Part shown: piece by piece, positions 1-64,000 of the stretch
How positions within the stretch are numbered: position 1 is the stretch's first letter
Layout of the letters: every line of letters starts with the position of its first letter
Assembly: GCF_011758805.1 (NCBI RefSeq)
Contig: NZ_JAANOW010000005.1
Coordinates: forward strand, 124,001-188,000
Direction: 5' to 3'
DNA from: Mycolicibacterium fluoranthenivorans
Lineage (GTDB): Bacteria > Actinomycetota > Actinomycetes > Mycobacteriales > Mycobacteriaceae
DNA: 64,000 nt
Program-made: the position numbers and the translations under genes
The notes under the pieces: model-generated
What the model was told of the DNA's origin: nothing
Database searches by the model: none
What the model saw: the letters and a program-made list of their open reading frames with translations, nothing else

Positions 1-742
1 CCACGTCCTGGCCCACCCGCAGATTCTCCGAGGAGCCCACCGTGATCGGGGTGAGGCCGGACACGCCCTGTGCGCGCACGACCGCGATATCGCTGCTGGG
101 ATCGGTCCCGACGACGCTGTACGTCGCGGTCCGGCCGTCGGCGAAGGTCACCTTGGTCTGTGCGGCACCACCGGCGGACGGCGCCCCGGGTGCGGAGGGG
201 CCCCCTGGACCCGCGCCGGCCACCACATGGTTGTTGGTGAGGATCAGCCCGTCGGTGCTCAAGATGATGCCTGAGCCCTCCTCGGACGCCCGGCCCATAT
301 CGGTCTCCAGCTTGACGACGCTGGGCACCACCTTGGCGGCGACCTGCTCGACGGAGCCCACCGGCAGGTTGGCGGCCGGGACACCCGGGGTGGCGCCACC
401 GAAAGAGGTGGTGGCCGTGGTCCGGTCCGGCTGGGCCAAGACGGCCACCCCGCCGCCGACTCCGGCCGACACCACCGCGACGGCGATCGCTCCGGCGACC
501 AAAGCACCTGTGCGCGAACGCTTTTCCGGACGACGTCCGGGCACCGGACCCGGCCCTCCGGCGGGTCGATACGGGTCGTACTGAGGCTGCGGCGGGTGCT
601 GTTGACGGGGTTGCTGCGCGTATCGCCAGTCGTACGACTGCTGGTAGCCGGTTTGCGGAACACCGTGCGGCGGGGAGTACCCGGCCCCCGGTTCATACCC
701 GCCGGGGCGCTGCGGGGGCGTGTACCTGGGGTGGTTCGTCAT
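1..742 (-). CDS. pepD: HtrA-like membrane serine protease PepD, C-terminus cut by window edge
   Basis: Start ATG at 742 is preceded by GGAG. About 247 residues are visible: a Pro/Gln/Tyr-rich cytoplasmic N-terminus (1-75), one membrane helix (about 78-103), then the beginning of a trypsin-fold domain with the catalytic His in TNNHVV (near 172) and the catalytic Asp in SSDIAVV (near 218). The catalytic Ser loop and any PDZ domain lie beyond base 1. It follows mprA-mprB in the same direction, the known mycobacterial order (Rv0981-Rv0983 in M. tuberculosis). In that system PepD is an extracytoplasmic HtrA protease of envelope stress whose gene is MprAB-regulated. The length, downstream part and intactness cannot be judged from this window. 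Confidence 0.93.
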   Translation of the reverse strand, partial: MTNHPRYTPPQRPGGYEPGAGYSPPHGVPQTGYQQSYDWRYAQQPRQQHPPQPQYDPYRPAGGPGPVPGRRPEKRSRTGALVAGAIAVAVVSAGVGGGVAVLAQPDRTTATTSFGGATPGVPAANLPVGSVEQVAAKVVPSVVKLETDMGRASEEGSGIILSTDGLILTNNHVVAGAGPGGPSAPGAPSAGGAAQTKVTFADGRTATYSVVGTDPSSDIAVVRAQGVSGLTPITVGSSENLRVGQDV

Positions 743-817
743 GTGGCTCCGCGTTCTTTCTGTCGAGATCCTGTTACCTGGTCAACGCATCCGTCACGTA
801 CACAGTGCCCACTTGGG

Positions 818-837
818 CTGAGAATCCACTTAGAGAA
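818..837 (-). promoter_or_regulatory. possible MprA-binding repeats upstream of pepD
   Basis: On the minus strand two similar TTCTC-containing heptamers lie about 12 bases apart, roughly 75-95 bases before the pepD start. They resemble the perfect CTCTCAG repeats in front of mprA. Nothing else recognisable sits in the 173-base mprB-pepD gap. The assignment is inference from similarity and the known MprA-pepD link. Confidence 0.4.
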
Positions 838-915
838 CGTCCAGGACAACACGAAGAGATCCCCCTCGCGTCTCAGATCACACCCCGATGCGCCGCAGTA
901 CCCTCAGGCCGAGCG

Positions 916-2421
916 TCAATTATTCTCCGCGCCGGCCACCGCACCGTCCACTGAATTGACGGCGCGTGTCGCGGCGGGCATGTCGACAGTGCTTTCGGGG
1001 ATCGCCCGCCGACCCGGCAGCAGTACCCGGATCGAGGTGCCCGGCGGGTCGCCACCCGGCACGGTGTCCTCGACCCGAAGAGTCCCACCGTGTTTGAGCA
1101 CCACCTGTTTGACGATCGCCAGGCCGAGACCGGAGCCGGGCATGGCCCGGGCCGACGTCGACCGGTAGAACCGTTCGAAGACCAGGTCACGCTCCTCGGG
1201 CGGAATGCCCGGCCCGCGATCGGCCACCACCAGTTCCGCGTGCACGGCGTCGCGCTGCTGGAGCCGTACCGACACCCGGCCGCCGGGCGGACTCCATTTC
1301 GCTGCGTTGTCCAGCAAATTGAGCACTGCCCTGGACAGCCCCGCGGCATCGCCGTAGACCTGCCACGAGATGACGTCGGCGTCGAACTCGATATCGCCGC
1401 GGCGGCGGCGCACCCGCTCCAACGAGCGTTCCACCACCTCGGAGATGTCCACCGCCTCGTGGATGACGACACCGGCGTCGTCCCGGCTGAGGTCCACCAA
1501 ATCGCCCACCAGGGTGGACAATTCGCCGATCTGAGCGACCACGTCGGCTTGCAGGCCGGCCATCTCGTCGTCGGGTAGCCGGGGCGCCCCCGGCGCCATG
1601 GAGGCGATCAGCAGCTCGACGTTGGTACGCAGCGAAGTCAGCGGCGTGCGCAGTTCGTGTCCGGCATCGGTGACGAGTCTGGCCTGGCGTTCCCTGGATT
1701 CGGCCAGGGCGCGCAGCATCATGTTGAAAGCCTCGGTGAGCCGGGCGAGTTCGTCGGTGCCCACCACCGGGATCGGCCGCAGGTCGTCGGTGCGAGCCAC
1801 CCGTTCGGCGGCCTGGGTCAGCCTGCCCACCGGACGCAGGCCGGCGCGGGCCACCATCCCGCCGGCGATGGCGGCCACCGCCATCCCCGCGCCGCCCACG
1901 ATGGCCAGCACTGTGCCCAGCCGTTTGAGCAGTGCCAGCGTCGGCGCGAGACTCTTGGAGATCAGCAGCGAGTTACCGTCGGCGAGATGGACGGCCAGCA
2001 CCCGCTGGTTGTTGACGGTGCGCAGCGACATGAGCAGCTCGCCCTGCACCACCGCCTTCTCGGGCGCGCCCAGTGGCAGCGTCTGGCCCTGCTGATTGGC
2101 CGTGTAGATATAGCGGCCGGGGCTGACCAGCATGGCGTTCACATCCGAATAGGCGGTGCCCTCGATGGCCTTACCCGGATCCGCGGCCAGCGACCCGCTC
2201 TCGATGAGCAGCTGGGCCCGGCTGTGCAGCTGATTGTCGATATCGGCGAACACCGAACGCGACACCACCACGTAGACGGCGACGGCCATCAGGACCACGA
2301 CCATGGCCACCATCGACATCGCCAGCAGCATCACCCGCCAGCGCAGCGAGACCGAACTGACATTGCGAACCGTGCTGTAACGACGATGAGGCGCTTTCAC
2401 GGCGTTCATCCGACCGGGCAT
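916..2421 (-). CDS. mprB: two-component sensor histidine kinase MprB
   Basis: 501 residues. Two membrane helices (about 30-53 and 168-190) flank a roughly 115-residue extracytoplasmic sensor domain. A HAMP domain (about 190-243) is followed by the dimerisation/phosphoacceptor box with GHELRTP (His near 255), and a HATPase domain with the N-box NLLDNAAKWS and glycine boxes GPGIP and GSGLGL. The start ATG overlaps the mprA stop (TGATG), so the two are translationally coupled. By family knowledge it senses envelope stress and phosphorylates MprA. All catalytic boxes look intact. An in-frame ATG four codons later is an alternative start. Confidence 0.95.
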   Translation of the reverse strand: MPGRMNAVKAPHRRYSTVRNVSSVSLRWRVMLLAMSMVAMVVVLMAVAVYVVVSRSVFADIDNQLHSRAQLLIESGSLAADPGKAIEGTAYSDVNAMLVSPGRYIYTANQQGQTLPLGAPEKAVVQGELLMSLRTVNNQRVLAVHLADGNSLLISKSLAPTLALLKRLGTVLAIVGGAGMAVAAIAGGMVARAGLRPVGRLTQAAERVARTDDLRPIPVVGTDELARLTEAFNMMLRALAESRERQARLVTDAGHELRTPLTSLRTNVELLIASMAPGAPRLPDDEMAGLQADVVAQIGELSTLVGDLVDLSRDDAGVVIHEAVDISEVVERSLERVRRRRGDIEFDADVISWQVYGDAAGLSRAVLNLLDNAAKWSPPGGRVSVRLQQRDAVHAELVVADRGPGIPPEERDLVFERFYRSTSARAMPGSGLGLAIVKQVVLKHGGTLRVEDTVPGGDPPGTSIRVLLPGRRAIPESTVDMPAATRAVNSVDGAVAGAENN

Positions 2422-3113
2422 CAGGGTGGCGTTTCACGCAGCACATAACCCACCCCGCGCACGGTGTGGATCAGCCGCGGTTCTCCTTCGGCCTCGGTCT
2501 TGCGCCGTAGGTATCCGACATACACCTCGAGAGCATTGCCCGATGTCGGGAAATCGAATCCCCACACCTCTTCGAGAATGCGGCTGCGGGTGAGCACCCG
2601 GCGCGGATTGGCGATCAGCATCTCCAGCAAGGAGAACTCGGTGCGGGTGAGGCTGATGGACCGCTCACCGCGGGTGACCTCGCGGGTGACGGGATCCAGG
2701 CTCAGATCCGAGAAGGTCAGTGCGCGGGATTCGCTGCTGTCGTCGGGCACCCGGCGCCGGAGCAGCGCCCGCATCCGGGCCAGCAGCTCCTCGAGCGCGA
2801 ACGGCTTGGGCAGGTAGTCATCGGCGCCCGCATCGAGGCCGGCCACCCGTTCGGATACCGAATCACGGGCGGTCAGCACCAGGATCGGCAGATCGTCACC
2901 GGTGCTCCGAAGATGCCGGCAGACCTCCAGGCCATCGAGCCTCGGCATCATGACATCCAGGACCAGGGCGTCCGGACGGTCACTGGAAATCAGATCCAGT
3001 GCCTCGACACCATCCTGGGCCAACTCGACCGAGTACCCGTTGAAAGAGAGCGACCGGCGCAGTGATTCGCGCACCGCGCGATCGTCGTCAACGACAAGAA
3101 TGCGCACTGCCAC
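2421..3113 (-). CDS. mprA: OmpR-family response regulator MprA
   Basis: 230 residues. The receiver domain (1-120) has acidic residues VVDDD near 9-11, phosphoacceptor Asp53 in VLDVMMP and the KPF lysine near 103. The OmpR/PhoB winged helix fills about 130-230. It is the DNA-binding partner of MprB and, by homology, controls pepD and stress sigma-factor genes. The start shown is GTG at 3113. A second GTG at 3107 lies six bases after GACACT, a plausible -10, so a leaderless start two codons in is possible. Perfect CTCTCAG repeats 17-34 bases upstream suggest autoregulation. Confidence 0.95.
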
Positions 3114-3129
3114 AGTGTCACCCGCGCGT

Positions 3130-3147
3130 CTGAGAGCGACCTGAGAG
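3130..3147 (-). promoter_or_regulatory. MprA box: CTCTCAG direct repeats before mprA
   Basis: The minus strand reads CTCTCAG-GTCG-CTCTCAG, two perfect heptamers with an 11-base period (one helical turn), ending 17 bases before the mprA start. Tandem repeats of this kind are the known binding pattern of OmpR-type regulators and match the described MprA motif as I recall it. Autoregulation is inferred. Confidence 0.65.
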
Positions 3148-3175
3148 GCGCGCCGGAGACGTGTCTGTCGGACGC

Positions 3176-3349
3176 TTACTTGCGGTCGAGGTCAACGAGG
3201 CCGAGACGGGCAGCCTTGAGCAGGCGACGCGGCACCTTGTGCTGCTGACCGGCGACATTGACGTTGACCAGGCCGGTGGCCTCGGTCTTCCACTGCGCGC
3301 GGCGGCTACGGGTGTTCGAGCGCGACATCCGGCGCTTGGGCACAGCCAT
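3176..3349 (-). CDS. rpmF: 50S ribosomal protein L32
   Basis: 57 residues beginning [17 protein letters not shown], a very basic protein with the L32 N-terminus. The start ATG at 3349 follows a strong GAGGAG. A longer in-frame start exists upstream but would add an unrelated, poorly conserved extension. There is no CxxC zinc motif, so this is a zinc-independent type. It is a structural protein of the large ribosomal subunit. The place beside mprA matches Rv0979A in M. tuberculosis. It is likely monocistronic, because its downstream neighbour mprA has its own regulatory repeats. Confidence 0.95.
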
Positions 3350-3664
3350 GATCGAGATCTCCTCTTGAGGGGGCACCGACGCGCAGAGCACAGCGGCGGC
3401 AATTGGCATCCAGGATAGCCCGGGCCGCCGGTTGCCTCCAAACCGCTGGACGGTCGGCGGTCACCGGACGCCGTTTCCTCGCGCAATCGGCCCACCACGC
3501 GACACCTCGTCGCCGAGACTGAACCCAGGGCGACGCCGGCTTCCGGATCGATGCCTCGCTTCAGGCTCGGGTCCACCCGACCCCTTGACTCGAGACCGGC
3601 GGTACCCATTAACCTACCGGTTGGTTGGTCGCGGTCAGATCGCGTCCAGTTCGAGGGAGAATGC
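3350..3664. other. divergent intergenic region rpmF / acyl-CoA operon
   Basis: 315 bases without a supported gene. The left part carries the rpmF ribosome-binding site (leftward). The right part carries a candidate promoter and a palindromic operator for the rightward acyl-CoA operon (annotated separately). The short open frames here look like chance GC-rich frames. Confidence 0.6.
3585..3626 (+). promoter_or_regulatory. promoter plus TetR-type palindrome ahead of acyl-CoA operon
   Basis: TTGACT (3585-3590) and TAACCT (3610-3615) form a -35/-10 pair with a 19-base spacer. The palindrome ACCTACCGGTTGGT (3612-3625; 6 of 7 base pairs match) covers the -10 and probable start point, 40 bases before the GTG of the first gene. 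A regulator bound there would block initiation. TetR-family repressors of acyl-CoA genes use palindromes of this size, but no regulator gene is adjacent, so its identity is unknown. Confidence 0.5.
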
Positions 3665-5377
3665 GTGACGCCTGCAGCTGGTGCGGTCCGGATCGGCAAC
3701 TGTTCGGGCTTCTACGGCGATCGCCTCGCGGCGATGCGGGAGATGCTCAGCGGCGGTGAGCTGGATTTTCTGACCGGCGACTATCTCGCCGAACTCACCA
3801 TGCTCATCCTGGCGCGCGACCGCGCGAAGAACCCCGGGCTGGGCTACGCCAAGACCTTCCTGCGTCAGCTCGAAGACTGCCTGGGCATCGCGCTCGACCG
3901 GGGCGTGAAGATCGTGGCCAACGCGGGCGGCCTGAACCCCGCGGCTCTGGCCACCGCGGTGCGCGAACTCGCCGACCGCCTGGGCCTGACCGTCAACGTC
4001 GCCCATGTGGAAGGTGACGACCTCGTCGGGCGCGCCGAGGAACTGGGGTTCGGGAATGTGCTCGCCGCCAACGCCTACCTCGGCGCGTGGGGCATCGTCG
4101 ACTGCCTGAACGCCGGCGCCGACATCGTGGTGACCGGCCGCGTCACCGACGCCTCGGTGATCGTCGGGCCGGCCGCAGCACATCACGGCTGGAGCAGGAC
4201 CGACTACGACGCGCTGGCCGGTGCCGTCGCCGCGGGCCACATCATCGAATGCGGCACGCAGGCCACCGGCGGCAACTTCTCCTTCTTCACGGAGATCCCG
4301 GCGACCGACGGGGTGTTCCGGCCCGGCTTCCCGCTGGCCGAGATCGCCGCCGACGGATCCTCGATCATCACCAAACACGCCGGGACCGGCGGCCTGGTCA
4401 GCCCGGATACCGTCACCGCGCAACTGCTCTACGAGATCACCGGTGCGCGGTACGCCAACCCGGACGTGACGCTGCGGATGGATTCGATATCGCTGTCCCC
4501 CGACGGGCCGGACCGGGTACGGGTGGACGGCGTGCGCGGCGAGGCACCGCCACCGACGCTGAAGGTGTCGCTCAACAGCATCGGCGGGTTCCGCAACGCG
4601 ACGTCGTTCGTGCTCACCGGCCTGGACATCGAGGCCAAGGCCGAATTGCTGCAGCGCCAGCTGGAGAGCAGTCTCACGAAGCGACCGGCCGAACTGGAAT
4701 GGACCCTGGCCCGTACCGACCATCCCGATGCCGACACCGAAGAAGCCGCCAGCGCCCTGCTGCACTGCGCGGTCCGCGACCCCGATCCCGCCACGGTGGG
4801 CCGCCAGTTCTCTTCGGCCGCAGTCGAACTCGCACTGGCCAGCTACCCCGGCTTCACCTCGACCGCACCCCCCGGGGAAGGTCAGGTGTACGGCGTGTTC
4901 ACCCCTGGCTACGTCGACGCCGGGCTGGTGCCACATATCGCGGTGCACGCCGACGGCAACCGGGTCGATATCCCCGCCGCCACCGAGACGCTGGTACTTG
5001 CCCCCGCCGACGAACCTCCCTCGCCGCCACCACCTGCCGATGGGCCGACGGTGCGGGCCCCGCTGGGCCGCGTCGCGGGTGCCCGCAGCGGCGACAAGGG
5101 CGGATCGGCGAACGTCGGCGTGTGGGTGCGCACCGACCCGCAGTGGCAGTGGCTGGCGCACACCCTGACGGTGGACAAGCTGCGCGAATTGCTGCCGGAG
5201 ACTGCCGAACTGGAGGTCACCCGGTACGTGCTGCCCAATCTGCGCGCACTCAACTTCGTCATCGACGGCATCCTGGGCAAGGGTGTCGCCTATCAAGCCC
5301 GGTTCGACCCGCAGGCCAAGGGCCTCGGCGAATGGTTGCGATCCCGCTGTCTCGACATCCCGGAAAGGCTGCTGTGA
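3665..5377 (+). CDS. AtuA-like DUF1446 protein, first gene of acyl-CoA operon
   Basis: 570 residues from GTG at 3665, chosen because GAGGGAGA stands just upstream; an in-frame ATG 38 codons earlier has no such site. The sequence matches the DUF1446/acyclic terpene utilisation AtuA family (N-terminal RIGNCSGFYGDR, GGLNPAAL, VTGRVTDASV, glycine-rich GTQATGGNFSFF), followed by a C-terminal domain after about residue 460 containing ARSGDKGGSANVG. No enzymatic mechanism is established for the family that I know of. AtuA-type genes accompany geranyl-CoA or related carboxylase genes, and here too it overlaps an acyl-CoA dehydrogenase gene by four bases. It corresponds to Rv0976c. Confidence 0.8.
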   Translation: MTPAAGAVRIGNCSGFYGDRLAAMREMLSGGELDFLTGDYLAELTMLILARDRAKNPGLGYAKTFLRQLEDCLGIALDRGVKIVANAGGLNPAALATAVRELADRLGLTVNVAHVEGDDLVGRAEELGFGNVLAANAYLGAWGIVDCLNAGADIVVTGRVTDASVIVGPAAAHHGWSRTDYDALAGAVAAGHIIECGTQATGGNFSFFTEIPATDGVFRPGFPLAEIAADGSSIITKHAGTGGLVSPDTVTAQLLYEITGARYANPDVTLRMDSISLSPDGPDRVRVDGVRGEAPPPTLKVSLNSIGGFRNATSFVLTGLDIEAKAELLQRQLESSLTKRPAELEWTLARTDHPDADTEEAASALLHCAVRDPDPATVGRQFSSAAVELALASYPGFTSTAPPGEGQVYGVFTPGYVDAGLVPHIAVHADGNRVDIPAATETLVLAPADEPPSPPPPADGPTVRAPLGRVAGARSGDKGGSANVGVWVRTDPQWQWLAHTLTVDKLRELLPETAELEVTRYVLPNLRALNFVIDGILGKGVAYQARFDPQAKGLGEWLRSRCLDIPERLL

Positions 5378-6525
5378 CCGACATCTGGCACACCCCAGAA
5401 CGCGACGAGCTCCGAAAGACGGTGCGCACCTTCGCCGAACGCGAAATCCTGCCCAACGCCTCGGCGTGGGAACGCGACGGTGAGCTGCCGCGCGATCTGC
5501 ACCTCAAGGCCGGCGCCGCGGGACTGCTCGGCGCCGGCATGCCCGAATCGGTGGGTGGTGGGGGTGGCGACGGCGCCGACGCCGTCGTCATCTGCGAGGA
5601 GATGCACCAGGCCGGCGCCCCCGGCGGCGTGTTCGCCTCCCTGTTCACCTGCGGGATCGCGGTGCCGCACATGATCGCCTCGGGCGACCAGCGGCTGATC
5701 GACACCTACGTGCGACCCACCTTGCAGGGCAACCTGATCGGCTCGCTGGCCATCACCGAGCCCGGCGGTGGCTCCGATGTCGGGCACCTCACCACCAAAG
5801 CTGTCCGCGACGGCGACCATTACGTCGTCAACGGCGCCAAGACCTACATCACCTCGGGCGTGCGAGCCGACTACGTGGTGACCGCCGTGCGCACCGGCGG
5901 CCCGGGCGCGGCCGGGGTGTCCCTGATCGTGGTCGACAAGGGCACACCGGGATTCGAGGTCAGCCGCAAGCTGGACAAGATGGGCTGGCGCTCCAGCGAT
6001 ACCGCCGAGCTGTCCTACACCGATGTGCGGGTCCCCATCACCAATCTGGTGGGCGTGGAGAACACCGGCTTCCTGCAGATCGCGGGCGCATTCGTGTCCG
6101 AACGGGTCGGTCTTGCCGCCCAAGCCTATTCGAGTGCGCAGCGGTGCCTCGACCTCACCGTCGACTGGTGCCGCAACCGCGAGACGTTCGGTAGGCCACT
6201 CATCACCCGCCAGGCCGTGCAGAACACGCTGGCCGAGATGGCGCGCCGGATCGATGTGGCCCGGGTGTACACGCGCCGGCTGGTGGAGCGGCAACTGAAC
6301 GGGGATGACAACCTGATCACCGAGGTGTGCTTCGCCAAGAACACCGCCGTGGAGGCCGGCGAGTGGGTGGCCAACCAGGCCGTCCAGTTGTTCGGCGGCA
6401 TGGGCTATATGGCCGAGTCCGAGGTGGAGCGGCAATACCGCGATATGCGGATCCTCGGCATCGGCGGGGGTACCACGGAGATCCTCACCGCACTGGCCGC
6501 CAAGACGTTGGGGTATCAGGCATGA
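5374..6525 (+). CDS. fadE13: acyl-CoA dehydrogenase FadE13
   Basis: 383 residues. GTG at 5374 overlaps the preceding stop (GTGA), and the homology begins right there (TDIWHTPERDELR). It has the three-domain acyl-CoA dehydrogenase architecture: helical N-terminus, beta domain with ITEPGGGSDVGHL and TYITSG (about 120-160), C-terminal helices ending LFGGMGYMAESEVERQYRD and GIGGGTTEI. The Glu used as base in medium-chain enzymes is replaced (GGGT instead of YEGT), as in isovaleryl-CoA and long-chain dehydrogenases, where the base sits elsewhere. It introduces the C2-C3 double bond using FAD. It presumably supplies the unsaturated substrate for the downstream carboxylase. Confidence 0.88.
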   Translation: MTDIWHTPERDELRKTVRTFAEREILPNASAWERDGELPRDLHLKAGAAGLLGAGMPESVGGGGGDGADAVVICEEMHQAGAPGGVFASLFTCGIAVPHMIASGDQRLIDTYVRPTLQGNLIGSLAITEPGGGSDVGHLTTKAVRDGDHYVVNGAKTYITSGVRADYVVTAVRTGGPGAAGVSLIVVDKGTPGFEVSRKLDKMGWRSSDTAELSYTDVRVPITNLVGVENTGFLQIAGAFVSERVGLAAQAYSSAQRCLDLTVDWCRNRETFGRPLITRQAVQNTLAEMARRIDVARVYTRRLVERQLNGDDNLITEVCFAKNTAVEAGEWVANQAVQLFGGMGYMAESEVERQYRDMRILGIGGGTTEILTALAAKTLGYQA

Positions 6526-8117
6526 CCACACTGAAATCCACCCTGGACCCGCGCTCGCCCGCGTACGCCGAGGCGGCCGAGGCGATGACGGCCAAGCTCG
6601 CCGAGCTCGACACCGAGCACGCCAAGGCGCTCGCCGGCGGCGGGGAGAAATACGTCGACCGCCATCATGCCCGGGGCAAGCTGACCGCGCGGGAACGGGT
6701 CGAACTGTTGGTGGATCCGGATTCGCCGTTCCTGGAACTGAGCCCGCTCGCGGCGTGGGGCAGCGATTTCGCCGTCGGCGCCAGCGTGGTGACCGGGATC
6801 GGCGCGGTAGAAGGCGTCGAATGCCTGATCGTCGCCAACGACCCGACGGTCAAGGGCGGCACCACCAATCCGTGGACGTTGAAAAAGATGCTGCGGGCCA
6901 ACCAGATCGCGCTGGAGAACCGGCTCCCACTGATTTCCCTGGTCGAATCCGGCGGGGCCGACCTGCCCACCCAGAAGGAGATCTTCATCCCCGGCGGCCG
7001 GGGTTTCCGGGATCTGACCAGGTTGTCCGCCGCCGGCATTCCCACCATCGCGCTGGTCTTCGGCAACTCCACCGCCGGCGGCGCCTACATCCCCGGCATG
7101 TCCGACCACGTCGTGATGATCAAGGAACGCTCCAAGGTGTTCCTGGCCGGTCCGCCGCTGGTGAAGATGGCCACCGGCGAGGAGTCCGACGACGAATCCC
7201 TCGGCGGCGCCGAGATGCACGCCCGCACTTCCGGTCTGGGTGATTACCTGGCCATCGACGAACTCGACGCCATCCGGATCGGGCGGCGCATCGTGGCGCG
7301 GCTGAACTGGCGCAAACAAGGCCCCGCACCCGCCCCGGTGGTCGAACCACGCTTCGACGCGGAGGAGCTGATCGGCCTGGTCGGCGCCGACCTGCGCATC
7401 CCGTTCGATCCGCGCGATGTGATCGCCCGGATCGTGGACGACTCCGATTTCGACGAGTTCAAACCGCTGTACGGTTCCTCGCTGGTGACGGGGTGGGCCC
7501 GGCTGTACGGCTACCCGGTCGGCATCCTGGCCAATGCGCGGGGCGTGCTGTTCAGCGAGGAATCCCAGAAGGCCACCCAGTTCATCCAGCTCGCCAACCG
7601 CGCCGACACCCCGTTGCTGTTCCTGCACAACACCACCGGCTACATGGTGGGCAAGCAGTACGAAGAGGGCGGCATGATCAAACACGGTTCGATGATGATC
7701 AACGCGGTCTCCAACTCGACCGTGCCGCACATCTCGTTGCTGATCGGAGCGTCCTACGGCGCGGGCCATTACGGCATGTGCGGGCGGGCCTATGATCCGC
7801 GGTTCCTGTTCGCCTGGCCCAGCGCTAAATCCGCGGTGATGGGCGGTACCCAGCTGGCCGGTGTGCTCTCCATCGTCAGCCGGGCCGCCGCCGAGGCCCG
7901 CGGACAGACGGTCGACGAGGACGCCGATGCGGCTCTGCGGGCCGCGGTGGAGGCACAGATCGAGGCCGAATCACTGCCGGCCTTCCTGTCCGGCCGGCTC
8001 TACGACGACGGCGTGATCGATCCCCGCGACACCCGCACCGTGTTGGGAATGTGCCTGTCCGCCATCGCCAGTGGCCCGATCGAGGGGACGTCGAACTTCG
8101 GCGTCTTCAGGATGTAG
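6522..8117 (+). CDS. accD2: acyl-CoA carboxylase beta subunit (carboxyltransferase) AccD2
   Basis: 531 residues; ATG at 6522 overlaps the fadE13 stop (ATGA). The carboxyltransferase fold has an N-terminal half with VESGGADLPTQ and FGNSTAGGAY (about 145-190) and a C-terminal half with GASYGAGHYGMCGRAY and WPSAKSAVMGG (about 410-445), the two oxyanion-hole regions. It transfers CO2 from carboxybiotin to an acyl-CoA. Sequence style and operon resemble 3-methylcrotonyl-CoA or geranyl-CoA carboxylase beta subunits rather than acetyl/propionyl-CoA ones. Specificity is not determinable here. Its partner is AccA2, encoded 37 bases downstream. Confidence 0.92.
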   Translation: MTTLKSTLDPRSPAYAEAAEAMTAKLAELDTEHAKALAGGGEKYVDRHHARGKLTARERVELLVDPDSPFLELSPLAAWGSDFAVGASVVTGIGAVEGVECLIVANDPTVKGGTTNPWTLKKMLRANQIALENRLPLISLVESGGADLPTQKEIFIPGGRGFRDLTRLSAAGIPTIALVFGNSTAGGAYIPGMSDHVVMIKERSKVFLAGPPLVKMATGEESDDESLGGAEMHARTSGLGDYLAIDELDAIRIGRRIVARLNWRKQGPAPAPVVEPRFDAEELIGLVGADLRIPFDPRDVIARIVDDSDFDEFKPLYGSSLVTGWARLYGYPVGILANARGVLFSEESQKATQFIQLANRADTPLLFLHNTTGYMVGKQYEEGGMIKHGSMMINAVSNSTVPHISLLIGASYGAGHYGMCGRAYDPRFLFAWPSAKSAVMGGTQLAGVLSIVSRAAAEARGQTVDEDADAALRAAVEAQIEAESLPAFLSGRLYDDGVIDPRDTRTVLGMCLSAIASGPIEGTSNFGVFRM

Positions 8118-8144
8118 TGATGAGCGCTTGCGCGAAGAACAGAA
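8118..8144 (+). repeat. 26-nt dispersed block, copy 1 (ahead of accA2)
   Basis: TGATGAGCGCTTGCGCGAAG plus AACAGA follows immediately after the accD2 stop and ends about ten bases before the accA2 ATG. The same block, with one C/T change, recurs at 12139-12164 before another gene. It encodes DERLREEQ in the accA2 frame but lies outside conserved protein. It may be a ribosome-loading or mRNA element. Confidence 0.6.
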
Positions 8145-8154
8145 AGCACGGCAC

Positions 8155-10122
8155 ATGATCACCAAAGTTCTCGTTGCCAACCGCGGTGAGATCGCGCGCC
8201 GTGTCTTCACCACCTGCCGTCGGCTCGGTATCGGCACCGTCGCGGTGTACACCGACCCCGACGCCGGCTCAGCGCATGTGGCCGAAGCCGACACCCGGGT
8301 ACGTCTGGACGGCCGCAACGGCTACCTGGACAGCGCCCAGTTGATCGCCGCAGCGCAGGTATCCGGTGCCGACGCGATCCACCCCGGCTACGGATTCCTC
8401 TCGGAGAACCCCGACTTCGCGGACGCCGTCGAGCAGGCCGGGCTGATCTGGATCGGCCCGCCGGTGCCCGCGGTACAGGCCATGGGTTCCAAGATCGAGG
8501 CCAAGAAGCTGATGTCCGCCGCCGGCGTGCCGGTGCTGACCGAATTGCACCCGGACACCGTCACCGCCGACCAGCTCCCGGTGCTGATCAAGGCCTCCGC
8601 CGGTGGCGGTGGCCGCGGGATGCGGGTGGTGCGCGAGTTGTCGGCGTTGCCCGCCGAGGTGGCCGCGGCCCAGCGGGAGGCGCAATCGGCGTTCGGCGAC
8701 CCGACGGTGTTCTGCGAGCGCTACCTGGCCGCCGGGCACCACATCGAGGTGCAGGTGATGGCCGACGCGCACGGCACCGTGTGGGCGGTCGGGGAACGCG
8801 AATGCTCCATCCAGCGCCGCCATCAGAAGGTCATCGAGGAGGCACCGTCACCGCTGGTGGAACGCACGCCCGGGATGCGCGACAAGCTCTACGAAGCGGC
8901 CCGGTTGGCCGCCGGCGCGATCGGATACACCGGCGCCGGCACCGTCGAGTTCATGGCCGACCACCGGGGCGACTTCTTCTTCCTGGAGATGAACACCCGC
9001 CTGCAGGTCGAGCATCCGGTGACCGAGGAGACCACCGGCCTGGACCTGGTCGAACTGCAGATCGACGTCGCCGACGGGCGCCGCCTCGACCCGGATCCCC
9101 CTGCCGCCCATGGCCATTCGATCGAGGCCCGGCTGTACGCCGAGGATCCGGCCGAGAATTGGCAGCCACAGGCCGGCCCGGTGTACCGGTTCGGCGTCCC
9201 CGCCGCCCGCACGCAGTTCAGCCCGCTGGGCGGGCGCAGCGGGGTGCGGGTGGACTCCGGCATCGTCGACGGCTCGGTGGTCTCGGTGTTCTACGACCCG
9301 ATGCTGGCCAAGGTCATCTCGTACGCACCGACCCGCGACCGCGCCGCAGCAATCCTGGCCGACGCCCTGGCCCGCACCCAGCTGCACGGCATCAGGACCA
9401 ACCGCGATCTGCTGGTCAATGTGCTGCGGCACCGGGCATTCCGCGACGGCGATACCGATACCGCGTTCTTCGACACCTACGGCCTTTCCGAGTTGGCGAC
9501 GGCGCCCGCCACGGCGACCGTCCCGTCCACGGTGGCTGCCGCACTGGCCGAGGCCGCATATAACCGCTCCACGGCAACGGTTTTCGCGCCGTCGCCGAGC
9601 GGCTGGCGCAATCTCGCGTCGGGCTACCAGACCCGCGGGTATCGGGATACCGGTGGCACCGAGCACGTGGTTCGCTACCGGTTCACCCGGACCGGGGCCG
9701 AGCTTCCCGACCACGCCGGGCTGTCCGTCGTCACCGCGACACCGGACCGGGTGGTGCTGGCCGTCGACGGGGTGGAGCTGCCGTTCGACGTGGCCCGCTA
9801 CGGAGACGAGGTCTTCGTCGATTCCCCGCTGGGCGCCGCGCGACTGACGGTGCTGCCGCGGTTCCCGGACCCGGACGCCGCGGTCGCGCACGGCTCACTG
9901 CTGGCCCCCATGCCCGGGTCGGTGGTGCGCGTCGGCGCCGCCGTCGGCGACACCGTCACGGCGGGCCAACCCCTGATCTGGCTGGAGGCCATGAAGATGG
10001 AACACACCATCGCCAGCCCGCATGCCGGCGTGCTCGCCGAACTCCACGTCGCGACCGGCCAGCAGGTCGACGTCGGCGCCGTACTTGCCCGTGTAGACAC
10101 CCCCGAAGGAGAACAACCGTGA
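8155..10122 (+). CDS. accA2: acyl-CoA carboxylase alpha subunit (biotin carboxylase + BCCP) AccA2
   Basis: 655 residues. ATG at 8155 begins MITKVLVANRGEIARR, the usual biotin-carboxylase start; an in-frame start 28 codons upstream would include the dispersed DNA block and is rejected. The biotin carboxylase domain spans about 1-445, with glycine-rich ATP loop KASAGGGGRGM, ERECSIQRRHQK and EMNTRLQVEHPVTE. The biotin carrier domain is C-terminal with EAMKMEH, the biotinylated Lys being about residue 614. It carboxylates its own biotin with ATP and bicarbonate and hands CO2 to AccD2. The gene overlaps the next one by four bases (GTGA). Confidence 0.93.
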   Translation: MITKVLVANRGEIARRVFTTCRRLGIGTVAVYTDPDAGSAHVAEADTRVRLDGRNGYLDSAQLIAAAQVSGADAIHPGYGFLSENPDFADAVEQAGLIWIGPPVPAVQAMGSKIEAKKLMSAAGVPVLTELHPDTVTADQLPVLIKASAGGGGRGMRVVRELSALPAEVAAAQREAQSAFGDPTVFCERYLAAGHHIEVQVMADAHGTVWAVGERECSIQRRHQKVIEEAPSPLVERTPGMRDKLYEAARLAAGAIGYTGAGTVEFMADHRGDFFFLEMNTRLQVEHPVTEETTGLDLVELQIDVADGRRLDPDPPAAHGHSIEARLYAEDPAENWQPQAGPVYRFGVPAARTQFSPLGGRSGVRVDSGIVDGSVVSVFYDPMLAKVISYAPTRDRAAAILADALARTQLHGIRTNRDLLVNVLRHRAFRDGDTDTAFFDTYGLSELATAPATATVPSTVAAALAEAAYNRSTATVFAPSPSGWRNLASGYQTRGYRDTGGTEHVVRYRFTRTGAELPDHAGLSVVTATPDRVVLAVDGVELPFDVARYGDEVFVDSPLGAARLTVLPRFPDPDAAVAHGSLLAPMPGSVVRVGAAVGDTVTAGQPLIWLEAMKMEHTIASPHAGVLAELHVATGQQVDVGAVLARVDTPEGEQP

Positions 10123-11276
10123 ACTTCATCGAAACCGAGGAACAGCGGGCGCTGCGCGACGCCGTCAAGGCGATGGCCGCCAACTACGGCCAGGACTACT
10201 ACCTGGAAAAGGCCCGGGCGGGCCAGCACACCACCGAATTGTGGAGTGAAGCAGGAAAACTCGGCTTCATCGGGGTGAACCTCCCCGAGGAGTACGGCGG
10301 CGGCGGCGCGGGCATGTACGAGCTGAGCCTGGTCATGGAGGAGATGTCGGCGGCCGGGTCGGCACTGCTGATGATGGTGGTCTCCCCCGCCATCAACGGC
10401 ACCATCATCTCCAAGTTCGGCACCGAGGAACAGAAGAAACGCTGGATCCCGGGCATCGCCGACGGCTCGATCACCATGGCCTTCGCGATCACCGAACCCG
10501 ACGCCGGGTCCAACAGCCACCGCATCACCACCACGGCGCGCCGCGACGGCAGCGACTGGATCCTGTCGGGACAGAAGGTCTACATCTCAGGTGTCGACCA
10601 GGCGCAGGCCGTGCTGGTGGTGGGACGCACCGAAGACCACAAGACCGGCAACCTCAAGCCGGCCCTGTTCGTGGTGCCGACCGACACCCCCGGGCTGCAC
10701 TGGACCAAGATCGAGATGGAGATCGTCAGCCCTGAGTTCCAGTTCCAGGTGTTCCTCGACGACGTCCGGTTGCCCGCCGATGCGCTGGTCGGCTCCGAGG
10801 ACGCGGCCATTGCCCAGCTGTTCGCCGGGCTCAATCCCGAACGCATCATGGGTGCGGCCAGCGCGATCGGCATGGGACGCTTCGCCATCAACAAGGCCAC
10901 CGAGTACGTCAAGACCCGCCAGGTCTGGAAGACGCCCATCGGTGCGCATCAGGGCATTTCACATCCCTTGGCGCAGAACCACATCGAGATCGAACTCGCC
11001 AAGCTGATGATGCAGAAGGCCGCCTCGCTGTATGACAGCGGTGACGATTTCGGGGCCGCCGAGGCGGCGAACATGGCCAAGTACGCCGCGGGTGAGGCGT
11101 CGGTGCGGGCGGTCGACCAAGCCGTGCAATCCCTCGGCGGCAACGGGTTGACCAAGGAGTACGGCATCGCGTCGGTACTGACCGCCTCGCGGCTGGCCCG
11201 CATCGCCCCGGTCAGCCGGGAGATGATCCTGAACTTCGTCGCCCAGACGTCGCTCGGCCTGCCGCGGTCGTACTGA
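10119..11276 (+). CDS. fadE12: acyl-CoA dehydrogenase FadE12
   Basis: 385 residues from GTG at 10119, overlapping the accA2 stop. It is a typical acyl-CoA dehydrogenase: FAITEPDAGSNSH and QKVYISG in the beta domain (about 125-160), ARG- and helix-rich C-terminus with AVQSLGGNGLTKEYGI. The medium-chain catalytic Glu position reads ARIAPVS, so the base must lie elsewhere or chemistry differs. This is the second dehydrogenase of the operon, suggesting two oxidation steps or two chain lengths in one pathway. It corresponds to Rv0972c. Translation is probably coupled to accA2 and echA7. Confidence 0.88.
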   Translation: MNFIETEEQRALRDAVKAMAANYGQDYYLEKARAGQHTTELWSEAGKLGFIGVNLPEEYGGGGAGMYELSLVMEEMSAAGSALLMMVVSPAINGTIISKFGTEEQKKRWIPGIADGSITMAFAITEPDAGSNSHRITTTARRDGSDWILSGQKVYISGVDQAQAVLVVGRTEDHKTGNLKPALFVVPTDTPGLHWTKIEMEIVSPEFQFQVFLDDVRLPADALVGSEDAAIAQLFAGLNPERIMGAASAIGMGRFAINKATEYVKTRQVWKTPIGAHQGISHPLAQNHIEIELAKLMMQKAASLYDSGDDFGAAEAANMAKYAAGEASVRAVDQAVQSLGGNGLTKEYGIASVLTASRLARIAPVSREMILNFVAQTSLGLPRSY

Positions 11277-12046
11277 TGTCCGGCACACTCGTCCGCTACG
11301 ACGTCGACGACGCCGTCGCGAGGCTCACGCTGGATTCACCGCACAACCACAACGCCCTGTCCACCGCACTGGTGAGCCAGCTGCGGGATGGGCTGGCACA
11401 AGCGGCCGCCGCACCCGGGATACGCGCCGTCGTGCTCGGGCACACCGGTAAGACATTCTGTGCGGGCGCCGACCTGAGTGAGGCCACCGGCCGGGACCCG
11501 GGTGACCTCGCCGTGGATCGGGCCCGCGAGATGGCGGTGGTGCTCCGCTCGATCCTGGAGTTGCCGATCCCGGTCGTTGCGGCGGTCGACGGGCATGTCC
11601 GCGCCGGCGGTATGGGCTTGATCGGTGCGTGCGATATCGCGGTGGCGGGGCCGGCCAGCACGTTCGCCCTGACCGAAGCCCGGATCGGGGTGGCGCCATC
11701 GATCATCTCGTTGACCCTGTTGCCGAAGTTGACCGCTCGCGCGGCGGGCCGCTACTTCGTCACGGGTGAGAAGTTCGGTTCCGCCGAGGCCGCCGCCATC
11801 GGGCTCATCAGCATCGCCGCCGACGATGTCAGTGCCGCCGTGGCAGCCCTCACCGATGAGATCGCCAAGGGTTCGCCGCAGGGGCTGGCAGCCTCAAAAG
11901 CCCTGACCACGGCCAGCATCCTGGCCGATTTCGACACGCACGCCGACGGCCTGGCGGTGCAGTCGGCACGGCTCTTCGTCTCCGACGAGGCACGCGAAGG
12001 CATGCTCGCCTTTCTGCAGAAGCGCACCCCGAACTGGCCGAAATAA
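11276..12046 (+). CDS. echA7: enoyl-CoA hydratase/isomerase family protein EchA7
   Basis: 256 residues; ATG at 11276 shares one base with the fadE12 stop (TGATG). Crotonase fold with the two oxyanion-hole segments KTFCAGADLSEA (about 59-70) and HVRAGGMGLIGACDIAVAG (about 105-123) and the TEARIGVAPSIIS loop. It would hydrate the unsaturated dicarboxylyl-CoA made by the carboxylase, like 3-methylglutaconyl-CoA or isohexenylglutaconyl-CoA hydratases. It is the last gene of the operon. No HMG-CoA lyase gene follows, unlike typical leucine (liu) clusters. Confidence 0.9.
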   Translation: MSGTLVRYDVDDAVARLTLDSPHNHNALSTALVSQLRDGLAQAAAAPGIRAVVLGHTGKTFCAGADLSEATGRDPGDLAVDRAREMAVVLRSILELPIPVVAAVDGHVRAGGMGLIGACDIAVAGPASTFALTEARIGVAPSIISLTLLPKLTARAAGRYFVTGEKFGSAEAAAIGLISIAADDVSAAVAALTDEIAKGSPQGLAASKALTTASILADFDTHADGLAVQSARLFVSDEAREGMLAFLQKRTPNWPK

Positions 12047-12138
12047 ACCAGGCCAGGGCGATACAGCAAACATCGCTGAGCCGGACAATATTTGGCTGAC
12101 GGTATTGCATGTACCGCCATTGGCCGTAGGCTCATCTC

Positions 12139-12164
12139 TGATGAGCGCCTGCGCGAAGAACAGA
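12139..12164 (+). repeat. 26-nt dispersed block, copy 2 (ahead of DUF1707 gene)
   Basis: This block matches 8118-8143 with a single T-to-C change. Its last base is the first base of a candidate ATG start of the next gene. In both copies a start codon lies at or shortly after GAAGAACAGA, a purine-rich stretch that could serve as a weak ribosome-binding site. Confidence 0.6.
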
Positions 12165-12766
12165 TGGCCCCGATGAGCACTTCAGCGCCGCGGAGCGGAT
12201 CGATGCGGGCTGCCGACACCGACCGGATCCAGGTTGCGCAGTTGCTCACCGATGCCGCCGCGCAGGGCCGCCTGTCGCTGGAGGAGTACGAGACCCGGCT
12301 GGCGAAGGCGTATGCCGCGCAGACATGTGCCGAACTGGACCGCCTCAGCGCCGACCTCCCCGGGGGCAGCGCGACCGGCAAGGGTATCTGTCGTCCGGCG
12401 CCGTCGACGCTGTTGCTGGCCATCATGAGCGGCTACGAACGCCGCGGTCGCTGGAACGTGCCCAAGAAGCTGACCACCTTCGCCCTGTTCGGCGGCGGCG
12501 TGGTCGACCTGCGCTACGCCGACTTCACCACCGCCGATGTGGAGATCCGCAGTTACTCGATCTTCGGTGGGCAGACCATCCTGGTGCCACCGGAGGTCAA
12601 TGTCGACATCGCCGGCGTCGGCGTGATGGGCAGCTTCGACCACAACATCGCGGGCAGCGGGACACCCGGCGGTCCCCGGGTGCGAGTCCGTGGTTTCTCG
12701 CTGTGGGGCTCCGTCGGTGTGAAACGCAAGAAGCGGCGCAGCCCGAGTTCCGAATCTGACGGCTGA
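12164..12766 (+). CDS. DUF1707 (SHOCT-like) domain protein
   Basis: 200 residues from ATG at 12164, or 197 from ATG at 12173; neither has a strong ribosome-binding site. Residues about 14-65 form a DUF1707 domain (MRAADTDRIQVAQLL, GRLSLEEYETRLAKAYAA, LDRLSADLPG), a short helical module common in actinobacterial membrane-associated proteins. The C-terminal half is the DUF2154/LiaF-like beta region (FGGGVVDLRYADF, SYSIFGGQTILVPP, GVGVMGSFD). There is no membrane helix. The function is unknown. It corresponds to Rv0966c and lies tail-to-tail with the VWA gene, 18 bases apart. Confidence 0.78.
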   Translation: MAPMSTSAPRSGSMRAADTDRIQVAQLLTDAAAQGRLSLEEYETRLAKAYAAQTCAELDRLSADLPGGSATGKGICRPAPSTLLLAIMSGYERRGRWNVPKKLTTFALFGGGVVDLRYADFTTADVEIRSYSIFGGQTILVPPEVNVDIAGVGVMGSFDHNIAGSGTPGGPRVRVRGFSLWGSVGVKRKKRRSPSSESDG

Positions 12767-12784
12767 GCTACCGGCGATCCGGCG

Positions 12785-14755
12785 TCACCGACGCCGTGAG
12801 GTCAGGTAGTCGCCGACCACCGCGGCACCGAGTCCGTCCAGATCCGGGACGACCACCCGGCCCTGCACGCGGCGCGCAACCTGATCGATGAACCGTGCCA
12901 GTCCGGGATCGTTGCCGAGCCGGAAGATGGTCACCTGCGCACCGAGCCGGGCCACCTCGTCGAAACCCTTGACCGTGAACGCGATGGTGCGCGGGTGCGG
13001 CGGGTAATCAAAGAAAACGGCAGAACTTCCTTCTACGCTGCCGTAGTCCTCCAGGTGCGCGGTGGGTTCGCCGTCGGTGACGATCATGATGACCGGCTGC
13101 GCGTTCGGATGCCGGCGCAGGTGCCGAGTCGCCAGCGCCAGCGCGTGGTGCAGGTTGGTGCCCTGCTCGTAGACACCTTCCAGCCCGGTGAGTTCGGCCG
13201 CACTCACCGTGCGGGCATACCGTCCGAACGCGATGATCTGCAGATCGTCGGACCGGAACCGGGTGCTCACCAGATGATTCAGCGCCAACGCGGTGCGCTT
13301 CATCGGTAACCACCGATTCTCCATCACCATCGAGAAGCTGGTGTCCACCAACAGCGCCACGCAGGCCTGCGTGCGGGTCTCGGTTTCGGACACCTCGACA
13401 TCGTCGACCGTGATGCGCAGGGGACCTTCGGCAGTGGTTCCGGCCGTGCGCAGCACGGCATTGGTCAACGTCCTTGTCACGTTCCAGGGTTCGGTATCGC
13501 CGAACTCCCACGGCCGCGTCGCCCCGGTCAACTCCCCCGCCGCGCCGGCGCGCTGGGTCTGGCGTTCCCCGCTGCGCCCGGACAACTGGCGCGCCACATC
13601 GCGCAGGGCGGTCTGGCCCAGCTGACGCATGGCCTTCGGTGAGAGCCGCCACTTTCCGTCCGACCCACGGTCCAGGAAGCCCTGATTCATCAGTGCGCGC
13701 TCCAGATCGGCGAGCGTGCGGGCATTGACCGCCGCGTCCTCGCCGAGCTGACGGGCCAGGGCGTCCAGGTCGACGTCTTCCATCGTCGCGCCCGCATAGC
13801 TCTGCGAGAGCTGCTCGGCCAGCTGCTCCAGTTCGGCGATATCGGCCAGCGCCTGGGCGCCCTCCCCCATACCCAGCGGGTCGCCGCCGGAGAACTCCTG
13901 TGAGCCCGTCCAGTCCTCGCCGGGCCGCGCTGCCTGCAGGTGCGAGTCCAACCGGTCCAGCGCATTCATCAGCGACGGCGATCCGAAAGCCTGCTGCGCC
14001 AGGGCATCCAGCTCTGCACGCTGCTCCGCGGACAGACTGTTGCGGAAGCGCTGGGCTGCCGCGGCGCGCTTGGCCAGCGAGTCGATCAGCTCCTCCACAT
14101 TGCGCGGGTTCTCGGGGAAGTGCTGACCGTGCTTGGCCATGAAGTCCTGAAAATCCTGCTCGGAATCCTGCCCTTTGGCGTGTTTGTCGAGCAGGTTGTT
14201 GAGGTCGTCGAGCATCTCGTTGACGGCCCGGCGGTCCTCGTCGGTGGCATTCTCCAGCGCTTGCTTCATCCCGGCGAAACGCTGATCGAGCATCTCGCGG
14301 CCGAGCAGATCCCGGATCTGCTCGTACTTCTGCCGCGCCTCCGATGAGCGCCAGTCATAGTCTGCGAGTTCCCGCACCGCCTTGGCCGGCGACGGCGACA
14401 GGGCCTCCATCTGCAGCTCGCCGAAGCGGGCGTCGTCATCGAGGGCACGGGCCAGTTCCTTGCGTTCGGCCAGCACCGCCTCGTCGAGCAACTTCTTGAT
14501 GTCCTGCAGGGTGCCGTCGAGGTTGTTGCGCTGCAACAATTCCCGGCGCTTGCGGTTGGCTTCGGCGGCAAGCTTGTCCGCGCCCGTCATATTGCGGGTG
14601 CCGCGGCGCAGCAGTTCGGACAGGGCGCGCCGCGGCGAGCTGCCCTCCATGACGTCCTGGCCGATCTGTTCGAGTGCCTCCCGAAGGTCGACCGGTGGCG
14701 CCAGGGGGTCCGGGCCGCCGGTGTACGGCGAATAACGCGAGAGGTGTTTATCCAT
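12785..14755 (-). CDS. VWA-domain protein, partner of MoxR-like ATPase
   Basis: 656 residues from ATG at 14755, which overlaps the 3' end of the upstream ATPase gene by eight bases. The N-terminal two thirds are charged and helical (many Glu/Arg/Leu). The C-terminal von Willebrand A domain starts near residue 450 and contains an intact MIDAS motif, LVDTSFSM, with the later VTDGEPTAH. Pairing of an AAA+ ATPase with a VWA protein is the hallmark of MoxR-VWA and chelatase-like systems that use the VWA subunit as adaptor for remodelling or metal insertion. The substrate is unknown. It corresponds to Rv0959. Confidence 0.85.
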   Translation of the reverse strand: MDKHLSRYSPYTGGPDPLAPPVDLREALEQIGQDVMEGSSPRRALSELLRRGTRNMTGADKLAAEANRKRRELLQRNNLDGTLQDIKKLLDEAVLAERKELARALDDDARFGELQMEALSPSPAKAVRELADYDWRSSEARQKYEQIRDLLGREMLDQRFAGMKQALENATDEDRRAVNEMLDDLNNLLDKHAKGQDSEQDFQDFMAKHGQHFPENPRNVEELIDSLAKRAAAAQRFRNSLSAEQRAELDALAQQAFGSPSLMNALDRLDSHLQAARPGEDWTGSQEFSGGDPLGMGEGAQALADIAELEQLAEQLSQSYAGATMEDVDLDALARQLGEDAAVNARTLADLERALMNQGFLDRGSDGKWRLSPKAMRQLGQTALRDVARQLSGRSGERQTQRAGAAGELTGATRPWEFGDTEPWNVTRTLTNAVLRTAGTTAEGPLRITVDDVEVSETETRTQACVALLVDTSFSMVMENRWLPMKRTALALNHLVSTRFRSDDLQIIAFGRYARTVSAAELTGLEGVYEQGTNLHHALALATRHLRRHPNAQPVIMIVTDGEPTAHLEDYGSVEGSSAVFFDYPPHPRTIAFTVKGFDEVARLGAQVTIFRLGNDPGLARFIDQVARRVQGRVVVPDLDGLGAAVVGDYLTSRRR

Positions 14756-16133
14756 ATACGGTTTCGCCCTCACCTGAGGTCTTGTCGATCCGCTTCGCCA
14801 GGTACAGCGCTTCCAGGGCCAGTTCCACCGCGGCGGCGCGTTCCCCGTCGGTGCTCGCCCCGAGCCGTTCGGCGATCGCATCCAGTACGGGCAGATCCGG
14901 CAGAGCCGCCAGCACATCCTTGGCACTGACCCGTTCCCCGGTGGTGACCGGGGAGCCCCCCTCGATCGCGGAGACCAACGGGCCGACGTCGATACCGCCG
15001 AGCGCACGCGACGCGGTGTCGGCGGTCGCCCGCCGCAACAGGTGCTCCAGCACCACCTGCTCCCGGCCCTCTTCGCCGGATTCGAATTCGAGTTTGCCGC
15101 GCAGCACGTCGATCACCGTGCCGAGGTCGACCACGCGGGCCACCGGCTCCTGCTCGCCGAGGATCGCGCCGCGGTGTCGTGCGGAGGCGGCGACCGTTTC
15201 GGCCGCGGCGATCGCAAACCGGGCCGACACACCCGAACGCTGGTCGATGGCGGTGGATTCACGCAGTGAGCGGGCGAAGCGGGCGACGATCTGCAGCAGA
15301 TAGTCCGGCACCGGCGCACTCAGGTGCGCCTCCTGCTTGATGACGGCCACCTCCGCTTCCAGCTCCAGCGGATAGTGGGTGCGGATCTCGGCGCCGAACC
15401 GGTCCTTGAGCGGGGTGATGATGCGGCCGCGGTTGGTGTAGTCCTCGGGATTGGCGCTGGCCACGACGAGGACGTCCAGCGGCAGCCGCAGTGTGTAGCC
15501 GCGGACCTGGATGTCGCGCTCCTCCATCACATTGAGCATCGACACCTGGATGCGCTCGGCGAGGTCGGGTAGTTCGTTGACGGCGACGATGCCGCGATGG
15601 GCGCGCGGGATGAGGCCGTAGGCGATGGTCTCCGGGTCACCGAGGCTGCGGCCCTCGGCCACCTTGATGGGGTCGATATCGCCGACCAGGTCGGCGACGC
15701 TGGTGTCGGGGGTGGCCAGCTTCTCGGTGTAGCGCTCGCTGCGGTGACGCCAGGAGATCGGGAGGTCGTCGCCGACCTCGGCGGCCCGCCGGATCGACTC
15801 CGGGGTGATGGGGCTGTACGGGTGCTCACCGAGTTCGGAGCCGGTGATGACGGGCGTCCACTCGTCGAGCAGTCCGGCCAGTGAACGCAGCAGGCGGGTC
15901 TTGCCCTGCCCGCGTTCGCCGAGCAGCACGAAATCGTGCCCGGCGATCAGGGCCCGCTCGACCTGCGGCAGCACGGTGTCCTCGAAACCGAACAGACCCG
16001 GCCAGATATCGTCGCCGTCAGCGAGGCGAGTCAGCAGATTCTCCCGGATCTCCTGCTTGATTCCACGCTCGACGTGACCCGTTGCGCGCAGCTCGCCGAC
16101 GGTACGGGGCAGATTGTTAGGTGACGTCACCAC
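14748..16133 (-). CDS. MoxR/magnesium-chelatase-like AAA+ ATPase
   Basis: 461 residues from one of two adjacent GTG codons (16133 or 16130) just after GGAG. The AAA+ core has Walker A GERGQGKT (near 94-101), Walker B-like GIVAVNELPDL (about 180), sensor segment VVASANPEDY (near 222) and RGRIITPLKDRFG. An Ala/Glu-rich helical C-terminus follows. Annotated relatives are called magnesium chelatase, but there is no cobalamin or chlorophyll metal-insertion gene beside it, and the overlap with a VWA gene fits a MoxR-VWA chaperone-like pair better. It is divergent from the esterase gene, with only 70 bases between. Confidence 0.85.
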   Translation of the reverse strand: MVTSPNNLPRTVGELRATGHVERGIKQEIRENLLTRLADGDDIWPGLFGFEDTVLPQVERALIAGHDFVLLGERGQGKTRLLRSLAGLLDEWTPVITGSELGEHPYSPITPESIRRAAEVGDDLPISWRHRSERYTEKLATPDTSVADLVGDIDPIKVAEGRSLGDPETIAYGLIPRAHRGIVAVNELPDLAERIQVSMLNVMEERDIQVRGYTLRLPLDVLVVASANPEDYTNRGRIITPLKDRFGAEIRTHYPLELEAEVAVIKQEAHLSAPVPDYLLQIVARFARSLRESTAIDQRSGVSARFAIAAAETVAASARHRGAILGEQEPVARVVDLGTVIDVLRGKLEFESGEEGREQVVLEHLLRRATADTASRALGGIDVGPLVSAIEGGSPVTTGERVSAKDVLAALPDLPVLDAIAERLGASTDGERAAAVELALEALYLAKRIDKTSGEGETVYG

Positions 16134-16203
16134 TCCACGCTACGACTGCTCCCGGGCAGCGGCATGGCCACCTGTGATTTCCACCGACGAGATACCCGGT
16201 ACC

Positions 16204-17226
16204 ATGGGTACCGTGAATTTGCTCGAATGGCGCGATCGGCCCGATACCGTGCAGTTCGGCCCGGCATCCAGGCAATCCAAGCTGCTCGGTCTGCTGACCG
16301 CAATCTTCGTCCGGCCGGTGCTCGGCGCACTCACCGTCATCGGCCTGATCTTCAACAAGGTGTGGCCGGCCGGGCTGCAACGGGCACACCTCGATGTCGT
16401 CGACCGCCCGCTTCGAGTCATCAGGCCCCTGCCCGGTACGGCGGTGACCAAAGAGGCGCTGCCGCACTGCACGGCCGAGTGGCTCGTCGCCCCGAACGCG
16501 CGGGACTCCGAGCGCGTCATCGTCTACTTCCACGGGTCCGCCCTGGTCACCCTGGGGCTCAACTCGCACCGGCGGTTCGCCTCCAAGCTGTCGGAGGCCA
16601 CGGGCGCGCAGGTGTTCAACGTCGGCTACCGGCTGGCCCCACAGGCCAGCATCGACGAGGCCGTCGAAGACGGGTTGGACGCCTACCGGCATGTGCTCGC
16701 GCTGGGTTTCTCCCCCGACCGGGTGGTGTTCGCCGGTGATTCGGCCGGCGGTTTGATGGCGGCCGACACTGCGCTCGCCGCGCGGGACGCCGGCCTGCCG
16801 GTGCCCGCAGGTCAGGTGCTGCTGTCAGCCCTGACGTCGGCCGATATGCAGCTGAAGTACGAGGCCCTCAAGGAACACATGGACGTGCTGTTCCCGTTCA
16901 TGACCGTGAAGTTCATCTACGACGTATTCGCCACCGTGAACGGCACGCGGCCGGTACCGGTCATGCCGTCGGAGGCGAACATGAGCGGTCTGGGCCCCTT
17001 CCTGTTGCAGATCGGCACCAACGAGATGCTGCGCAATGACACCTTCACGCTCGCCGACCGGCTGCGCGCCGACGGTGTCCCGGTCTGGGTTCAGGTGTGG
17101 GACAAGGCCATGCACATGTTCCAGCTGTCGTTCGACGTGAACCCGGACGCGCGACGGGCGGTCGAGGAGATTGCGTCGTTCGTGGAGTATGTGACGATGG
17201 CGGCTCGCGACGAGGCGGTGTCCTAG
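16204..17226 (+). CDS. alpha/beta hydrolase, HSL-type esterase/lipase
   Basis: 340 residues from ATG at 16204; GTG at 16213 is an alternative. A hydrophobic stretch near 30-50 suggests membrane association. The hormone-sensitive-lipase signature is present: oxyanion HG motif as YFHGSAL (about 135, usually HGGG), nucleophile elbow GDSAGG (Ser near 183), acid in NDTFTLADRL and catalytic His in KAMHMF near 308. It probably hydrolyses acyl esters. The start codon sits between two GGTACC palindromes and has no clear ribosome-binding site. It ends just before the first hairpin repeat. Confidence 0.82.
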   Translation: MGTVNLLEWRDRPDTVQFGPASRQSKLLGLLTAIFVRPVLGALTVIGLIFNKVWPAGLQRAHLDVVDRPLRVIRPLPGTAVTKEALPHCTAEWLVAPNARDSERVIVYFHGSALVTLGLNSHRRFASKLSEATGAQVFNVGYRLAPQASIDEAVEDGLDAYRHVLALGFSPDRVVFAGDSAGGLMAADTALAARDAGLPVPAGQVLLSALTSADMQLKYEALKEHMDVLFPFMTVKFIYDVFATVNGTRPVPVMPSEANMSGLGPFLLQIGTNEMLRNDTFTLADRLRADGVPVWVQVWDKAMHMFQLSFDVNPDARRAVEEIASFVEYVTMAARDEAVS

Positions 17227-17230
17227 CGTC

Positions 17231-17285
17231 GAATGGCCAGTTGTGACACGCGTTCTCGACTTTCGCGGGTCATAACTGGCCAACG
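17231..17285. repeat. hairpin direct repeat, left copy
   Basis: About 55 bases, beginning five bases after the esterase stop. The arms TGGCCAGTTGTGAC (17234-17247) and GTCATAACTGGCCA (17269-17282) form a 14-bp stem with one mismatch. The sequence aligns with the right copy at 18211-18266 over its full length, about three quarters identical with one gap. It may act as terminator for the esterase gene and as the boundary of a 1.04-kb unit. Confidence 0.75.
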
Positions 17286-17376
17286 GGTTATCCACACCTG
17301 AGGATCCATCCACAGCCCGGACGTTGTGGCGGGCCGACGCCGGAGATTTGTCTGCCCGCACCGACACCGTGGCGTC

Positions 17377-18255
17377 ATGACGACACGTCCCATTCTCGGC
17401 ACTGAGGCATTGACAGCCGGCACCGCTACCCGGCGAGGGCTTCGCGGGGAATATCGTCCGGTGTACCGAAATGTCTATCTGCCTGTACAAACCGAGCTGA
17501 CTGCCGCAACCCGCGCTGAGGCCGCCTGGCTGTGGTCCGGCCGAAAGGCAATCGCCGCAGGACTGTCGGCGGCGGCACTTTATGGCACGCGATGGGTCGA
17601 CGCCACCGAGCCCGCCGAGTTGTACCGGACCAACGGAAAACCCGTAAGTGGAATCCTCATCCACCGCGACACACTTCTGCCGTGGGAGATCGGCTCCGCA
17701 TCGGGCATCCCGGCGACCACGCCTGCTCGTACGGCATTCGATCTCGGACGTCGACCTGGCCGCACCCTCGCCGTGATACGCATCGACGCGCTCGCCCAGT
17801 CGACCGGGCTGCGAGTCAGCGACATGCAGCCTCTCCTCGAGTGCCACCCTGGCCTACGCGGCATGGTCCAGCTACGCAAAGTGCTCGACCTCGTCGATGG
17901 CGGTGCCGAATCGCCGCAGGAAACCAGAACCCGCCTGGTGCTCAACGACGCTGGGTTGCCGCGACCCACGACACAGATCGTGGTTGCGCGCTACCGAATC
18001 GATATGGGGTGGGAGGAATTGAAAGTCGGCGTCGAGTACGACGGCGATCAGCACTGGAAAGACCCGGCACAGCATGCCCGTGACATCGACCGGTTGGCCG
18101 ATCTTGCTGCTCTCGGGTGGCGGATTATTCGCGTCAGCGCACAGATCCTGCGCTACCGCCGGCGCGTCATCCTGGCGCGAACGTGCGCAGCGCTCGCGGA
18201 AGCGGGCGCCGATTGGCCAGTTATTGCACGCATTCTCGAATCTGGTGTGCAATAA
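17377..18255 (+). CDS. Vsr/DUF559-like nuclease-fold protein with AbiEi-type N-terminus
   Basis: 292 residues from ATG at 17377, six bases after CACCGT, so probably leaderless. The N-terminal part (about 1-110) resembles the winged-helix antitoxin-like domain found at the front of many actinobacterial DUF559 proteins. The C-terminal part has a PD-(D/E)XK/Vsr-like pattern: ELKVGVEYDGDQHW (Glu and Asp near 215-218), RDIDRLADLAALGW and IIRVSAQIL. A DNA-cleaving role is inferred from the fold only. Upstream are DnaA-box-like TTATCCACA (17288-17296) and ATCCACA. The 3' end of the reading frame runs into the right hairpin, so the repeat supplies the last codons and the stop. Confidence 0.72.
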   Translation: MTTRPILGTEALTAGTATRRGLRGEYRPVYRNVYLPVQTELTAATRAEAAWLWSGRKAIAAGLSAAALYGTRWVDATEPAELYRTNGKPVSGILIHRDTLLPWEIGSASGIPATTPARTAFDLGRRPGRTLAVIRIDALAQSTGLRVSDMQPLLECHPGLRGMVQLRKVLDLVDGGAESPQETRTRLVLNDAGLPRPTTQIVVARYRIDMGWEELKVGVEYDGDQHWKDPAQHARDIDRLADLAALGWRIIRVSAQILRYRRRVILARTCAALAEAGADWPVIARILESGVQ

Positions 18256-18266
18256 CTGGCCAATCG
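18211..18266. repeat. hairpin direct repeat, right copy; shared terminator with purH
   Basis: A perfect 19-bp inverted repeat: GATTGGCCAGTTATTGCAC (18211-18229) against 18247-18265, with a 17-base loop. It contains the stop codon of the nuclease-like gene and ends four bases before the purH stop on the other strand, so it can terminate both transcripts. It is homologous to the left copy at 17231. Confidence 0.85.
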
Positions 18267-18269
18267 ACT

Positions 18270-19847
18270 CTAATGGTAAAAGTGCCGCGCCCCGGTCAGG
18301 TACAAGGTGATACCGGCCTTGGCCGCAGCCTCGGTCACGACGTCGTCACGCATCGAACCACCGGGATGCACAATCGCTTTCACGCCCGCGTTGGTGAGTG
18401 TCTCCAGCCCGTCCGGGAACGGGAAGAAGGCGTCGGACGCGGCGACGGCGCCCTTGACCCGGTCACCGCCACGTTCGACCGCCAGCCGGGCGGCGTCCAC
18501 TCTGTTGACCTGTCCCATACCCACGCCCACGGTGGCGCCGTCGGACGCGACCACGATGGCGTTCGATTTCACCGCACGGCAGGCGCGCCAGGCGAACACC
18601 AGATCTGCCAGCGTCGCGGGATCGGCGGGCGTACCGGTCGCCAGCGTCCAGTTGGCCGGGTTGTCACCTTCGGCGTCCAGCACGTCGCGTTCCTGCAGCA
18701 GCAGCCCGCCGCTGATCTGACGGAATTCGACGCTGGACTCCTGCGGTTCGGACGCCACCAGGATGCGGATGTTCTTCTTGCCCGACAGCACTTCCACCGC
18801 ACCGGGTTCATAGGCCGGGGCGACGATCACCTCGGTGAAGATGTCGGCCACCGTCTGCGCCATCTCCACGCTGACGGTGGTGTTGGTGGCGATCACGCCA
18901 CCGAAGGCCGAAAGCGGGTCGCACTCATGGGCTTTGCGGTGCGCATCGGCCACCGAGACCGACGAGACCGCGATCCCGCACGGATTGGCGTGCTTGATGA
19001 TGGCCACACAGGTCTGCTCGTGGTCGAACGCGGCCCGCCACGCGGCATCGGCGTCGGTGTAGTTGTTGTACGACATCTCCTTGCCGTGCAGTTGCTCGGC
19101 CTGCGCCAAGCCCGGCCAGCCCGCGTCGTTGCGGTACAGCGCCGCACCCTGGTGCGGATTCTCGCCGTAGCGCAGCACCGCGGCGCGCCGCCAGGTCGCA
19201 CCGACCCATTGCGGCGGAGCATCCGGCGCGGCGCCCGCTTCCGGTGAGAGCACCGAACCCATCCAGCTGGCCACCGCCACGTCGTACTCGGCGGTGTGCC
19301 GGAACGCCAACGACGCCAGACGCTTTCGCTCGGCGAGGGTGAATCCGCCGCCACGCACCGCAACCAGCAGACCCTCGTAGCCGAGCGGGTCGACGACCAC
19401 GGCCACGCTGGGATGGTTCTTGGCGGCCGCACGCACCATGGACGGGCCGCCGATGTCGATCTGTTCCACGCACTCATCCGGTCCGGCGCCGGAGGACACC
19501 GTCTCGCTGAACGGGTACAGGTTGACCACGACGAGTTCGAAGGGGGCGATACCCAGGTCGGCCAGCGCCGACTCGTGCTCGGACTTGCGCAGATCCGCGA
19601 GCAGCCCGGCGTGCACCCTCGGGTGCAGGGTCTTCACCCGGCCGTCGAGCACCTCGGGAAACCCGGTGATGTCCTCCACCGGTGTCACCGGAACACCGGC
19701 CTCGGCAATCGCTTTCGCGGTCGAGCCGGTGGAGACGATGCTCACACCCGCCTCGTGCAGGCCGCGGGCCAAGGCCCCCAGACCGGTCTTGTCGTACACG
19801 CTGATCAACGCGCGCCGGATCGGCCTGCGTCCTTCATCGGTCACCAC
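18270..19847 (-). CDS. purH: bifunctional AICAR transformylase / IMP cyclohydrolase
   Basis: 525 residues from tandem GTG codons (19847/19844) after GAGGAG, the second being better spaced. The N-terminal IMP cyclohydrolase (MGS fold, about 1-200) has [32 protein letters not shown]. The C-terminal transformylase has [11 protein letters not shown], the KHANPCG catalytic loop (near 275-281) and a terminal ARHFYH. It performs the last two steps of purine synthesis, AICAR to IMP, using 10-formyl-THF. It lies eight bases after purN, whose stop codon overlaps the ribosome-binding site. It corresponds to Rv0957. Confidence 0.97.
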
Positions 19848-19854
19848 AGTCTCC

Positions 19855-20487
19855 TCAACATCCGAAGGTCGCCTTTCGCCCGTTCCAGGTGAGGCCGCGG
19901 GTAGCCACCGCGGCGAGCACGTCCACCAGCAGTCGACGTTCGACCACCTTGATGCGTTCGTGCAAAGTCTCTACGTTGTCATCATCGAGCACGGGGACGG
20001 CTTCCTGCGCCAGAATCGGCCCGGTGTCCATTCCGGCATCCACGAGGTGCACCGTGGCGCCCGTCACCCGCACGCCGTAGGCCAGTGCCTCGGCCACGCC
20101 CTGCGCACCGGGAAAAGACGGCAGCAGCGCCGGATGGGTGTTGACCACACGGCCGGAGAATCGCGAAAGAAACTCGGGTCCAAGAATTTTCATGAATCCC
20201 GCGCTGACGACGAGGTCCGGCTCGTGGCCGGCGACCGCTTCGGTCAGCGCGGCGTCCCAGGCGGCTCGGTCGGCATGATCACCCAGCCGCACGGTGAACG
20301 ACGGCACCCCGGCCCCGGCGGCGATCTCCAGGGCGTGGCACGGCCGGTCGGTGCCCACCGCGACCACCTCACCCGGAAAGTCAGCGGCAGCGGCGGCCAG
20401 CAGCGATTCCAGCAGGGAACCCGTCCCCGAGGCCAGTACCACCAGCCGCGACGGTGCAGTCGGGGGCACTCGAAGCGTGGGCTGCAC
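19855..20487 (-). CDS. purN: phosphoribosylglycinamide formyltransferase
   Basis: 210 residues from GTG at 20487, which matches the start of known mycobacterial PurN ([23 protein letters not shown]); upstream in-frame codons are inside perM. It has the phosphate loop ASGTGSLL, the catalytic Asn/His/Asp set in [14 protein letters not shown] and [14 protein letters not shown], and AGFMKIL. It transfers a formyl group from 10-formyl-THF to GAR, the third step of purine synthesis. It sits ten bases after perM and eight before purH, making one transcription unit. Confidence 0.96.
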
Positions 20488-20497
20488 GCCCAGCAGC

Positions 20498-21853
20498 CTA
20501 GTCGGCCTGCTCGCGGGGCTTTTCGACCGGATCCCCGTCGGTGAGGAAGTGCTCTTCAGGATCCAGCAGTGGCGCATCCAGCGGCGGCTCGTCGACCACC
20601 TCGACGGACTCGACGGACTCGACCACCTCGGCGTCGATCGGGTCGCCGAGCACGACCACATCGGTGATGGCGTCGTCATCGGCTGCGATCTCGGGTTCCG
20701 GTTCGGGCACCGCGACAGGTGTGACCGGTTTCGGCCGGCGCGCCAGACCGCCGGCCATCGCCACGGTCAGACCGCCGATCGAGAAGAACCACAGGAACAC
20801 CGCGGGCCCGAAGGTGACCTGGTCCACCCCGACCTCGCCGAAGTTGCCCAGCCGGCCGCCGCCGGCGTAGCCGAGCAGCGCCATCACCGCTGCGGCGAGT
20901 CCGGCCGCCACCACCAGCTTCGCGGCGGCCGTCGGCAACGGCAGCGGACGCCGCGCACACTGTTGGCCGAGTGCCACCGCCGAGACCGCGGCGACGATCA
21001 GCAGAGCGACCCAGATCGGTCCCAGCGGTGGCGTCGGGACGGCCGCCAACACGGGGACCGCCGGAATGTCACCCCCCAGCACGACGAACGAGCTGAAGCT
21101 GGCCAGCCCGACATGTGCGGTCGACCCGACCGCCACCGCCGCGGTGCCGACGATGACGTTGGGGATATAGAGCATCGAGAGCAGGGCCAGACTGAACTGG
21201 CCGAACATCGAGTCGGTGATCCCGAACAGGTCGTGCATGGTGCCCCAGTGCACCACCAGCGATCCGACCGCGACCACACCGGACAAGCCGAGCAATGCCA
21301 GCACCCCGGCGCCGGCGGCGCGCAGCGCATCGGACACCCAACGCGGGATCCAGGGAACGGTCTGCACCTTCCCGGTGAGCAGGACGCCGATGGCCGCACC
21401 GATGGCGTGCACCATGAGCACACCGGCGAAGGCACGCCCCGCACTCGGCGTCTGCAGTTCGGTCAGAACCGAGGACGCGTCGTGGATCACCGCCAGGGAC
21501 AGCGCCGCGATCAACAGCGGACCACCCAGCGCGGAGGCCACCACCCAGCGGATGACGAACCACGACGCCCGGGCCGAGGCGGCCGCGGTGGTGCGCGCGG
21601 TACCCCAGACCATCAGCAACACCGGCAGCAACGGCATGACACCGAGCTCGCGGCCGCCGATGGACACCGGCACCTGGTGCACCCCCAGCCACATGCTGGC
21701 GATGGCACCGAAGGCGCCCGTCATATCGCTGTTGGCGATGAGCAACTGCAGCAGCGTCACCGCGGCGATGATCCCGAGGGCGACGACCGACGGACCGAAG
21801 GCGACCCGTAGCAGGTCACGCGCCTGCCGGGTGCCGACTGATCGGTTCTCCAC
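20498..21853 (-). CDS. perM: DUF6350 integral membrane protein PerM
   Basis: 451 residues from GTG at 21853 ([15 protein letters not shown]); a GTG at 21889 gives 463. The ribosome-binding site GAGGAG lies 11 bases before the shorter start, so the choice is uncertain. About nine hydrophobic segments fill 20-370, followed by an acidic cytoplasmic tail rich in Glu, Asp and Val. It is homologous to Rv0955, described as PerM, a membrane protein needed for cell division under magnesium limitation and in chronic infection. The position directly upstream of purN is conserved. The neighbouring Rv0954-like gene is also linked to the division machinery. Confidence 0.85.
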
Positions 21854-21925
21854 TAGCTGGGTCGCTCCTCGCGCGCTGGGCCTACGCACGCCGTGTCCAC
21901 ATTGCTCGGGCGCGCGACGCCCAGA

Positions 21926-22774
21926 CTACGACGGCGGCGGCCCAGCTTGCTGTGAGGACGCGGCCGGGGGTTGCTGCTGTGTCGGGACCGCGGTGGTCGG
22001 CTCGGACGAGCCCGCTGGTTGGGGCTGGCCGAACGCAGGAAACCCGGTGGGCGGGGTCGGCGGTCCGCTCTGCGGGCCGGGTGCGGGGACGGCGGAGAAG
22101 CCACCGGTGTTCGATCCCTGGTAACCGCCGTACTGCGCCGGCGGTGCGTAGCCGGGCCGGCCCTGCTGCGGCGGCGCCTGGGGCGCACCATAAGGCTGAC
22201 CGGGCTGGCCCGGCTGGCCGTAATACGGCGCACCGTACTGGCCGTAGGACTGCTCGTAACGCGGGCGCGGTTCCGGCGCGGCGATGATTCCGGACTCCAG
22301 CAGCAGCGCCGCGATGGCGGCGCTGGCCTGCAGCACGGTGCTGATGATCACCAGGTACAACGCCCAGCCGATCGAGACGCCCCGCGGCGCATTGATCACC
22401 TCGCCGAGCACCAGCAGGAACGACAGCAGCGCGATGGCCGCCACCACTCCGGTGGACACCTTCTGTTTGGGCAGCAGACCCACGGCGACGATCAGACCGG
22501 CGAGCACCGAGGCGGCGACGGCCAGGCCGATGCCGATGGTGCTTCCGCTGGCGCTGCCGAACTGCGGGAAGTCCGAACTCTTGATGGTCAGCAGCGGGCC
22601 GAAGTTGAACGCGTAGGTCGCCAGTCCGAGCACGGTGACCGCGGCGAACAGGTAGACCGGCAACTTGGACGGCCCGGCCGGCTCGGCGACCCTTCCGTAC
22701 TGCTGGGTCGGAGCACCGTACTGGCTGCTCTGCTGGGCGGGCGGATATCCGGGACTACCGGGTGGGTAGGTCAT
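21926..22774 (-). CDS. DUF5336, Rv0954-like (34-kDa antigen type) membrane protein
   Basis: 282 residues. A short Pro/Tyr/Gln N-terminus (1-35), four membrane helices (about 37-58, 78-100, 105-125, 135-160), then a Tyr/Gly/Pro/Gln-rich low-complexity tail (QYGAPYYGQ-type repeats, 170-282) facing the cytoplasm by the positive-inside rule. The start ATG follows AGGAG-like sequence. It is homologous to the 34-kDa antigenic protein family and to Rv0954, which has been reported as part of the mycobacterial divisome. It lies 72 bases upstream of perM in the same direction, so the two may be co-expressed. Confidence 0.85.
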   Translation of the reverse strand: MTYPPGSPGYPPAQQSSQYGAPTQQYGRVAEPAGPSKLPVYLFAAVTVLGLATYAFNFGPLLTIKSSDFPQFGSASGSTIGIGLAVAASVLAGLIVAVGLLPKQKVSTGVVAAIALLSFLLVLGEVINAPRGVSIGWALYLVIISTVLQASAAIAALLLESGIIAAPEPRPRYEQSYGQYGAPYYGQPGQPGQPYGAPQAPPQQGRPGYAPPAQYGGYQGSNTGGFSAVPAPGPQSGPPTPPTGFPAFGQPQPAGSSEPTTAVPTQQQPPAASSQQAGPPPS

Positions 22775-22834
22775 GACTCTCCTGTGTCAGCGATCTCGAC
22801 CACCCACGCTAGCGCACCGAGGTGTGAGCGACAC

Positions 22835-23983
22835 CTAAGCCGATACGAGCACCGGAGCATCGATTGTGTCCTGTTCGGATGCTTCGATTTCGCGGACCAG
22901 GGGCAGCACGTGCTTGCCGAAGTACTCGATCTCCTCCTGGAAGTGTAGGAAACCGCCGAGAATCAGATCGGCGCCGCGTTTGCGGTACTCGGCGATCCGC
23001 TCGGCGATCTGCTCGGGAGTTCCGATCAACTGGGTGCGGAACCCGTCGTTGTACTGAACGAGATCCTCGAACGACGAATCGGCCCACATACCCTTCTTGT
23101 CGCCGGTCGAGTTGCCGGCCTGCTGCACCGCCCCGCGGAACGCTTCCACCGCCGGCTTGTTGGCCTTGGCAATGATCTCGCGCAGGGTCTCGCGCGCCTC
23201 CTTCTCGGTATCGCGGGCGATGATGAACCCGTTCAGGCCGAACTTCACCTCCCGTCCGGCCTCGCGGGCATGATCGCGCACCTCGACCACCTGCTCGGTA
23301 AGGCCCTGGTAGTCCTTACCGTTGGAGAAGTACCAGTCCGCGTAATAGCCGCCGTTACGCCGAGCGGCAGTGGAGTTGCCGCCCTGGAACAGTTCCGGAT
23401 TCGGACGCTCCGGGGTGTTGAGCGGTTTGGGCTTCAGGGTGAAGTCGTGGATGCGGTAGAAGTCGCCACGGAATTCAACCGGGTCGTCGTTCGTCCAAAT
23501 GGCCCGCAGCACCTGCAGGAACTCCGCGCTGCGCCGGTAGCGCTCATCGTGCTCCAGCCACGGTTCACCCAGATGGGTGAACTCGTCCTTGAACCAGCCG
23601 GAGACGACGTTGACGGCGAACCGTCCGTTCGAGAGGTGATCGGCGGTGGCACCCAGCTTGGCCAGCACCGCCGGCTGCCACAGCCCCGGATGCACCGCCG
23701 CGATCACCTTCAACCGCTCGGTGGCCAACAACAACGCCAGGCTGAAGCTTGTCGACTCGTGCTGATACTCCGCGCCGTAGCTGGCCTCGTATCGCACCTG
23801 CGACAGCGCGTACTCGAACCCGTTGTTCTCCGCGGTCTGAGCCAGCTTCTTGTTGTACTCGTAGTTCCAGTCGGTGCGCTGCTCAATATCACTGGTCACC
23901 AAACCACCGCTGACATTGGGCACCCAATAGGCGAACTTGATGTGATCGGCAATCCGTTCAGTGGTCATGGCGTCTGATTCCAT
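22835..23983 (-). CDS. sfnG: SfnG-like FMNH2-dependent dimethylsulfone monooxygenase
   Basis: 382 residues (377 if ATG at 23968 is used). Luciferase-like TIM barrel with features of dimethylsulfone monooxygenase: FAYWVPNVSGGLVTSDIEQ near the start, GAEYQHES, VNVVSGWFKDEF, EPWLEHDERYRRS, ELFQGGNS and FLHFQEEIEYFG at the end. By family, it cleaves dimethylsulfone to methanesulfinate with reduced FMN from a separate reductase, for sulfur scavenging. No reductase or sulfonatase gene is adjacent. It is divergent from another luciferase-like gene, sharing the 98-base promoter region. Confidence 0.82.
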   Translation of the reverse strand: MESDAMTTERIADHIKFAYWVPNVSGGLVTSDIEQRTDWNYEYNKKLAQTAENNGFEYALSQVRYEASYGAEYQHESTSFSLALLLATERLKVIAAVHPGLWQPAVLAKLGATADHLSNGRFAVNVVSGWFKDEFTHLGEPWLEHDERYRRSAEFLQVLRAIWTNDDPVEFRGDFYRIHDFTLKPKPLNTPERPNPELFQGGNSTAARRNGGYYADWYFSNGKDYQGLTEQVVEVRDHAREAGREVKFGLNGFIIARDTEKEARETLREIIAKANKPAVEAFRGAVQQAGNSTGDKKGMWADSSFEDLVQYNDGFRTQLIGTPEQIAERIAEYRKRGADLILGGFLHFQEEIEYFGKHVLPLVREIEASEQDTIDAPVLVSA

Positions 23984-24058
23984 CTCGCCGCGACCACGAC
24001 GTCACGAGTAATGATCTGCGTGAACCTGAGAATCCACCCCGCGCTTGCGCTGGCAGAC

Positions 24059-24072
24059 TAGAACACGTTCTA
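24059..24072. promoter_or_regulatory. KstR-type palindrome
   Basis: TAGAACACGTTCTA fits the KstR consensus TnnAACnnGTTnnA at all eight defined positions. It lies nine bases before the ATG at 24082 and within the divergent region toward sfnG. The rightward gene lacks a ribosome-binding site and may be leaderless, so the operator would overlap its -10 region and block transcription. KstR represses cholesterol-catabolism genes and is relieved by cholesterol-derived acyl-CoA. Confidence 0.65.
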
Positions 24073-24081
24073 ATTCTTGCC

Positions 24082-24930
24082 ATGGACTATGGGCTCGTAC
24101 TCTTCACCAGTGACCGCGGCATCACCCCGGCGGCTGCCGGCAAACTCGCCGACGACCACGGTTTCACCACCTTTTATGTGCCCGAACACACCCATATCCC
24201 GATCAAGCGGGAAGCCGCGCACCCGACCACCGGCGACGAGTCCCTGCCCGACGACCGCTACATGCGCACCCTGGATCCGTGGGTCTCCCTCGGTGGGGTG
24301 GCGGCCGTGACCGAGCGGGTGCGCCTGTCCACCGCGGTGGCCCTGCCCGTCGAGCACGATCCGATCACGCTGGCCAAGTCGATCGCCACGCTGGACCACC
24401 TGTCCGGCGGACGGGTCAGCCTGGGCGTCGGGTTCGGCTGGAACACAGACGAACTCGCCGACCACAAGGTGCCGCCGGGCCGGCGTCGGACGATGCTGCG
24501 CGAGTACCTGGAGGCGATGCGCGCGCTGTGGACGCAGGAAGAAGCCGAGTACGACGGCGAGTTCGTCAACTTCGGACCGAGTTGGGCGTGGCCCAAGCCG
24601 ATGCAGTCACACATCCCGGTGCTGGTCGGCGCCGCGGGCAACGAGAAGAACTTCAAGTGGATCGCGAAGTCGGCCGACGGCTGGATCACCACGCCGCGCG
24701 ACTTCGACATCGACGCGCCGGTGAAGCTGCTGCAGGACACCTGGGCCGCGGCCGGACGCGACGGGGCACCCCAGATCGTCGCGCTCGACTTCAAGCCGGA
24801 TGCCGACAAGCTCGCACACTGGCGCGACCTCGGCGTCACCGAGGTGCTGTTCGGCCTGCCCGACAAGCCCGAGGCGGAAGTCGGCGCCTACGTCGAGCGC
24901 CTCGCAGGCAAGCTCGCCGCGCTCGTCTAG
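24082..24930 (+). CDS. LLM-class F420-dependent oxidoreductase (Rv0953c-like)
   Basis: 282 residues. Luciferase-like TIM barrel of the F420-dependent type: MDYGLVLFTSDRG, YVPEHTHIP (near 32-40), TAVALPVEHDPI, LDHLSGGRVSLGVGFGWN (about 104-121), VPVLVGAAGN-like phosphate segment near 190. The substrate is unknown. There is no ribosome-binding site and the ATG is nine bases from the KstR-type palindrome, suggesting a short or absent leader and sterol-linked control. It is divergent from sfnG, but the cofactor is likely different (F420 rather than FMN). Confidence 0.82.
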   Translation: MDYGLVLFTSDRGITPAAAGKLADDHGFTTFYVPEHTHIPIKREAAHPTTGDESLPDDRYMRTLDPWVSLGGVAAVTERVRLSTAVALPVEHDPITLAKSIATLDHLSGGRVSLGVGFGWNTDELADHKVPPGRRRTMLREYLEAMRALWTQEEAEYDGEFVNFGPSWAWPKPMQSHIPVLVGAAGNEKNFKWIAKSADGWITTPRDFDIDAPVKLLQDTWAAAGRDGAPQIVALDFKPDADKLAHWRDLGVTEVLFGLPDKPEAEVGAYVERLAGKLAALV

Positions 24931-25047
24931 AGGTTGTCGGAGGCCGCCAGAAGGTATTCCAGCGCCGACTTTTCGGTGGCCCCCGAGCGAACCGGGGCAT
25001 GGCCGGACTCACAGGATATTCACTGGTTGAGGTCAGACGATGCTCGC

Positions 25048-25359
25048 ATGTCAGTCGCCGCGCTCCCGGACGAACACGAGTACGGGCACAAGACCAGTGC
25101 CCCCACCCGGCCGGTGCTCGTGGCCGCCCGGAGGTCGCATCCCGGCACGGCCGATGCCGCCCAGGCGCGCCTGTTCGCGGCGCTGCTGGAGGCCGAGATC
25201 GCCGAACTCAGTGCTTATGCCATCGCCGCCGAGGCGAAGTGGATGCGCAGCCACCCGGCCAAGGCCAAACGCCCGGACGGCTTGTCCCGCCAGCACGCCC
25301 GCGTCGACGAGGCTCGCCGACTGCTGGCCGCGTTGACGGAGCGTTTCCTGCTCAGCTGA
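25048..25359 (+). CDS. small hypothetical actinobacterial protein
   Basis: 103 residues from ATG at 25048; an in-frame ATG at 24934 would give 141. The C-terminal 65 residues are helical and Ala/Arg-rich (ARLFAALLEAEIAELSAYAI, KWMRSHPAKAKRPD, ARRLLAALTERFLLS), probably two or three helices. No membrane segment or signal peptide is present. I do not recognise the family. No ribosome-binding site is close to either ATG. It lies between the F420-type oxidoreductase and the convergent thiolase-like gene. Coding is supported by codon-position GC bias and the absence of a better frame. Confidence 0.55.
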   Translation: MSVAALPDEHEYGHKTSAPTRPVLVAARRSHPGTADAAQARLFAALLEAEIAELSAYAIAAEAKWMRSHPAKAKRPDGLSRQHARVDEARRLLAALTERFLLS

Positions 25360-25394
25360 GCGAATTCGGATCAGCGGGAATGGAATTCGGCGCC

Positions 25395-26921
25395 TCAAGC
25401 CAGCGTTGCGCGGTTGCCCTTCTCGGTCGGTCGCACCGAGATCCGGGCACCCAGGGGCTCACCCCCGGACAGCAGCGCCACCAGCGCCTCATCCGTGGTG
25501 GTGGCCAGGAATCGAGAGCCGTCGGCGTCCAGGCGGCCGACGATGACGCCGGTGTGCGGCGTCCAGTCGTAGCGCACCGTATAGGTCTCGATGGTCGCGG
25601 CCCCGTCGGCCTGTTCGGTGACGGCGACGGCCGGAAACGCGGCGACCTCGGCCTGCAGGTCGGCGCTGCGATCGGCCACCCAGTCGGCGGGTTCGGTGGA
25701 GTAGATCCCGACCGAGTACTTGCTCGCGATGCCACCGTTGGCGCCCACCAGCGCGAACCGTCCTGGTGTATCGCGCATTTCATTGACCGCCTCGGCGATA
25801 CCGTGCAGTGAGTAGTTGTTGCCGGGGCCACCGAAGAAGGGCAGCCCGCCCGTCAGCGTCAGGCCGCGCTCGTCCTCGGTGGACAGGCCGACGCCGTCGC
25901 AGATGTTGAACACAGGGAACGCGAAGCAGCTGTAGAGGTCGAAGGCCGCGATGCCGTCGATACCGATACCGGCCACCCGCAGTGCCTCGTGCACCGCGAG
26001 AATCGAGGCAGGGCTGGCACCCAGGTCGGCCCGCTCGAGCAGCTTCTGCTCTTTCATATCGGCGTGTCCGCGCAAGTACACCCATTTGTCTTCGGGCACA
26101 CCGAGTTCGCGGGCCGAGCCCACCGACATGATCAGTGCCGCAGCCCCCTGGTTCACCTGATCGCGAGCCACCATCAGCCGCGGATAGGGGTCGCAGATCA
26201 TCCGGTTGGCGGCCGTGACGGTGGCCAGTTCGTCCACGGAACGCTCCGTCGGCGCCGACGAGTACGGGTTCTTGGCGGCGACTTTGGAGAACGGCGCGAA
26301 CAGTTCGGCCATCGCCTGCCGGTAGTCCGCGACCGACAGACCCAGCCGGGCCCGCCGCGCGTTCTCCAGCAGCCCGTACTGCACCGGGGCGCCGATCAGG
26401 CCGTGTGTGACGGTGTACTCGTCGAAGATGCCGTCATAGCCGTAGCCGCGATCTTCCAGTTGCCCGCCGACGACCTCGGAATGGTCGGGCTTGTCCTCGC
26501 GGTCGGCGAAATACCGGAGGCTGGAGGTGTTCTCGGATCCCATCACCAAGACCACATCGGCCTCGCCGGCGGCGATGGCGGCGGCGAACTCGGTGATCAG
26601 GTGCTGCGGGCTCTGGCCGCCGATGACCTCGAGGACGGCGCGGGCCGGGTCGGCGCCGATCCGGGCCGCGACCGAGCGTGGGTAGTTGTCCGACTTGCCC
26701 AGCGGTGCCGGTGTGCGCCCGGAGATCTCGAACTGGCGGGTTCCGGCGATGATGTCGATGGCCGCGGCGACGGTCGCGGGGTCGGCATCGGTGTTCTCCA
26801 CGGCAGCCTGCGCGGCCGCGGCGGCCAGGTCCACCGAGGACATCCCGCGGTATCCGGAATCGCCGAGGCGTTCGGTGAACTGCCCTACGCCGACGATGAC
26901 GGGGGTGCGTGGATCGACCAT
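25395..26921 (-). CDS. thiolase-like protein type 1 (acetyl-CoA acetyltransferase family)
   Basis: 508 residues, ATG at 26921 after AGGAG. Thiolase fold for about 1-400 (VIVGVGQFTERLG, VEVIGGQSPQHL region near 95, FDLYSCFAFPVFNI near 325, GANGGIASKYSVGIYS near 395), then a roughly 100-residue added C-terminal domain, as in mycobacterial TLP1 proteins. The usual nucleophilic Cys near residue 90 is not visible (GGQSPQ). The C-terminal GHP loop is replaced by SKYSVG, so normal thiolase chemistry is doubtful; it may bind acyl-CoA or sterol-CoA. Its promoter region holds two palindromes, one KstR-like. Confidence 0.82.
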   Translation of the reverse strand: MVDPRTPVIVGVGQFTERLGDSGYRGMSSVDLAAAAAQAAVENTDADPATVAAAIDIIAGTRQFEISGRTPAPLGKSDNYPRSVAARIGADPARAVLEVIGGQSPQHLITEFAAAIAAGEADVVLVMGSENTSSLRYFADREDKPDHSEVVGGQLEDRGYGYDGIFDEYTVTHGLIGAPVQYGLLENARRARLGLSVADYRQAMAELFAPFSKVAAKNPYSSAPTERSVDELATVTAANRMICDPYPRLMVARDQVNQGAAALIMSVGSARELGVPEDKWVYLRGHADMKEQKLLERADLGASPASILAVHEALRVAGIGIDGIAAFDLYSCFAFPVFNICDGVGLSTEDERGLTLTGGLPFFGGPGNNYSLHGIAEAVNEMRDTPGRFALVGANGGIASKYSVGIYSTEPADWVADRSADLQAEVAAFPAVAVTEQADGAATIETYTVRYDWTPHTGVIVGRLDADGSRFLATTTDEALVALLSGGEPLGARISVRPTEKGNRATLA

Positions 26922-26932
26922 GACGATTCTCC

Positions 26933-26944
26933 TGACACGTGTTA
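26933..26944. promoter_or_regulatory. TGACACGTGTTA palindrome upstream of the thiolase-like gene
   Basis: A 12-base near-palindrome centred on ACACGTGT, 12 bases before the thiolase-like ATG (minus strand), just upstream of its ribosome-binding site. It could be a repressor operator; the cognate factor is unknown. Confidence 0.4.
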
Positions 26945-26966
26945 ATTCGCCAGGCTAATGGAAAAC

Positions 26967-26980
26967 GGGAACACGTTCCA
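26967..26980. promoter_or_regulatory. near-match to KstR palindrome
   Basis: GGGAACACGTTCCA shares the AACACGTT core and matches seven of eight defined positions of TnnAACnnGTTnnA. It lies between the thiolase-like gene (leftward) and a small membrane-protein gene (rightward), 46 bases from the former's ATG. Confidence 0.5.
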
Positions 26981-27025
26981 GTTCGTCACCGGTGACATTG
27001 CCGACGAACCGGGTATCCCTGGACC

Positions 27026-27208
27026 ATGGCCCGCGGCGAGCACCCACAACGCACCCCGTTCTACGGGGCATGCCTGCTCCTGGCCGCATTCCTGTCCTGT
27101 TGGCTGGCAGCCTCCGTGCACATCGCCTGGGTATCGGCCCTGATCTACGCGGCGGCGGCGGCCGCGGCCTGCGTCGGCGTGGTCATGACGCTGCGCGACT
27201 ACGGCTGA
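27026..27208 (+). CDS. small two-helix membrane protein
   Basis: 60 residues. Two hydrophobic helices (about 14-32 and 34-53, Ala/Val/Leu-rich) follow a short basic N-terminus MARGEHPQRTP, and the tail is TLRDYG. The start ATG at 27026 is preceded by TATCCC and six bases, again compatible with leaderless transcription; no ribosome-binding site is seen. Function unknown. It lies between the thiolase-like gene (divergent) and the ATPase pair, and might share the KstR-like operator with the former. Confidence 0.6.
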   Translation: MARGEHPQRTPFYGACLLLAAFLSCWLAASVHIAWVSALIYAAAAAAACVGVVMTLRDYG

Positions 27209-27218
27209 GCAGAGTTTT

Positions 27219-27272
27219 TACGTCGCCATTGATGTACGCCTACTTCGACGTACATCGCTTTCGACGTATACT
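27219..27272 (+). promoter_or_regulatory. repeat-rich leaderless promoter of the two-ATPase module
   Basis: TATACT (27267-27272) stands six bases before the GTG at 27279, a canonical -10 for a leaderless transcript. TTCGAC (27244-27249) is a -35 candidate 17 bases upstream. Overlaid are an inverted repeat GATGTACG / CGTACATC (27231-27238, 27249-27256) and three copies of CGACGTA (27246-27252, 27262-27268, inverted at 27219-27225). TTCGACGTA repeats with a 16-base period. This is a strong operator-like arrangement covering the promoter. Confidence 0.65.
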
Positions 27273-27278
27273 CACTGG

Positions 27279-28415
27279 GTGTCGTGGCCGATTCGTCCGA
27301 TGTCCCTGGTGGTGGGCGGCGTGGTGCCGCCCGAGAACGTTGTCGGCCGCATCCGGGAGCAGCAGGAGATCCTGACCAGCCTCCCCGACGGCGGTGCCGC
27401 GCTGGTGGGCGACCGTAGGCACGGGAAGACCTCCCTCTCCCGCCTGGTGGCCCGCACCGCCCGCGACAGCGGTCTGACGGTGATATCGGTGAGCGCCGAA
27501 CGGCAGTCGTACGCCGAGTTCATCTCCGCCCTGGCGGGTGAACTCGGCCGCCTCGACACCACGTTGCGCCAGGAGGTCGAGCGCTGGAGGATCGCGTTCG
27601 GCACAGGCCCGGTGCGATTCGAGCGGGCCCGCGCCGAAGCCGCGCTCGACGACCTGCTGCAACGCGCGGTGAGCCGCACCCGAGTCGGGCCGCTGGTCCT
27701 GTTCATCGACGAGGTCACGGTACTGGCCCGCAACTTGGAGCGCGAAAAGGTAGGTGGCGGTGACGGTTTCCTGCATCTCCTGCGCCGACTGCGGCAGGAC
27801 CATGCCGGCCGGCTGGCCACCGTACTCTCGGGATCGATTGGGTTCCACCATGTTTCCGGCGAAGCCCTGAGTTCGGTCAACGACATCCGCAAGGTCACGG
27901 TCGGGCCGATCCGCCACGACCACGCCACATACCTGGCCGAATGCCTGCTGCTGGGGGCTCGGGTCGAGGTCAGCGACCGGCCACAGGTCGGGGCCGCCAT
28001 CGCCACCGCAGCCGAGTGTGGGCCGTACTACATCCAGCATCTGGTCGCCGCGGCCGCACGGCTCGGCGAACCAGTGAACGCCGACCGCATCCCGCTGCTC
28101 CTGGACTCCGCCATCACCGACCCGCACGACCCTTGGGATCTGCGCCACTACCGGGACCGGTTGCGCAACTACTACGGCGAGGACGCACCGGCCATCGCCG
28201 GCCTGCTCGACATCTATGCGCACGCACCAGAACCTCTGGGCGTCGACGCGGTGCTGCAGCTGCTGCATAGCGAGGGCTCCCCGGTGCGCGAGCGCGATCA
28301 GTTGGTGTCCTTCATCGAACGCCTGGAGCAGGATCACTACCTGCGCAGGCGCGGTGATGACGACACGTTCGCCTCCGGACTGGTCCAGCGCGCCTGGCGG
28401 GCCTTGCGGAGATGA
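27279..28415 (+). CDS. P-loop ATPase, archaeal-type AAA, first gene of pair
   Basis: 378 residues from GTG at 27279 (leaderless). An N-terminal NVVGRIREQQEIL-type segment precedes Walker A GDRRHGKTSLSR (near 44-55) and Walker B LVLFIDEV (about 143-150), followed by TVLSGSIGFHH (sensor-like). The C-terminal 120 residues look like a winged-helix region (PAIAGLLDIYAHAPEPLGVDAVLQLL). This is the domain order of archaeal/STAND-like AAA ATPases, which act as switches in signalling or defence. No effector domain is visible. The next gene begins five bases after its stop and encodes another such ATPase, so the two probably form a complex. Confidence 0.7.
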   Translation: MSWPIRPMSLVVGGVVPPENVVGRIREQQEILTSLPDGGAALVGDRRHGKTSLSRLVARTARDSGLTVISVSAERQSYAEFISALAGELGRLDTTLRQEVERWRIAFGTGPVRFERARAEAALDDLLQRAVSRTRVGPLVLFIDEVTVLARNLEREKVGGGDGFLHLLRRLRQDHAGRLATVLSGSIGFHHVSGEALSSVNDIRKVTVGPIRHDHATYLAECLLLGARVEVSDRPQVGAAIATAAECGPYYIQHLVAAAARLGEPVNADRIPLLLDSAITDPHDPWDLRHYRDRLRNYYGEDAPAIAGLLDIYAHAPEPLGVDAVLQLLHSEGSPVRERDQLVSFIERLEQDHYLRRRGDDDTFASGLVQRAWRALRR

Positions 28416-28419
28416 CGCG

Positions 28420-29499
28420 ATGAGCGCTCCCCTCTACAGCCCGGGTGCCGCCGACGCCGGAGACCTCGACACGCGGACCGTCGGCCGCCAAGCCCTGTTG
28501 TCACGGCTGGTCCAGCGTTTCGGTACCGCCTCGACCGACGGATCCCGCCCCCACACCCTGCTCGTCGGGCCTCGCGGCAGCGGTAAGACGCACACCGTCC
28601 GCGTCGCTCTGCACCGCACGCTGGGTTCACACGCCGAAGATGTACTGCCCCTGATCATCCCGGAAGACGCCCTGGCCATCGGCAACTACGGCGACCTACT
28701 CGTCGAACTGCTGCGGACACACGATCCGACCGCCAAGAACCTCAGACGTGACGTCGTCGCCCTCGAGCGGGCCATCCTCGACATCGCCGACGGCAGGATG
28801 GTACTGGCGGTCATCGAGAATCTGGACCGCGTGTTCGATGCGATCGGCGAGGCGGGTCAGGGCAGCTTGCGGGCCTGGGTCGAAACCTCCACCGCGGTAA
28901 CAATTTTCGCCACCACGCCGGCACTGTTCCCGGGGGTCTCGTCGCGCACACTGCCGTGGTACGGCTCTTTCATCATCGAGGAGCTGGGCGATCTGGACAC
29001 CGCCGAGGGAGCCCAGCTCATCGCCCGGGCGGCCCATGACCGCGGGGACGACGAACTGGCCGGCTATGCGATATCGCCAGACGGGTTGTACCGCCTCGGC
29101 GAGGTCGCGGCGACGGCCGGCGGGACACCGCGGTTGTGGCGCCTGGTCGCCGAGGTCGCCGACCGCGACAGCTTGTGCGCGGTGACACCGGTGATCACCG
29201 CCCTGCTGGACCGGCTCTCCCCCCTCTACCAGCAGCGACTCTGGCAACTACCGGCGGGCGAACAGCGCCTGGTGGTCGAGATCGCCCGCGGCGACGGGCC
29301 ACGCACGGTATCCGATCTGGCTGCAGCGGTGGGCGTTTCGAGCCAGACTGCGTCGGCGGCCCTGGGCCGCCTGGTGACCGCTCGCTGGGTGGTGGCCACC
29401 AAATCCGATGCGGGTGACCGCCGCGCCACCTGGTATGACCTCACCGAACCGCTCGTGCGGCACGTGGTGCGCTATCGGGAGGGACGGTGGACTCCGTGA
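28420..29499 (+). CDS. P-loop ATPase with C-terminal MarR-like winged helix, second gene of pair
   Basis: 359 residues from ATG at 28420, with GGAG upstream and four bases after the preceding stop; the long upstream frame is only the shadow of the first gene. Walker A GPRGSGKTHT (near 48-57), Walker B-like MVLAVIENLDRVF (about 126-138), sensor ATTPALF. Residues about 275-350 form a winged helix (SDLAAAVGVSSQTASAALGRLVTARWV). It is paralogous in layout to the first ATPase but clearly diverged. Possible roles are an ATP-driven regulator or a defence switch; neither is proven. No nuclease, protease or toxin gene adjoins the pair. Confidence 0.7.
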   Translation: MSAPLYSPGAADAGDLDTRTVGRQALLSRLVQRFGTASTDGSRPHTLLVGPRGSGKTHTVRVALHRTLGSHAEDVLPLIIPEDALAIGNYGDLLVELLRTHDPTAKNLRRDVVALERAILDIADGRMVLAVIENLDRVFDAIGEAGQGSLRAWVETSTAVTIFATTPALFPGVSSRTLPWYGSFIIEELGDLDTAEGAQLIARAAHDRGDDELAGYAISPDGLYRLGEVAATAGGTPRLWRLVAEVADRDSLCAVTPVITALLDRLSPLYQQRLWQLPAGEQRLVVEIARGDGPRTVSDLAAAVGVSSQTASAALGRLVTARWVVATKSDAGDRRATWYDLTEPLVRHVVRYREGRWTP

Positions 29500-29541
29500 G
29501 GTTCAGACTCAGGCCGGCCGAACAGGTCTGACATACGAAAA

Positions 29542-29569
29542 GGCCCCGGAATCAACCGATTCCGGGGCC
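29542..29569 (-). terminator. intrinsic terminator of sucCD
   Basis: A perfect 12-bp stem, GGCCCCGGAATC / GATTCCGGGGCC, with a four-base loop AACC. Read on the minus strand it is followed by TTTTCG, giving a rho-independent terminator 16 bases after the sucD stop. On the + strand it may also stop the ATPase transcript, though the U-run is lacking there. Confidence 0.9.
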
Positions 29570-29585
29570 CTTCGGTAGAAACGAT

Positions 29586-30488
<903 letters not shown>

Positions 30489-30502
30489 CTTTGTTGGCTC
30501 CC

Positions 30503-31666
30503 TTACTTGTTGGCCAGCTCGGCGGCCTTGTCGGCGCCGGCGTCCATGGTCTCGGCCTGGATGACCAGGGGGTGGTTGGCTTCGGCCAGGATGCGGCGGC
30601 CCTCTTCGACGTTGTTGCCGTCCAGGCGCACCACGAGCGGCTTGTTGGCCTCGTCGCCGAGGATCTGCAGCGCCTTGACGATGCCGTTGGCCACCGCGTC
30701 ACACGCGGTGATGCCGCCGAAGACGTTCACGAACACGCTCTTGACCTGAGCGTCGTTGAGGATGACGTCCAGACCGGCGGCCATGACCTCGGCCGAGGCG
30801 CCACCACCGATGTCGAGGAAGTTGGCGGGCTTGACGTTGCCGTGCTTCTCACCGGCGTAGGCGACGACGTCCAGGGTCGACATGACCAGGCCGGCGCCGT
30901 TACCGATGATGCCGACCTCGCCGTCGAGCTTGACGTAGTTGAGGTCGTTCTCCTTGGCCTTGAGCTCCAGGGGATCGGTGGCGTCCTTGTCCTCGAACTC
31001 GGCGTGGCCGGGCTGGCGGAAGTCGGCGTTGGCGTCCAGGGTGACCTTGCCGTCCAGGGCCAGGATCTGGTCGTCGGGAGTGCGGACCAGCGGGTTGACC
31101 TCCACCAGGGTGGCGTCCTCGCCGACGAACACCTCCCACAGCTTCTGGATGGTGACGGCCGCGGCGTCGAGCACCTCGGCGGGCAGGTGGCCCTTCTCGG
31201 CGATCTCGCGTGCGAAGGCCAGGTCGACACCCTTGACGGCGTTGACGGGCACCTTGGCCAGCCGTTCGGGCTTGGTCGCGGCGACCTCTTCGATCTCCAT
31301 ACCGCCCTCGACCGAGCACATGGCCAGGTAGGTGCGGTTGGAGCGGTCCAGCAGGAAGGAGATGTAGTACTCCTCGGCGATATCGCTGGCCTCGGCAACG
31401 AGCAGCTTCTTGACGACGTGGCCCTTGATGTCGAGGCCGAGAATGTTCTGGGCGTGGGTGAAGGCGTCCTCGGGGGTGGCCGCGTACTTCACGCCGCCGG
31501 CCTTGCCGCGGCCGCCGACCTTGACCTGAGCCTTCACCATGACCGGCTTACCGATCTCCTCGGCGATCGCCTTGGCGTCCTCGGGCGAGTCGGTGACCCG
31601 GCCGGGAGTGGTGGGGACGTTGTGCTTGGCGAACAGCTCTTTCGCCTGATATTCGAAGAGATCCAT
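30503..31666 (-). CDS. sucC: succinate-CoA ligase (ADP-forming) beta subunit
   Basis: 387 residues. N-terminal ATP-grasp domain beginning [18 protein letters not shown], with [16 protein letters not shown] (near 46-61), VEVNPLV and [11 protein letters not shown] (Mg/ATP contacts, near 195-215); C-terminal domain with [20 protein letters not shown] and [11 protein letters not shown]. It supplies nucleotide binding and specificity for the SucCD heterodimer. The ribosome-binding site is weak. The promoter must lie in the 270 bases shared with the divergent M23 peptidase gene. It corresponds to Rv0951. Confidence 0.97.
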
Positions 31667-31784
31667 GAGCTCTGAGAAATCCCTGTCTGTCTGCGTTGAC
31701 GATTGGTTTCACTTCAGCGTGTAGGCCTGACCGGCTCGCTGGGCACTTTATCGACCCTTGGCGCGGGCTCCCCCATCGCCCACC

Positions 31785-31829
31785 TGACTTGTGCTAAATC
31801 TCACCGAGAGGGTCCAGTGAGACAAGTCA
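31785..31829. other. bulged hairpin between sucC and M23 peptidase gene
   Basis: TGACTTG and TCTCAC (left arm, separated by seven unpaired bases) pair with GTGAGA-CAAGTCA (31817-31829) around a 12-base loop, a 13-bp bulged stem. It is about 110-150 bases from both starts. It may be a 5'-UTR structure or a double operator. It does not match a riboswitch I know. Confidence 0.45.
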
Positions 31830-31936
31830 CAATCCCGCCCGGAATACGCGCTTAGGTTGCCACCAACATTGGGGTTTGGTTAACGTGCCTACTGGTCCAG
31901 ATCACGGCAAGGTCACGAAAAGAAGGACATCGCAGG

Positions 31937-33007
31937 TTGCCTGAGCACAGTTCGTCCCGGTTCCCCCAGGGAACACCGACGAACGCTCGCACCGCGAAGA
32001 ATCCACTCTCGGCCGCCGAAATCACCGACATCATCCCGTTCAACGAGTTCGGTGACCTGCACGAACTCGAGTTCCGCGACAGCTCCGCCTTCGACAAGGA
32101 GCAGCGCGTCATCGCCGCTCCCGAACTCGACGATCTGCACGACACCGACGACCTGGTCCCGCTGCGGCTCGCCGTGCCGACCGAGTTCGAATCCCACGAG
32201 CCCCGGCCCTCGGCCCGCGGCTACCGCGACAGTCACACCGACCTGAGCGACGGCCTGGCCCAGACCGATGTCATCGATATCCGCGGCCAGCGCATCGGTG
32301 GTGCGCACCGCAAGCAGACCGTGGGTGCGGTCAAGAGCCGGCTCCTGATCGCCGCCATGGCCGCCGGCGCCACCGCCTCGGGTGCTTACACGCTGAGCAC
32401 CGCCGACTCGTCCACGGCCACCTCGGACACCGTGCTGACCGGCGCCCAAGCCGGGATCAGCGGCGGCGTCATCACCGGGTCGGCCGACGGGATGCAGATC
32501 GTGACCGTCGAGCCGGCCGCCAGCTCGGCCGTGCACGCCGAGGAGATCACCAAGGCCGCCGCATTCGCCCAGGAACGTGCCGAGCGTGAAGCGCGGTTGA
32601 ACCGGCCGCTGTTCGTCATGCCCACCAAGGGCGTGTGGACATCGGGCTTCGGCTACCGCTGGGGCGTACTGCATGCCGGAATCGACATCGCCGGGCCGAT
32701 CGGCACGCCCATCGTGGCCGTCGCCGACGGCACCGTCATCGACGCCGGCCCGACCGCCGGTTACGGCGCATGGGTCAAGATCCGCCACAACGACGGCACC
32801 GTGACGCTCTACGGCCACGTGAACACCTGGCTGGTGTCCGTGGGCCAGCGCGTGATGGCCGGTGACCAGATCGCCACCATCGGCAACCGCGGCAACTCCA
32901 CCGGACCGCACTGCCACTTCGAAGTCTTGCTCAACGGCAGCAACCGCATCGACCCGGTGCCGTGGCTCGCTCAGCGGGGGCTTAGCCCCGGCACCTACGT
33001 TGGATGA
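31937..33007 (+). CDS. membrane-anchored M23 (LytM) endopeptidase, Rv0950c-like
   Basis: 356 residues from TTG at 31937, chosen because GAAGGA lies nine to ten bases upstream and no ATG or GTG is near. A 130-residue cytoplasmic acidic region precedes a membrane helix (about 135-155). The periplasmic part ends in an M23 domain (about 235-350) with intact zinc ligands HAGIDIA and HCHFE and the GYGAWVKIRHNDG core. It is predicted to cleave peptidoglycan crosslinks or peptides. All catalytic residues are present, so it is likely active rather than an EnvC/NlpD-like activator. The next gene starts one base after its stop. Confidence 0.88.
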   Translation: MPEHSSSRFPQGTPTNARTAKNPLSAAEITDIIPFNEFGDLHELEFRDSSAFDKEQRVIAAPELDDLHDTDDLVPLRLAVPTEFESHEPRPSARGYRDSHTDLSDGLAQTDVIDIRGQRIGGAHRKQTVGAVKSRLLIAAMAAGATASGAYTLSTADSSTATSDTVLTGAQAGISGGVITGSADGMQIVTVEPAASSAVHAEEITKAAAFAQERAEREARLNRPLFVMPTKGVWTSGFGYRWGVLHAGIDIAGPIGTPIVAVADGTVIDAGPTAGYGAWVKIRHNDGTVTLYGHVNTWLVSVGQRVMAGDQIATIGNRGNSTGPHCHFEVLLNGSNRIDPVPWLAQRGLSPGTYVG

Positions 33008-33008
33008 C

Positions 33009-33563
33009 GTGAGTCCCGAGCACGTCCCTGAGGATCCCCGCACCAGTATCATCCGCCGGAACCCCACCGGTTCGTTCCCGGCGCTTTCGCCTGCCCTCGG
33101 CACCGACCCCACCATGTTCGTGCGTACCCCTGCCGAGCGGGACCAAACCAGCTATATCCCCCGGCCCACACCGCAGGCCGTGGCACCGCGCCGCGAGGCC
33201 GGCCCGGCCGCGGCCATCGCCGCCGCCGTGTTGAGCATCTTGACCGGCTGGGCCACCGCCGTCATCGCCACCGATCTGATCGCCGGGTGGTGGCGCACCG
33301 ACCGGTTGTTCTGCGTCGCGATCGGCTTTCTCACCGCGATCTCGGCGGCCGCCGGCATCGGGGGTTTGATCGTGCTGCTGCTTCAGCGCCGGATGGGACG
33401 GCTGCTGATCGTCGTCGGCGCCACCATCGGCCTGTTGATCTTCGGCTGCTTGTTCCTCGCCGGCGCGCGGCTGCACCCCGTCGTGTACGCGATGCCGGCG
33501 TTACCGGTCGCCGCGATCGTGCTGGCGTTGCTGCCCGCGACGGCGCGGTGGGCGAAGGGTTAG
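33009..33563 (+). CDS. four-helix membrane protein downstream of M23 peptidase
   Basis: 184 residues from GTG at 33009; TTG at 33000 is an alternative overlapping the peptidase stop. The N-terminal 60 residues are polar (SPEHVPEDPRTSIIRRNPTG). Four hydrophobic helices follow at about 65-85, 95-120, 130-148 and 155-175, with the basic loop LQRRMGR. I do not recognise the family. Tight coupling to the M23 peptidase suggests a partner role at the membrane. It is convergent with uvrD1, 10 bases apart, and no terminator hairpin is visible between them. Confidence 0.7.
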   Translation: MSPEHVPEDPRTSIIRRNPTGSFPALSPALGTDPTMFVRTPAERDQTSYIPRPTPQAVAPRREAGPAAAIAAAVLSILTGWATAVIATDLIAGWWRTDRLFCVAIGFLTAISAAAGIGGLIVLLLQRRMGRLLIVVGATIGLLIFGCLFLAGARLHPVVYAMPALPVAAIVLALLPATARWAKG

Positions 33564-33573
33564 GCCGTCCCGG

Positions 33574-35871
33574 TCAGAGCTTGCTCACCGGCGCGTGGTT
33601 GTGCATCAGCTTGACCCGGCCGGCGCTACCGAAGTCGATGAGCGACATGGCCGATTCGCCGACGCCGGACACCTCCTCGACCCGGCCCAGCCCGTACTTG
33701 TCATGGGTCACCCGGTCGCCTGGTTCCAGGGTGATCACCGTGCGGTTGCGCACCTTGGCCGGCGCCGGGCGTGCGCTGTCGGCGAACCGCCCCACACTGC
33801 GCGGGGCGCTCAGCACTGATGCCGGCGTCTCGACGCGGCGCCAGTTGATGAGGTCTTCGGGGATCTCACGCAGGAACCGGGACTCCGGGTTCAGCATCGG
33901 CTGTCCCCAGGACGACCGCACCTTGGCGCGGCTCAGATACAGCCGTTGCCGGGCCCGGGTGATACCGACATAAGCCAGCCGGCGTTCCTCGGACAGCTCC
34001 GTCGGGTCGCCGAGGGCGCGCATGTGCGGGAACATGCCGTCCTCCCAGCCCGTGACGAAGACCACCGGGAATTCCAGGCCCTTGGCCGTGTGCAGGGTCA
34101 TCATGGTGACCACACCCGAACCCTCTTCGGGGATGCCGTCGGCGTCGGCCACCAGCGACACCCGCTCCAGGAACTGGGCCAGCACCCCGGTGTCGGGAAT
34201 GTCCTCGTCGACTAGGTCCTCTTCCTCGCGCAGCGCATGCGCATTGGCCAGGTCGATGCTGAATTCGTGTGCGACGCTGACCAATTCGTTGAGGTTGTCC
34301 AGCCGCGCGAGATCTTGCGGGTCGTTCGACGATTCGAGTTCGCGGCGGTATCCGGTGCGGTCGAGCACCGCCTCGACCAGATCGCCGAGTTCACCGTCGA
34401 GCCCGGCCCGCAACGAGTCCAGCAGCCCCACGAAGGAGGCGATAGCCTTCTCCGAGCGGGTGTTGAGCATCGGGACCTTGCCCTCGGCGGCCACCTGCAG
34501 CGCGTCGTTGAAGTTGGTGCCGGTGTTCTCCGCGTACACCGCCACACAGGCCTCGGCCCGGTCCCCGATGCCGCGGCGCGGGGTGTTGAGGATGCGCCGC
34601 ATGCTCACCGAGTCGCCGGGGTTGTCCAGCACCCGCAGGTAGGCGACGATATCGCGAATCTCCTTGCGCTCGTAGAACCGCACGCCGCCGACGACCTTGT
34701 ACGGGATGCCGGAGCGGATGAACACCTCCTCCAGCGCACGCGACGAGTTGTTGGTGCGGTAGAAGACCGCCACATCGTTGTAGTTGATCTGGTTCTGGTC
34801 GCCCAGCGCGTCGATCTCGCCCGCCACGAACCGCGCCTCGTCATGCTCGTTGTCGGCGACGAAACCGACGATCAGCTCACCCTCGCCGGAATCGGTCCAC
34901 AGCCGCTTCTCGCGCCGCCCGGCATTGCGGGAGATGACCGCGTTGGCAGCGTTCAGGATGGTCTGGGTGGAGCGGTAATTCTGTTCCAGCAGAATGGTTG
35001 TCGCGTTCGGGTAGTCGCGCTCGAAGTCCTCGATGTTGCGGATGGTGGCGCCGCGGAACGCGTAGATGGACTGGTCGGCGTCACCGACCACACACAGCTC
35101 ACCCGGGGGCACCTGATCGTCAGGATCGTGGCCCACCAACTCACGCACCAACATGTACTGGGCGTGGTTGGTGTCCTGGTACTCGTCGACCAGGATGTGC
35201 CGGAAGCGCCTGCGGTAGTACTGCGCCACCTGTGGGAACGCCTGCAGCACATAGACCGTCTCACCGATGAGGTCATCGAAGTCCAGGGCGTTGGCCGCGC
35301 GCAGGCGCCGCTGGTATTCGCCGAACACCGAGGCCACGGTGCGCGACATGTCATCGGAGGAATCGGTCAGCTCGGCGACCGCGCGCTCCGGGTCGATCAG
35401 CTCGTTCTTCAGATTGGAGATGCCATTGGACAGCACCCGCGGTGAATACCGCTTGGTGTCCAGTCCCATGTCCTTGGCGATCATCATCAGCAGCCGCCGG
35501 GAATCGTCGGCGTCGTAGATGGAGAAGTTCGAGTTCAGCCCGGGCATCAGGGAGGCCTGGTTGCGCAGGATGCGCACACATGTGGAGTGGAACGTCGAGA
35601 CCCACATGTTGCGCGCGCGGGGCCCGACCAGTTGCACCACCCGTTCGCGCATCTCCGCGGCGGCCTTGTTGGTGAAGGTGATGGCCAGGATCTGGCCGAC
35701 GCCGACGTCGCGGGCGGCCAGCAGGTAGGCGACCCGCCGGGTGAGCACCGCCGTCTTACCCGAGCCGGCGCCCGCCACGATGAGCAGCGGCGAACCTTCG
35801 TGCAGCACGGCCTGGCGCTGCTGCGGGTTGAGGCCGTCCAGCAAGTTGTCGGTGTCAGCAGCAAGAGTCAT
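33574..35871 (-). CDS. uvrD1: UvrD/PcrA-type superfamily 1 DNA helicase UvrD1
   Basis: 765 residues from ATG at 35871; a GTG 11 codons upstream is possible but adds no homology. SF1A motifs in order: Q motif LNPQQRQAV, Walker A AGAGSGKT (34-41), FTNKAAAEMRERV, VDEYQDTN (motif II), GDADQSIYAFRGA (III), LEQNYRST (IV), TLHTAKGLEFPVVF (V), VGITRARQRLY (VI). The last 60 residues form the Tudor-like domain GDRVTHDKYGLGRVEEV, which in UvrD/PcrA contacts RNA polymerase and in mycobacteria Ku. It is a 3'-5' helicase for nucleotide excision repair and end processing. Homologue of Rv0949. Confidence 0.96.
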   Translation of the reverse strand: MTLAADTDNLLDGLNPQQRQAVLHEGSPLLIVAGAGSGKTAVLTRRVAYLLAARDVGVGQILAITFTNKAAAEMRERVVQLVGPRARNMWVSTFHSTCVRILRNQASLMPGLNSNFSIYDADDSRRLLMMIAKDMGLDTKRYSPRVLSNGISNLKNELIDPERAVAELTDSSDDMSRTVASVFGEYQRRLRAANALDFDDLIGETVYVLQAFPQVAQYYRRRFRHILVDEYQDTNHAQYMLVRELVGHDPDDQVPPGELCVVGDADQSIYAFRGATIRNIEDFERDYPNATTILLEQNYRSTQTILNAANAVISRNAGRREKRLWTDSGEGELIVGFVADNEHDEARFVAGEIDALGDQNQINYNDVAVFYRTNNSSRALEEVFIRSGIPYKVVGGVRFYERKEIRDIVAYLRVLDNPGDSVSMRRILNTPRRGIGDRAEACVAVYAENTGTNFNDALQVAAEGKVPMLNTRSEKAIASFVGLLDSLRAGLDGELGDLVEAVLDRTGYRRELESSNDPQDLARLDNLNELVSVAHEFSIDLANAHALREEEDLVDEDIPDTGVLAQFLERVSLVADADGIPEEGSGVVTMMTLHTAKGLEFPVVFVTGWEDGMFPHMRALGDPTELSEERRLAYVGITRARQRLYLSRAKVRSSWGQPMLNPESRFLREIPEDLINWRRVETPASVLSAPRSVGRFADSARPAPAKVRNRTVITLEPGDRVTHDKYGLGRVEEVSGVGESAMSLIDFGSAGRVKLMHNHAPVSKL

Positions 35872-35905
35872 ATCGCAGTCAAACCTACAACCGCGGGCAG
35901 ACACT

Positions 35906-35941
35906 TTGCGCTGGCCCGGCCGTTAGTGGCACACTCGATTT
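35906..35941 (+). promoter_or_regulatory. promoter of leader peptide / chorismate mutase
   Basis: TTGCGC (35906-35911) and CACACT (35930-35935), spaced 18 bases, lie so that transcription would begin at the GTG of the leader peptide (35942). The same CACACT-plus-six-bases pattern precedes the ATG at 42885. Both hexamers are weak matches, so this is an inference. Confidence 0.45.
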
Positions 35942-36001
35942 GTGCTCCATCAGCAGCGACGATTTTTTTACGGGTACCGATCCGCGGTGCCCGTGGTCTA
36001 G
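35942..36001 (+). CDS. aromatic-rich leader peptide of chorismate mutase
   Basis: GTG at 35942 opens a 19-codon frame, VLHQQRRFFYGYRSAVPVV, ending in TAG at 35999-36001; an in-frame TAG at 35924 precludes an earlier start. Four of its residues are Phe or Tyr, clustered as FFYGY, the end products of the pathway that the downstream gene serves. Codons TTT TTT TAC give a T-run unusual in this GC-rich genome. No ribosome-binding site precedes it, but a plausible promoter puts +1 at the GTG, so it is likely leaderless. The design matches amino-acid attenuation leaders: stalling at FFY would alter the downstream hairpins. Confidence 0.65.
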   Translation: MLHQQRRFFYGYRSAVPVV

Positions 36002-36044
36002 CTGCTTCCCCAGAGCCCCGCGGTCCGCATCCGGATCCGGGGCT
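35970..36044 (+). promoter_or_regulatory. attenuator-like hairpins between leader peptide and chorismate mutase
   Basis: Hairpin 1:2 pairs ACGGGTACC (35970-35978, within the FFY codons) with GGTGCCCGT (35986-35994). Hairpin 3:4 pairs AGCCCCG (36014-36020) with CGGGGCT (36038-36044) and is followed by CGTCTGTTGTGT, moderately U-rich. CCGCGG occurs in both segment 2 (35982-35987) and segment 3 (36018-36023) and could form the alternative 2:3 pairing. Structures are read by eye, not computed. Confidence 0.5.
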
Positions 36045-36104
36045 CGTCTGTTGTGTGAGGCCCGAAACCGGATGAAACCAAAACCCACCAACAGCGAGGA
36101 ACCC

Positions 36105-36368
36105 ATGACCATCGAAACCAGCGAGCTGCCGAACATCGACGATCTGCGCCTGGAGATCGACCGCCTCGACGCCGAGATCCTGGCCGCCATCGCACGCCGC
36201 AAAGAGGTCTCCCAGACCATCGGCAAGATCCGGATGGCCTCCGGCGGCACCCGCCTGGTGCACAGCCGCGAGATGAAGGTGATCGAGCGCTACAGCGAGC
36301 TGGGTCCCGAGGGCAAGGACCTCGCGATGCTGCTGCTGCGCATGGGCCGCGGCCGGCTCGGCCACTAA
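36105..36368 (+). CDS. AroQ-type secondary chorismate mutase (intracellular, AroG-dependent type)
   Basis: 87 residues from ATG at 36105 with GAGGA nine bases upstream; ATG at 36072 would give 98. One helical AroQ domain: LRLEIDRLDAEILAAIARRKEVSQTIGKIR with the catalytic Arg and Lys positions, RLVHSREMKVIERY, and the C-terminal RMGRGRLGH that in the M. tuberculosis enzyme (Rv0948c) docks on DAHP synthase. It converts chorismate to prephenate, the committed step to Phe and Tyr. Free enzyme of this type is weak and activated in the AroG complex. Its stop overlaps the modA stop on the opposite strand. Confidence 0.93.
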   Translation: MTIETSELPNIDDLRLEIDRLDAEILAAIARRKEVSQTIGKIRMASGGTRLVHSREMKVIERYSELGPEGKDLAMLLLRMGRGRLGH

Positions 36369-37138
36369 CGCGGCCTACCGAAGCCCGCCTGCTCCAGCAC
36401 CTTCTGACCCGCCGCACCGGTCACGAGGTCGATGAACTTGTGGGCCAGGTCCGCATTCGCGGCACTCTTCAGGGTGGCGATCGGGTAGGTGTTCACCGCA
36501 CCGGAGGACTCCGGGAACCCGACGCCGTCGACCTTGCCGCCCGATCCCGCGACATCGGTGACGTACACCAGCCCCGCGTCGGCCTGGCCGGTGGACACCT
36601 TGCCCAGCACATCGGTCACCGAGGTTTCCTCGCTGACCGGCGCCAGCGTCACCTTGGTGGTGTCCTCGACCTTCTTCGTCGCTGACCCGCACGGCACCTG
36701 CGGCGCGCACACCACCACGTTCAGACCGGGTTTGGCCAGATCGCCGAAAGTCTTGATGCCCTTGGGGTTACCGGGGGCCACCGCGATGGTCAGCACGTTC
36801 GTCGCGAAGGTCACCGGGTCCCCGGCCAGCAGCCCGGCCGCGGCCGCCTTGTCCATGTTCTTGGCGTCTGCCGAGGCGAACACATCGGCGGTGGCGCCCT
36901 GCGTCAGCTGCGTCACCAGGTCCGAGGATCCGGCGAAGGAGAACTCCACCGTCGCCCCCGGATTGTCGGTCTTGAACTGATCGCCGATCTGGGTGAAGGT
37001 CTGCTTCAGCGAGGCCGCGGCGAACACCACGAGGTGCTGCGCGGGCGCCGCGCCGCCGGGCGACGTGTCCGACCCGCAGCCGCTGACCACTGCCGCCGTG
37101 GCCAGTCCGGCAGCCGCCCACGCCCTCATGCGCTTCAC
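36365..37138 (-). CDS. modA: molybdate ABC transporter substrate-binding lipoprotein
   Basis: 257 residues from GTG at 37138, one base overlapping the regulator's stop (TAGTG), with GGGAG upstream. It has a lipoprotein signal with lipobox VVSGC (Cys near 19). The ModA fold follows: VVFAAASLKQTF, FSFAGSSDLVTQ, ADVFASAD, NVLTIAV, and the late DAGLVYVTD. The oxyanion-contacting Ser residues of ModA (AAS and GSS) are present. It captures molybdate or tungstate outside the membrane. No modB permease or modC ATPase lies nearby, so it must use a transporter encoded elsewhere or serve another role. Convergent with chorismate mutase. Confidence 0.9.
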   Translation of the reverse strand: MKRMRAWAAAGLATAAVVSGCGSDTSPGGAAPAQHLVVFAAASLKQTFTQIGDQFKTDNPGATVEFSFAGSSDLVTQLTQGATADVFASADAKNMDKAAAAGLLAGDPVTFATNVLTIAVAPGNPKGIKTFGDLAKPGLNVVVCAPQVPCGSATKKVEDTTKVTLAPVSEETSVTDVLGKVSTGQADAGLVYVTDVAGSGGKVDGVGFPESSGAVNTYPIATLKSAANADLAHKFIDLVTGAAGQKVLEQAGFGRPR

Positions 37139-37542
37139 TACGTGTCTCCCGGGGTCTCGACGATGACGGTGGTGGCCTTGACGACGGCCACGGCGACGCT
37201 GCCGGGCTCGAGCTGAAGATCGCGCACGGCGTCGGTGCTCATCAGGGAGACGACGGTGAACGGTCCGCACTGCATCTCGACCTGGGACATCACCGTGTCC
37301 GAGACGACCTTGGTGACCAGCCCGGCGAATCGGTTGCGCGCGGAACTGCCGATCGCGACCGGATCCTGCGGCACCCGGCCGGCATGCTCGCGGACGAAGC
37401 CAGCCAGCTGGGCGCCGTCGAGCACCTTGCGTCCCGACTCGTCCGTACTCGCCGCGATGCTGCCGTCGTCGATCCAGCGCCGGACGGTGTCATCGCTGAC
37501 CCCGAGCAGCTCGGCGGCCTCGCGGATACGGAGTGTCGGCAC
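37138..37542 (-). CDS. molybdate-responsive regulator: excisionase-type HTH plus TOBE domain
   Basis: 134 residues. N-terminal MerR/excisionase-like helix-turn-helix (LRIREAAELLGVSDDTVRRWIDDG, about 4-27) and C-terminal TOBE/Mop domain (about 65-130: RNRFAGLVTKVVSD, CGPFTVVSLMS, LEPGSVAVAVVKATTVIVE) that binds molybdate or related oxyanions. Similar actinobacterial proteins sit beside modABC. It is translationally coupled to modA. A perfect-arm palindrome 11 bases upstream is the probable operator. It presumably tunes modA to molybdate supply. Confidence 0.85.
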   Translation of the reverse strand: MPTLRIREAAELLGVSDDTVRRWIDDGSIAASTDESGRKVLDGAQLAGFVREHAGRVPQDPVAIGSSARNRFAGLVTKVVSDTVMSQVEMQCGPFTVVSLMSTDAVRDLQLEPGSVAVAVVKATTVIVETPGDT

Positions 37543-37552
37543 GGCAGGATCG

Positions 37553-37570
37553 TATCCGCATCTGCGGATA
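37553..37570. promoter_or_regulatory. TATCCGCA / TGCGGATA palindrome
   Basis: Eight-base arms TATCCGCA (37553-37560) and TGCGGATA (37563-37570), perfectly complementary with two bases between, lie 11 bases upstream of the regulator start. It is likely the operator of the HTH-TOBE protein, by proximity. Confidence 0.65.
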
Positions 37571-37596
37571 ATTCACACAGATAGCACCGAAGATGC

Positions 37597-37624
37597 GGCT
37601 ACGGGGTGAAGGCTACGGGGTGAA
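37597..37624. repeat. 14-bp tandem duplication at aldehyde dehydrogenase stop
   Basis: GGCTACGGGGTGAA occurs twice back to back. On the minus strand each copy reads TTCACCCCGTAGCC, so the final Phe-Thr-Pro-stop codons are duplicated beyond the real stop at 37613-37615. Confidence 0.8.
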
Positions 37625-39070
37625 GGCGATGTACTTCGTCTCCAGATACTCCTCGATACCCTCGGTGCCGCCCTCGCGGCCGAACCCGGATTCCTTCACG
37701 CCGCCGAACGGTGCGGCGGGATCCGAGATGACCCCGCGGTTCACCCCGACCATGCCCGACTCGATCGCCTCGGCCACCCGTAGGGCACGGTCCAGGGACT
37801 GGGTGTAGATGTAGGACGCCAAGCCGTATTCGGTGGCGTTGGCCGCGGCGATGCCCTCTTCCTCGGTGTCGAACCCGGCGATCGGCGCGACGGGCCCGAA
37901 CACCTCCTCCTTGAGGATGCGGGCATCGGCGGGCACCCCGGCCAGCACCGTGGCCGGGAAGAAGTTGCCGGGGCCGGCCGGGGCCTCCCCGCCGACGGCG
38001 ACCTCTGCACCGCGGTCCACCGCATCCGACACCAGCGCGTTGACGATGCCCAGCTGCTTCGGTGAGATCAGCGGCCCCAGCGTGGACGCATCATCGAGCC
38101 CGTTGCCCAGCTGGTACTCGCTCATCCGCTTGACGAGCTTCTCGGTGAATTCCGCGCGCACCGCGTTGGCGACGTGGAACCGGTTGGCCGCCGTGCAGGC
38201 CTCGCCGCCGTTACGCATCTTGGCCAACAGGGCGCCCTCGACGGCGGCATCGACATCGGCGTCGTCGAACACCACGAAGGGGGCGTTGCCGCCGAGTTCC
38301 ATCGATGTGCGCAGCAGTTTGTCCGAGGACTGCTTCACCAGCGCCTTGCCCACGCCGGTGGAGCCGGTGAACGTCAGCTTGCGCAGCCGGCCGTCGTCGA
38401 TCAGCGCGGTGGTCAGCGCGCCGGGGTTCGAGGTGGGCAGCACCGAGAGCACACCCTTGGGCAGGCCCGCCTCGTCGATCAGCTTGGCCAGCAGCAACAT
38501 GGTCAGTGGGGTCTCCTGCGCGGGCTTGACCAGCATGGTGCAGCCGGCGGCCAGGGCCGGGCCGATCTTGCGGGTGCCCATCGCCAGCGGGAAGTTCCAC
38601 GGCGTGATGGCGTAGCACGGGCCGACCGGCATCTTGGTGACGACGATGCGGCCGGTACCGGCGGGGCTGTGGGTGTAGCGGCCGCCGATGCGCACGGCCT
38701 CCTCGGAGAACCAGCGGAAGAACTCGGAGCCGTACTTCACCTCGCCGCGGCTCTCGGCGATGACCTTGCCCATCTCCAGCGTCATCAGCGTGGCGACGTC
38801 TTCGGCACGCGCAGTGAGCGTTTCGAAGACCGACCGGAGAATCTCGCCGCGCTCGCGGGGTGCGGTGGCAGCCCACTCGGCCTGCACGGCCACCGCGGCG
38901 TCCAGCGCGGCGATACCGTCTTCCGGCGTGGCATCGGCGACGGAGGTGATCACCTCGTCGGTCGCGGGATTGTGCACCTCGAAGGTGGACGAGCCGGCGC
39001 GCTCTTCGCCGCCGATCCACAGTCCGGTGGGCACGGATGAAATCAGCTCTGCCAAGTGTTCGGTGCGCAT
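37613..39070 (-). CDS. NAD(P)-dependent succinate-semialdehyde-type aldehyde dehydrogenase
   Basis: 485 residues from ATG at 39070 (MRTEHLAELI); a GTG upstream gives 495. The ALDH fold shows ITPWNFPLAMGTRKIGPAL (catalytic Asn), KPAQETPLTM, FTGSTGVGKAL, catalytic Glu in ELGGNAPFVVFDDAD (near 255) and catalytic Cys in NGGEACTAANRF (near 288), EEVFGPV and GVKESGFGREGG. The length and the SGFGREGG ending resemble GabD-type succinate-semialdehyde dehydrogenases; substrate not proven. Promoter is shared with divergent pgi across 50 bases. Confidence 0.9.
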   Translation of the reverse strand: MRTEHLAELISSVPTGLWIGGEERAGSSTFEVHNPATDEVITSVADATPEDGIAALDAAVAVQAEWAATAPRERGEILRSVFETLTARAEDVATLMTLEMGKVIAESRGEVKYGSEFFRWFSEEAVRIGGRYTHSPAGTGRIVVTKMPVGPCYAITPWNFPLAMGTRKIGPALAAGCTMLVKPAQETPLTMLLLAKLIDEAGLPKGVLSVLPTSNPGALTTALIDDGRLRKLTFTGSTGVGKALVKQSSDKLLRTSMELGGNAPFVVFDDADVDAAVEGALLAKMRNGGEACTAANRFHVANAVRAEFTEKLVKRMSEYQLGNGLDDASTLGPLISPKQLGIVNALVSDAVDRGAEVAVGGEAPAGPGNFFPATVLAGVPADARILKEEVFGPVAPIAGFDTEEEGIAAANATEYGLASYIYTQSLDRALRVAEAIESGMVGVNRGVISDPAAPFGGVKESGFGREGGTEGIEEYLETKYIAFTP

Positions 39071-39107
39071 ACATCCATCATGTACACCCTCGACACGCAT
39101 ACCGCAC

Positions 39108-39113
39108 TAAGGT
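39108..39113 (+). promoter_or_regulatory. -10 hexamer of leaderless pgi transcript
   Basis: TAAGGT fits TAnnnT and stands seven bases before the pgi ATG, with no ribosome-binding site between, suggesting transcription begins at or next to the ATG. Confidence 0.5.
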
Positions 39114-39120
39114 CTGAAGA

Positions 39121-40770
39121 ATGAGTGCTGACATCACCGCTACGGCCGCATGGCATTCGCTGGCGCGCCACCATGACGCCCTCGCGTCGAAGAATCTTCG
39201 GGAGATCTTCGCCGAGGATCCGGCCCGCGGCACCGAACTGACACTGACCGTCGGCGACCTCTACATCGACTACAGCAAGCACCGCGTCACCCGCGAAACC
39301 CTGGATTTGCTGGTCGATCTCGCCAAAGCCGCTGACCTGGAAGGCCGCCGGAACGCCATGTTCTCCGGCGAGCACATCAACACCTCCGAGAACCGCGCGG
39401 TCCTGCACACCGCACTGCGGCTGCCGCGCGGTGCCGCACTCACCGTCGACGGCCAGAACGTCGTCACCGATGTGCACGAGGTGCTCGACGCGATGGGTGC
39501 GTTCACCGACCGGTTGCGCTCTGGCGAGTGGACCGGCGCGACCGGCAAGCGGATCACCACGGTGGTCAACATCGGCATCGGCGGCTCGGACCTGGGGCCG
39601 GTGATGGTCTACGACGCGCTGCGCCATTACGCCGACGCGGGCATCTCCGCGCGGTTCGTCTCCAATGTCGATCCGGCCGACCTGGTGGCCAAGCTGGACG
39701 GACTCGATCCCGCCACAACGCTTTTCATCGTTGCCAGCAAGACCTTCTCCACTCTGGAGACGCTGACCAATGCCACCGCCGCCCGACGCTGGCTCACCAA
39801 CGTGCTCGGCGATGCCGCGGTCTCCAAGCATTTCGTGGCGGTCTCGACCAACAAGCGCCTGGTCGACGAGTTCGGCATCGACACCGCGAACATGTTCGGG
39901 TTCTGGGACTGGGTCGGGGGCCGTTACTCGGTCGACTCGGCGATCGGGCTGTCGGTGATGGCCGTCATCGGTAAGGAACGCTTCGCGGAGTTCCTGGCCG
40001 GCTTCCACCTCGTCGACGAGCATTTCCGCACCGCACCCCTGGCCGAGAACGCCCCGGCACTGCTCGGCCTGATCGGCCTCTGGTACAACAACTTCTTCGG
40101 CGCCCAGTCGCGTGCCGTGCTGCCCTACTCCAACGATCTGTCCCGGTTCGCCGCGTATCTGCAGCAGCTCACCATGGAGTCCAACGGCAAGTCGGTGCAG
40201 GCCGACGGCTCACCCGTGACCACCAGTACCGGTGAAATCTATTGGGGCGAACCGGGAACCAACGGCCAGCACGCCTTCTACCAATTGCTGCATCAGGGCA
40301 CCCGGCTGATCCCCGCCGATTTCATCGGGTTCAGCCAGCCCACCGACGATCTGCCGACGGCCGACGGCACGGGCAGCATGCATGACCTGCTGATGAGCAA
40401 CTTCTTCGCACAGACCCAGGTGCTGGCGTTCGGTAAGACCGCCCAGGAAATCGCAGCCGAAGGCACACCCGCCGACGTGGTGCCGCACAAGGTGATGCCG
40501 GGTAACCGGCCCACCACGTCGATCCTGGCCACCAAACTGACACCGTCGGTGGTCGGTCAGCTCATCGCGCTCTACGAGCACCAGGTCTTCACCGAGGGCG
40601 TCATCTGGGGTATCGACTCGTTCGACCAGTGGGGGGTGGAACTCGGCAAGACTCAGGCCAAGGCACTGCTGCCGGTGCTCACCAGCGACGCGTCACCCGC
40701 TGAGCAGACCGATACCTCCACCGACGCCCTGGTGCGCCGCTACCGCACCGAGCGCGGTCGATCAGCCTGA
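39121..40770 (+). CDS. pgi: glucose-6-phosphate isomerase
   Basis: 549 residues, full length for the family. Signature segments: [13 protein letters not shown] (about 156), [10 protein letters not shown] (near 209), [12 protein letters not shown] (PGI signature 1), [17 protein letters not shown] with catalytic His, and [10 protein letters not shown]; catalytic Glu lies in [11 protein letters not shown]. It interconverts glucose-6-P and fructose-6-P in glycolysis. It is divergent from the aldehyde dehydrogenase gene and is followed by a strong hairpin. It corresponds to Rv0946c. Confidence 0.97.
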
Positions 40771-40778
40771 GCCACCGC

Positions 40779-40827
40779 GATTTCGGCGCGTTCACGCTCG
40801 CTGAGCGAAGGTGAGCGCGCCGAAATC
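40779..40827. terminator. bidirectional hairpin between pgi and small secreted-protein gene
   Basis: A 23-base arm (40779-40801, GATTTCGGCGCG then TTCACGCTCGC) pairs with 40805-40827 with three mismatches and a three-base loop. The first 12 bp are perfect. It lies eight bases after the pgi stop and 11 bases from the convergent gene's stop, fitting a shared terminator without a U-run. Confidence 0.75.
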
Positions 40828-40838
40828 ACCAACGTGGA

Positions 40839-41153
40839 TCAGCCCGGGAGCTGGATCGTGCGGCACGGACCGCCCGGGACGCAGGCGATCCCGCCGCCGG
40901 GACCGGCTTCGGCCCACGGACCACCGGGGACCTGCGCCGACACGTGGCCGTCGGGGCTGGCCTGAGCACCGGGACCACCGGGAACCTCGGCACCTGCGCC
41001 CTGCGGACCCGCCGACGGCGTGCACGGCGTGCCGTCCGGGTTGTAGCAGCCGGGGGCCGGCTCGGCCATCGCGGCCGGGGCAAGTGCGATGGCTCCAGCA
41101 GCCGCAGCACCTGCGAACAGTAGGGGCGTCATCTTCATCAGTTTCACCATCAT
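40839..41153 (-). CDS. small secreted Pro/Gly/Ala-rich protein
   Basis: 104 residues (start ATG at 41153, or the next codon). A Sec signal peptide, LMKMTPLLFAGAAAAGAIAL, with probable cleavage after PAAMA (near 30), is followed by a mature part of about 74 residues containing four Cys (CYNPDGTPC, CVPGGPC), which could form two disulphides, and PGGP-type repeats. Short secreted proteins of this kind are common in mycobacteria; function unknown. It lies 52 bases after the SDR gene in the same direction. Confidence 0.75.
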   Translation of the reverse strand: MMVKLMKMTPLLFAGAAAAGAIALAPAAMAEPAPGCYNPDGTPCTPSAGPQGAGAEVPGGPGAQASPDGHVSAQVPGGPWAEAGPGGGIACVPGGPCRTIQLPG

Positions 41154-41205
41154 GTGGTTCGACTACCCGACCGCTGCGCAGGGTTAAACCAGCCAATCCG
41201 AAAAA

Positions 41206-41955
41206 TCACGCAAAACGCTTGGTGTACTTCGGCGGCAGCAGCCGCATGATCTGCGTCAACGGCGCCCACGGCCACCCGGGCACGACGGCGCGGCCCTTCT
41301 CCTTCTCGATGGCGTTGACCATCGCGCGGACCCCGGTCTCGTTGTCGACCATGAGCAGGGTCGACCCGGATTTGGCCGTCATCTCGGATTCGATGTACCC
41401 GGGTTCGATGACGGTGACCCGGATCGGTCCCTTGTCGTACTCGGCGCGCAGCGACTCACCGAGTGAGGTCATCCCCGCCTTGCTGGCGCAGTATGCGGCC
41501 TTCGTACCGGGAACACCGGTGTTGCCCAGCACCGACGAGATGAGCACCAGGTGCCCTCCCCCGGATTTCTTGAACATCTCCAGTGCCGTCTCGATCTGCA
41601 CCAGCCCGGCGACCAGGTTGGTCTCGATGGTGGCCTTGTTGGCCCAGGGCTTGCCCTCGCCCAGCGGCCAGCCCTTGCCGATACCGGCGTTGACGATGAC
41701 CCGGTCGATACCGCCCAGCTCGTCGGACAGCTCACCGAAGACCCGGGGGACGGCCTCATGGTCGTTGACGTCCAGCGCGGCCACGGCCACCTTCACATGC
41801 GGGTGCTTCGCGGCGATCTCCGCCTTGAGCTCCTCCAGCCGGTCGGTGCGGCGGGCACAAAGGGCCAGGTCACGGCCCTTGGCGGCGAAAGCGCGGGCCA
41901 TGCCGGCGCCCAGTCCGGAACTGGCGCCGGTGATCAGGATCTTCTGGCGAGTCAT
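41206..41955 (-). CDS. short-chain dehydrogenase/reductase (Rv0945-like)
   Basis: 249 residues. Classical SDR: nucleotide-binding TGASSGLG (9-16), NAGIG (near 90), catalytic Ser in LISSVLG and YCASK (Tyr and Lys near 153-157), then EPGYIESEM. NADP preference is suggested by the basic ARR after the second strand. The C-terminal LLPPKYTKRF is shared with mycobacterial homologues. Substrate unknown. The order Fpg-SDR upstream of pgi matches M. tuberculosis. A small palindrome lies 17 bases upstream. Confidence 0.88.
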   Translation of the reverse strand: MTRQKILITGASSGLGAGMARAFAAKGRDLALCARRTDRLEELKAEIAAKHPHVKVAVAALDVNDHEAVPRVFGELSDELGGIDRVIVNAGIGKGWPLGEGKPWANKATIETNLVAGLVQIETALEMFKKSGGGHLVLISSVLGNTGVPGTKAAYCASKAGMTSLGESLRAEYDKGPIRVTVIEPGYIESEMTAKSGSTLLMVDNETGVRAMVNAIEKEKGRAVVPGWPWAPLTQIMRLLPPKYTKRFA

Positions 41956-41971
41956 GCCGAGCAGAATAACC

Positions 41972-41985
41972 CAGTTAGATAACTG
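41972..41985. promoter_or_regulatory. CAGTTAGATAACTG palindrome before SDR gene
   Basis: Six-base perfect arms CAGTTA and TAACTG around GA, 17-30 bases upstream of the SDR start and 18 bases after the Fpg-like stop. It could be an operator in a promoter between the two genes. Confidence 0.4.
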
Positions 41986-42003
41986 ACCGGAAACCTGAGG
42001 TTG

Positions 42004-42885
42004 CTACTTGAGCAGCCGGGACAACCTGCGGTCCGCCAGTTTCTTGCCACCGGTCTGGCACGTCGGGCAGTACTGGAACGACTTGTCGGCGAAGGACACC
42101 TCGGCCACGGTGTCCCCGCACACCGGGCACGGCAGTCCGGTGCGCGCGTGCACCCGCAGACCGGAACGCTTCTCGCCTTTCAAGGTGGCAGCCCCCTGCC
42201 CCACCGACCGCGTCACGGCATCGGTGAGCACCGACACCATTGCGTCGTGCAGGGCGCCGAGCTGATCGGGCGTCAACTTGGCAGCGGTGGCGAACGGGGA
42301 AAGCTTTGCCACATGCAGGATTTCATCGCTGTACGCGTTGCCGATACCGGCGATGATCTTCTGGTCGGTGAGGACGGTCTTGATCCGGCCGGTCTGGGTG
42401 GCGAGCACCTCGGCGAGTTCGGCAGGTCCGAGTGACAGCGCATCCGGCCCGAGCGCGGCGATCTGCGGGACGGCCAGCGGATCTGACACCACCCATACCG
42501 CGAGCCGCTTCTGCGTGCCGGCTTCGGTGAGGTCGAAACCCACGCCGCCCCCGTCCGATGTCGCCGCCGGGGCGGCTCCCAGGTGCACGCGCAGGGCGAT
42601 CGGCCCTTTGCCGGGTTTGAGCGGGGTCGGTGCCAGCTTGTCGGACCAACGCAGCCAGCCGGCGCGGGACAGATGCGTGATCAAGAACAGCTCACCGACC
42701 TGCAGACCGAGGTACTTGCCCCACCGCGACGCCCCGGTCACGGTCTGCCCGTGCAGGGCGGTGACGGGTGGATCGAAGGTCTTGAGGACCGACAGGGCCG
42801 CCACGTCCACCCGCGTGACCGGCCGTCCGACGGCATGCCGGCGCAGGTGATCGGCGAGTGCCTCGATCTCGGGCAGTTCGGGCAT
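42004..42885 (-). CDS. Fpg/Nei-family DNA glycosylase
   Basis: 293 residues from ATG at 42885 (MPELPEIEALADHL), the invariant start since Pro2 is the catalytic amine; upstream in-frame sequence is translated repeat DNA. The catalytic Glu is in PELPEIE. H2TH region with QKIIAGIGNAYSDEILHVAK, then a C-terminal zinc finger C-x2-C-x16-C-x2-C (CPVCGD ... CPTC, about 245-267). It removes oxidised bases and nicks the strand. M. tuberculosis Rv0944 is, as I recall, a truncated relative, so this full-length copy is notable. The ATG follows CACACT by six bases, so it may be leaderless. Confidence 0.9.
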   Translation of the reverse strand: MPELPEIEALADHLRRHAVGRPVTRVDVAALSVLKTFDPPVTALHGQTVTGASRWGKYLGLQVGELFLITHLSRAGWLRWSDKLAPTPLKPGKGPIALRVHLGAAPAATSDGGGVGFDLTEAGTQKRLAVWVVSDPLAVPQIAALGPDALSLGPAELAEVLATQTGRIKTVLTDQKIIAGIGNAYSDEILHVAKLSPFATAAKLTPDQLGALHDAMVSVLTDAVTRSVGQGAATLKGEKRSGLRVHARTGLPCPVCGDTVAEVSFADKSFQYCPTCQTGGKKLADRRLSRLLK

Positions 42886-42901
42886 GGGTCCAGTGTGACA
42901 T

Positions 42902-42958
42902 CCAGGGCGAGCGCAGCGACGGGGGAAAGTACCAGGGCGAGCGCAGCGACGGGGGAAA
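42902..42958. repeat. 27-bp perfect tandem repeat in fpg-FUSC divergent region
   Basis: CCAGGGCGAGCGCAGCGACG plus GGGGAAA occurs at 42902-42928 and 42932-42958, period 30. It occupies most of the 97-base divergent intergenic region, so both promoters lie in or beside it. Confidence 0.9.
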
Positions 42959-42970
42959 CCGCCACACCGA

Positions 42971-42976
42971 TATCGT
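42971..42976 (+). promoter_or_regulatory. -10 hexamer of leaderless FUSC gene
   Basis: TATCGT fits TAnnnT and is exactly six bases before the GTG at 42983, with no ribosome-binding site, consistent with transcription starting at the start codon. Confidence 0.55.
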
Positions 42977-42982
42977 CGGTAC

Positions 42983-44569
42983 GTGCCGCCGTTCCTGCGC
43001 CGCCTGCTCATCCTCAATCCGGCCCCGAGGCGCTGGCCGTTCGCGCTGCGGGCCGGGATCTGTATGGCGGTGCCGGTGCTGGCGGGTTGGCTGTCGGGCG
43101 ATACCGCGGCCGGGCTCATCGCGACCATCGGCGGATTCACCGCCTTGTACGGCAGCGGCCGCCCGTACCTCAACCGTGCGGGCTATCTGGCGATCATCGC
43201 GCTGAGCTTCGCCGCGGCGGTGGCCCTCGGTGATTGGGCGGCGCGGATCCCGCTGCTGGGTCTGGTGACCATCACGGCGATCGCGATGGTGGCGGTGCTG
43301 GTGTGCCACGCGCTGAGCGTCGGGCCGCCCGGGGCGTACATGTTCATGCTGGGCTGCGCGGCGGGGACCGCGACGGCGGCCACTCATCTGACGCCGTGGC
43401 ATATCGGCGCCCTGGTGTTGTCCGGCGGGGTGTTCGCGTGGCTGGCGCACATGGTGGCGGTGCTGTGGCGGCCCCGCGCACCGGAGTATGCGGCGGTGGG
43501 CGCCGCACGCGCCGCTGTCCTGCGCTACCTCGAATCCGGCGACGGCACCGACCGCCACCAGGCGGCCCGGGCGTTACACCAGGCGTGGGTGACACTGGTC
43601 AACTTCGAGCCGGCTCGTCCCCGTCGGGACGGCACGTTGCAACGTCTGCGGGCCGAAAACCACCGCCTGCACCGGGTTTTCGCCGCGGCGATGGCTGCCG
43701 TCGATCGCGGCGAGCCACTACCCGATATCGACGACCCGTCGTTCGCCGACACCGCCCCCGATATCCCCCTGGGCCGTCCGGGGAATCTCACGTTGCTGCG
43801 GCGCGCCCTGACACCGGGCTCGGACTCCCTGCGGCTGGCAGTGCGGGTCGGTATCGCGGTCGCCGTGGCGGGCACCGTCGCCTCGGCGTTGTCCATCGAT
43901 CACGCCTACTGGGCAATGGCAGCCGCGGTGCTCGTGCTGTATCAGGGTTTCGATTGGACGCGCACCGTACAGCGTGGGGTCGAGCGCCTGGTGGGCACGT
44001 GGCTGGGGCTCGGGCTGGCCGGGGCCATCCTGGCCTGGCACCCCCAGGGACTGTGGCTGGTCGCGGTGATCGCCTTGCTGCAGTTCATCATTGAGATGTT
44101 CGTGCTGCGCAACTATGCGATCGCCGTCGTGTTCATCACCCCGATCGCGCTGACCATTGCCTCCGCCGGCCATCCGGTGGACGATCTGGGCCGTCTGCTG
44201 CTGGCCCGTGGACTGGACACCGTGATCGGATGCGCCGCAGCTCTTCTGGTGTACCGGGCGGCGATCCGTACGCGCGGTCCCGCACCGGTGACCGAGGCCA
44301 TCGATGCCACCCTGGCGGCGATGGCGGCCACCACCACACATCTGGAGGCCGGCTCCGTCACCACCGCGCAGGCCCGGGCCGACCGCCGCGATCTGCAGCT
44401 GCACGCGATGGCGATGCTCGACGCGTACCAGGGTGCCGTCGGCGGATCAGCCTCCCAGCGCGAGGCCGCTGAACGGCTGTGGCCGACAGTGGCGGCCACC
44501 GAGCACGACGCGTACCGCACGTTGGCCGCCTGCTGGCAGACCGAGCACCGGCGCCCGCGCCAAGAGTAG
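42983..44569 (+). CDS. FUSC-family inner-membrane protein
   Basis: 528 residues from GTG at 42983. Two membrane blocks of about five to six helices each (roughly 20-160 and 285-420) separated by a cytoplasmic helical region (RALHQAWVTLVNFEPARPRR), the duplicated layout of FUSC/YccS/aromatic-acid exporter proteins. A cytoplasmic tail (430-528) is helical and Ala-rich. Members export aromatic acids or similar anions; the substrate here is unknown. It is divergent from the Fpg-like gene. Confidence 0.82.
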   Translation: MPPFLRRLLILNPAPRRWPFALRAGICMAVPVLAGWLSGDTAAGLIATIGGFTALYGSGRPYLNRAGYLAIIALSFAAAVALGDWAARIPLLGLVTITAIAMVAVLVCHALSVGPPGAYMFMLGCAAGTATAATHLTPWHIGALVLSGGVFAWLAHMVAVLWRPRAPEYAAVGAARAAVLRYLESGDGTDRHQAARALHQAWVTLVNFEPARPRRDGTLQRLRAENHRLHRVFAAAMAAVDRGEPLPDIDDPSFADTAPDIPLGRPGNLTLLRRALTPGSDSLRLAVRVGIAVAVAGTVASALSIDHAYWAMAAAVLVLYQGFDWTRTVQRGVERLVGTWLGLGLAGAILAWHPQGLWLVAVIALLQFIIEMFVLRNYAIAVVFITPIALTIASAGHPVDDLGRLLLARGLDTVIGCAAALLVYRAAIRTRGPAPVTEAIDATLAAMAATTTHLEAGSVTTAQARADRRDLQLHAMAMLDAYQGAVGGSASQREAAERLWPTVAATEHDAYRTLAACWQTEHRRPRQE

Positions 44570-44655
44570 CCGCTGCCACTATCTTTGGCGACACGCCGCG
44601 GCAGTGCCCGTGTTGCTAGGGTCGACCGTGGCGTCGTGTGAAGGGAGGCCCTTCG

Positions 44656-45066
44656 GTGGGTGGTGAGCAGGAGCGGCTTCGCGCGTTGTATCAGTCGTAT
44701 CTGGAGGCATGCAACGAGCACGACTTCACACGGATGAGCACGTTCTACGCGTCGCCCATCAGCATCAACGACACCCCCACGGATCCCACGAGGGTCACCG
44801 AGCAGTTCGTCCCCCTGGTGTCGGCCTTCCCCGACTGGCGGTGGGAGGTGCGGCACGAACTCGTCGAGGGAGACCTTGTCGCACTGCACTTCTCGGTGGC
44901 AGGCACCCACTTCGGTGACTTTCGCGGGATCGCGGCGACTGGCCGTCGGGTGGTCACCTCCGAATTCACGCTCTATCGCGTCGAAGGCGACAAGTTCACC
45001 CACGTATGGGATATCACCGATATGGACGCGGTGCTGGAACAGATCACGGCCACCGAAACGCAGTGA
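44656..45066 (+). CDS. SnoaL-like (NTF2-fold) polyketide cyclase/ester cyclase family protein
   Basis: 136 residues from GTG at 44656, selected because AAGGGAGG precedes it by about eight bases. The NTF2-like fold includes LYQSYLEACNEHDFTRMSTFYA, FPDWRWEVRHELVEGDLVALHFSVAGTH and GRRVVTSEFTLYRVEGDKFTHVWDITDMDAVLEQI, typical of SnoaL-like ester cyclases with His/Asp lining the pocket. Substrate unknown. Convergent with another NTF2-fold gene 31 bases away. Confidence 0.8.
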   Translation: MGGEQERLRALYQSYLEACNEHDFTRMSTFYASPISINDTPTDPTRVTEQFVPLVSAFPDWRWEVRHELVEGDLVALHFSVAGTHFGDFRGIAATGRRVVTSEFTLYRVEGDKFTHVWDITDMDAVLEQITATETQ

Positions 45067-45097
45067 CGCCCCGCGTCAACCGAAGGGCAGATCGAGG

Positions 45098-45565
45098 TCA
45101 CTGCAGTGGTATGTCCTGACCGCGTTCGGCGTCGGTTCGGGGCCCGAAGTAGCGGCGTTCGGATTCGTCGATCGCGAGGTCGTTGATGCTCGCCTCCCGT
45201 CGACGCATCAGCCCGTGGTCGTCGAATTCCCACAGTTCATTGCCGTAGCTGCGCCACCACTGGCCCGCGGAGTCGCGACACTCGTACTGGAAGCGCACCG
45301 CGATGCGGTTCCCGTGGAAATCCCAGAGACTCTTGCGCAGCGCGTAGTCCCGTTCTCGCTGCCATTTGGCGGTCAGGAATGCGACGATCTCGTCGCGGCC
45401 GGTGACGAAGACGTTCCGGTTACGCCACACGCTGTCGCGCGTGTACGCCTTGCTCACCCGCTCGGGGTCACAGGTGTTCCACGCGTCCTCCGCGGCCTGG
45501 ACTTTCTGGAGTGCCGACTGCAGATCGAACGGTGGTAGCGGTGGACGCTCCTCGTCTGCACCCAT
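45098..45565 (-). CDS. DUF1348 NTF2-like protein
   Basis: 155 residues, ATG at 45565 with GGGAGG upstream. DUF1348 signature: [92 protein letters not shown]. This is a single NTF2-like domain with unknown function, widespread in bacteria. Its upstream region carries three 12-bp perfect repeats. Confidence 0.85.
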
Positions 45566-45589
45566 CGGATGGGACCTCCCTCTGTACGC

Positions 45590-45625
45590 GTCGACGAACC
45601 TGTCGACGAACCTGTCGACGAACCT
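45590..45625. repeat. three perfect 12-bp repeats upstream of DUF1348 gene
   Basis: GTCGACGAACCT is repeated three times without interruption (45590-45601, 45602-45613, 45614-45625), 25-60 bases upstream of the DUF1348 ATG. Each unit holds the palindrome GTCGAC. Possible operator array or replication slippage. Confidence 0.9.
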
Positions 45626-45697
45626 TCTGTGCCGCCTCCACCAGGTTGCCTGCGCTCGAGCGCAAAAGAAAACCGATCATGCCCAACGCCTTCGGCG

Positions 45698-46078
45698 TCA
45701 GGAGCGAACGACCAGGGAGAGCAGCCAGCTGACGATCGACAGCATGATGGCCGCCCAGATCGCGGTCCACCAGAAGTGGTCGATGAACAGCCCCCAGTGT
45801 GTGGTGTGTTCGGTGATCCATGACGTGATCCACAGCATGAGTGCGTTGACCACGACGTGGAACAGGCCGAGGGTCAGGACGTAGAGCGGTATCGAGATGA
45901 TCTGCACGATCGGTTTGATGACGGCGTTGACCAGTCCGAAGATGACCGCGACGACGAAGATGATGCCGACCTTCTGAAGGGTCGTGGCACCGCCGACGAA
46001 CGTCATGCCCGGCACGAAGAGCGTCACCACCCACAGCGCCAGGCCGGTCAGGGTGGCGCGCAGCAGAAATGATCCCAT
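45698..46078 (-). CDS. small membrane protein, phage-holin-IV/YvlD family
   Basis: 126 residues, nearly all hydrophobic: helices at about 5-25, 33-55, 60-82 and 97-122. The pattern GLVNAVIKPIVQIISIPLYVLTLGLF is the signature of the superfamily IV holin-like (YvlD/DUF360) membrane proteins, which in chromosomes are linked to envelope stress rather than phage lysis. No other phage gene is present. It starts 17 bases after cobF, so may be co-transcribed. Function unknown. Confidence 0.82.
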   Translation of the reverse strand: MGSFLLRATLTGLALWVVTLFVPGMTFVGGATTLQKVGIIFVVAVIFGLVNAVIKPIVQIISIPLYVLTLGLFHVVVNALMLWITSWITEHTTHWGLFIDHFWWTAIWAAIMLSIVSWLLSLVVRS

Positions 46079-46095
46079 GCTGTGATCCTGCCAGG

Positions 46096-46839
46096 TCAGG
46101 CGCGCAGCAGATAGATGTCCATGATCCAGCCGTGCCGCTGCCGGGCTTCGGCCCGGCGCGCCACGATCCGGTCACCGACGTCACCCACCCTGCCGGACTC
46201 CAGCAGTTCGTCCGGCGTCCCCAGGTAGGCGCCCCACCAGATCCGGGTGTCCGGCGGACAGCTCAGGAACGAGCACTCGCCGTCCAGCATCACCACGGCG
46301 TCGGTGTCCAGGCCGTTCTCCCGGAGTTGGCGGCCGGTGGTGATCAGCACGGGCGCACCGATGTCGTTGAGCGCGATGCGATGTCGTGCGGTCAGCGCCT
46401 GGATGGCGGTGATCCCGGGGACGACGTCGAAGTCGAACTCGACGTGCTCGGCCACCCGCTCCAGGATGCGCAGCGTGCTGTCGTAGAGCGACGGGTCACC
46501 CCAGGCCAGAAACGCGCCGACACCGTCGGGTCCGAGTTCGTCCTGGATGGCCTGGGCCCACAGCCGGGCTCGGGCGGCGTGCCATTCGTTCACATTGTCC
46601 CGGTAGGCCGCGCTGTCGGCGGCGGCGGCCCTTTTGGGGTCCGGCAGTTCGACGAACCGGTAGCCGGGTTCGGTGATGAACCGGTCGCAGATCAGGCGGC
46701 GCAGCGCGACCAGGTCGTCTTTCGTCTCGCCCTTGTCCATCGCGAAGAAGACATCGGTGTCGTTGAGCGCCGAGATCGCCTGCGTCGTCACGTAGTCGGG
46801 GTCGCCCGCGCCGATACCGATGACATGAAGGGTGCGCAC
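46096..46839 (-). CDS. cobF: precorrin-6A synthase (deacetylating) CobF
   Basis: 247 residues. Tetrapyrrole methylase fold: RTLHVIGIGAGDPDYVTTQA at the start (SAM-binding GxGxGD pattern), DVFFAMDKGE, FLAWGDPSLYDST (near 108), VVPGITAIQALTA and a C-terminal HGWIMDIYLLR. Matches CobF, which adds a methyl at C-1 of precorrin-5 and releases acetate in the aerobic cobalamin pathway. It stands alone, without other cob genes in view. CobF is reported missing from M. tuberculosis complex genomes, so its presence suggests an environmental species. Confidence 0.9.
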   Translation of the reverse strand: MRTLHVIGIGAGDPDYVTTQAISALNDTDVFFAMDKGETKDDLVALRRLICDRFITEPGYRFVELPDPKRAAAADSAAYRDNVNEWHAARARLWAQAIQDELGPDGVGAFLAWGDPSLYDSTLRILERVAEHVEFDFDVVPGITAIQALTARHRIALNDIGAPVLITTGRQLRENGLDTDAVVMLDGECSFLSCPPDTRIWWGAYLGTPDELLESGRVGDVGDRIVARRAEARQRHGWIMDIYLLRA

Positions 46840-46903
46840 CGCAGAAGGTTAGCCGACCGGGCATGGAGCGCGGGTCAAGAGCGGTGAAGCGCCCGCATCC
46901 GTC

Positions 46904-47554
46904 TCAGTGGCGGCGACTACCCTCCTGGCGCCGATTGCCTGCCGCATCGTTGGGTGCGTATACAGCGGGGAGGATCAACGTGTCGATCACTTCTCGCAGG
47001 AACCTGGCATCGACAGTGAGCCCGCTCATCACGCGCATCAGCCCCATCGCGATGAGGGTGTCGGCGATGATGGACCAGTCCCGCTGGGCCACATCGCCGC
47101 GTTCTACCGCCTGGTCAAGGATGGCCCTGACCAGACGGCGCCCCTTGAACAGCATCAACTCGTCGAATGCCGAAGCCAGTTCGGGGTCGTGGGCGGCCTC
47201 CAGCGCGACCCGCAAGACCAGATCGTTGGAGACGAGTTCGTTGTCGTTGCGAGCTGCGCGTTCGATGATGACATCGAAGTCGCCCTCCAGGGTGCCGGTG
47301 TCCGGCACGTCGTCGTGCAGAAGTTCGGGTCGCCAGTAGACGACGACGTCGGTCATCAGCGCCGCCTTGGACGACCATCGGCGATAGATCGCCGCCTTGC
47401 CGACACCGGCGCGTGCAGCGATGTCATTCATGCTGGTTTTGGCGTACCCGTGTTCGGTCAATTCTGCCAGCGCGGCGTCGAGAATGATCGGGTCGCGCGA
47501 GCGATCCAACCGCCCGTCGGTGCGCTGGCGAAGCTTCGACTCGCGCTCGGTCAC
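46904..47554 (-). CDS. TetR-family regulator, last gene of mmp cluster
   Basis: 216 residues, GTG at 47554 with AAGGA adjacent to the marR stop. TetR HTH at about 35-62 (AELTEHGYAKTSMNDIAARAGVGKAAIYRRW), then an all-helical ligand domain of the TetR_C_16 kind (VLRVALEAAHDPELASAFDELM, RRLVRAILDQAVERGD). It follows marR by 14 bases in what is likely one operon with mmpS and mmpL, giving two regulators. It may control the transporter in response to a lipophilic ligand or act elsewhere; ligand unknown. Confidence 0.88.
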   Translation of the reverse strand: MTERESKLRQRTDGRLDRSRDPIILDAALAELTEHGYAKTSMNDIAARAGVGKAAIYRRWSSKAALMTDVVVYWRPELLHDDVPDTGTLEGDFDVIIERAARNDNELVSNDLVLRVALEAAHDPELASAFDELMLFKGRRLVRAILDQAVERGDVAQRDWSIIADTLIAMGLMRVMSGLTVDARFLREVIDTLILPAVYAPNDAAGNRRQEGSRRH

Positions 47555-47568
47555 TTACCCGTTTCCTT

Positions 47569-48114
47569 CTACCCGTTTTCCCACAGCTTCTCAGACGGCG
47601 TCGTCGAGGTGTGACCCCCCGCGGTGATCGACAGCGTGATTCGGTCGGCCGGGCCGCTGATCCCGCTGACCATTCGTCTGAGTACGGGGACGGCTGCACG
47701 CAACTTCGCTTGGTCTTCGCCGCTCACACACTGCAACCGGCTTTCAATGGCGCGCCGATGAGCCTCCAGGAAGGCGTCGAAGGACTGCGCACCGCGAGCG
47801 GTCAACTCGACGTAGGAATTGCGCCGACTGACGGTGGGTGATGTGCGGCAAATCAACTCACGTCGCGTCAGCCGACTGACGGCAACCGACATCGTCGGCA
47901 GGGTCACACCTGCGGCCTGCGCCAGTTCCGAGACTCGGGCACGCCCTCGTTCGACGACGATTTGCATCACCTCATACTGCGCCGTGGTGAGCTGCCCTGC
48001 CGCCCGCCGCGCCATGTCGGTGTGCCGTGACGCGACGTAGAGCTTGGTCAGGACCCTCAGCAGCGCTTCGGCCACTTCGGCTGGGTCGGGCTTGGGGTGC
48101 GCGAGCGGTGTCAC
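47569..48114 (-). CDS. MarR-family regulator in mmpS-mmpL operon
   Basis: 181 residues; GTG at 48114 overlaps the mmpL stop (GTGA). MarR winged helix at about 40-115 (LTTAQYEVMQIVVERGRARVSELAQAAGVTLPTMSVAVSRL), with the basic wing TSPTVSRRNSYVELTARG. It probably represses the operon and is relieved by a small molecule. The 13-base palindrome TTGTGTAACACAA upstream of mmpS is the best operator candidate. The same logic, a MarR repressor beside MmpS-MmpL, is known for mycobacterial MmpL5 (Rv0678). Confidence 0.88.
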   Translation of the reverse strand: MTPLAHPKPDPAEVAEALLRVLTKLYVASRHTDMARRAAGQLTTAQYEVMQIVVERGRARVSELAQAAGVTLPTMSVAVSRLTRRELICRTSPTVSRRNSYVELTARGAQSFDAFLEAHRRAIESRLQCVSGEDQAKLRAAVPVLRRMVSGISGPADRITLSITAGGHTSTTPSEKLWENG

Positions 48115-50996
48115 GGCGCGCTGGGCGCAGGGATGGGCGCGGTGTGGGGTTCGTCAGGATCGGGCCCTGCCGGCGGTGTGGCGGCCGGATGGGTGATTTT
48201 GATGGTGTTCAGTGGCCACCAGAACCAGCGTCCCAGCGCGGCGGCGATGGACGGGGTCATGAACGAGCGCACGATCAGTGTGTCGACGATCAGCCCGATA
48301 CCGATCGTCATGCCGAGCTGACCGACCACGCGCAGCTCCGAAACGATCATCGACATCATGGTGAAGGCGAACACCAGACCAGCGGCGGTGACGACGCGTC
48401 CGGTGGCGCCCATGCCGCGGATGATGCCGGTGTTCAGCCCGGCGTGGATTTCCTCTTTCAGTCGCGATACGACCAGGAGGTTGTAGTCCGAGCCGACCGC
48501 CAGCAGGATCACCATGGACAGCGGGATGACGATCCACTGCACACCCAGACCCAGGATGTCCTGCCACAGCAGCACCGAAAGCCCGCAGGCGGTACCCAAA
48601 GAGGCGGCCACGGTGCCCACGATGACCAACGCTGCCACCACACTGCGGGTGATGAGCAACATGATCGCGAAGATCAGGATCATCGCGGCGATGACGGCGA
48701 TCGCCAGGTCGATGGTCACCCCGTTTTGCATGTCGTTGTAGAGCGAGGCGGTACCGGCAAGGGACACTTGGGCGTTCGACAGCGGTGTGCCTTTCACGGC
48801 GTCGGCGACGACGGCCCGCATATCCTGGACGTGCTTGATTCCCTCCACCGATGCCGGATCACCTTGATGGGTGATGATGAAGCGCACCGCTTTGCCGTCC
48901 GGGGAGACGAACATCTTCAAGCCGCGCTGGAAGTCGGGGTTCTGGAAGACGTCCGGGGGCAGGTAGAAGAAGTCGTCGTTCTTGGCCTGGTCGAAGTACA
49001 GACCCATTTCGGTTTCGCCCTTGGCCAGCTCCTGTTGCTGGGCCTGGGTTCCGGCCATCACACTGTGGGTGGCGACCATGAAGTCACGCATCCTGGTCAT
49101 CGAGTCGATGGTCGAGCGCAGCACCGGCAGCATCTGGGGCATCAACTGGTCCATCTTGTCCAGATCCGCAGCCATGTTGCCGAACTTGTCCGACAGCGCG
49201 TCGATACCGTCGAGCGCATCGAAGATGGATCGCAGTGAATGGCACATCGGGATGTCGAAACAGTGCGGTTCCCAATAGAAGTAGTTGCGTAGCGGCCGGA
49301 AGAAGTCGTCGAAATCGGCGATGTTGTCCCGTAACTGCTGTGTCGTGGACACCAGGTCGTGGGTGTCTCCGACCATCGTGTGCGTCGTGTCGACCAGTTC
49401 GGTGGTGATGGTCAGCATGCGTTGCATGCTGGCGATGGTCTTGCTCATCTCGTCGGCCTGCTCCAGCATCTGGGCCGAGTTGTCGTTGTTGAACTGCGCA
49501 GCCTGCAGCGTCCCGGCGTTCTGGGCGCCCATGAGGTAGGGCAGCGAGCTGTGCTCGATCGGCGCGCCCAGGGGGCGGGTGATGGTCTGTACGCGATCGA
49601 TACCGCGCATATGCACCACAGCCTTGGCGACGCGGTCGATCACCAGCATGTCGGCGGGGTTGCGCAGATCGTGATCAGCTTCCAGCATCAGCAATTCTGG
49701 GTTCATCCGCGCTTTGGAGAAGTGTTTCTCGGCGATAGCCATGGCCTGGTTGGACGGCATGTCTGCCGGGGTGAATTTGTCGTCGTTGTATTGGGGCACA
49801 TAGGTCATCAGGCTCAGGAAGCCGATGATCGCGATGGCCGTGGTGACCACCACGATCGGGATCGGCCACCGCACCACGGTGGTGCCAACTTTGCGCCACC
49901 CACGGGCGTCTATGGGGCGTTTGGGGTCCAGCAGGCCGAAGCGCGACGACACCGCAAGCACCGCCGGAGCCAGCGTCAGCGCGGCGGCGATGACGGTCAA
50001 GATGGCGATGGCACACGGCAGACCCATGGTGTTGAAGTACGGCAGCGTGGTGAACGACAAGCACATCGTCGCACCCACGATGGTCAGGCCGGAACCGATG
50101 ATGACGTGCGAAACGCCATGGTAGGCCCAGTAAAACGCGTCTTCGCGGTCCAGCCCGTTCGACCTGGCCTCGTGGTAGCGACCCAGCAGGAAAATGACAT
50201 AGTCCGTACCTGCCGCAATCGTCAGCATCACCACCATGCTCACCGCGTACGGGGTCAAACCGATGATGTTCAGGTTGCCCGCAGTGGCCACCACACCCTG
50301 GGCGGCGAACAGTTCGATACCGATGATCACCAGCGACAGCAGCATCGTCACGATCGAGCGATAGATGATGAGCAACATCACGATGATCACCGCGATCGAG
50401 AGCAGCGCCATCACCGCCATACTCTTATGCCCGGCAACCGAAGTGTCGGTGACCAAGACGGTGTTGCCTGTCACGTAGGCCTTCACCCCTGGCGGGGCGG
50501 CAACCGAGTTGACGATGTCGCGCACCGCGGCCACCGACTCGTGACTCGGGGTGGTGCCCTGCGCACCGCTGAGGAAGAGCTGAACGTAGGCAGCTTTACC
50601 GTCCACACTCTGCGAACCCGCCGCGGTCAGCGGATCACTCCAGTAATCCTGCACGTTCTGCACGTGCTGGTGATCGGCGTTGAGTTTCTTGACGATCTCG
50701 TTGTAATAGTCGTGGGCGCTGGCCCCCAGCTTGTCCTGGCCTTCGAGCACGACCATCGCCGTCGAGTCGGAGTCGAATTGCTGAAACTTCTTGCCGATAT
50801 TCAGCATCGACTGAAACGCCGCCGAGCCCTTGGGGCTCAACGACACCGCATGCTGATCGGCGATGGTGTCCAGCGGCGGTGTTACGACAGCCAAGATGAC
50901 CGCGAGGGCGATCCAAAACAGGATCACCGGAATGGCCAGCACCCGGATCAGGTGTGCGATGCGCGGGCGATGCGGTGCTGAATGTGCTGTGCTCAT
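48111..50996 (-). CDS. MmpL-family RND transporter
   Basis: 961 residues, ATG at 50996 overlapping the mmpS stop (ATGA). RND layout: helix 1 near 17-38, a large periplasmic domain, helices about 190-350 with the proton-relay GTDYVIFLLGRYHEAR, a second periplasmic domain with Cys-bearing PHCFDIPMCHSL, and helices about 760-930 with VGSDYNLLVVSRLKEE. Both Asp-Tyr pairs are intact, so it is likely an active proton-driven exporter. Exported lipids, siderophores or drugs are possible; MmpL4/MmpL5-like by pairing with MmpS. The proline-rich tail is cytoplasmic. Confidence 0.93.
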   Translation of the reverse strand: MSTAHSAPHRPRIAHLIRVLAIPVILFWIALAVILAVVTPPLDTIADQHAVSLSPKGSAAFQSMLNIGKKFQQFDSDSTAMVVLEGQDKLGASAHDYYNEIVKKLNADHQHVQNVQDYWSDPLTAAGSQSVDGKAAYVQLFLSGAQGTTPSHESVAAVRDIVNSVAAPPGVKAYVTGNTVLVTDTSVAGHKSMAVMALLSIAVIIVMLLIIYRSIVTMLLSLVIIGIELFAAQGVVATAGNLNIIGLTPYAVSMVVMLTIAAGTDYVIFLLGRYHEARSNGLDREDAFYWAYHGVSHVIIGSGLTIVGATMCLSFTTLPYFNTMGLPCAIAILTVIAAALTLAPAVLAVSSRFGLLDPKRPIDARGWRKVGTTVVRWPIPIVVVTTAIAIIGFLSLMTYVPQYNDDKFTPADMPSNQAMAIAEKHFSKARMNPELLMLEADHDLRNPADMLVIDRVAKAVVHMRGIDRVQTITRPLGAPIEHSSLPYLMGAQNAGTLQAAQFNNDNSAQMLEQADEMSKTIASMQRMLTITTELVDTTHTMVGDTHDLVSTTQQLRDNIADFDDFFRPLRNYFYWEPHCFDIPMCHSLRSIFDALDGIDALSDKFGNMAADLDKMDQLMPQMLPVLRSTIDSMTRMRDFMVATHSVMAGTQAQQQELAKGETEMGLYFDQAKNDDFFYLPPDVFQNPDFQRGLKMFVSPDGKAVRFIITHQGDPASVEGIKHVQDMRAVVADAVKGTPLSNAQVSLAGTASLYNDMQNGVTIDLAIAVIAAMILIFAIMLLITRSVVAALVIVGTVAASLGTACGLSVLLWQDILGLGVQWIVIPLSMVILLAVGSDYNLLVVSRLKEEIHAGLNTGIIRGMGATGRVVTAAGLVFAFTMMSMIVSELRVVGQLGMTIGIGLIVDTLIVRSFMTPSIAAALGRWFWWPLNTIKITHPAATPPAGPDPDEPHTAPIPAPSAP

Positions 50997-51424
50997 ACGG
51001 ATTTCACCAAGCAGTAGATGAACGGTTTGACGGTGTCGGTGCTCGTCCGGTCATCTCGCACGTTTCCGTCCACGGTGACTCGGCACTTGAGATCGCTGAC
51101 GTCGCGATCACCCTGGGCCATGATGTTGGCCGACATCGACGGCAGCGTCGTGACGATGGTGAAAGACCATGGCAGGGGCGCATTCTCGATCAGATGCGGT
51201 TGCCCGTTCTCATCGAGATAGTTGACCGTCACCGTTCCCCCCGAACCGGTGACGTCGTAGGTGATGTGTTTCGGGTTGAAGTTGGCGGTGATCCCCGATT
51301 GCTCAGCGACGGCAGGCGTGTGGTGGCCCGAATCCCGGATCCGCACTATCGCGTAGGCGCCGATGGCAACAACCACCGTCAAGAGCAGCGGCACCCAGAA
51401 CCGCTTCAGTACTGCGTACACCAT
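50993..51424 (-). CDS. MmpS-family accessory protein
   Basis: 143 residues from ATG at 51424, with AGAGG just upstream. One membrane helix (about 7-27, FWVPLLLTVVVAIGAYAIV), then a periplasmic beta-sandwich with the MmpS pattern: HITYDVTGSGGTVTVNYLDENGQPH, LPWSFTIVTTLPSMSANIMAQG, LKCRVTVDGNVRDDRTSTD. MmpS proteins assist their MmpL in export. Operon order mmpS-mmpL with a four-base overlap is standard. An in-frame ATG four codons earlier is possible. Confidence 0.92.
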   Translation of the reverse strand: MVYAVLKRFWVPLLLTVVVAIGAYAIVRIRDSGHHTPAVAEQSGITANFNPKHITYDVTGSGGTVTVNYLDENGQPHLIENAPLPWSFTIVTTLPSMSANIMAQGDRDVSDLKCRVTVDGNVRDDRTSTDTVKPFIYCLVKSV

Positions 51425-51580
51425 GCACCTCTGCATTCGGACCTTCACGACGACCGCGCACGCCGATGCACACGGGGCCGAACATTCGGTTATCATTCCC
51501 CTGGACGGAACCGCGGTTCCGCCTAGGCACGGGCAGGACTCTACACCACCGTTTCGCCACCACGGGGTACGGCGAGAGAC

Positions 51581-51593
51581 TTGTGTAACACAA
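51581..51593. promoter_or_regulatory. TTGTGTAACACAA palindrome, candidate MarR operator
   Basis: A perfect 13-base palindrome centred on A, in the 285-base divergent region between mmpS and the DUF732 gene. TTGT-n-ACAA arms suit MarR proteins. It is 157 bases from the mmpS ATG and 117 from the DUF732 ATG. The rest of this region shows no other clear signal. Confidence 0.5.
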
Positions 51594-51709
51594 CTAACAA
51601 TGACGCCGGCCGTGACCACGAATCTGCAGTGGCAGCGCGGAATTCGTGATCACGGCGGCGTCAACACCGCACTTTTGGCGGGCTGGTTGCAAGAAGAGAG
51701 CAGGTCAGA

Positions 51710-52063
51710 ATGAAACTCGCCATCACCACCACCGGGTTGGTTGCGGCGGCACTTGTTGTCGGCACCGCGGGCGCGGCCCCGGCGGCCGCGGATCCGTCGT
51801 TCGACCGGGATCCCGACACCAACTTCGCCCATCAGCTGCACACCGTGGGGATCTACGGGCAGAAGGATTACAACGCCTGGATCGGCAAGATCATGTGCAA
51901 GCGGATGTACAACAACGTCGACACCGATGCGGCGCAGACGGCGACGTTCGTACGGAATCAACTGGACCGCGACAGCAGCACCGAGCAGGTGTGGCAGTTC
52001 GTGGGGCTGGCCGTCGACTACTACTGCCCCGAAAAACGCGGCGACATCGACCACGCCGCCTAG
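51710..52063 (+). CDS. secreted DUF732 protein
   Basis: 117 residues. Sec signal peptide (MKLAITTTGLVAAALVVGTAG, cleavage after APAAA near 27), then a DUF732 domain: DTNFAHQLHTVGIYGQKDYNAWIGKIMCKRMYNN, with Cys in KIMCKR and a second in VDYYCPEKR, probably one disulphide. Small secreted proteins of this family are abundant in mycobacteria and of unknown function. A GAGAGCAGG-type ribosome-binding site precedes ATG. The stop overlaps the ribosome-binding site of the next gene (TAGGAGG). Confidence 0.88.
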   Translation: MKLAITTTGLVAAALVVGTAGAAPAAADPSFDRDPDTNFAHQLHTVGIYGQKDYNAWIGKIMCKRMYNNVDTDAAQTATFVRNQLDRDSSTEQVWQFVGLAVDYYCPEKRGDIDHAA

Positions 52064-52076
52064 GAGGGAAATCATC

Positions 52077-52550
52077 ATGATGCGCACCAACTTTCGGAAC
52101 GCCGCCCGGATAGGCCTGGCCGCCGCCGCCCTGGCCGGCGCCATCACCACCGGCATCGCCACCTCCGCAGTCTCTTCAGCAGATGCCACCGACGACTACC
52201 CCATCCCCAACCGCATCCTGCGCACCCCGTGCACCGCCGAACAGATCATGGCCGCCGCCCGCGACGTCGAACCCGTCTACTACGAGCGCTACATGATCGA
52301 CTACAACAACAAACCCGCCGCCGACCAACAAGGCGCCCAAGACCGCATCCACTGGTTCTTCTCCATGGACTACGCCGGCCGCCGGCAATACTCCGAAGAC
52401 ACCGCCACCAACGCCTTCTACGAACAAATGTCCTGGCGCTGGCCCAACTGGGCCAAACTGTTCTTCAACAACAAAGGCGTCGCCGCCCACACCACCGACA
52501 TCTGCCAGAACTACCCGGCAGGCGACATGTCCGTCTGGGACTGGCACTAA
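52077..52550 (+). CDS. secreted DUF5078 protein
   Basis: 157 residues from ATG at 52077, with AGGAGG at ideal distance (the next codon is also ATG). Signal peptide about 1-38 (cleavage near SADA). The mature domain matches DUF5078: YPIPNRILRTPCTAEQIMAAARDVEPVYYERYMIDYNNKP, DRIHWFFSMDYAGRRQYSED, WRWPNWAKLFFNNKGVAAHTTDICQNYP, with two Cys likely bonded. Codon use is strikingly C-ending (nearly every third base is C), suggesting strong expression. Function unknown. Coupled to the DUF732 gene. Confidence 0.85.
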   Translation: MMRTNFRNAARIGLAAAALAGAITTGIATSAVSSADATDDYPIPNRILRTPCTAEQIMAAARDVEPVYYERYMIDYNNKPAADQQGAQDRIHWFFSMDYAGRRQYSEDTATNAFYEQMSWRWPNWAKLFFNNKGVAAHTTDICQNYPAGDMSVWDWH

Positions 52551-52672
52551 CGCTCAGCCGGCCAATCGCGTTTCGTCCAACAGCGATTCCGCCGAGCATT
52601 GTCGCGGCACATCGTCTCGAGAATCCCGAATTCGCCATCGCCCCAAACCTCAGGTATCCGGTACCAGGGGTA

Positions 52673-52701
52673 TTGACTACCTGCGGGGGCGGACGTAGCT
52701 T
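52673..52701 (+). promoter_or_regulatory. SigA-like promoter of AurF-like oxygenase
   Basis: TTGACT (52673-52678) and TAGCTT (52696-52701) with an ideal 17-base spacer; the start point would be near 52708, leaving a 20-25 base leader with AAAGGTGG before the ATG at 52731. This is the best canonical promoter in the window. Confidence 0.75.
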
Positions 52702-52730
52702 CGAGTTCACCGACCCGAAAGGTGGCGACG

Positions 52731-53936
52731 ATGACGGCTTCGCTGAAATCCCAGACCACGCGTGCGGAATTCGCCGAGCGGCTACTGAAGGGGTCGGTAC
52801 GCAAGTCCTACGCCCCGATCGTCGATATCGACTGGGATGCCCCGCTGGAGGCGGACAAATTCTTCCTGCCCCCCAAGGTGGTCTCGCTCTACGGCACCTC
52901 GTTGTGGGAGGCGATGAGCCGGGCCGAGCAGATCGAGCTGTCCCGGCAGGAGCTGGTGAACACGCTGTCCGCCGGCATCTGGTTCGAGAACATCCTCAAT
53001 CAGTCGCTGCTGCGCAAGATGATGCATCAAGACCCGACCGCGGCCACCACGCACTATGAGCTGACCGAACTGGGCGACGAGACCCGGCACATGGTGATGT
53101 TCGGCAAGGCCATCGCGAAGGTCGGTGCGGACCCGATCCTGCCCCGGCTGTACCAGCGCGTCATCATCAACGGGCTGCCGTTCGTCTTCCGCGGATCGGT
53201 GCTCTGGGTGGCAGCCCTGATCGGCGAGGAGATCTTCGACTCGCTGCAACGGCAGATGATGGACGATCCCGAGCTGCAGCCGATGGTGCAGCGGCTGATG
53301 CGGATTCACGTCACCGAGGAGGCCCGCCACATCCAGTTCGCGCGCGACGGCCTGCGCAAGCGCACCCCGTCGATGTCGCGCTGGAAGCGCTTCTGGGTCG
53401 GCAATCTCAACGGCGCGGGCGGCCTGTTCTTCCGATTCCTGTTCACCAACAAGGTGCAGTACCGCCGGGTCGGCCTGGAGGCGCGGGCGGCGCGCAGGAT
53501 GGCTCGCGCGTCCGCGCACCGGCGCGAGGTGCAGATCGCCGGGTTCGCCCCGTTGGCCGCGTTCCTCGAGGAGGTCGGCCTGATGGGCCCGATCGCGAGG
53601 CGGGTCTGGCGGCGCACCGGGTTTCTGCCCGCGAAGGGTCCCGCCGTCGCACACGCCGAGGATGACGACTGCGGAACCTTCGTAGAAGACGTCTACGACG
53701 GACCCGCCACCGTGGACGGCCACGCGGTACGGGTCCGGCTGACAGGACATCTCGATCCGATCGACGGCAGGTACCACTGGCAGGGCACCGTGTTCGACGC
53801 GCCGGCCGAGACCCCACGCGGCGCGGTGCCGGTCGTCATCGACGGCAATACCGTGACGGGCCGGTGCACCGAGCGCACCCAACAGGGCGGTTATCAGATC
53901 GCCGGGGCCGGGGCTCCGCCGTTCCGCCTGAGGTAG
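52731..53936 (+). CDS. AurF-like diiron N-oxygenase with C-terminal DUF4873 domain
   Basis: 401 residues from ATG at 52731 (AAAGGTGG upstream). Residues about 20-300 form a ferritin-like diiron domain of the AurF/CmlI family: SRQELVNTLSAGIWFENILNQ, ELGDETRHMVMFGKA (first E-x-x-H, near 115-120), ALIGEEIFDSLQRQ and VTEEARHIQFARDG (second E-x-x-H near 200), giving the four Glu/three His iron set. Residues about 310-401 match DUF4873 (VEDVYDGPATVDGHAVRVRLTGHLDPIDGRYHWQG). By family, it oxidises arylamines to nitro groups or a related N-oxidation; substrate unknown. It overlaps the convergent MFS gene by 43 bases. Confidence 0.82.
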   Translation: MTASLKSQTTRAEFAERLLKGSVRKSYAPIVDIDWDAPLEADKFFLPPKVVSLYGTSLWEAMSRAEQIELSRQELVNTLSAGIWFENILNQSLLRKMMHQDPTAATTHYELTELGDETRHMVMFGKAIAKVGADPILPRLYQRVIINGLPFVFRGSVLWVAALIGEEIFDSLQRQMMDDPELQPMVQRLMRIHVTEEARHIQFARDGLRKRTPSMSRWKRFWVGNLNGAGGLFFRFLFTNKVQYRRVGLEARAARRMARASAHRREVQIAGFAPLAAFLEEVGLMGPIARRVWRRTGFLPAKGPAVAHAEDDDCGTFVEDVYDGPATVDGHAVRVRLTGHLDPIDGRYHWQGTVFDAPAETPRGAVPVVIDGNTVTGRCTERTQQGGYQIAGAGAPPFRLR

Positions 53937-55075
53937 CCGGCCGTCAGCATCGCGATCGCGAACACCGCACCGACACTGCCGGAGATCAACAGCGGCACGG
54001 TGCCGTCCTTCCCCCAGGCCAGCCCGGCCCATACGCCGGCGATCAGGATCGCGAACCCGCTCGCACCCTGGAAGACACCCTGCGCACTGGCCTGCAGATC
54101 GGCACCGACCAGGGTGGAGATCCACGCCTTGCCGACGCCGTCGGTGCAGCCGGTGAACAGTCCGTACGCACCGATCAGCAGCCAGGCGGCCAGCGGATCG
54201 GTGGTCAGCCCCAGCCCGGTGTAGCCGATGGCAAAGAACATCAGCCCGATACCGAACACCGGCACCCGGCCGATCCGGTCGGCCAGCAGCCCGGCCGGAT
54301 AGCTGCTCAGCGCGTAGACCGCGTTGTAACCGACATAGGCCAGGATCACCTCGACGACCGAGAAGCCGATCTCGTTGAGCCGCAACAGCAGCAGGGCGTC
54401 GGGGAAATTGATGATTCCGAACGCAACGAGGATGCCCGTGGTGCGCCAGTACCGGCGCGGAAGGTCCTTGACGCGCGCGAAGAGCGGTGGCCGCGTCGTG
54501 GGTGCGGGACGTCTGCGCTCCTTGGACAGGAACACCAGCGCGACACTGAGCACGGCGGGTACGACGGCCACCCACAGCAGCGGCGCGATCCGATGGTCCA
54601 GCAGCTCGTACCCGGCCAGCCCCAGGAGTGGCCCGACGACCGCGCCGAAGGTGTCCATGGCGCGATGGAAGCCGAACACCCGGCCGCGGTGGCGCTCATC
54701 GATATCGGCGACCAGGAGGGCGTCACGCGGGGCCCCGCGCAATCCCTTTCCCAGCCGGTCGACGACCCGACCTGCGAGAACTCCCTGCCAGGCGCCCGCG
54801 GCGGCGACGATCACCTTGCCGAGGGCAGCCATCCCGTACCCGGTGGCGATGAGTGGGCGTCGCGCGAACCGGTCGCCCAGCGGCCCCGAGGCGAGTTTGG
54901 TCAGCGACGCCGCCCCCTCGGCGGCACCCTCGATCGCGCCGACGACAGCGGGTGGGGCGCCCAACACGGCGGTCAGGTAGATGGGCAACAGCGGGTAGAG
55001 CAGCTCACTGGCGGTGTCCTGAAGGAACGACACCGCGGAGAGCACCCGGACATTGCGCGTCAGCCAGGTGCCCAT
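53894..55075 (-). CDS. MFS transporter
   Basis: 393 residues from ATG at 55075, after GGAGG (11 bases). Twelve helices in two halves; MFS motif A as GPLGDRFARRP (near 68-78) and GLLADRIGRVP (near 265), with GKGLRGAPRDALL between (motif C-like region). Related to sugar/drug MFS antiporters; substrate unknown. The last 43 bases lie on the opposite strand of the oxygenase 3' end. No terminator is visible between the two. The promoter region is shared with the divergent KstR-box LLM gene. Confidence 0.82.
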   Translation of the reverse strand: MGTWLTRNVRVLSAVSFLQDTASELLYPLLPIYLTAVLGAPPAVVGAIEGAAEGAASLTKLASGPLGDRFARRPLIATGYGMAALGKVIVAAAGAWQGVLAGRVVDRLGKGLRGAPRDALLVADIDERHRGRVFGFHRAMDTFGAVVGPLLGLAGYELLDHRIAPLLWVAVVPAVLSVALVFLSKERRRPAPTTRPPLFARVKDLPRRYWRTTGILVAFGIINFPDALLLLRLNEIGFSVVEVILAYVGYNAVYALSSYPAGLLADRIGRVPVFGIGLMFFAIGYTGLGLTTDPLAAWLLIGAYGLFTGCTDGVGKAWISTLVGADLQASAQGVFQGASGFAILIAGVWAGLAWGKDGTVPLLISGSVGAVFAIAMLTAGYLRRNGGAPAPAI

Positions 55076-55112
55076 CCGGACATCATCCTCCGAACCATTC
55101 CGGCACACAGAA

Positions 55113-55130
55113 CTAGAACACGTTCTAGTA
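55113..55130 (+). promoter_or_regulatory. exact KstR-type operator with leaderless -10
   Basis: CTAGAACACGTTCTAG (55113-55128) contains TAGAACACGTTCTA, identical to the site at 24059 and a full match to TnnAACnnGTTnnA. It overlaps TAGTAT (55126-55131), a -10 hexamer six bases before the ATG at 55138, so a bound repressor would cover the -10. It lies 38 bases from the divergent MFS start. Confidence 0.7.
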
Positions 55131-55137
55131 TCGGTGC

Positions 55138-56016
55138 ATGCGGTTCACCTATGCGGAAGCGATGACAGACCCGACCTACTACATCCCGCTCGCCAAGGCG
55201 GCCGATGAGGCCGGTTACCACGCCATGACCATTCCTGACAGCATCGCGTACCCGGAGGTGTCGGACTCCAAATATCTGTACACCGCGGACGGCAACCGCG
55301 AATTCCTCGACGGCAAATCCTTCATCGAGTCCTTCTCGCTCATCGGCGCACTATCGGCCGTCACCACCAAGCTGCACTTCAACATCTTCGTGCTGAAGCT
55401 GCCCATCCGGCCGCCGGCACTGGTCGCCAAACAGGCCGGGTCGCTGGCCGCACTGTTCGGCAACCGGCTGGGCCTCGGCGTCGGCACCAGCCCGTGGCCC
55501 GAGGACTACGAGATCATGGGTGTGCCGTTCGCCCGGCGCGGCAAGCGGATCGACGAGTGCATCGACGTCATTCGCGGCCTCACCTCGGGCGACTACTTCG
55601 AGTATCACGGCGAGTTCTACGACATCCCCAGCATCAAGATGACACCCGCGCCGACCAAGCCGGTGCCCATCCTGGTCGGCGGGCACGCCGACGCCGCGCT
55701 CAAACGCGCCGCGCGCAATGACGGCTGGATGCACGGCGGCGGAGATCCCGACGAACTCGACCCGCTATTGAAGAAGCTCCAGCAGTACCGCGAGACCGAG
55801 GAGCGGATCGGGCTGGCCGACGAATTCCAGGTCCACGTCATCTCGATCGACGGGTTCTCCCTGGACGGGGTGAAACGCCTGGAGGACAAGGGGGTCACCG
55901 ATGTGATCGTCGGCTTCCGGGTCCCCTACATCATGGGCGACGATACCGAGCCGCTGGACGCCAAGATCCGCAACCTGGAGTGGTTCGCCGAGAACGTCAT
56001 CGCGAAAGCTACGTAG
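55138..56016 (+). CDS. LLM-class F420-dependent oxidoreductase under KstR-type operator
   Basis: 292 residues, ATG leaderless by the -10 spacing. Luciferase-like TIM barrel: MRFTYAEAMTDPTYY, MTIPDSIAYPE (near 32-42), FNIFVLKLPIRPP, LAALFGNRLGLGVGTSPWPEDYEIMG (about 104-129), VPILVGGHADAALKRAARNDGW. Probably uses F420. The operator suggests induction during sterol catabolism, and a role in side-chain or ring degradation is possible. It overlaps the convergent ROK gene by eight bases. Confidence 0.82.
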   Translation: MRFTYAEAMTDPTYYIPLAKAADEAGYHAMTIPDSIAYPEVSDSKYLYTADGNREFLDGKSFIESFSLIGALSAVTTKLHFNIFVLKLPIRPPALVAKQAGSLAALFGNRLGLGVGTSPWPEDYEIMGVPFARRGKRIDECIDVIRGLTSGDYFEYHGEFYDIPSIKMTPAPTKPVPILVGGHADAALKRAARNDGWMHGGGDPDELDPLLKKLQQYRETEERIGLADEFQVHVISIDGFSLDGVKRLEDKGVTDVIVGFRVPYIMGDDTEPLDAKIRNLEWFAENVIAKAT

Positions 56017-57166
56017 CCAGTAGCGCGTCGACGGCGCGGGCGCTGAGCACCTCGTCCAGCGCCATGACGGCACCGCCCACCGGTGCCGCCGCACCGCCGT
56101 GCACCGAGGCCACCACCTCCAGCTCGCGAGTTGCCATCGCAGTCGCGTTGCCGTACAACGCTTGTCGCAAGCCCGCGACGAAGATGTCATAGGCACCGGC
56201 CATATCGCCGGTGATGACGAGCACCTTCGGGTTGAGCAGGTTCACCGCGGGTGAGATGCCTTCACCGACGTAGCGCCCGCTGTCGCGGATCATCCGGCGG
56301 GTCTCGGGGTCGCCGCCGTTGGCCAACTCGACGACATCGCGCAGATGCCGCACGGCGTAGCCCTGCTGCTGCAGTTCGTGCACGATCGCCCAGCCGCCGG
56401 CGACGGTCTCCAGGCATCCGGTGTCGCCGCACCGGCAAGCGCGACCGGCCGCGACGGCGATCTTGTTGTGGCCGAACTCGCCCGCGGCCCCGGAGGCCCC
56501 CCGCTGCAGCGCACCACCGGCGATGATGCCCGCGCCCAGACCGGTCGAGGCCTTGAGCACCAACAGGTCGCTGTGCCCCTCGAGCTCTCCGCCGCGCTCG
56601 GCGAGTGCGATCGCGTTGGCGTCGTTGTCCAGGATCACCGGGACGTTGCCCAGCCGGATCACGTCGTCGAAATACGGGCGCAGCGCCACCCCGTCCCAGC
56701 CGCGCAGGATCGGCGAATCCCGGCTGCAACCCCGTTCGCGATCCACCGGGCCGGGCAGGCTCAACCCGATACCGAACACCTCGGCATCGGGGTACTCCTC
56801 GAGCAGAGCGTCGAGACGCTTGGCGACATCGGGCATCAGGTCGTCGGGACCCAGGGCCACCTCTTGGTCGATATCCGACAGCCGCAGGACGGTGCCCGCC
56901 AGGTCACAGACCGCCAGCCGGGTCCGGCTGATACCGACGGAGACCGACAGCACGACGCCCGCGTCGACATTGAAGCTCACCGGGGTCGCCGGTCGCCCAC
57001 CGGTCGAGGGCACCTGCTCACCTTCGAGTACCAGACCGGCTGCCGTGAGCGCCGCGATGCGCGCCGCCACGGCGGTCCGGGACAGCCCCGTCGCGGTGGC
57101 GATGTCGGCGCGCGTGGTTTCCCCGCGCTCCCTGATCTGGGTGAACACATCGCCGGCGGTGGCCAT
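56009..57166 (-). CDS. ROK-family sugar-responsive transcriptional regulator
   Basis: 385 residues from ATG at 57166 (MATAGDVFTQIRERG); upstream GTG codons would add 5 or 12 residues. Winged helix at about 5-55 (TRADIATATGLSRTAVAARIAALTAAGL), then the ROK ATPase-fold: GIGLSLPGPVD, LDNDANAIALAE, LKASTGLGAGII and the zinc motif GEFGHNKIAVAAGRACRCGDTGCLE (near 250-275). All four metal ligands (His, three Cys) are present. It presumably binds a phosphosugar or sugar and represses transport genes, perhaps the adjacent MFS gene. Convergent overlap with the LLM gene. Confidence 0.88.
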   Translation of the reverse strand: MATAGDVFTQIRERGETTRADIATATGLSRTAVAARIAALTAAGLVLEGEQVPSTGGRPATPVSFNVDAGVVLSVSVGISRTRLAVCDLAGTVLRLSDIDQEVALGPDDLMPDVAKRLDALLEEYPDAEVFGIGLSLPGPVDRERGCSRDSPILRGWDGVALRPYFDDVIRLGNVPVILDNDANAIALAERGGELEGHSDLLVLKASTGLGAGIIAGGALQRGASGAAGEFGHNKIAVAAGRACRCGDTGCLETVAGGWAIVHELQQQGYAVRHLRDVVELANGGDPETRRMIRDSGRYVGEGISPAVNLLNPKVLVITGDMAGAYDIFVAGLRQALYGNATAMATRELEVVASVHGGAAAPVGGAVMALDEVLSARAVDALLAT

Positions 57167-57252
57167 GCCCCGATTGAACACCGAAAACGTAAGTTCCGCC
57201 ACTTTGACCGGATTTGGACAAAAGTTAGGTGGCCAGTAGGCGTAAGTGGTTC

Positions 57253-57258
57253 TAGGCT
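57253..57258 (+). promoter_or_regulatory. -10 hexamer of leaderless MFS gene
   Basis: TAGGCT matches TAnnnT and lies six bases before GTG at 57265, with no ribosome-binding site. The 98-base divergent region toward the ROK gene is the likely regulatory zone for both. Confidence 0.5.
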
Positions 57259-57264
57259 GATCAG

Positions 57265-58473
57265 GTGACCCCCACCCTTGCCCGGCCACACCGGCCCCAC
57301 TCCGTCGTCGCGCCCGACCCGACCGTGCGCTGGCTGGCGGTGTTCGCGCTGGCCCTGGGTGGTTTCGCGATCGGTACCACCGAGTTCGTGGCGATGGGGC
57401 TGCTGCCCGATATCGCCGCGAGCCTGCACATCTCCGAGCCGACCGCGGGGCATGTCATCTCCGCCTACGCCCTCGGTGTGGTGATCGGCGCCCCGCTGAT
57501 TGCGGCGTTGACCGCGCGGATGAACCGCAAGACCCTGGTGCTCGCCCTCATGGTGCTGTTCACACTCGGCAATCTGGCCAGCGTGTTCGCCCCGACCTAC
57601 GGCACCCTGATGGCCGCCCGATTCGTCGCGGGTATCCCGCACGGCGCCTTCTTCGGAATCGCCGCGTTGATCGCCGCGCACCTGATGGGCCCGCAGAACC
57701 GCGCGAAGGCCGTCGCACACGTGCTCACCGGTCTCACCGTGGCCACCGTCGTGGGCGTCCCGGCCGCCTCGGCTCTGGGCCAGCATTTCGGCTGGCGCAG
57801 CGCCTTCGGCCTCGTGGTGGGCATCGGGCTGGTCACCCTGACCGCCATCTGGTTCTGGGTGCCGACCCTGCGCAGCATGCACATCACCAGCCCGCTCACC
57901 GAACTCGGAGCGCTGCGCCGGGTGCAGGTGTGGCTGGCCCTGCTGGTCGGAATGGTCGGCTTCGGCGGCATGTTCGCCGTCTACACCTACGTGGCCACCA
58001 CCATGACCGACGTCGCCGGGTTGCCGCGCGCCCTCGTACCGCTGGCGCTGATGGCCTTCGGCCTCGGCATGGTGATCGGCAATCTGGCCGGGGGCCGGAT
58101 GGCCGACATCTCGGTGGTCCGTGGGCTGTACCTGTCGATCAGCGCGCTCGGCGTGGTGCTCGCCCTGTTCGTGCTGGCCGCCCACAATCCGTGGACCGCG
58201 CTGCCGGGGCTGTTCCTCATCGGGGCCGCGGGAGCCGCCATCGGTCCGGCACTGCAGACCCGGCTGATGGACGTCGCGCACGATGCCCAGACGCTGGCCG
58301 CGGCGCTGAACCACTCCGCACTGAACATCGCCAACGCCGCCGGAGCCTGGATCGGCGGGGTGGTGATCGCCGCAGGGTACGGCTACACCGCTCCGGCGGT
58401 GGCCGGTGCACTGCTCGCGGTGGCAGGTCTGGTGGTGCTGACGCTGTCGGTTCTGCTGCAGCGCCGCCGCTGA
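57265..58473 (+). CDS. MFS transporter, AraJ/YdhP-like
   Basis: 402 residues from GTG at 57265. Twelve helices from about 22 to 400. The start GGFAIGTTEFVAMGLLPDIAASL and RFVAGIPHGAFFGIAALIA are typical of the arabinose/chloramphenicol-type efflux subfamily (DHA1). Motif A appears as ALTARMNRKTL, motif C as GVVIGAPLIA. Substrate unknown. It is divergent from the ROK regulator, a common arrangement for ROK-controlled transporters, although efflux-type relatives are not usually sugar-regulated. Confidence 0.85.
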   Translation: MTPTLARPHRPHSVVAPDPTVRWLAVFALALGGFAIGTTEFVAMGLLPDIAASLHISEPTAGHVISAYALGVVIGAPLIAALTARMNRKTLVLALMVLFTLGNLASVFAPTYGTLMAARFVAGIPHGAFFGIAALIAAHLMGPQNRAKAVAHVLTGLTVATVVGVPAASALGQHFGWRSAFGLVVGIGLVTLTAIWFWVPTLRSMHITSPLTELGALRRVQVWLALLVGMVGFGGMFAVYTYVATTMTDVAGLPRALVPLALMAFGLGMVIGNLAGGRMADISVVRGLYLSISALGVVLALFVLAAHNPWTALPGLFLIGAAGAAIGPALQTRLMDVAHDAQTLAAALNHSALNIANAAGAWIGGVVIAAGYGYTAPAVAGALLAVAGLVVLTLSVLLQRRR

Positions 58474-58504
58474 CCCCCGGTCGCTTCCGCTCCTGCCCGC
58501 CGGA

Positions 58505-58906
58505 TCACTCGTCGATGACGTGCACGGCGGCTTCTTCCGCGGAAGCCGCCCCGCCGTCGATGCCGACATCGGTACCGATCAGATCCGATTCGTCGTCCTC
58601 GCCGGAGCCCCCGTTGGGTGCGACCAACCGGCCCGACCGGACACCGCCCACCTCGTCGTCTCCGGCCTGTTCGTCCGGGACGAAGGCCTCGTCCAGTTGC
58701 ATCGCGGGGTCCGGGACCTCCGCGGCCAGGAACTCGTCGAGCGTGTCGTGATCGCGCGGTTCCTGCCATTTCTCCGGCGGCGAGTAGCCCTCGTCCAGGA
58801 GATCGTTGACACCGCGGTCGAGCAGGGTGTCCTCCTGCGTCAGCTGATCGTCATCGTCGACGCTGTACAGGCCTGCGGTCTCTTCGGGGCTATCCGGACT
58901 ACTCAT
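58505..58906 (-). CDS. DUF5709 acidic protein
   Basis: 133 residues from ATG at 58906 (GTG at 58915 also possible). Very acidic, without membrane helices: SVDDDDQLTQEDTLLDRGVNDLLDEGYSPPEKW matches DUF5709, an actinobacterial domain of unknown function. The C-terminal part is low-complexity (GGSGEDDESDLIGTDVG). No good ribosome-binding site. Lies between the convergent MFS gene and the small-peptide/PucR pair upstream. Confidence 0.75.
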   Translation of the reverse strand: MSSPDSPEETAGLYSVDDDDQLTQEDTLLDRGVNDLLDEGYSPPEKWQEPRDHDTLDEFLAAEVPDPAMQLDEAFVPDEQAGDDEVGGVRSGRLVAPNGGSGEDDESDLIGTDVGIDGGAASAEEAAVHVIDE

Positions 58907-59036
58907 GGACACCACGATGGCACTGACCGCGCCCGACTGCCACCCTTCGCCCGCACATCGCTGAAGTACCGGACATCGGCCGGGCAGGCGGCATCCTTGG
59001 CAGGCTGGGGATTCCACGCGTGCACGACAACGGGGT

Positions 59037-59159
59037 TCACCAGTCGGGTGCCCTGCCGATCGCGAACACCGGGGTGCCGGCCTGCGGTTCGGCGGTGGCG
59101 AGCGCACTCGCCCCGAATGCAGCCAGGACAGCGGTGGGCAGTGCCAGCAGGCGAATCAC
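59037..59159 (-). CDS. 40-residue secreted peptide coupled to pucR
   Basis: GTG at 59159 overlaps the PucR stop by three bases (GTGA). The product MIRLLALPTAVLAAFGASAL then ATAEPQAGTPVFAIGRAPDW has a basic start, a hydrophobic core and an A-x-A cleavage site near 21-23, leaving about 17-19 mature residues ending in Trp. It is shorter than usual secreted proteins, so it could be a signal-like peptide or the truncated remnant of a larger secreted protein. No convincing continuation after the stop was found in the other frames. Confidence 0.45.
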   Translation of the reverse strand: MIRLLALPTAVLAAFGASALATAEPQAGTPVFAIGRAPDW

Positions 59160-60364
59160 GTGCGGAGATCGGCAATCGGCCGGCGGGCCCGCGCGGTATC
59201 ACCGGCCAGCGCGATGACCAGTTGTTCGACGACGTCGGGGTCGGTGAGCGTCTCACCGTACAGCTCGCGCAGTTGCCCGAGGCGATAACGGACCGTCTGC
59301 GGGTGCACGAAGAGCGCGGCGGCGACATCGTCGCGGCGGCCCTGATGGAGCAACCATGCCCGCAGGGTTTCGACCAGTTTGTCCCGCACCGCGGGGCGCT
59401 GCGAGTCCAGCGGTGCGAGCACCGCGGCCCGCAGGTCGGCGAGCGCGTCCGGATCGGCCTGCAAGACCAGGACTTTGAGGTTCTTCTCGGTGTCGAACGG
59501 ATCCGCGTCGTCAGCGCAGAGATCGACCGCGCGCAGTACGCGGGCCACGGATTGGGCCACCCGCGCCCACGGCCGCTCCGGCCCGATGACCACACCGGGG
59601 ATGTCCAGCTGCCGGCGCAGCGCGGAGCCGTCGGTACACAACAGCACCGTCACCGGCCGGGTGAGCGGGGGCAGCGCATCCTCAGGCACTTCCAGGCTGG
59701 CGGCGGCGAGCACACCGGCCACCCGGCGTTCCGACCCGCGCGGTACGGCGACGGCCGTCAAGGTGGCGGGCGCACGCCACTCGGCGCGTTCGGCGCAGGC
59801 CAGCAGATCTTCCAGGGGTGCGCCGCGGAGTAGTTGGCGGGCAAGGGTTTCCCGGTGGCGCTGCCTGGCCAGTCCGGACTTGGCGAGTTCGTGGGCGTGG
59901 CCGGCGACGCTGGCGGCCGAGAGGCGATCGATATACGCGAACACCTTCTCGGCGAACACCGCCAACTGGTCCCCCGGTACCTCGTGTGCGACGGCGACGG
60001 CGCTCCATTCGCGCCACGCGGTCCGGGCTCCGCTACGGAACGCGGCGAGCAGCACATCGGTGGACCGGTTCTGGCGAGCTTCGCCCTGACCCAGGGCGAA
60101 GGCACCGTCGAGCGCCGGCTGGATCGACGGCGAGGTGTCCGGGTCGTCCCCCTTGGACACCAGCTGCAAGAAGGCAGCCAGGGATTGCTGGACGGCGCGT
60201 TCGATGTTCTGCCCGGTCCGCCCGCTGAAGGCGTCGGCGTAGCTCGGTACATCGCTGACCACGGCGGCGACGGTCCGCTCGGCAACGACAGGCAGTACCG
60301 ACCGCATGGCGGCCGACACCGCTTCAGGTAGCGGTGCCCACCCCACCCGATCATCCTTGCCCAC
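59156..60364 (-). CDS. PucR/CdaR-family transcriptional regulator next to desaturase genes
   Basis: 402 residues from GTG at 60364 (weak ribosome-binding site). N-terminal helical domain (about 10-180), a central GGDEF-like/CdaR region, and the C-terminal PucR HTH_30 domain (about 335-395: LRAWLLHQGRRDDVAAALFVHPQTVRYRLGQLRELYGETLTDP). It is divergent from the ferredoxin-reductase/desaturase genes, so most likely controls them; by family these are usually activators. Ligand unknown. The 98-base intergenic region contains an imperfect palindrome. Confidence 0.88.
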   Translation of the reverse strand: MGKDDRVGWAPLPEAVSAAMRSVLPVVAERTVAAVVSDVPSYADAFSGRTGQNIERAVQQSLAAFLQLVSKGDDPDTSPSIQPALDGAFALGQGEARQNRSTDVLLAAFRSGARTAWREWSAVAVAHEVPGDQLAVFAEKVFAYIDRLSAASVAGHAHELAKSGLARQRHRETLARQLLRGAPLEDLLACAERAEWRAPATLTAVAVPRGSERRVAGVLAAASLEVPEDALPPLTRPVTVLLCTDGSALRRQLDIPGVVIGPERPWARVAQSVARVLRAVDLCADDADPFDTEKNLKVLVLQADPDALADLRAAVLAPLDSQRPAVRDKLVETLRAWLLHQGRRDDVAAALFVHPQTVRYRLGQLRELYGETLTDPDVVEQLVIALAGDTARARRPIADLRT

Positions 60365-60380
60365 CAGCCCGCCGTTCTAT

Positions 60381-60397
60381 TTGTACTTTTCGAACAA
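60381..60397. promoter_or_regulatory. imperfect palindrome between PucR and desaturase operon
   Basis: TTGTAC-TTTTC-GAACAA, five of six arm bases paired, 17 bases upstream of the PucR start and about 65 from the reductase start. Candidate operator for the PucR protein, inferred from position. The same divergent region is AT-richer than its surroundings. Confidence 0.35.
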
Positions 60398-60462
60398 TAT
60401 CGGCATCCAGTTTCACACAATTCTGTCGAGAACCTGCGCATTTTTACAACCATGATGGAGAC

Positions 60463-61536
60463 ATGACTTCAGCCATCGCCAAGGTCCGACGTGGACCGCT
60501 GCGCGCTGTCGCCCACATGGTGACCACTCCCCTAGTGCCGCGGGACTTTCTCGACCTCGTCGACCCGCTCGGCAGTTCGCGTGACCTGCGCGGCCGCATC
60601 GACGCCGTCACCTCCGAGACCGACGACACGGTGACGGTGCACATCCGGGTGGGGCGCGGCTGGCAGGGACACCTCGCCGGCCAGTACGTCCGCCTCGGCG
60701 TCGACATCGACGGCGTCCGGCAGTGGCGTACCTATTCCCTGACCTCACCGGTCACCCAGACCCGCCGCCTCGCGATCACGGTCAAGGCGATCGACGGCGG
60801 GATCGTCTCGAATTTCTTTGTGTCCCAAGCCGAGCGAGGCACCGTCGTGCATCTCGACCAGGCCACCGGTGACTTCACCCTGCCGCGGTCGCGCCCGGCC
60901 AAGACGCTGTTCGTCACCGCCGGCAGCGGTATCACCCCGGTGATGGGGATGCTGCGCAGTCATCTGGCCGACCTCGGCGACGTCGTCGTGGTGCACAGCG
61001 CCCGCACCCCCGAGGATGTGGTGTTCGGCGCCGAACTGCGCCGTCTCGCCCACTCGGGTGCCATCCGTCTCGTCGAACACCACACCGGCACATCGGTGCG
61101 CCTGACCGCCGCCGATCTCGGCGCCGTGGTGCCGGACTGGGCCGAGCGGCAGACCTGGGCCTGCGGGCCCGCGGGCCTGCTGGACGACCTCGAGGCGCAC
61201 TGGGCACGCCATGACCTCGCCGATGCACTGCGCACCGAACGCTTCACGATGCCGTCGGTCGAAGGCGGAGACGGCGGGCCGGTCAGCTTCACCAGAACCG
61301 GCATCACCGCCGACACTGCCCCCGCGACGACGCTTTTGGAGGCCGGCGAGAGCGCCGGCGTGCTCATGCCGTCGGGCTGCCGGATGGGCGTCTGCTTCGG
61401 CTGCGTCCTGCCCCTGCGCAGCGGCGCGGTCCGTGACGTGCGCAACGGCGCCGTCACCATCGGCGCCCCGGACGCCGGCGTCCTGGTGCAGACCTGCGTC
61501 TCCACCGTCGCCGGCTCCTGCGAACTCGACATCTGA
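60463..61536 (+). CDS. ferredoxin reductase, electron donor of stearoyl-CoA desaturase (Rv3230c-like)
   Basis: 357 residues from ATG at 60463. FAD-binding domain (about 40-140, RTYSLTSP), NAD-binding domain (about 145-250, VTAGSGITPVMGML and WACGPAGLL), C-terminal plant-type [2Fe-2S] domain with CRMGVCFGCVLPL and a fourth Cys in QTCVS. Together with the downstream DesA3-like desaturase it forms the two-component Delta9 acyl-CoA desaturase, as Rv3230c-Rv3229c do in M. tuberculosis: electrons go NAD(P)H to FAD to FeS to the diiron desaturase. The N-terminal 35 residues (RRGPLRAVAHMVTTPLVPR) are typical of this subfamily. Confidence 0.88.
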   Translation: MTSAIAKVRRGPLRAVAHMVTTPLVPRDFLDLVDPLGSSRDLRGRIDAVTSETDDTVTVHIRVGRGWQGHLAGQYVRLGVDIDGVRQWRTYSLTSPVTQTRRLAITVKAIDGGIVSNFFVSQAERGTVVHLDQATGDFTLPRSRPAKTLFVTAGSGITPVMGMLRSHLADLGDVVVVHSARTPEDVVFGAELRRLAHSGAIRLVEHHTGTSVRLTAADLGAVVPDWAERQTWACGPAGLLDDLEAHWARHDLADALRTERFTMPSVEGGDGGPVSFTRTGITADTAPATTLLEAGESAGVLMPSGCRMGVCFGCVLPLRSGAVRDVRNGAVTIGAPDAGVLVQTCVSTVAGSCELDI

Positions 61537-61561
61537 CCACCCACATCGACGGGAAGACATC

Positions 61562-62701
61562 ATGACCGCCATCCAGAACCAGTCCACCAGCCCGGTCGCC
61601 CACTTGAGCGCCGACGATATCGAGAACCTCGGCCGCGAATTGGATGCCATCCGCCAGAGCGTCCTGGACGCCCGCGGCGCGGACGACGCCCGCTACATCC
61701 GCACCGTCATCAAGACCCAACGCGGCCTGGAAGCGGGAAGCCGCGCGGTACTGCTCTTCTCGCTGTTCCCGCCCGCCTGGTGGCTGGGCACCGCCGGGTT
61801 GTCGGCCGCCAAGATCCTGGAGAACATGGAGATCGGGCACAACGTCATGCACGGTCAATGGGATTGGATGCGCGATCCCAAGATTCACTCCACCACCTGG
61901 GAGTGGGATCACGCCTCCACCGCCGAGCAGTGGAAGCATGCACACAACGAGGAACATCACACCTACACCAACGTGCTCGGCAAGGACGGCGACCTCGGCT
62001 ACGGGATCATGCGGGTCGACGAAGAACAACGCTGGAGCCCGTTCCACCTGGGCCAGCCGGTATGGAATGCGATCAACGCGTTGATCTTTCAGTACGGGAT
62101 CGCCGCGTATGACCTCAAGCTCGGCAAGAACCTGAAGACCGCGGAACGCCGCAACAACCCCGATTTCCGGGCCCGGGTGAAGGCCACGCTGCGCAAGGTC
62201 GGCACGCAGGGTCTACGCGATTACGTCGTGCACCCGCTGCTGTCGGGCCCCAGCGCGGTCACCACCCTGACCGCCAACCTCACCGCCAATCTCGTGCGCA
62301 ACGTGTGGACACACTCGGTCATCATGTGCGGCCACTTCCCAGAGGGCGTGCAGACTTTCACCTACGACAGCATCGACGGCGAGACCCGCGGCCAGTGGTA
62401 CCTGCGCCAGATGCTCGGCTCGGCGAACATCACCGGCAGCCGGCTCATGCACCTGATGAGCGGCAACCTGTCCTTCCAGATCGAGCATCACCTGTTCCCC
62501 GACCTGCCCAGCAACCGGTACGCCGAGGTCGCCCCGCAGGTGCGCGACATCTTCGAGCGCTACGGGCTGACCTACACCAGCGGCCCGTTGATCAAGCAGG
62601 TTGCCTCGGCCTGGGGCAAGGTCATTCGGCTCTCGCTGCCCAACGATCTGCTGGGTTCGCGCTCGTCCACGCCGCGGCAACCGGCGGCTGTGGCGGCCTG
62701 A
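61562..62701 (+). CDS. desA3: membrane stearoyl-CoA/acyl-CoA Delta9 desaturase, DesA3-like
   Basis: 379 residues from ATG at 61562 (GGGAAGA upstream), 25 bases after the reductase stop. All three histidine boxes are present: GHNVMHGQ (about 100), HNEEHHTY (near 136-141) and QIEHHLFPD (near 310); further His/Asn ligands in WEWDHAST. Membrane helices about 68-90 and 235-260. It oxidises the diiron-bound acyl-CoA to oleoyl-CoA for membrane lipids and triglycerides. Convergent with the PP2C gene, 15 bases apart. Confidence 0.9.
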   Translation: MTAIQNQSTSPVAHLSADDIENLGRELDAIRQSVLDARGADDARYIRTVIKTQRGLEAGSRAVLLFSLFPPAWWLGTAGLSAAKILENMEIGHNVMHGQWDWMRDPKIHSTTWEWDHASTAEQWKHAHNEEHHTYTNVLGKDGDLGYGIMRVDEEQRWSPFHLGQPVWNAINALIFQYGIAAYDLKLGKNLKTAERRNNPDFRARVKATLRKVGTQGLRDYVVHPLLSGPSAVTTLTANLTANLVRNVWTHSVIMCGHFPEGVQTFTYDSIDGETRGQWYLRQMLGSANITGSRLMHLMSGNLSFQIEHHLFPDLPSNRYAEVAPQVRDIFERYGLTYTSGPLIKQVASAWGKVIRLSLPNDLLGSRSSTPRQPAAVAA

Positions 62702-62716
62702 CGAACTGTCCACAGT

Positions 62717-63877
62717 TCACGTCACCGGCACCCCGAACGCCAGCACCGCGGCGTCGTCCTGGACGCCGGACCCCAGACCGTCGAGCAATGCGCGGATCTC
62801 GTCGACGGCCTCCTGTGCGCTCGCCGGTGCCCACCCCTTCGCGCTCGCCAACAGCGCGCCGTCATCATCGAAGCGCTCCCGGCCGGTTCCGGTCAGGGCC
62901 TCGGTGAGCCCGTCGGTGTAGAGCACCATCGTGTCGCCCGGATTCAGGTGCAGGGTGTGCGCCACGAACCGTGGTCGTTCCACCATCCCGACCGCCTGAC
63001 CCCCGAGGGTGTCGGCGTAGTAGGCGCTGCCATCGGCGCCGAGCAGCAACGGCGGCAGGTGGCCGCCGCTTGCCAATTCGATGTCGAACCCGTCTCCGGC
63101 TCGGACCATGTTGCCGTAGATCAGGGTGCTCAGCGTGCGCTTGGGCGCCAGGCCGAGGTGTTGGGCGAGAACGGAGTTCAGATTCCCGAGCACCGCCACC
63201 GGGTCCTCGTTCGAGACGGCCGCCGACCTCAGCACGTAGCGGGTCAACCCGGTGACCACCGCTGCGTCGACGCCCTTACCGATGACGTCGCCCAGAAAGA
63301 AGCCCCATGTCGACCGGTTCACCGGGAACAGGTCGTAGAAGTCGCCGCCGATGTCATCGGTGGACGCGGCGTAGTAGTAGTCGGCGGCATCCAGCCCCGG
63401 TGGTGGTGACAGCACCGGCGGCAGCAGTGAACGGCGCAGCGTCTCGGCGAACGCTCGGGCCCGTGCACTTTCGGCCTCGGCCCGGGTGCGTTCAGCCAGC
63501 AGTTCGCGCTCGTAGGCCCGCCGGTCCGTGGCGTCGACCGCCGTGATGCGCAGCAGCTCGAAATTCCCCTCCGCATCCGTTTTCACATTGGCGGTCAAGA
63601 ACATCGGTCGCCGTGTTCCGTCCACACCGACCATGTCGACCGTGACACCCTGCAGGTCACCGGTCATCGCCAGCAGGGGCGCGAAGTGCGTCTCGTAGTG
63701 AATACGCCCACCGACGCTCAACAGGTCGGTGATCAGGGTGCCGCGCAGCGCGTCGTGCTCATGACCCAGCCACGCCAGGACGGTGGCGTTCACGCGCAGG
63801 ATTCGGCCTGCGCCGTCGGTGACGATGTGCCCGCACGGCGCGTGCTCCCAGAGATCGTCGACGTCGAGGGGGCTCAC
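62717..63877 (-). CDS. PAS-domain PP2C (SpoIIE/RsbP-like) phosphatase
   Basis: 386 residues from GTG at 63877, overlapping the upstream stop by three bases. PAS domain about 5-125 (APCGHIVTDGAGRILRVNATVLAWLGH), a coiled-coil linker (YERELLAERTRAEAESARARAFAETL), then a SpoIIE-type PP2C domain about 165-385: Asp pairs in DDIGGDFYDLF, VIGKGVDAA, SGGHLPPLLL, YTDGLTEA and the final QDDAAVLAFG. Metal-binding Asp residues look complete. RsbP in Bacillus dephosphorylates an anti-anti-sigma factor in energy stress; the substrate here must be encoded elsewhere. Confidence 0.85.
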   Translation of the reverse strand: MSPLDVDDLWEHAPCGHIVTDGAGRILRVNATVLAWLGHEHDALRGTLITDLLSVGGRIHYETHFAPLLAMTGDLQGVTVDMVGVDGTRRPMFLTANVKTDAEGNFELLRITAVDATDRRAYERELLAERTRAEAESARARAFAETLRRSLLPPVLSPPPGLDAADYYYAASTDDIGGDFYDLFPVNRSTWGFFLGDVIGKGVDAAVVTGLTRYVLRSAAVSNEDPVAVLGNLNSVLAQHLGLAPKRTLSTLIYGNMVRAGDGFDIELASGGHLPPLLLGADGSAYYADTLGGQAVGMVERPRFVAHTLHLNPGDTMVLYTDGLTEALTGTGRERFDDDGALLASAKGWAPASAQEAVDEIRALLDGLGSGVQDDAAVLAFGVPVT

Positions 63878-64000
63878 GGCGCGGTGACGAACGTCGTGAT
63901 CGCGGCGGCGGTGGCTTCGGGGTGGCTGACGTGCGGGCAGTGCCCGGTGGCGTCGAGGGTCACCAATCGGCTGCCCGCGATCTGGCTGTGCACGTAGGCG
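63874..64000 (-). CDS. alpha/beta hydrolase, RsbQ-like, N-terminus cut by window edge
   Basis: The last 41 residues are visible: AYVHSQIAGSRLVTLDATGHCPHVSHPEATAAAI and TTFVTAP. The catalytic His of alpha/beta hydrolases is in GHCPHVSHP. The stop overlaps the phosphatase GTG (GTGA), so the two are translationally coupled. RsbQ is an alpha/beta hydrolase that binds a small hydrophobic ligand and activates RsbP, so the pair fits that model. The rest of the gene lies outside the window. Confidence 0.75.
   Translation of the reverse strand, partial: AYVHSQIAGSRLVTLDATGHCPHVSHPEATAAAITTFVTAP

What the first reader, a model, noticed from the sequence alone, without database searches (positions are those of the whole stretch)
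35906..36104. Aromatic-rich leaderless leader peptide with attenuator hairpins ahead of chorismate mutase
Seen: a 19-codon frame VLHQQRRFFYGYRSAVPVV (35942-36001) with an in-frame stop just upstream, followed by hairpins 35970-35994 and 36014-36044 and a possible alternative CCGCGG:CCGCGG pairing. The gene it precedes makes prephenate for Phe and Tyr. Established: amino-acid attenuators carry leader peptides rich in their end-product codons, and leaderless cysteine-rich leaders are described in mycobacteria. Inference: scarce charged tRNA-Phe or tRNA-Tyr stalls the ribosome at FFY, changing RNA folding and raising chorismate mutase. I do not know of a described aromatic attenuator at this gene.
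Basis: partly seen in the sequence, partly recalled or inferred. Interest (0 to 1): 0.88.

Follow-up and report, generated by a model that had tools for sequence, protein, structure and literature searches.

The report
Phenylalanine attenuator before chorismate mutase
Many mycobacteria and some of their relatives carry, just before the gene that commits carbon to phenylalanine and tyrosine, a tiny phenylalanine-rich reading frame and a switchable RNA hairpin that very probably turn the gene on only when these amino acids run short.

Summary
The window has a leaderless-looking GTG frame (35942-36001, VLHQQRRFFYGYRSAVPVV), a hairpin over its aromatic codons (35969-35995) and a terminator-like hairpin (36013-36045) before a chorismate mutase gene. 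The same leader precedes this gene in 76 of 81 sequences compared, 6 or 7 bases after an extended -10 box. An RNA model built from it matches 264 of 297 genomes of the genus, and it lies next to the gene in five further genera. The first hairpin shows compensatory changes. In the other genera the competing 2:3 (antiterminator) pairing covaries too, with one position changing in step in all three strands. Phe codon 8 is kept in 75 of 75 while the peptide after it can change, so codons rather than the peptide seem to be read. Best reading: a ribosome-mediated transcription attenuator sensing charged tRNA-Phe (Tyr less surely). Weak point: the T tract is imperfect in mycobacteria. Expression was not measured. 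My searches found no earlier description; the nearest known case is aroR-aroF of Corynebacterium glutamicum.

The parts
35905..35911 (+). -35 region, TTTGCGC
   Evidence: TTTGC present upstream of the -10 box in 74 of 76 loci, at the same spacing (19) in 70 of them
35927..35935 (+). extended -10 box TGGCACACT
   Evidence: TGGCA[C/G]ACT followed by 6 (62) or 7 (15) bases and a GTG frame in 77 of 81 sequences, one of them (L019) not this leader (distances 4-8 allowed, 6 and 7 tried first); the first base of CACACT departs from the TANNNT consensus, and one search did not score it
35942..36001 (+). leader peptide frame VLHQQRRFFYGYRSAVPVV, start codon at the inferred transcription start (leaderless)
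   Evidence: ATG or GTG at a like distance in other genera
35963..35977 (+). sensor codons Phe8 TTT, Phe9 TTT, Tyr10 TAC, Gly11, Tyr12 TAC
   Evidence: F8 75/75, F9 68/75, Y10 66/75, Y12 74/75
35969..35995 (+). hairpin 1 (1:2), arms 35969-35979 and 35985-35995
   Evidence: 96.7% of cells paired, 3 pairs with two-sided changes; 97.2%, 4 pairs, 19 cells in the wider set
35986..35996 (+). segment 2, GGUGCCCGUGG, 5' arm of the antiterminator (shared with hairpin 1)
36018..36031 (+). segment 3, CCGCGGUCCGCAUC, 3' arm of the antiterminator, inside the terminator 5' arm and loop
   Evidence: CCGCGG with CCGUGG 98.2% of cells paired but no two-sided changes within Mycobacterium; folding with arm 1 masked
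36013..36045 (+). terminator hairpin (3:4)
   Evidence: 95.2% of cells paired, 3 pairs with two-sided changes; no excess of two-sided changes in the mixed set
36046..36057 (+). T-rich but interrupted tail of the terminator
   Evidence: mean 5.6 T in 12 bases over 74 loci, range 1-9; a run of 4 or more T in 16 of 75 rows of A1 and 15 of 27 rows of A3
36105..36368 (+). chorismate mutase, AroQ type (a longer in-frame start at 36072 is possible)

Best explanation
A ribosome-mediated transcription attenuator. Transcription starts at the G of 35942, and the ribosome begins at the 5' end without a Shine-Dalgarno sequence. If Phe-tRNA (and probably Tyr-tRNA) is plentiful, the ribosome runs to the stop codon and covers segment 2; the terminator 36013-36045 forms and RNA polymerase leaves before chorismate mutase. 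If charged tRNA-Phe is scarce, the ribosome waits at codons 8-10 and masks the 5' arm of hairpin 1; segment 2 is then free to pair with segment 3 as it emerges, the terminator is pre-empted and the gene is transcribed. With no leader translation, hairpin 1 ties up segment 2 and the terminator forms. Shown by computation: leader, sensor codons, the 1:2, 2:3 and 3:4 pairings and their conservation. Inferred: start site, stalling, termination and the direction of the response.
For: Leader in 76 of 81 sequences at a near-fixed distance from the promoter; element in 264 of 297 genus genomes and once in the window's own genome. Compensatory changes in hairpin 1 and in the 2:3 helix of other genera (20 cells changed on both sides, shuffles 7.4). 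Triple covariation of strands 1/2/3: A-T-A 15, G-C-G 9, T-A-A 2, G-T-A 1 of 27. F8 75/75; codon 9 swings TTC 49 / TTT 19 while 68/75 stay Phe. Where hairpin 1 changes wholesale the peptide changes but the F/Y codons stay: RYFTCPGPRCT, RFFSQAPEAGA, FFYRSATAEPVG. With arm 1 masked and the terminator 3' arm not yet made, at least 5 segment 2:3 pairs are expected in 75 of 75 and 27 of 27; means 9.0 and 9.2 against 3.7 and 4.0 for shuffles. Leaders of like design are described for trp and aroF in C. glutamicum (PMC11802643, passages) and ilvB1 in M. tuberculosis (PMC13236596, passages).
Against: No start-site, ribosome or expression data were available. The consensus scan found no promoter and no plus-strand terminator; the -10 box lacks the first T of TANNNT. 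The T tract is interrupted: only 16 of 75 mycobacterial-set rows have a run of 4 or more T, 45 have no run over 2, and the g10 and g12 rows have none over 2. Intrinsic terminators are said to be scarce in M. tuberculosis (PMC12810186, passages). At equilibrium the full-length RNA prefers the terminator even with arm 1 masked (0.19 expected 2:3 pairs in mycobacteria, 2.6 elsewhere), so antitermination must be kinetic. The mycobacterial 2:3 pairing has no two-sided change. Some controls are not passed: the number of pairs with two-sided changes is reached by 35 of 500 shuffles for the 2:3 helix, 217 of 500 for its longer form and 55 of 500 for hairpin 1 in A3; shuffles ignore relatedness. 33 of 297 genus genomes gave no match (4 of the 297 also gave no chorismate mutase match). 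Of 30 regions from 25 other genera, 29 gave no aromatic leader by my filter and one (L197) a doubtful one.
Confidence: 0.84

Rival explanations
1. Nascent-peptide arrest: the conserved peptide itself, not the codons, stalls the ribosome in response to an aromatic metabolite.
For: RFFYGYR.AVPVV is nearly constant across the Mycobacterium loci.
Against: Much of that constancy can be forced by the hairpin 1 arms. Where the arms change, the peptide after the F/Y codons is different (FFYRSATAEPVG; RYFTCPGPRCT, RFFSQAPEAGA) while pairing is kept.
Confidence: 0.04
2. Leader translation controls Rho-dependent termination or translation of chorismate mutase rather than an intrinsic terminator.
For: Rho-linked and translational control are described for M. 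tuberculosis leaders and intrinsic terminators called scarce (PMC12810186, passages); the T tract is interrupted in most mycobacterial rows and one search scored no terminator.
Against: The 3:4 hairpin is among the best-conserved parts, with two-sided changes, and in 15 of 27 rows of other genera it is followed by 4-6 T in a row. By coordinates the hairpins end at 36045, before the likely ribosome-binding regions of the main gene.
Confidence: 0.13
3. The leader senses all aromatic amino acids or mainly Tyr or Trp, not Phe (a variant of the best explanation, not exclusive of it).
For: Y10 66/75 and Y12 74/75; Trp often precedes the Arg-Phe in other genera.
Against: Phe8 is the only one of the four sensor codons kept in every row of A1. 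Y10 is D, S, H, N or C in 9 of 75. Y12 lies in the stem.
Confidence: 0.15
4. A constitutive terminator after a functional small protein; no regulation.
For: A conserved terminator-like hairpin follows the frame.
Against: The upstream gene is divergent, so nothing needs terminating there except the leader transcript; a 2:3 pairing that covaries with a residue of 1:2 has no role in a constitutive terminator.
Confidence: 0.04

Closest known systems
aroR-aroF attenuator of Corynebacterium glutamicum (Neshat et al. 2014; seen only through review PMC11802643, passages)
   Same: Phe-Tyr-Phe leader peptide, Phe-limited induction, transcription attenuation, a related actinobacterium
   Different: Controls DAHP synthase, not chorismate mutase. 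In the window's genome the 420 bases searched at the class II DAHP synthase show no aromatic leader. The leader sequences were not compared here.
pheL-pheA attenuator of Escherichia coli (recalled, and named in PMC11802643, passages)
   Same: Phe-codon leader; chorismate mutase activity is the target; 1:2 / 2:3 / 3:4 hairpins (recalled)
   Different: E. coli pheA is a fused chorismate mutase-prephenate dehydratase and its leader has a Shine-Dalgarno site (recalled); here a stand-alone chorismate mutase with a leaderless-looking leader; no sequence kinship tested
ilvB1 attenuator of mycobacteria (PMC13236596, passages; PMC1262725, passages)
   Same: Ribosome-mediated transcription attenuation with a terminator hairpin in mycobacteria
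   Different: Senses branched-chain amino acids; another gene
Cysteine leaders of mycobacteria (PMC4633059, passages; Canestrari et al. 2020 not held)
   Same: Short leaderless frame with end-product codons before a biosynthetic operon
   Different: Cys codons; no conserved terminator hairpin reported for the cys leaders (PMC1262725, passages)

Membership tests
Ribosome-mediated (trp/phe-type) transcription attenuator | Leader frame with codons of the pathway's end product upstream of the biosynthetic gene | tested here: met
   76 of 81 sequences; F8 75/75
Ribosome-mediated (trp/phe-type) transcription attenuator | Segment 1:2 hairpin overlapping the sensor codons | tested here: met
   with two-sided changes
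Ribosome-mediated (trp/phe-type) transcription attenuator | Competing 2:3 pairing that overlaps both other helices | tested here: met
   covariation in other genera; in Mycobacterium conserved but without two-sided changes
Ribosome-mediated (trp/phe-type) transcription attenuator | 3:4 hairpin followed by a U run | tested here: inconclusive
   hairpin met; run of 4 or more T in 16 of 75 rows of A1 and 15 of 27 rows of A3; no terminator scored
Ribosome-mediated (trp/phe-type) transcription attenuator | Ribosome at the stop codon masks segment 2 but not segment 3 | tested here: inconclusive
   Geometry fits (stop at leader bases 58-60, segment 2 at 45-55, terminator from 72), assuming a usual ribosome footprint
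Ribosome-mediated (trp/phe-type) transcription attenuator | Expression rises when the cognate charged tRNA falls | not testable with these tools
   needs starvation and reporter data
Leaderless leader peptide | Transcription start at the start codon | tested here: inconclusive
   -10 box 6 or 7 bases before GTG/ATG in the matched loci (L163 also offers 5) leaves no room for a Shine-Dalgarno site; the start was not mapped
Known Rfam riboswitch or T-box | Match to a described RNA family | tested here: not met
   two hits far below their gathering scores

The most novel reading that the evidence does not exclude
A lineage-wide leaderless Phe attenuator of chorismate mutase present in at least six genera of the family. 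Ribosome loading at the bare 5' end is itself part of the switch, so the gene reads both charged tRNA-Phe and the cell's capacity for leaderless initiation. A near-invariant rare pair CGA-TTT is the tuned stall site. The antiterminator has been rebuilt with different partners in Mycobacterium and in its relatives while segment 2 kept its role.
Probability: 0.35. Interest if true: 0.75.

Novelty: new member of a known kind. Interest (0 to 1): 0.62.

Why it matters
A 2005 survey of actinobacterial amino-acid genes reported no conserved RNA structures for phenylalanine or tyrosine operons (PMC1262725, passages), and intrinsic terminators are described as scarce in M. tuberculosis (PMC12810186, passages). 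This element is found in most genus genomes sampled and covaries, so it gives a ready system to test how leaderless translation is coupled to transcription termination. It would add a gene-expression layer to control of the chorismate branch point. Natural breakages (lost terminator, an inserted transposase gene) offer comparisons.

Tried and rejected
Considered and rejected: a known Rfam element (two sub-threshold hits); an aromatic leader at DAHP synthase or prephenate dehydratase in the same genome (no frame with three or more aromatic residues in the 420 and 350 bases searched); a second copy of the element in the genome (one hit at E up to 1). An outer stem GCAGC:GCUGC is paired in 79.5% of cells and beats its controls only modestly. 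Terminator covariation is seen in Mycobacterium but not in the mixed alignment A2, perhaps because of gap placement. Weak RNA-model hits (under about 40 bits) are mixed: two that I opened, L185/L223 and L188/L224, were not beside chorismate mutase, while L181-L184, L186, L187 and L189 were.

Rows dropped: L019 (its matched frame is not this leader), L062 (terminator lost) and L078 (duplicate) were left out of alignment A1; L125 (another genus, g18) was added. A3 holds 27 of the 34 loci with a main hit; the other seven are in Mycobacterium (L157, L167, L180), near-duplicates (L165, L184) or not at the gene (L185, L188). The non-Mycobacterium rows were found with a model that contains hairpin 1 and the terminator, so their pair counts lean towards those two helices; the 2:3 helix was not in the model.

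Limits: the unnamed genera cannot be named. Parsimony counts of pair changes rest on a short gene tree (at least 4 changes for each of two 2:3 pairs, 5 for one hairpin pair, one-sided and mismatch states included). M. tuberculosis and M. smegmatis do not appear by name among the loci.

The U-run row is now inconclusive. Confidence was lowered from 0.87 to 0.84 and the Rho/translation rival raised from 0.10 to 0.13.

Full report
What is there. The window lies in a 6.41 Mb genome whose nearest named relatives for this gene are Mycolicibacterium and Mycobacterium. Between a divergent helicase-like gene (minus strand, frame 33574-35904; name recalled from its look) and a stand-alone chorismate mutase (plus strand, 36105-36368) is a region of about 200 bases. 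The gene matches PF01817 over its cut-off, and its best solved relatives are deposited as the intracellular chorismate mutase RV0948C. The leader frame starts with GTG at 35942, 6 bases after TGGCACACT, and ends with TAG at 35999-36001. The RNA from 35942 to 36104 is far more structured than its shuffles (z -4.62). The simple consensus scan reported no promoter and no plus-strand terminator here.

Conservation. Of 81 sequences (window plus 80 loci), 77 have TGGCA[C/G]ACT followed by 6 (62) or 7 (15) bases and a GTG frame. One of these, L019, is not the aromatic leader, so 76 of 81 carry it. L009, L018, L019 and L082 gave neither leader nor RNA-model hit. L059 has the RNA element about 1.4 kb upstream, separated from the gene by an ISL3-type transposase frame. 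The -35 motif TTTGC is present in 74 of 76. A covariance model R1, built from 75 sequences, finds one copy in the window's genome. It matches 264 of 297 genus genomes at E up to 0.001, and 247 of 275 of the good-quality ones; three matches are weak. In 221 genomes of the family it matches 69 at E up to 0.01, in 16 of 31 genera, but weak hits are mixed, and two that I opened were other sequences. Strong matches outside the genus (E 3.5e-11 or better) lie in genera g10, g12, g18, g22 and g24; those that I opened sit before chorismate mutase.

Codons or peptide. In 75 aligned sequences codon 8 is Phe in all (TTT 74, TTC 1), codon 9 Phe in 68 (TTC 49, TTT 19), codon 10 Tyr in 66, codon 12 Tyr in 74. 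TTT is 5% of Phe codons and CGA 5.6% of Arg codons in 33 long window frames, yet CGA is fixed (75/75) and TTT nearly so. Among 34 loci, 31 gave a leader by the promoter rule (three of them, L157, L167 and L180, in Mycobacterium). L160 has a leader with a different -10 box, and L185 and L188 are not at the gene. All 31, and L160, keep Phe at the place of codon 8 or 9, often as Trp-Arg-Phe or Arg-Tyr-Phe, while the rest can differ (for example MFSPSSRPLWRFFSQAPEAGA and MFSISVRDNTADPVGPLWRYFTCPGPRCT). This favours codon sensing over a peptide that arrests the ribosome.

Structure. Hairpin 1 in Mycobacterium (A1): 96.7% of cells paired, 3 pairs and 7 cells with two-sided changes, against 0.4 and 0.5 for shuffles; the number of pair types is not above shuffles (182 of 500 reach it). 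In A2 (30 rows): 97.2%, 4 pairs, 19 cells, covariation 0.326 against 0.167. Terminator: in A1 95.2%, 3 pairs with two-sided changes; in A2 84.9% and no excess. Antiterminator in 27 non-Mycobacterium rows (A3): CGUGG:CCACG with 92.3% paired and 20 cells changed on both sides, against 7.4 for shuffles, though the count of such pairs (3) is reached by 35 of 500. The longer helix that runs into the terminator arm is 88.6% paired, 20 cells against 7.8, its pair count not above shuffles. One column triplet, shared by strands 1, 2 and 3, reads A-T-A in 15, G-C-G in 9, T-A-A in 2 and G-T-A in 1. In Mycobacterium the best 2:3 pairing is CCGUGG (35991-35996) with CCGCGG (36018-36023), 98.2% paired but without two-sided changes. 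On a chorismate mutase tree the 2:3 pairs need at least 4 changes each and one hairpin pair 5, so the pattern is not a single event, though the tree is short. The tail after the terminator has a run of 4 or more T in 15 of 27 A3 rows but only 16 of 75 A1 rows.

Mechanism. A ribosome waiting with codon 8, 9 or 10 in the A site would cover the 5' arm of hairpin 1 (leader bases 28-38), assuming a usual footprint; one at the stop codon (58-60) would cover segment 2 (45-55) and end just short of the terminator (72). With the 5' arm masked and the terminator 3' arm not yet made, segment 2 pairs with segment 3 in 75 of 75 and 27 of 27 sequences (5 or more expected pairs), with means above those of shuffles; 47 of 75 and 15 of 27 beat all 20 of their shuffles. 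Once the 3' arm exists the terminator wins at equilibrium in Mycobacterium (0.19 expected 2:3 pairs), so the switch would have to be kinetic.

Known or new. Searches for a description returned none that the listings show. Of the 12 papers that hold Rv0948c I read passages of one, PMC6437058; it treats the enzyme, and the word leader does not occur. Term searches in PMC13236596, PMC4633059, PMC9094748, PMC10937400 and PMC11133741 found neither Rv0948 nor chorismate; PMC1262725 no chorismate; PMC12810186 no Rv0948. Two reviews on C. glutamicum were read in passages. PMC1262725 states that no conserved RNA structures were seen for phenylalanine and tyrosine operons in Actinobacteria. PMC11802643 describes the aroR leader with Phe-Tyr-Phe before aroF in C. 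glutamicum, the closest case. Supplementary tables and subscription papers were not seen, so an unremarked entry in a start-site or small-protein table is possible.

Verdict. A known kind of device at a gene where the papers I could search do not report it, with strong comparative support and an open question about the terminator's efficiency. New member of a known kind.

Noticed in passing
window 36072-36104: An ATG at 36072 in frame with chorismate mutase has counterparts in most of the loci: of 75, 57 have an upstream ATG in frame and open, 10 have it out of frame, 8 have none by the pattern used. The protein may start there in many species, although a GAGG-type Shine-Dalgarno sequence stands closer to the later start.
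   Followed up: partly
L059 158-1390: A 410-residue ISL3-family transposase frame (PF01610, E 1.1e-66) lies between the attenuator and chorismate mutase in Mycobacterium sp. SM1, a natural insertion.
   Followed up: partly
L062, L167, L180: In these three mycobacterial loci the terminator is largely missing (and the L180 leader runs on past the usual stop) while promoter and leader start remain, so the gene may be constitutive there.
   Followed up: no
window 35960-35965: CGA-TTT is nearly invariant (CGA 75/75, TTT 74/75) though both are rare codons (5.6% and 5% in window frames) and lie outside hairpin 1; possibly a tuned slow site.
   Followed up: partly
L191, L192, L117: Two other genera (g23, g25) have a leaderless-looking short frame and a T-run hairpin before chorismate mutase; in g25 it holds Tyr and Phe (VYRQFPG, VYRRFPG), in the g23 locus it has no aromatic codons.
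   Followed up: no
L001 (G000:C1:330127-330333): A second chorismate mutase-type domain (PF01817, 44.1 bits) in the same genome, in a 257-residue open frame.
   Followed up: no
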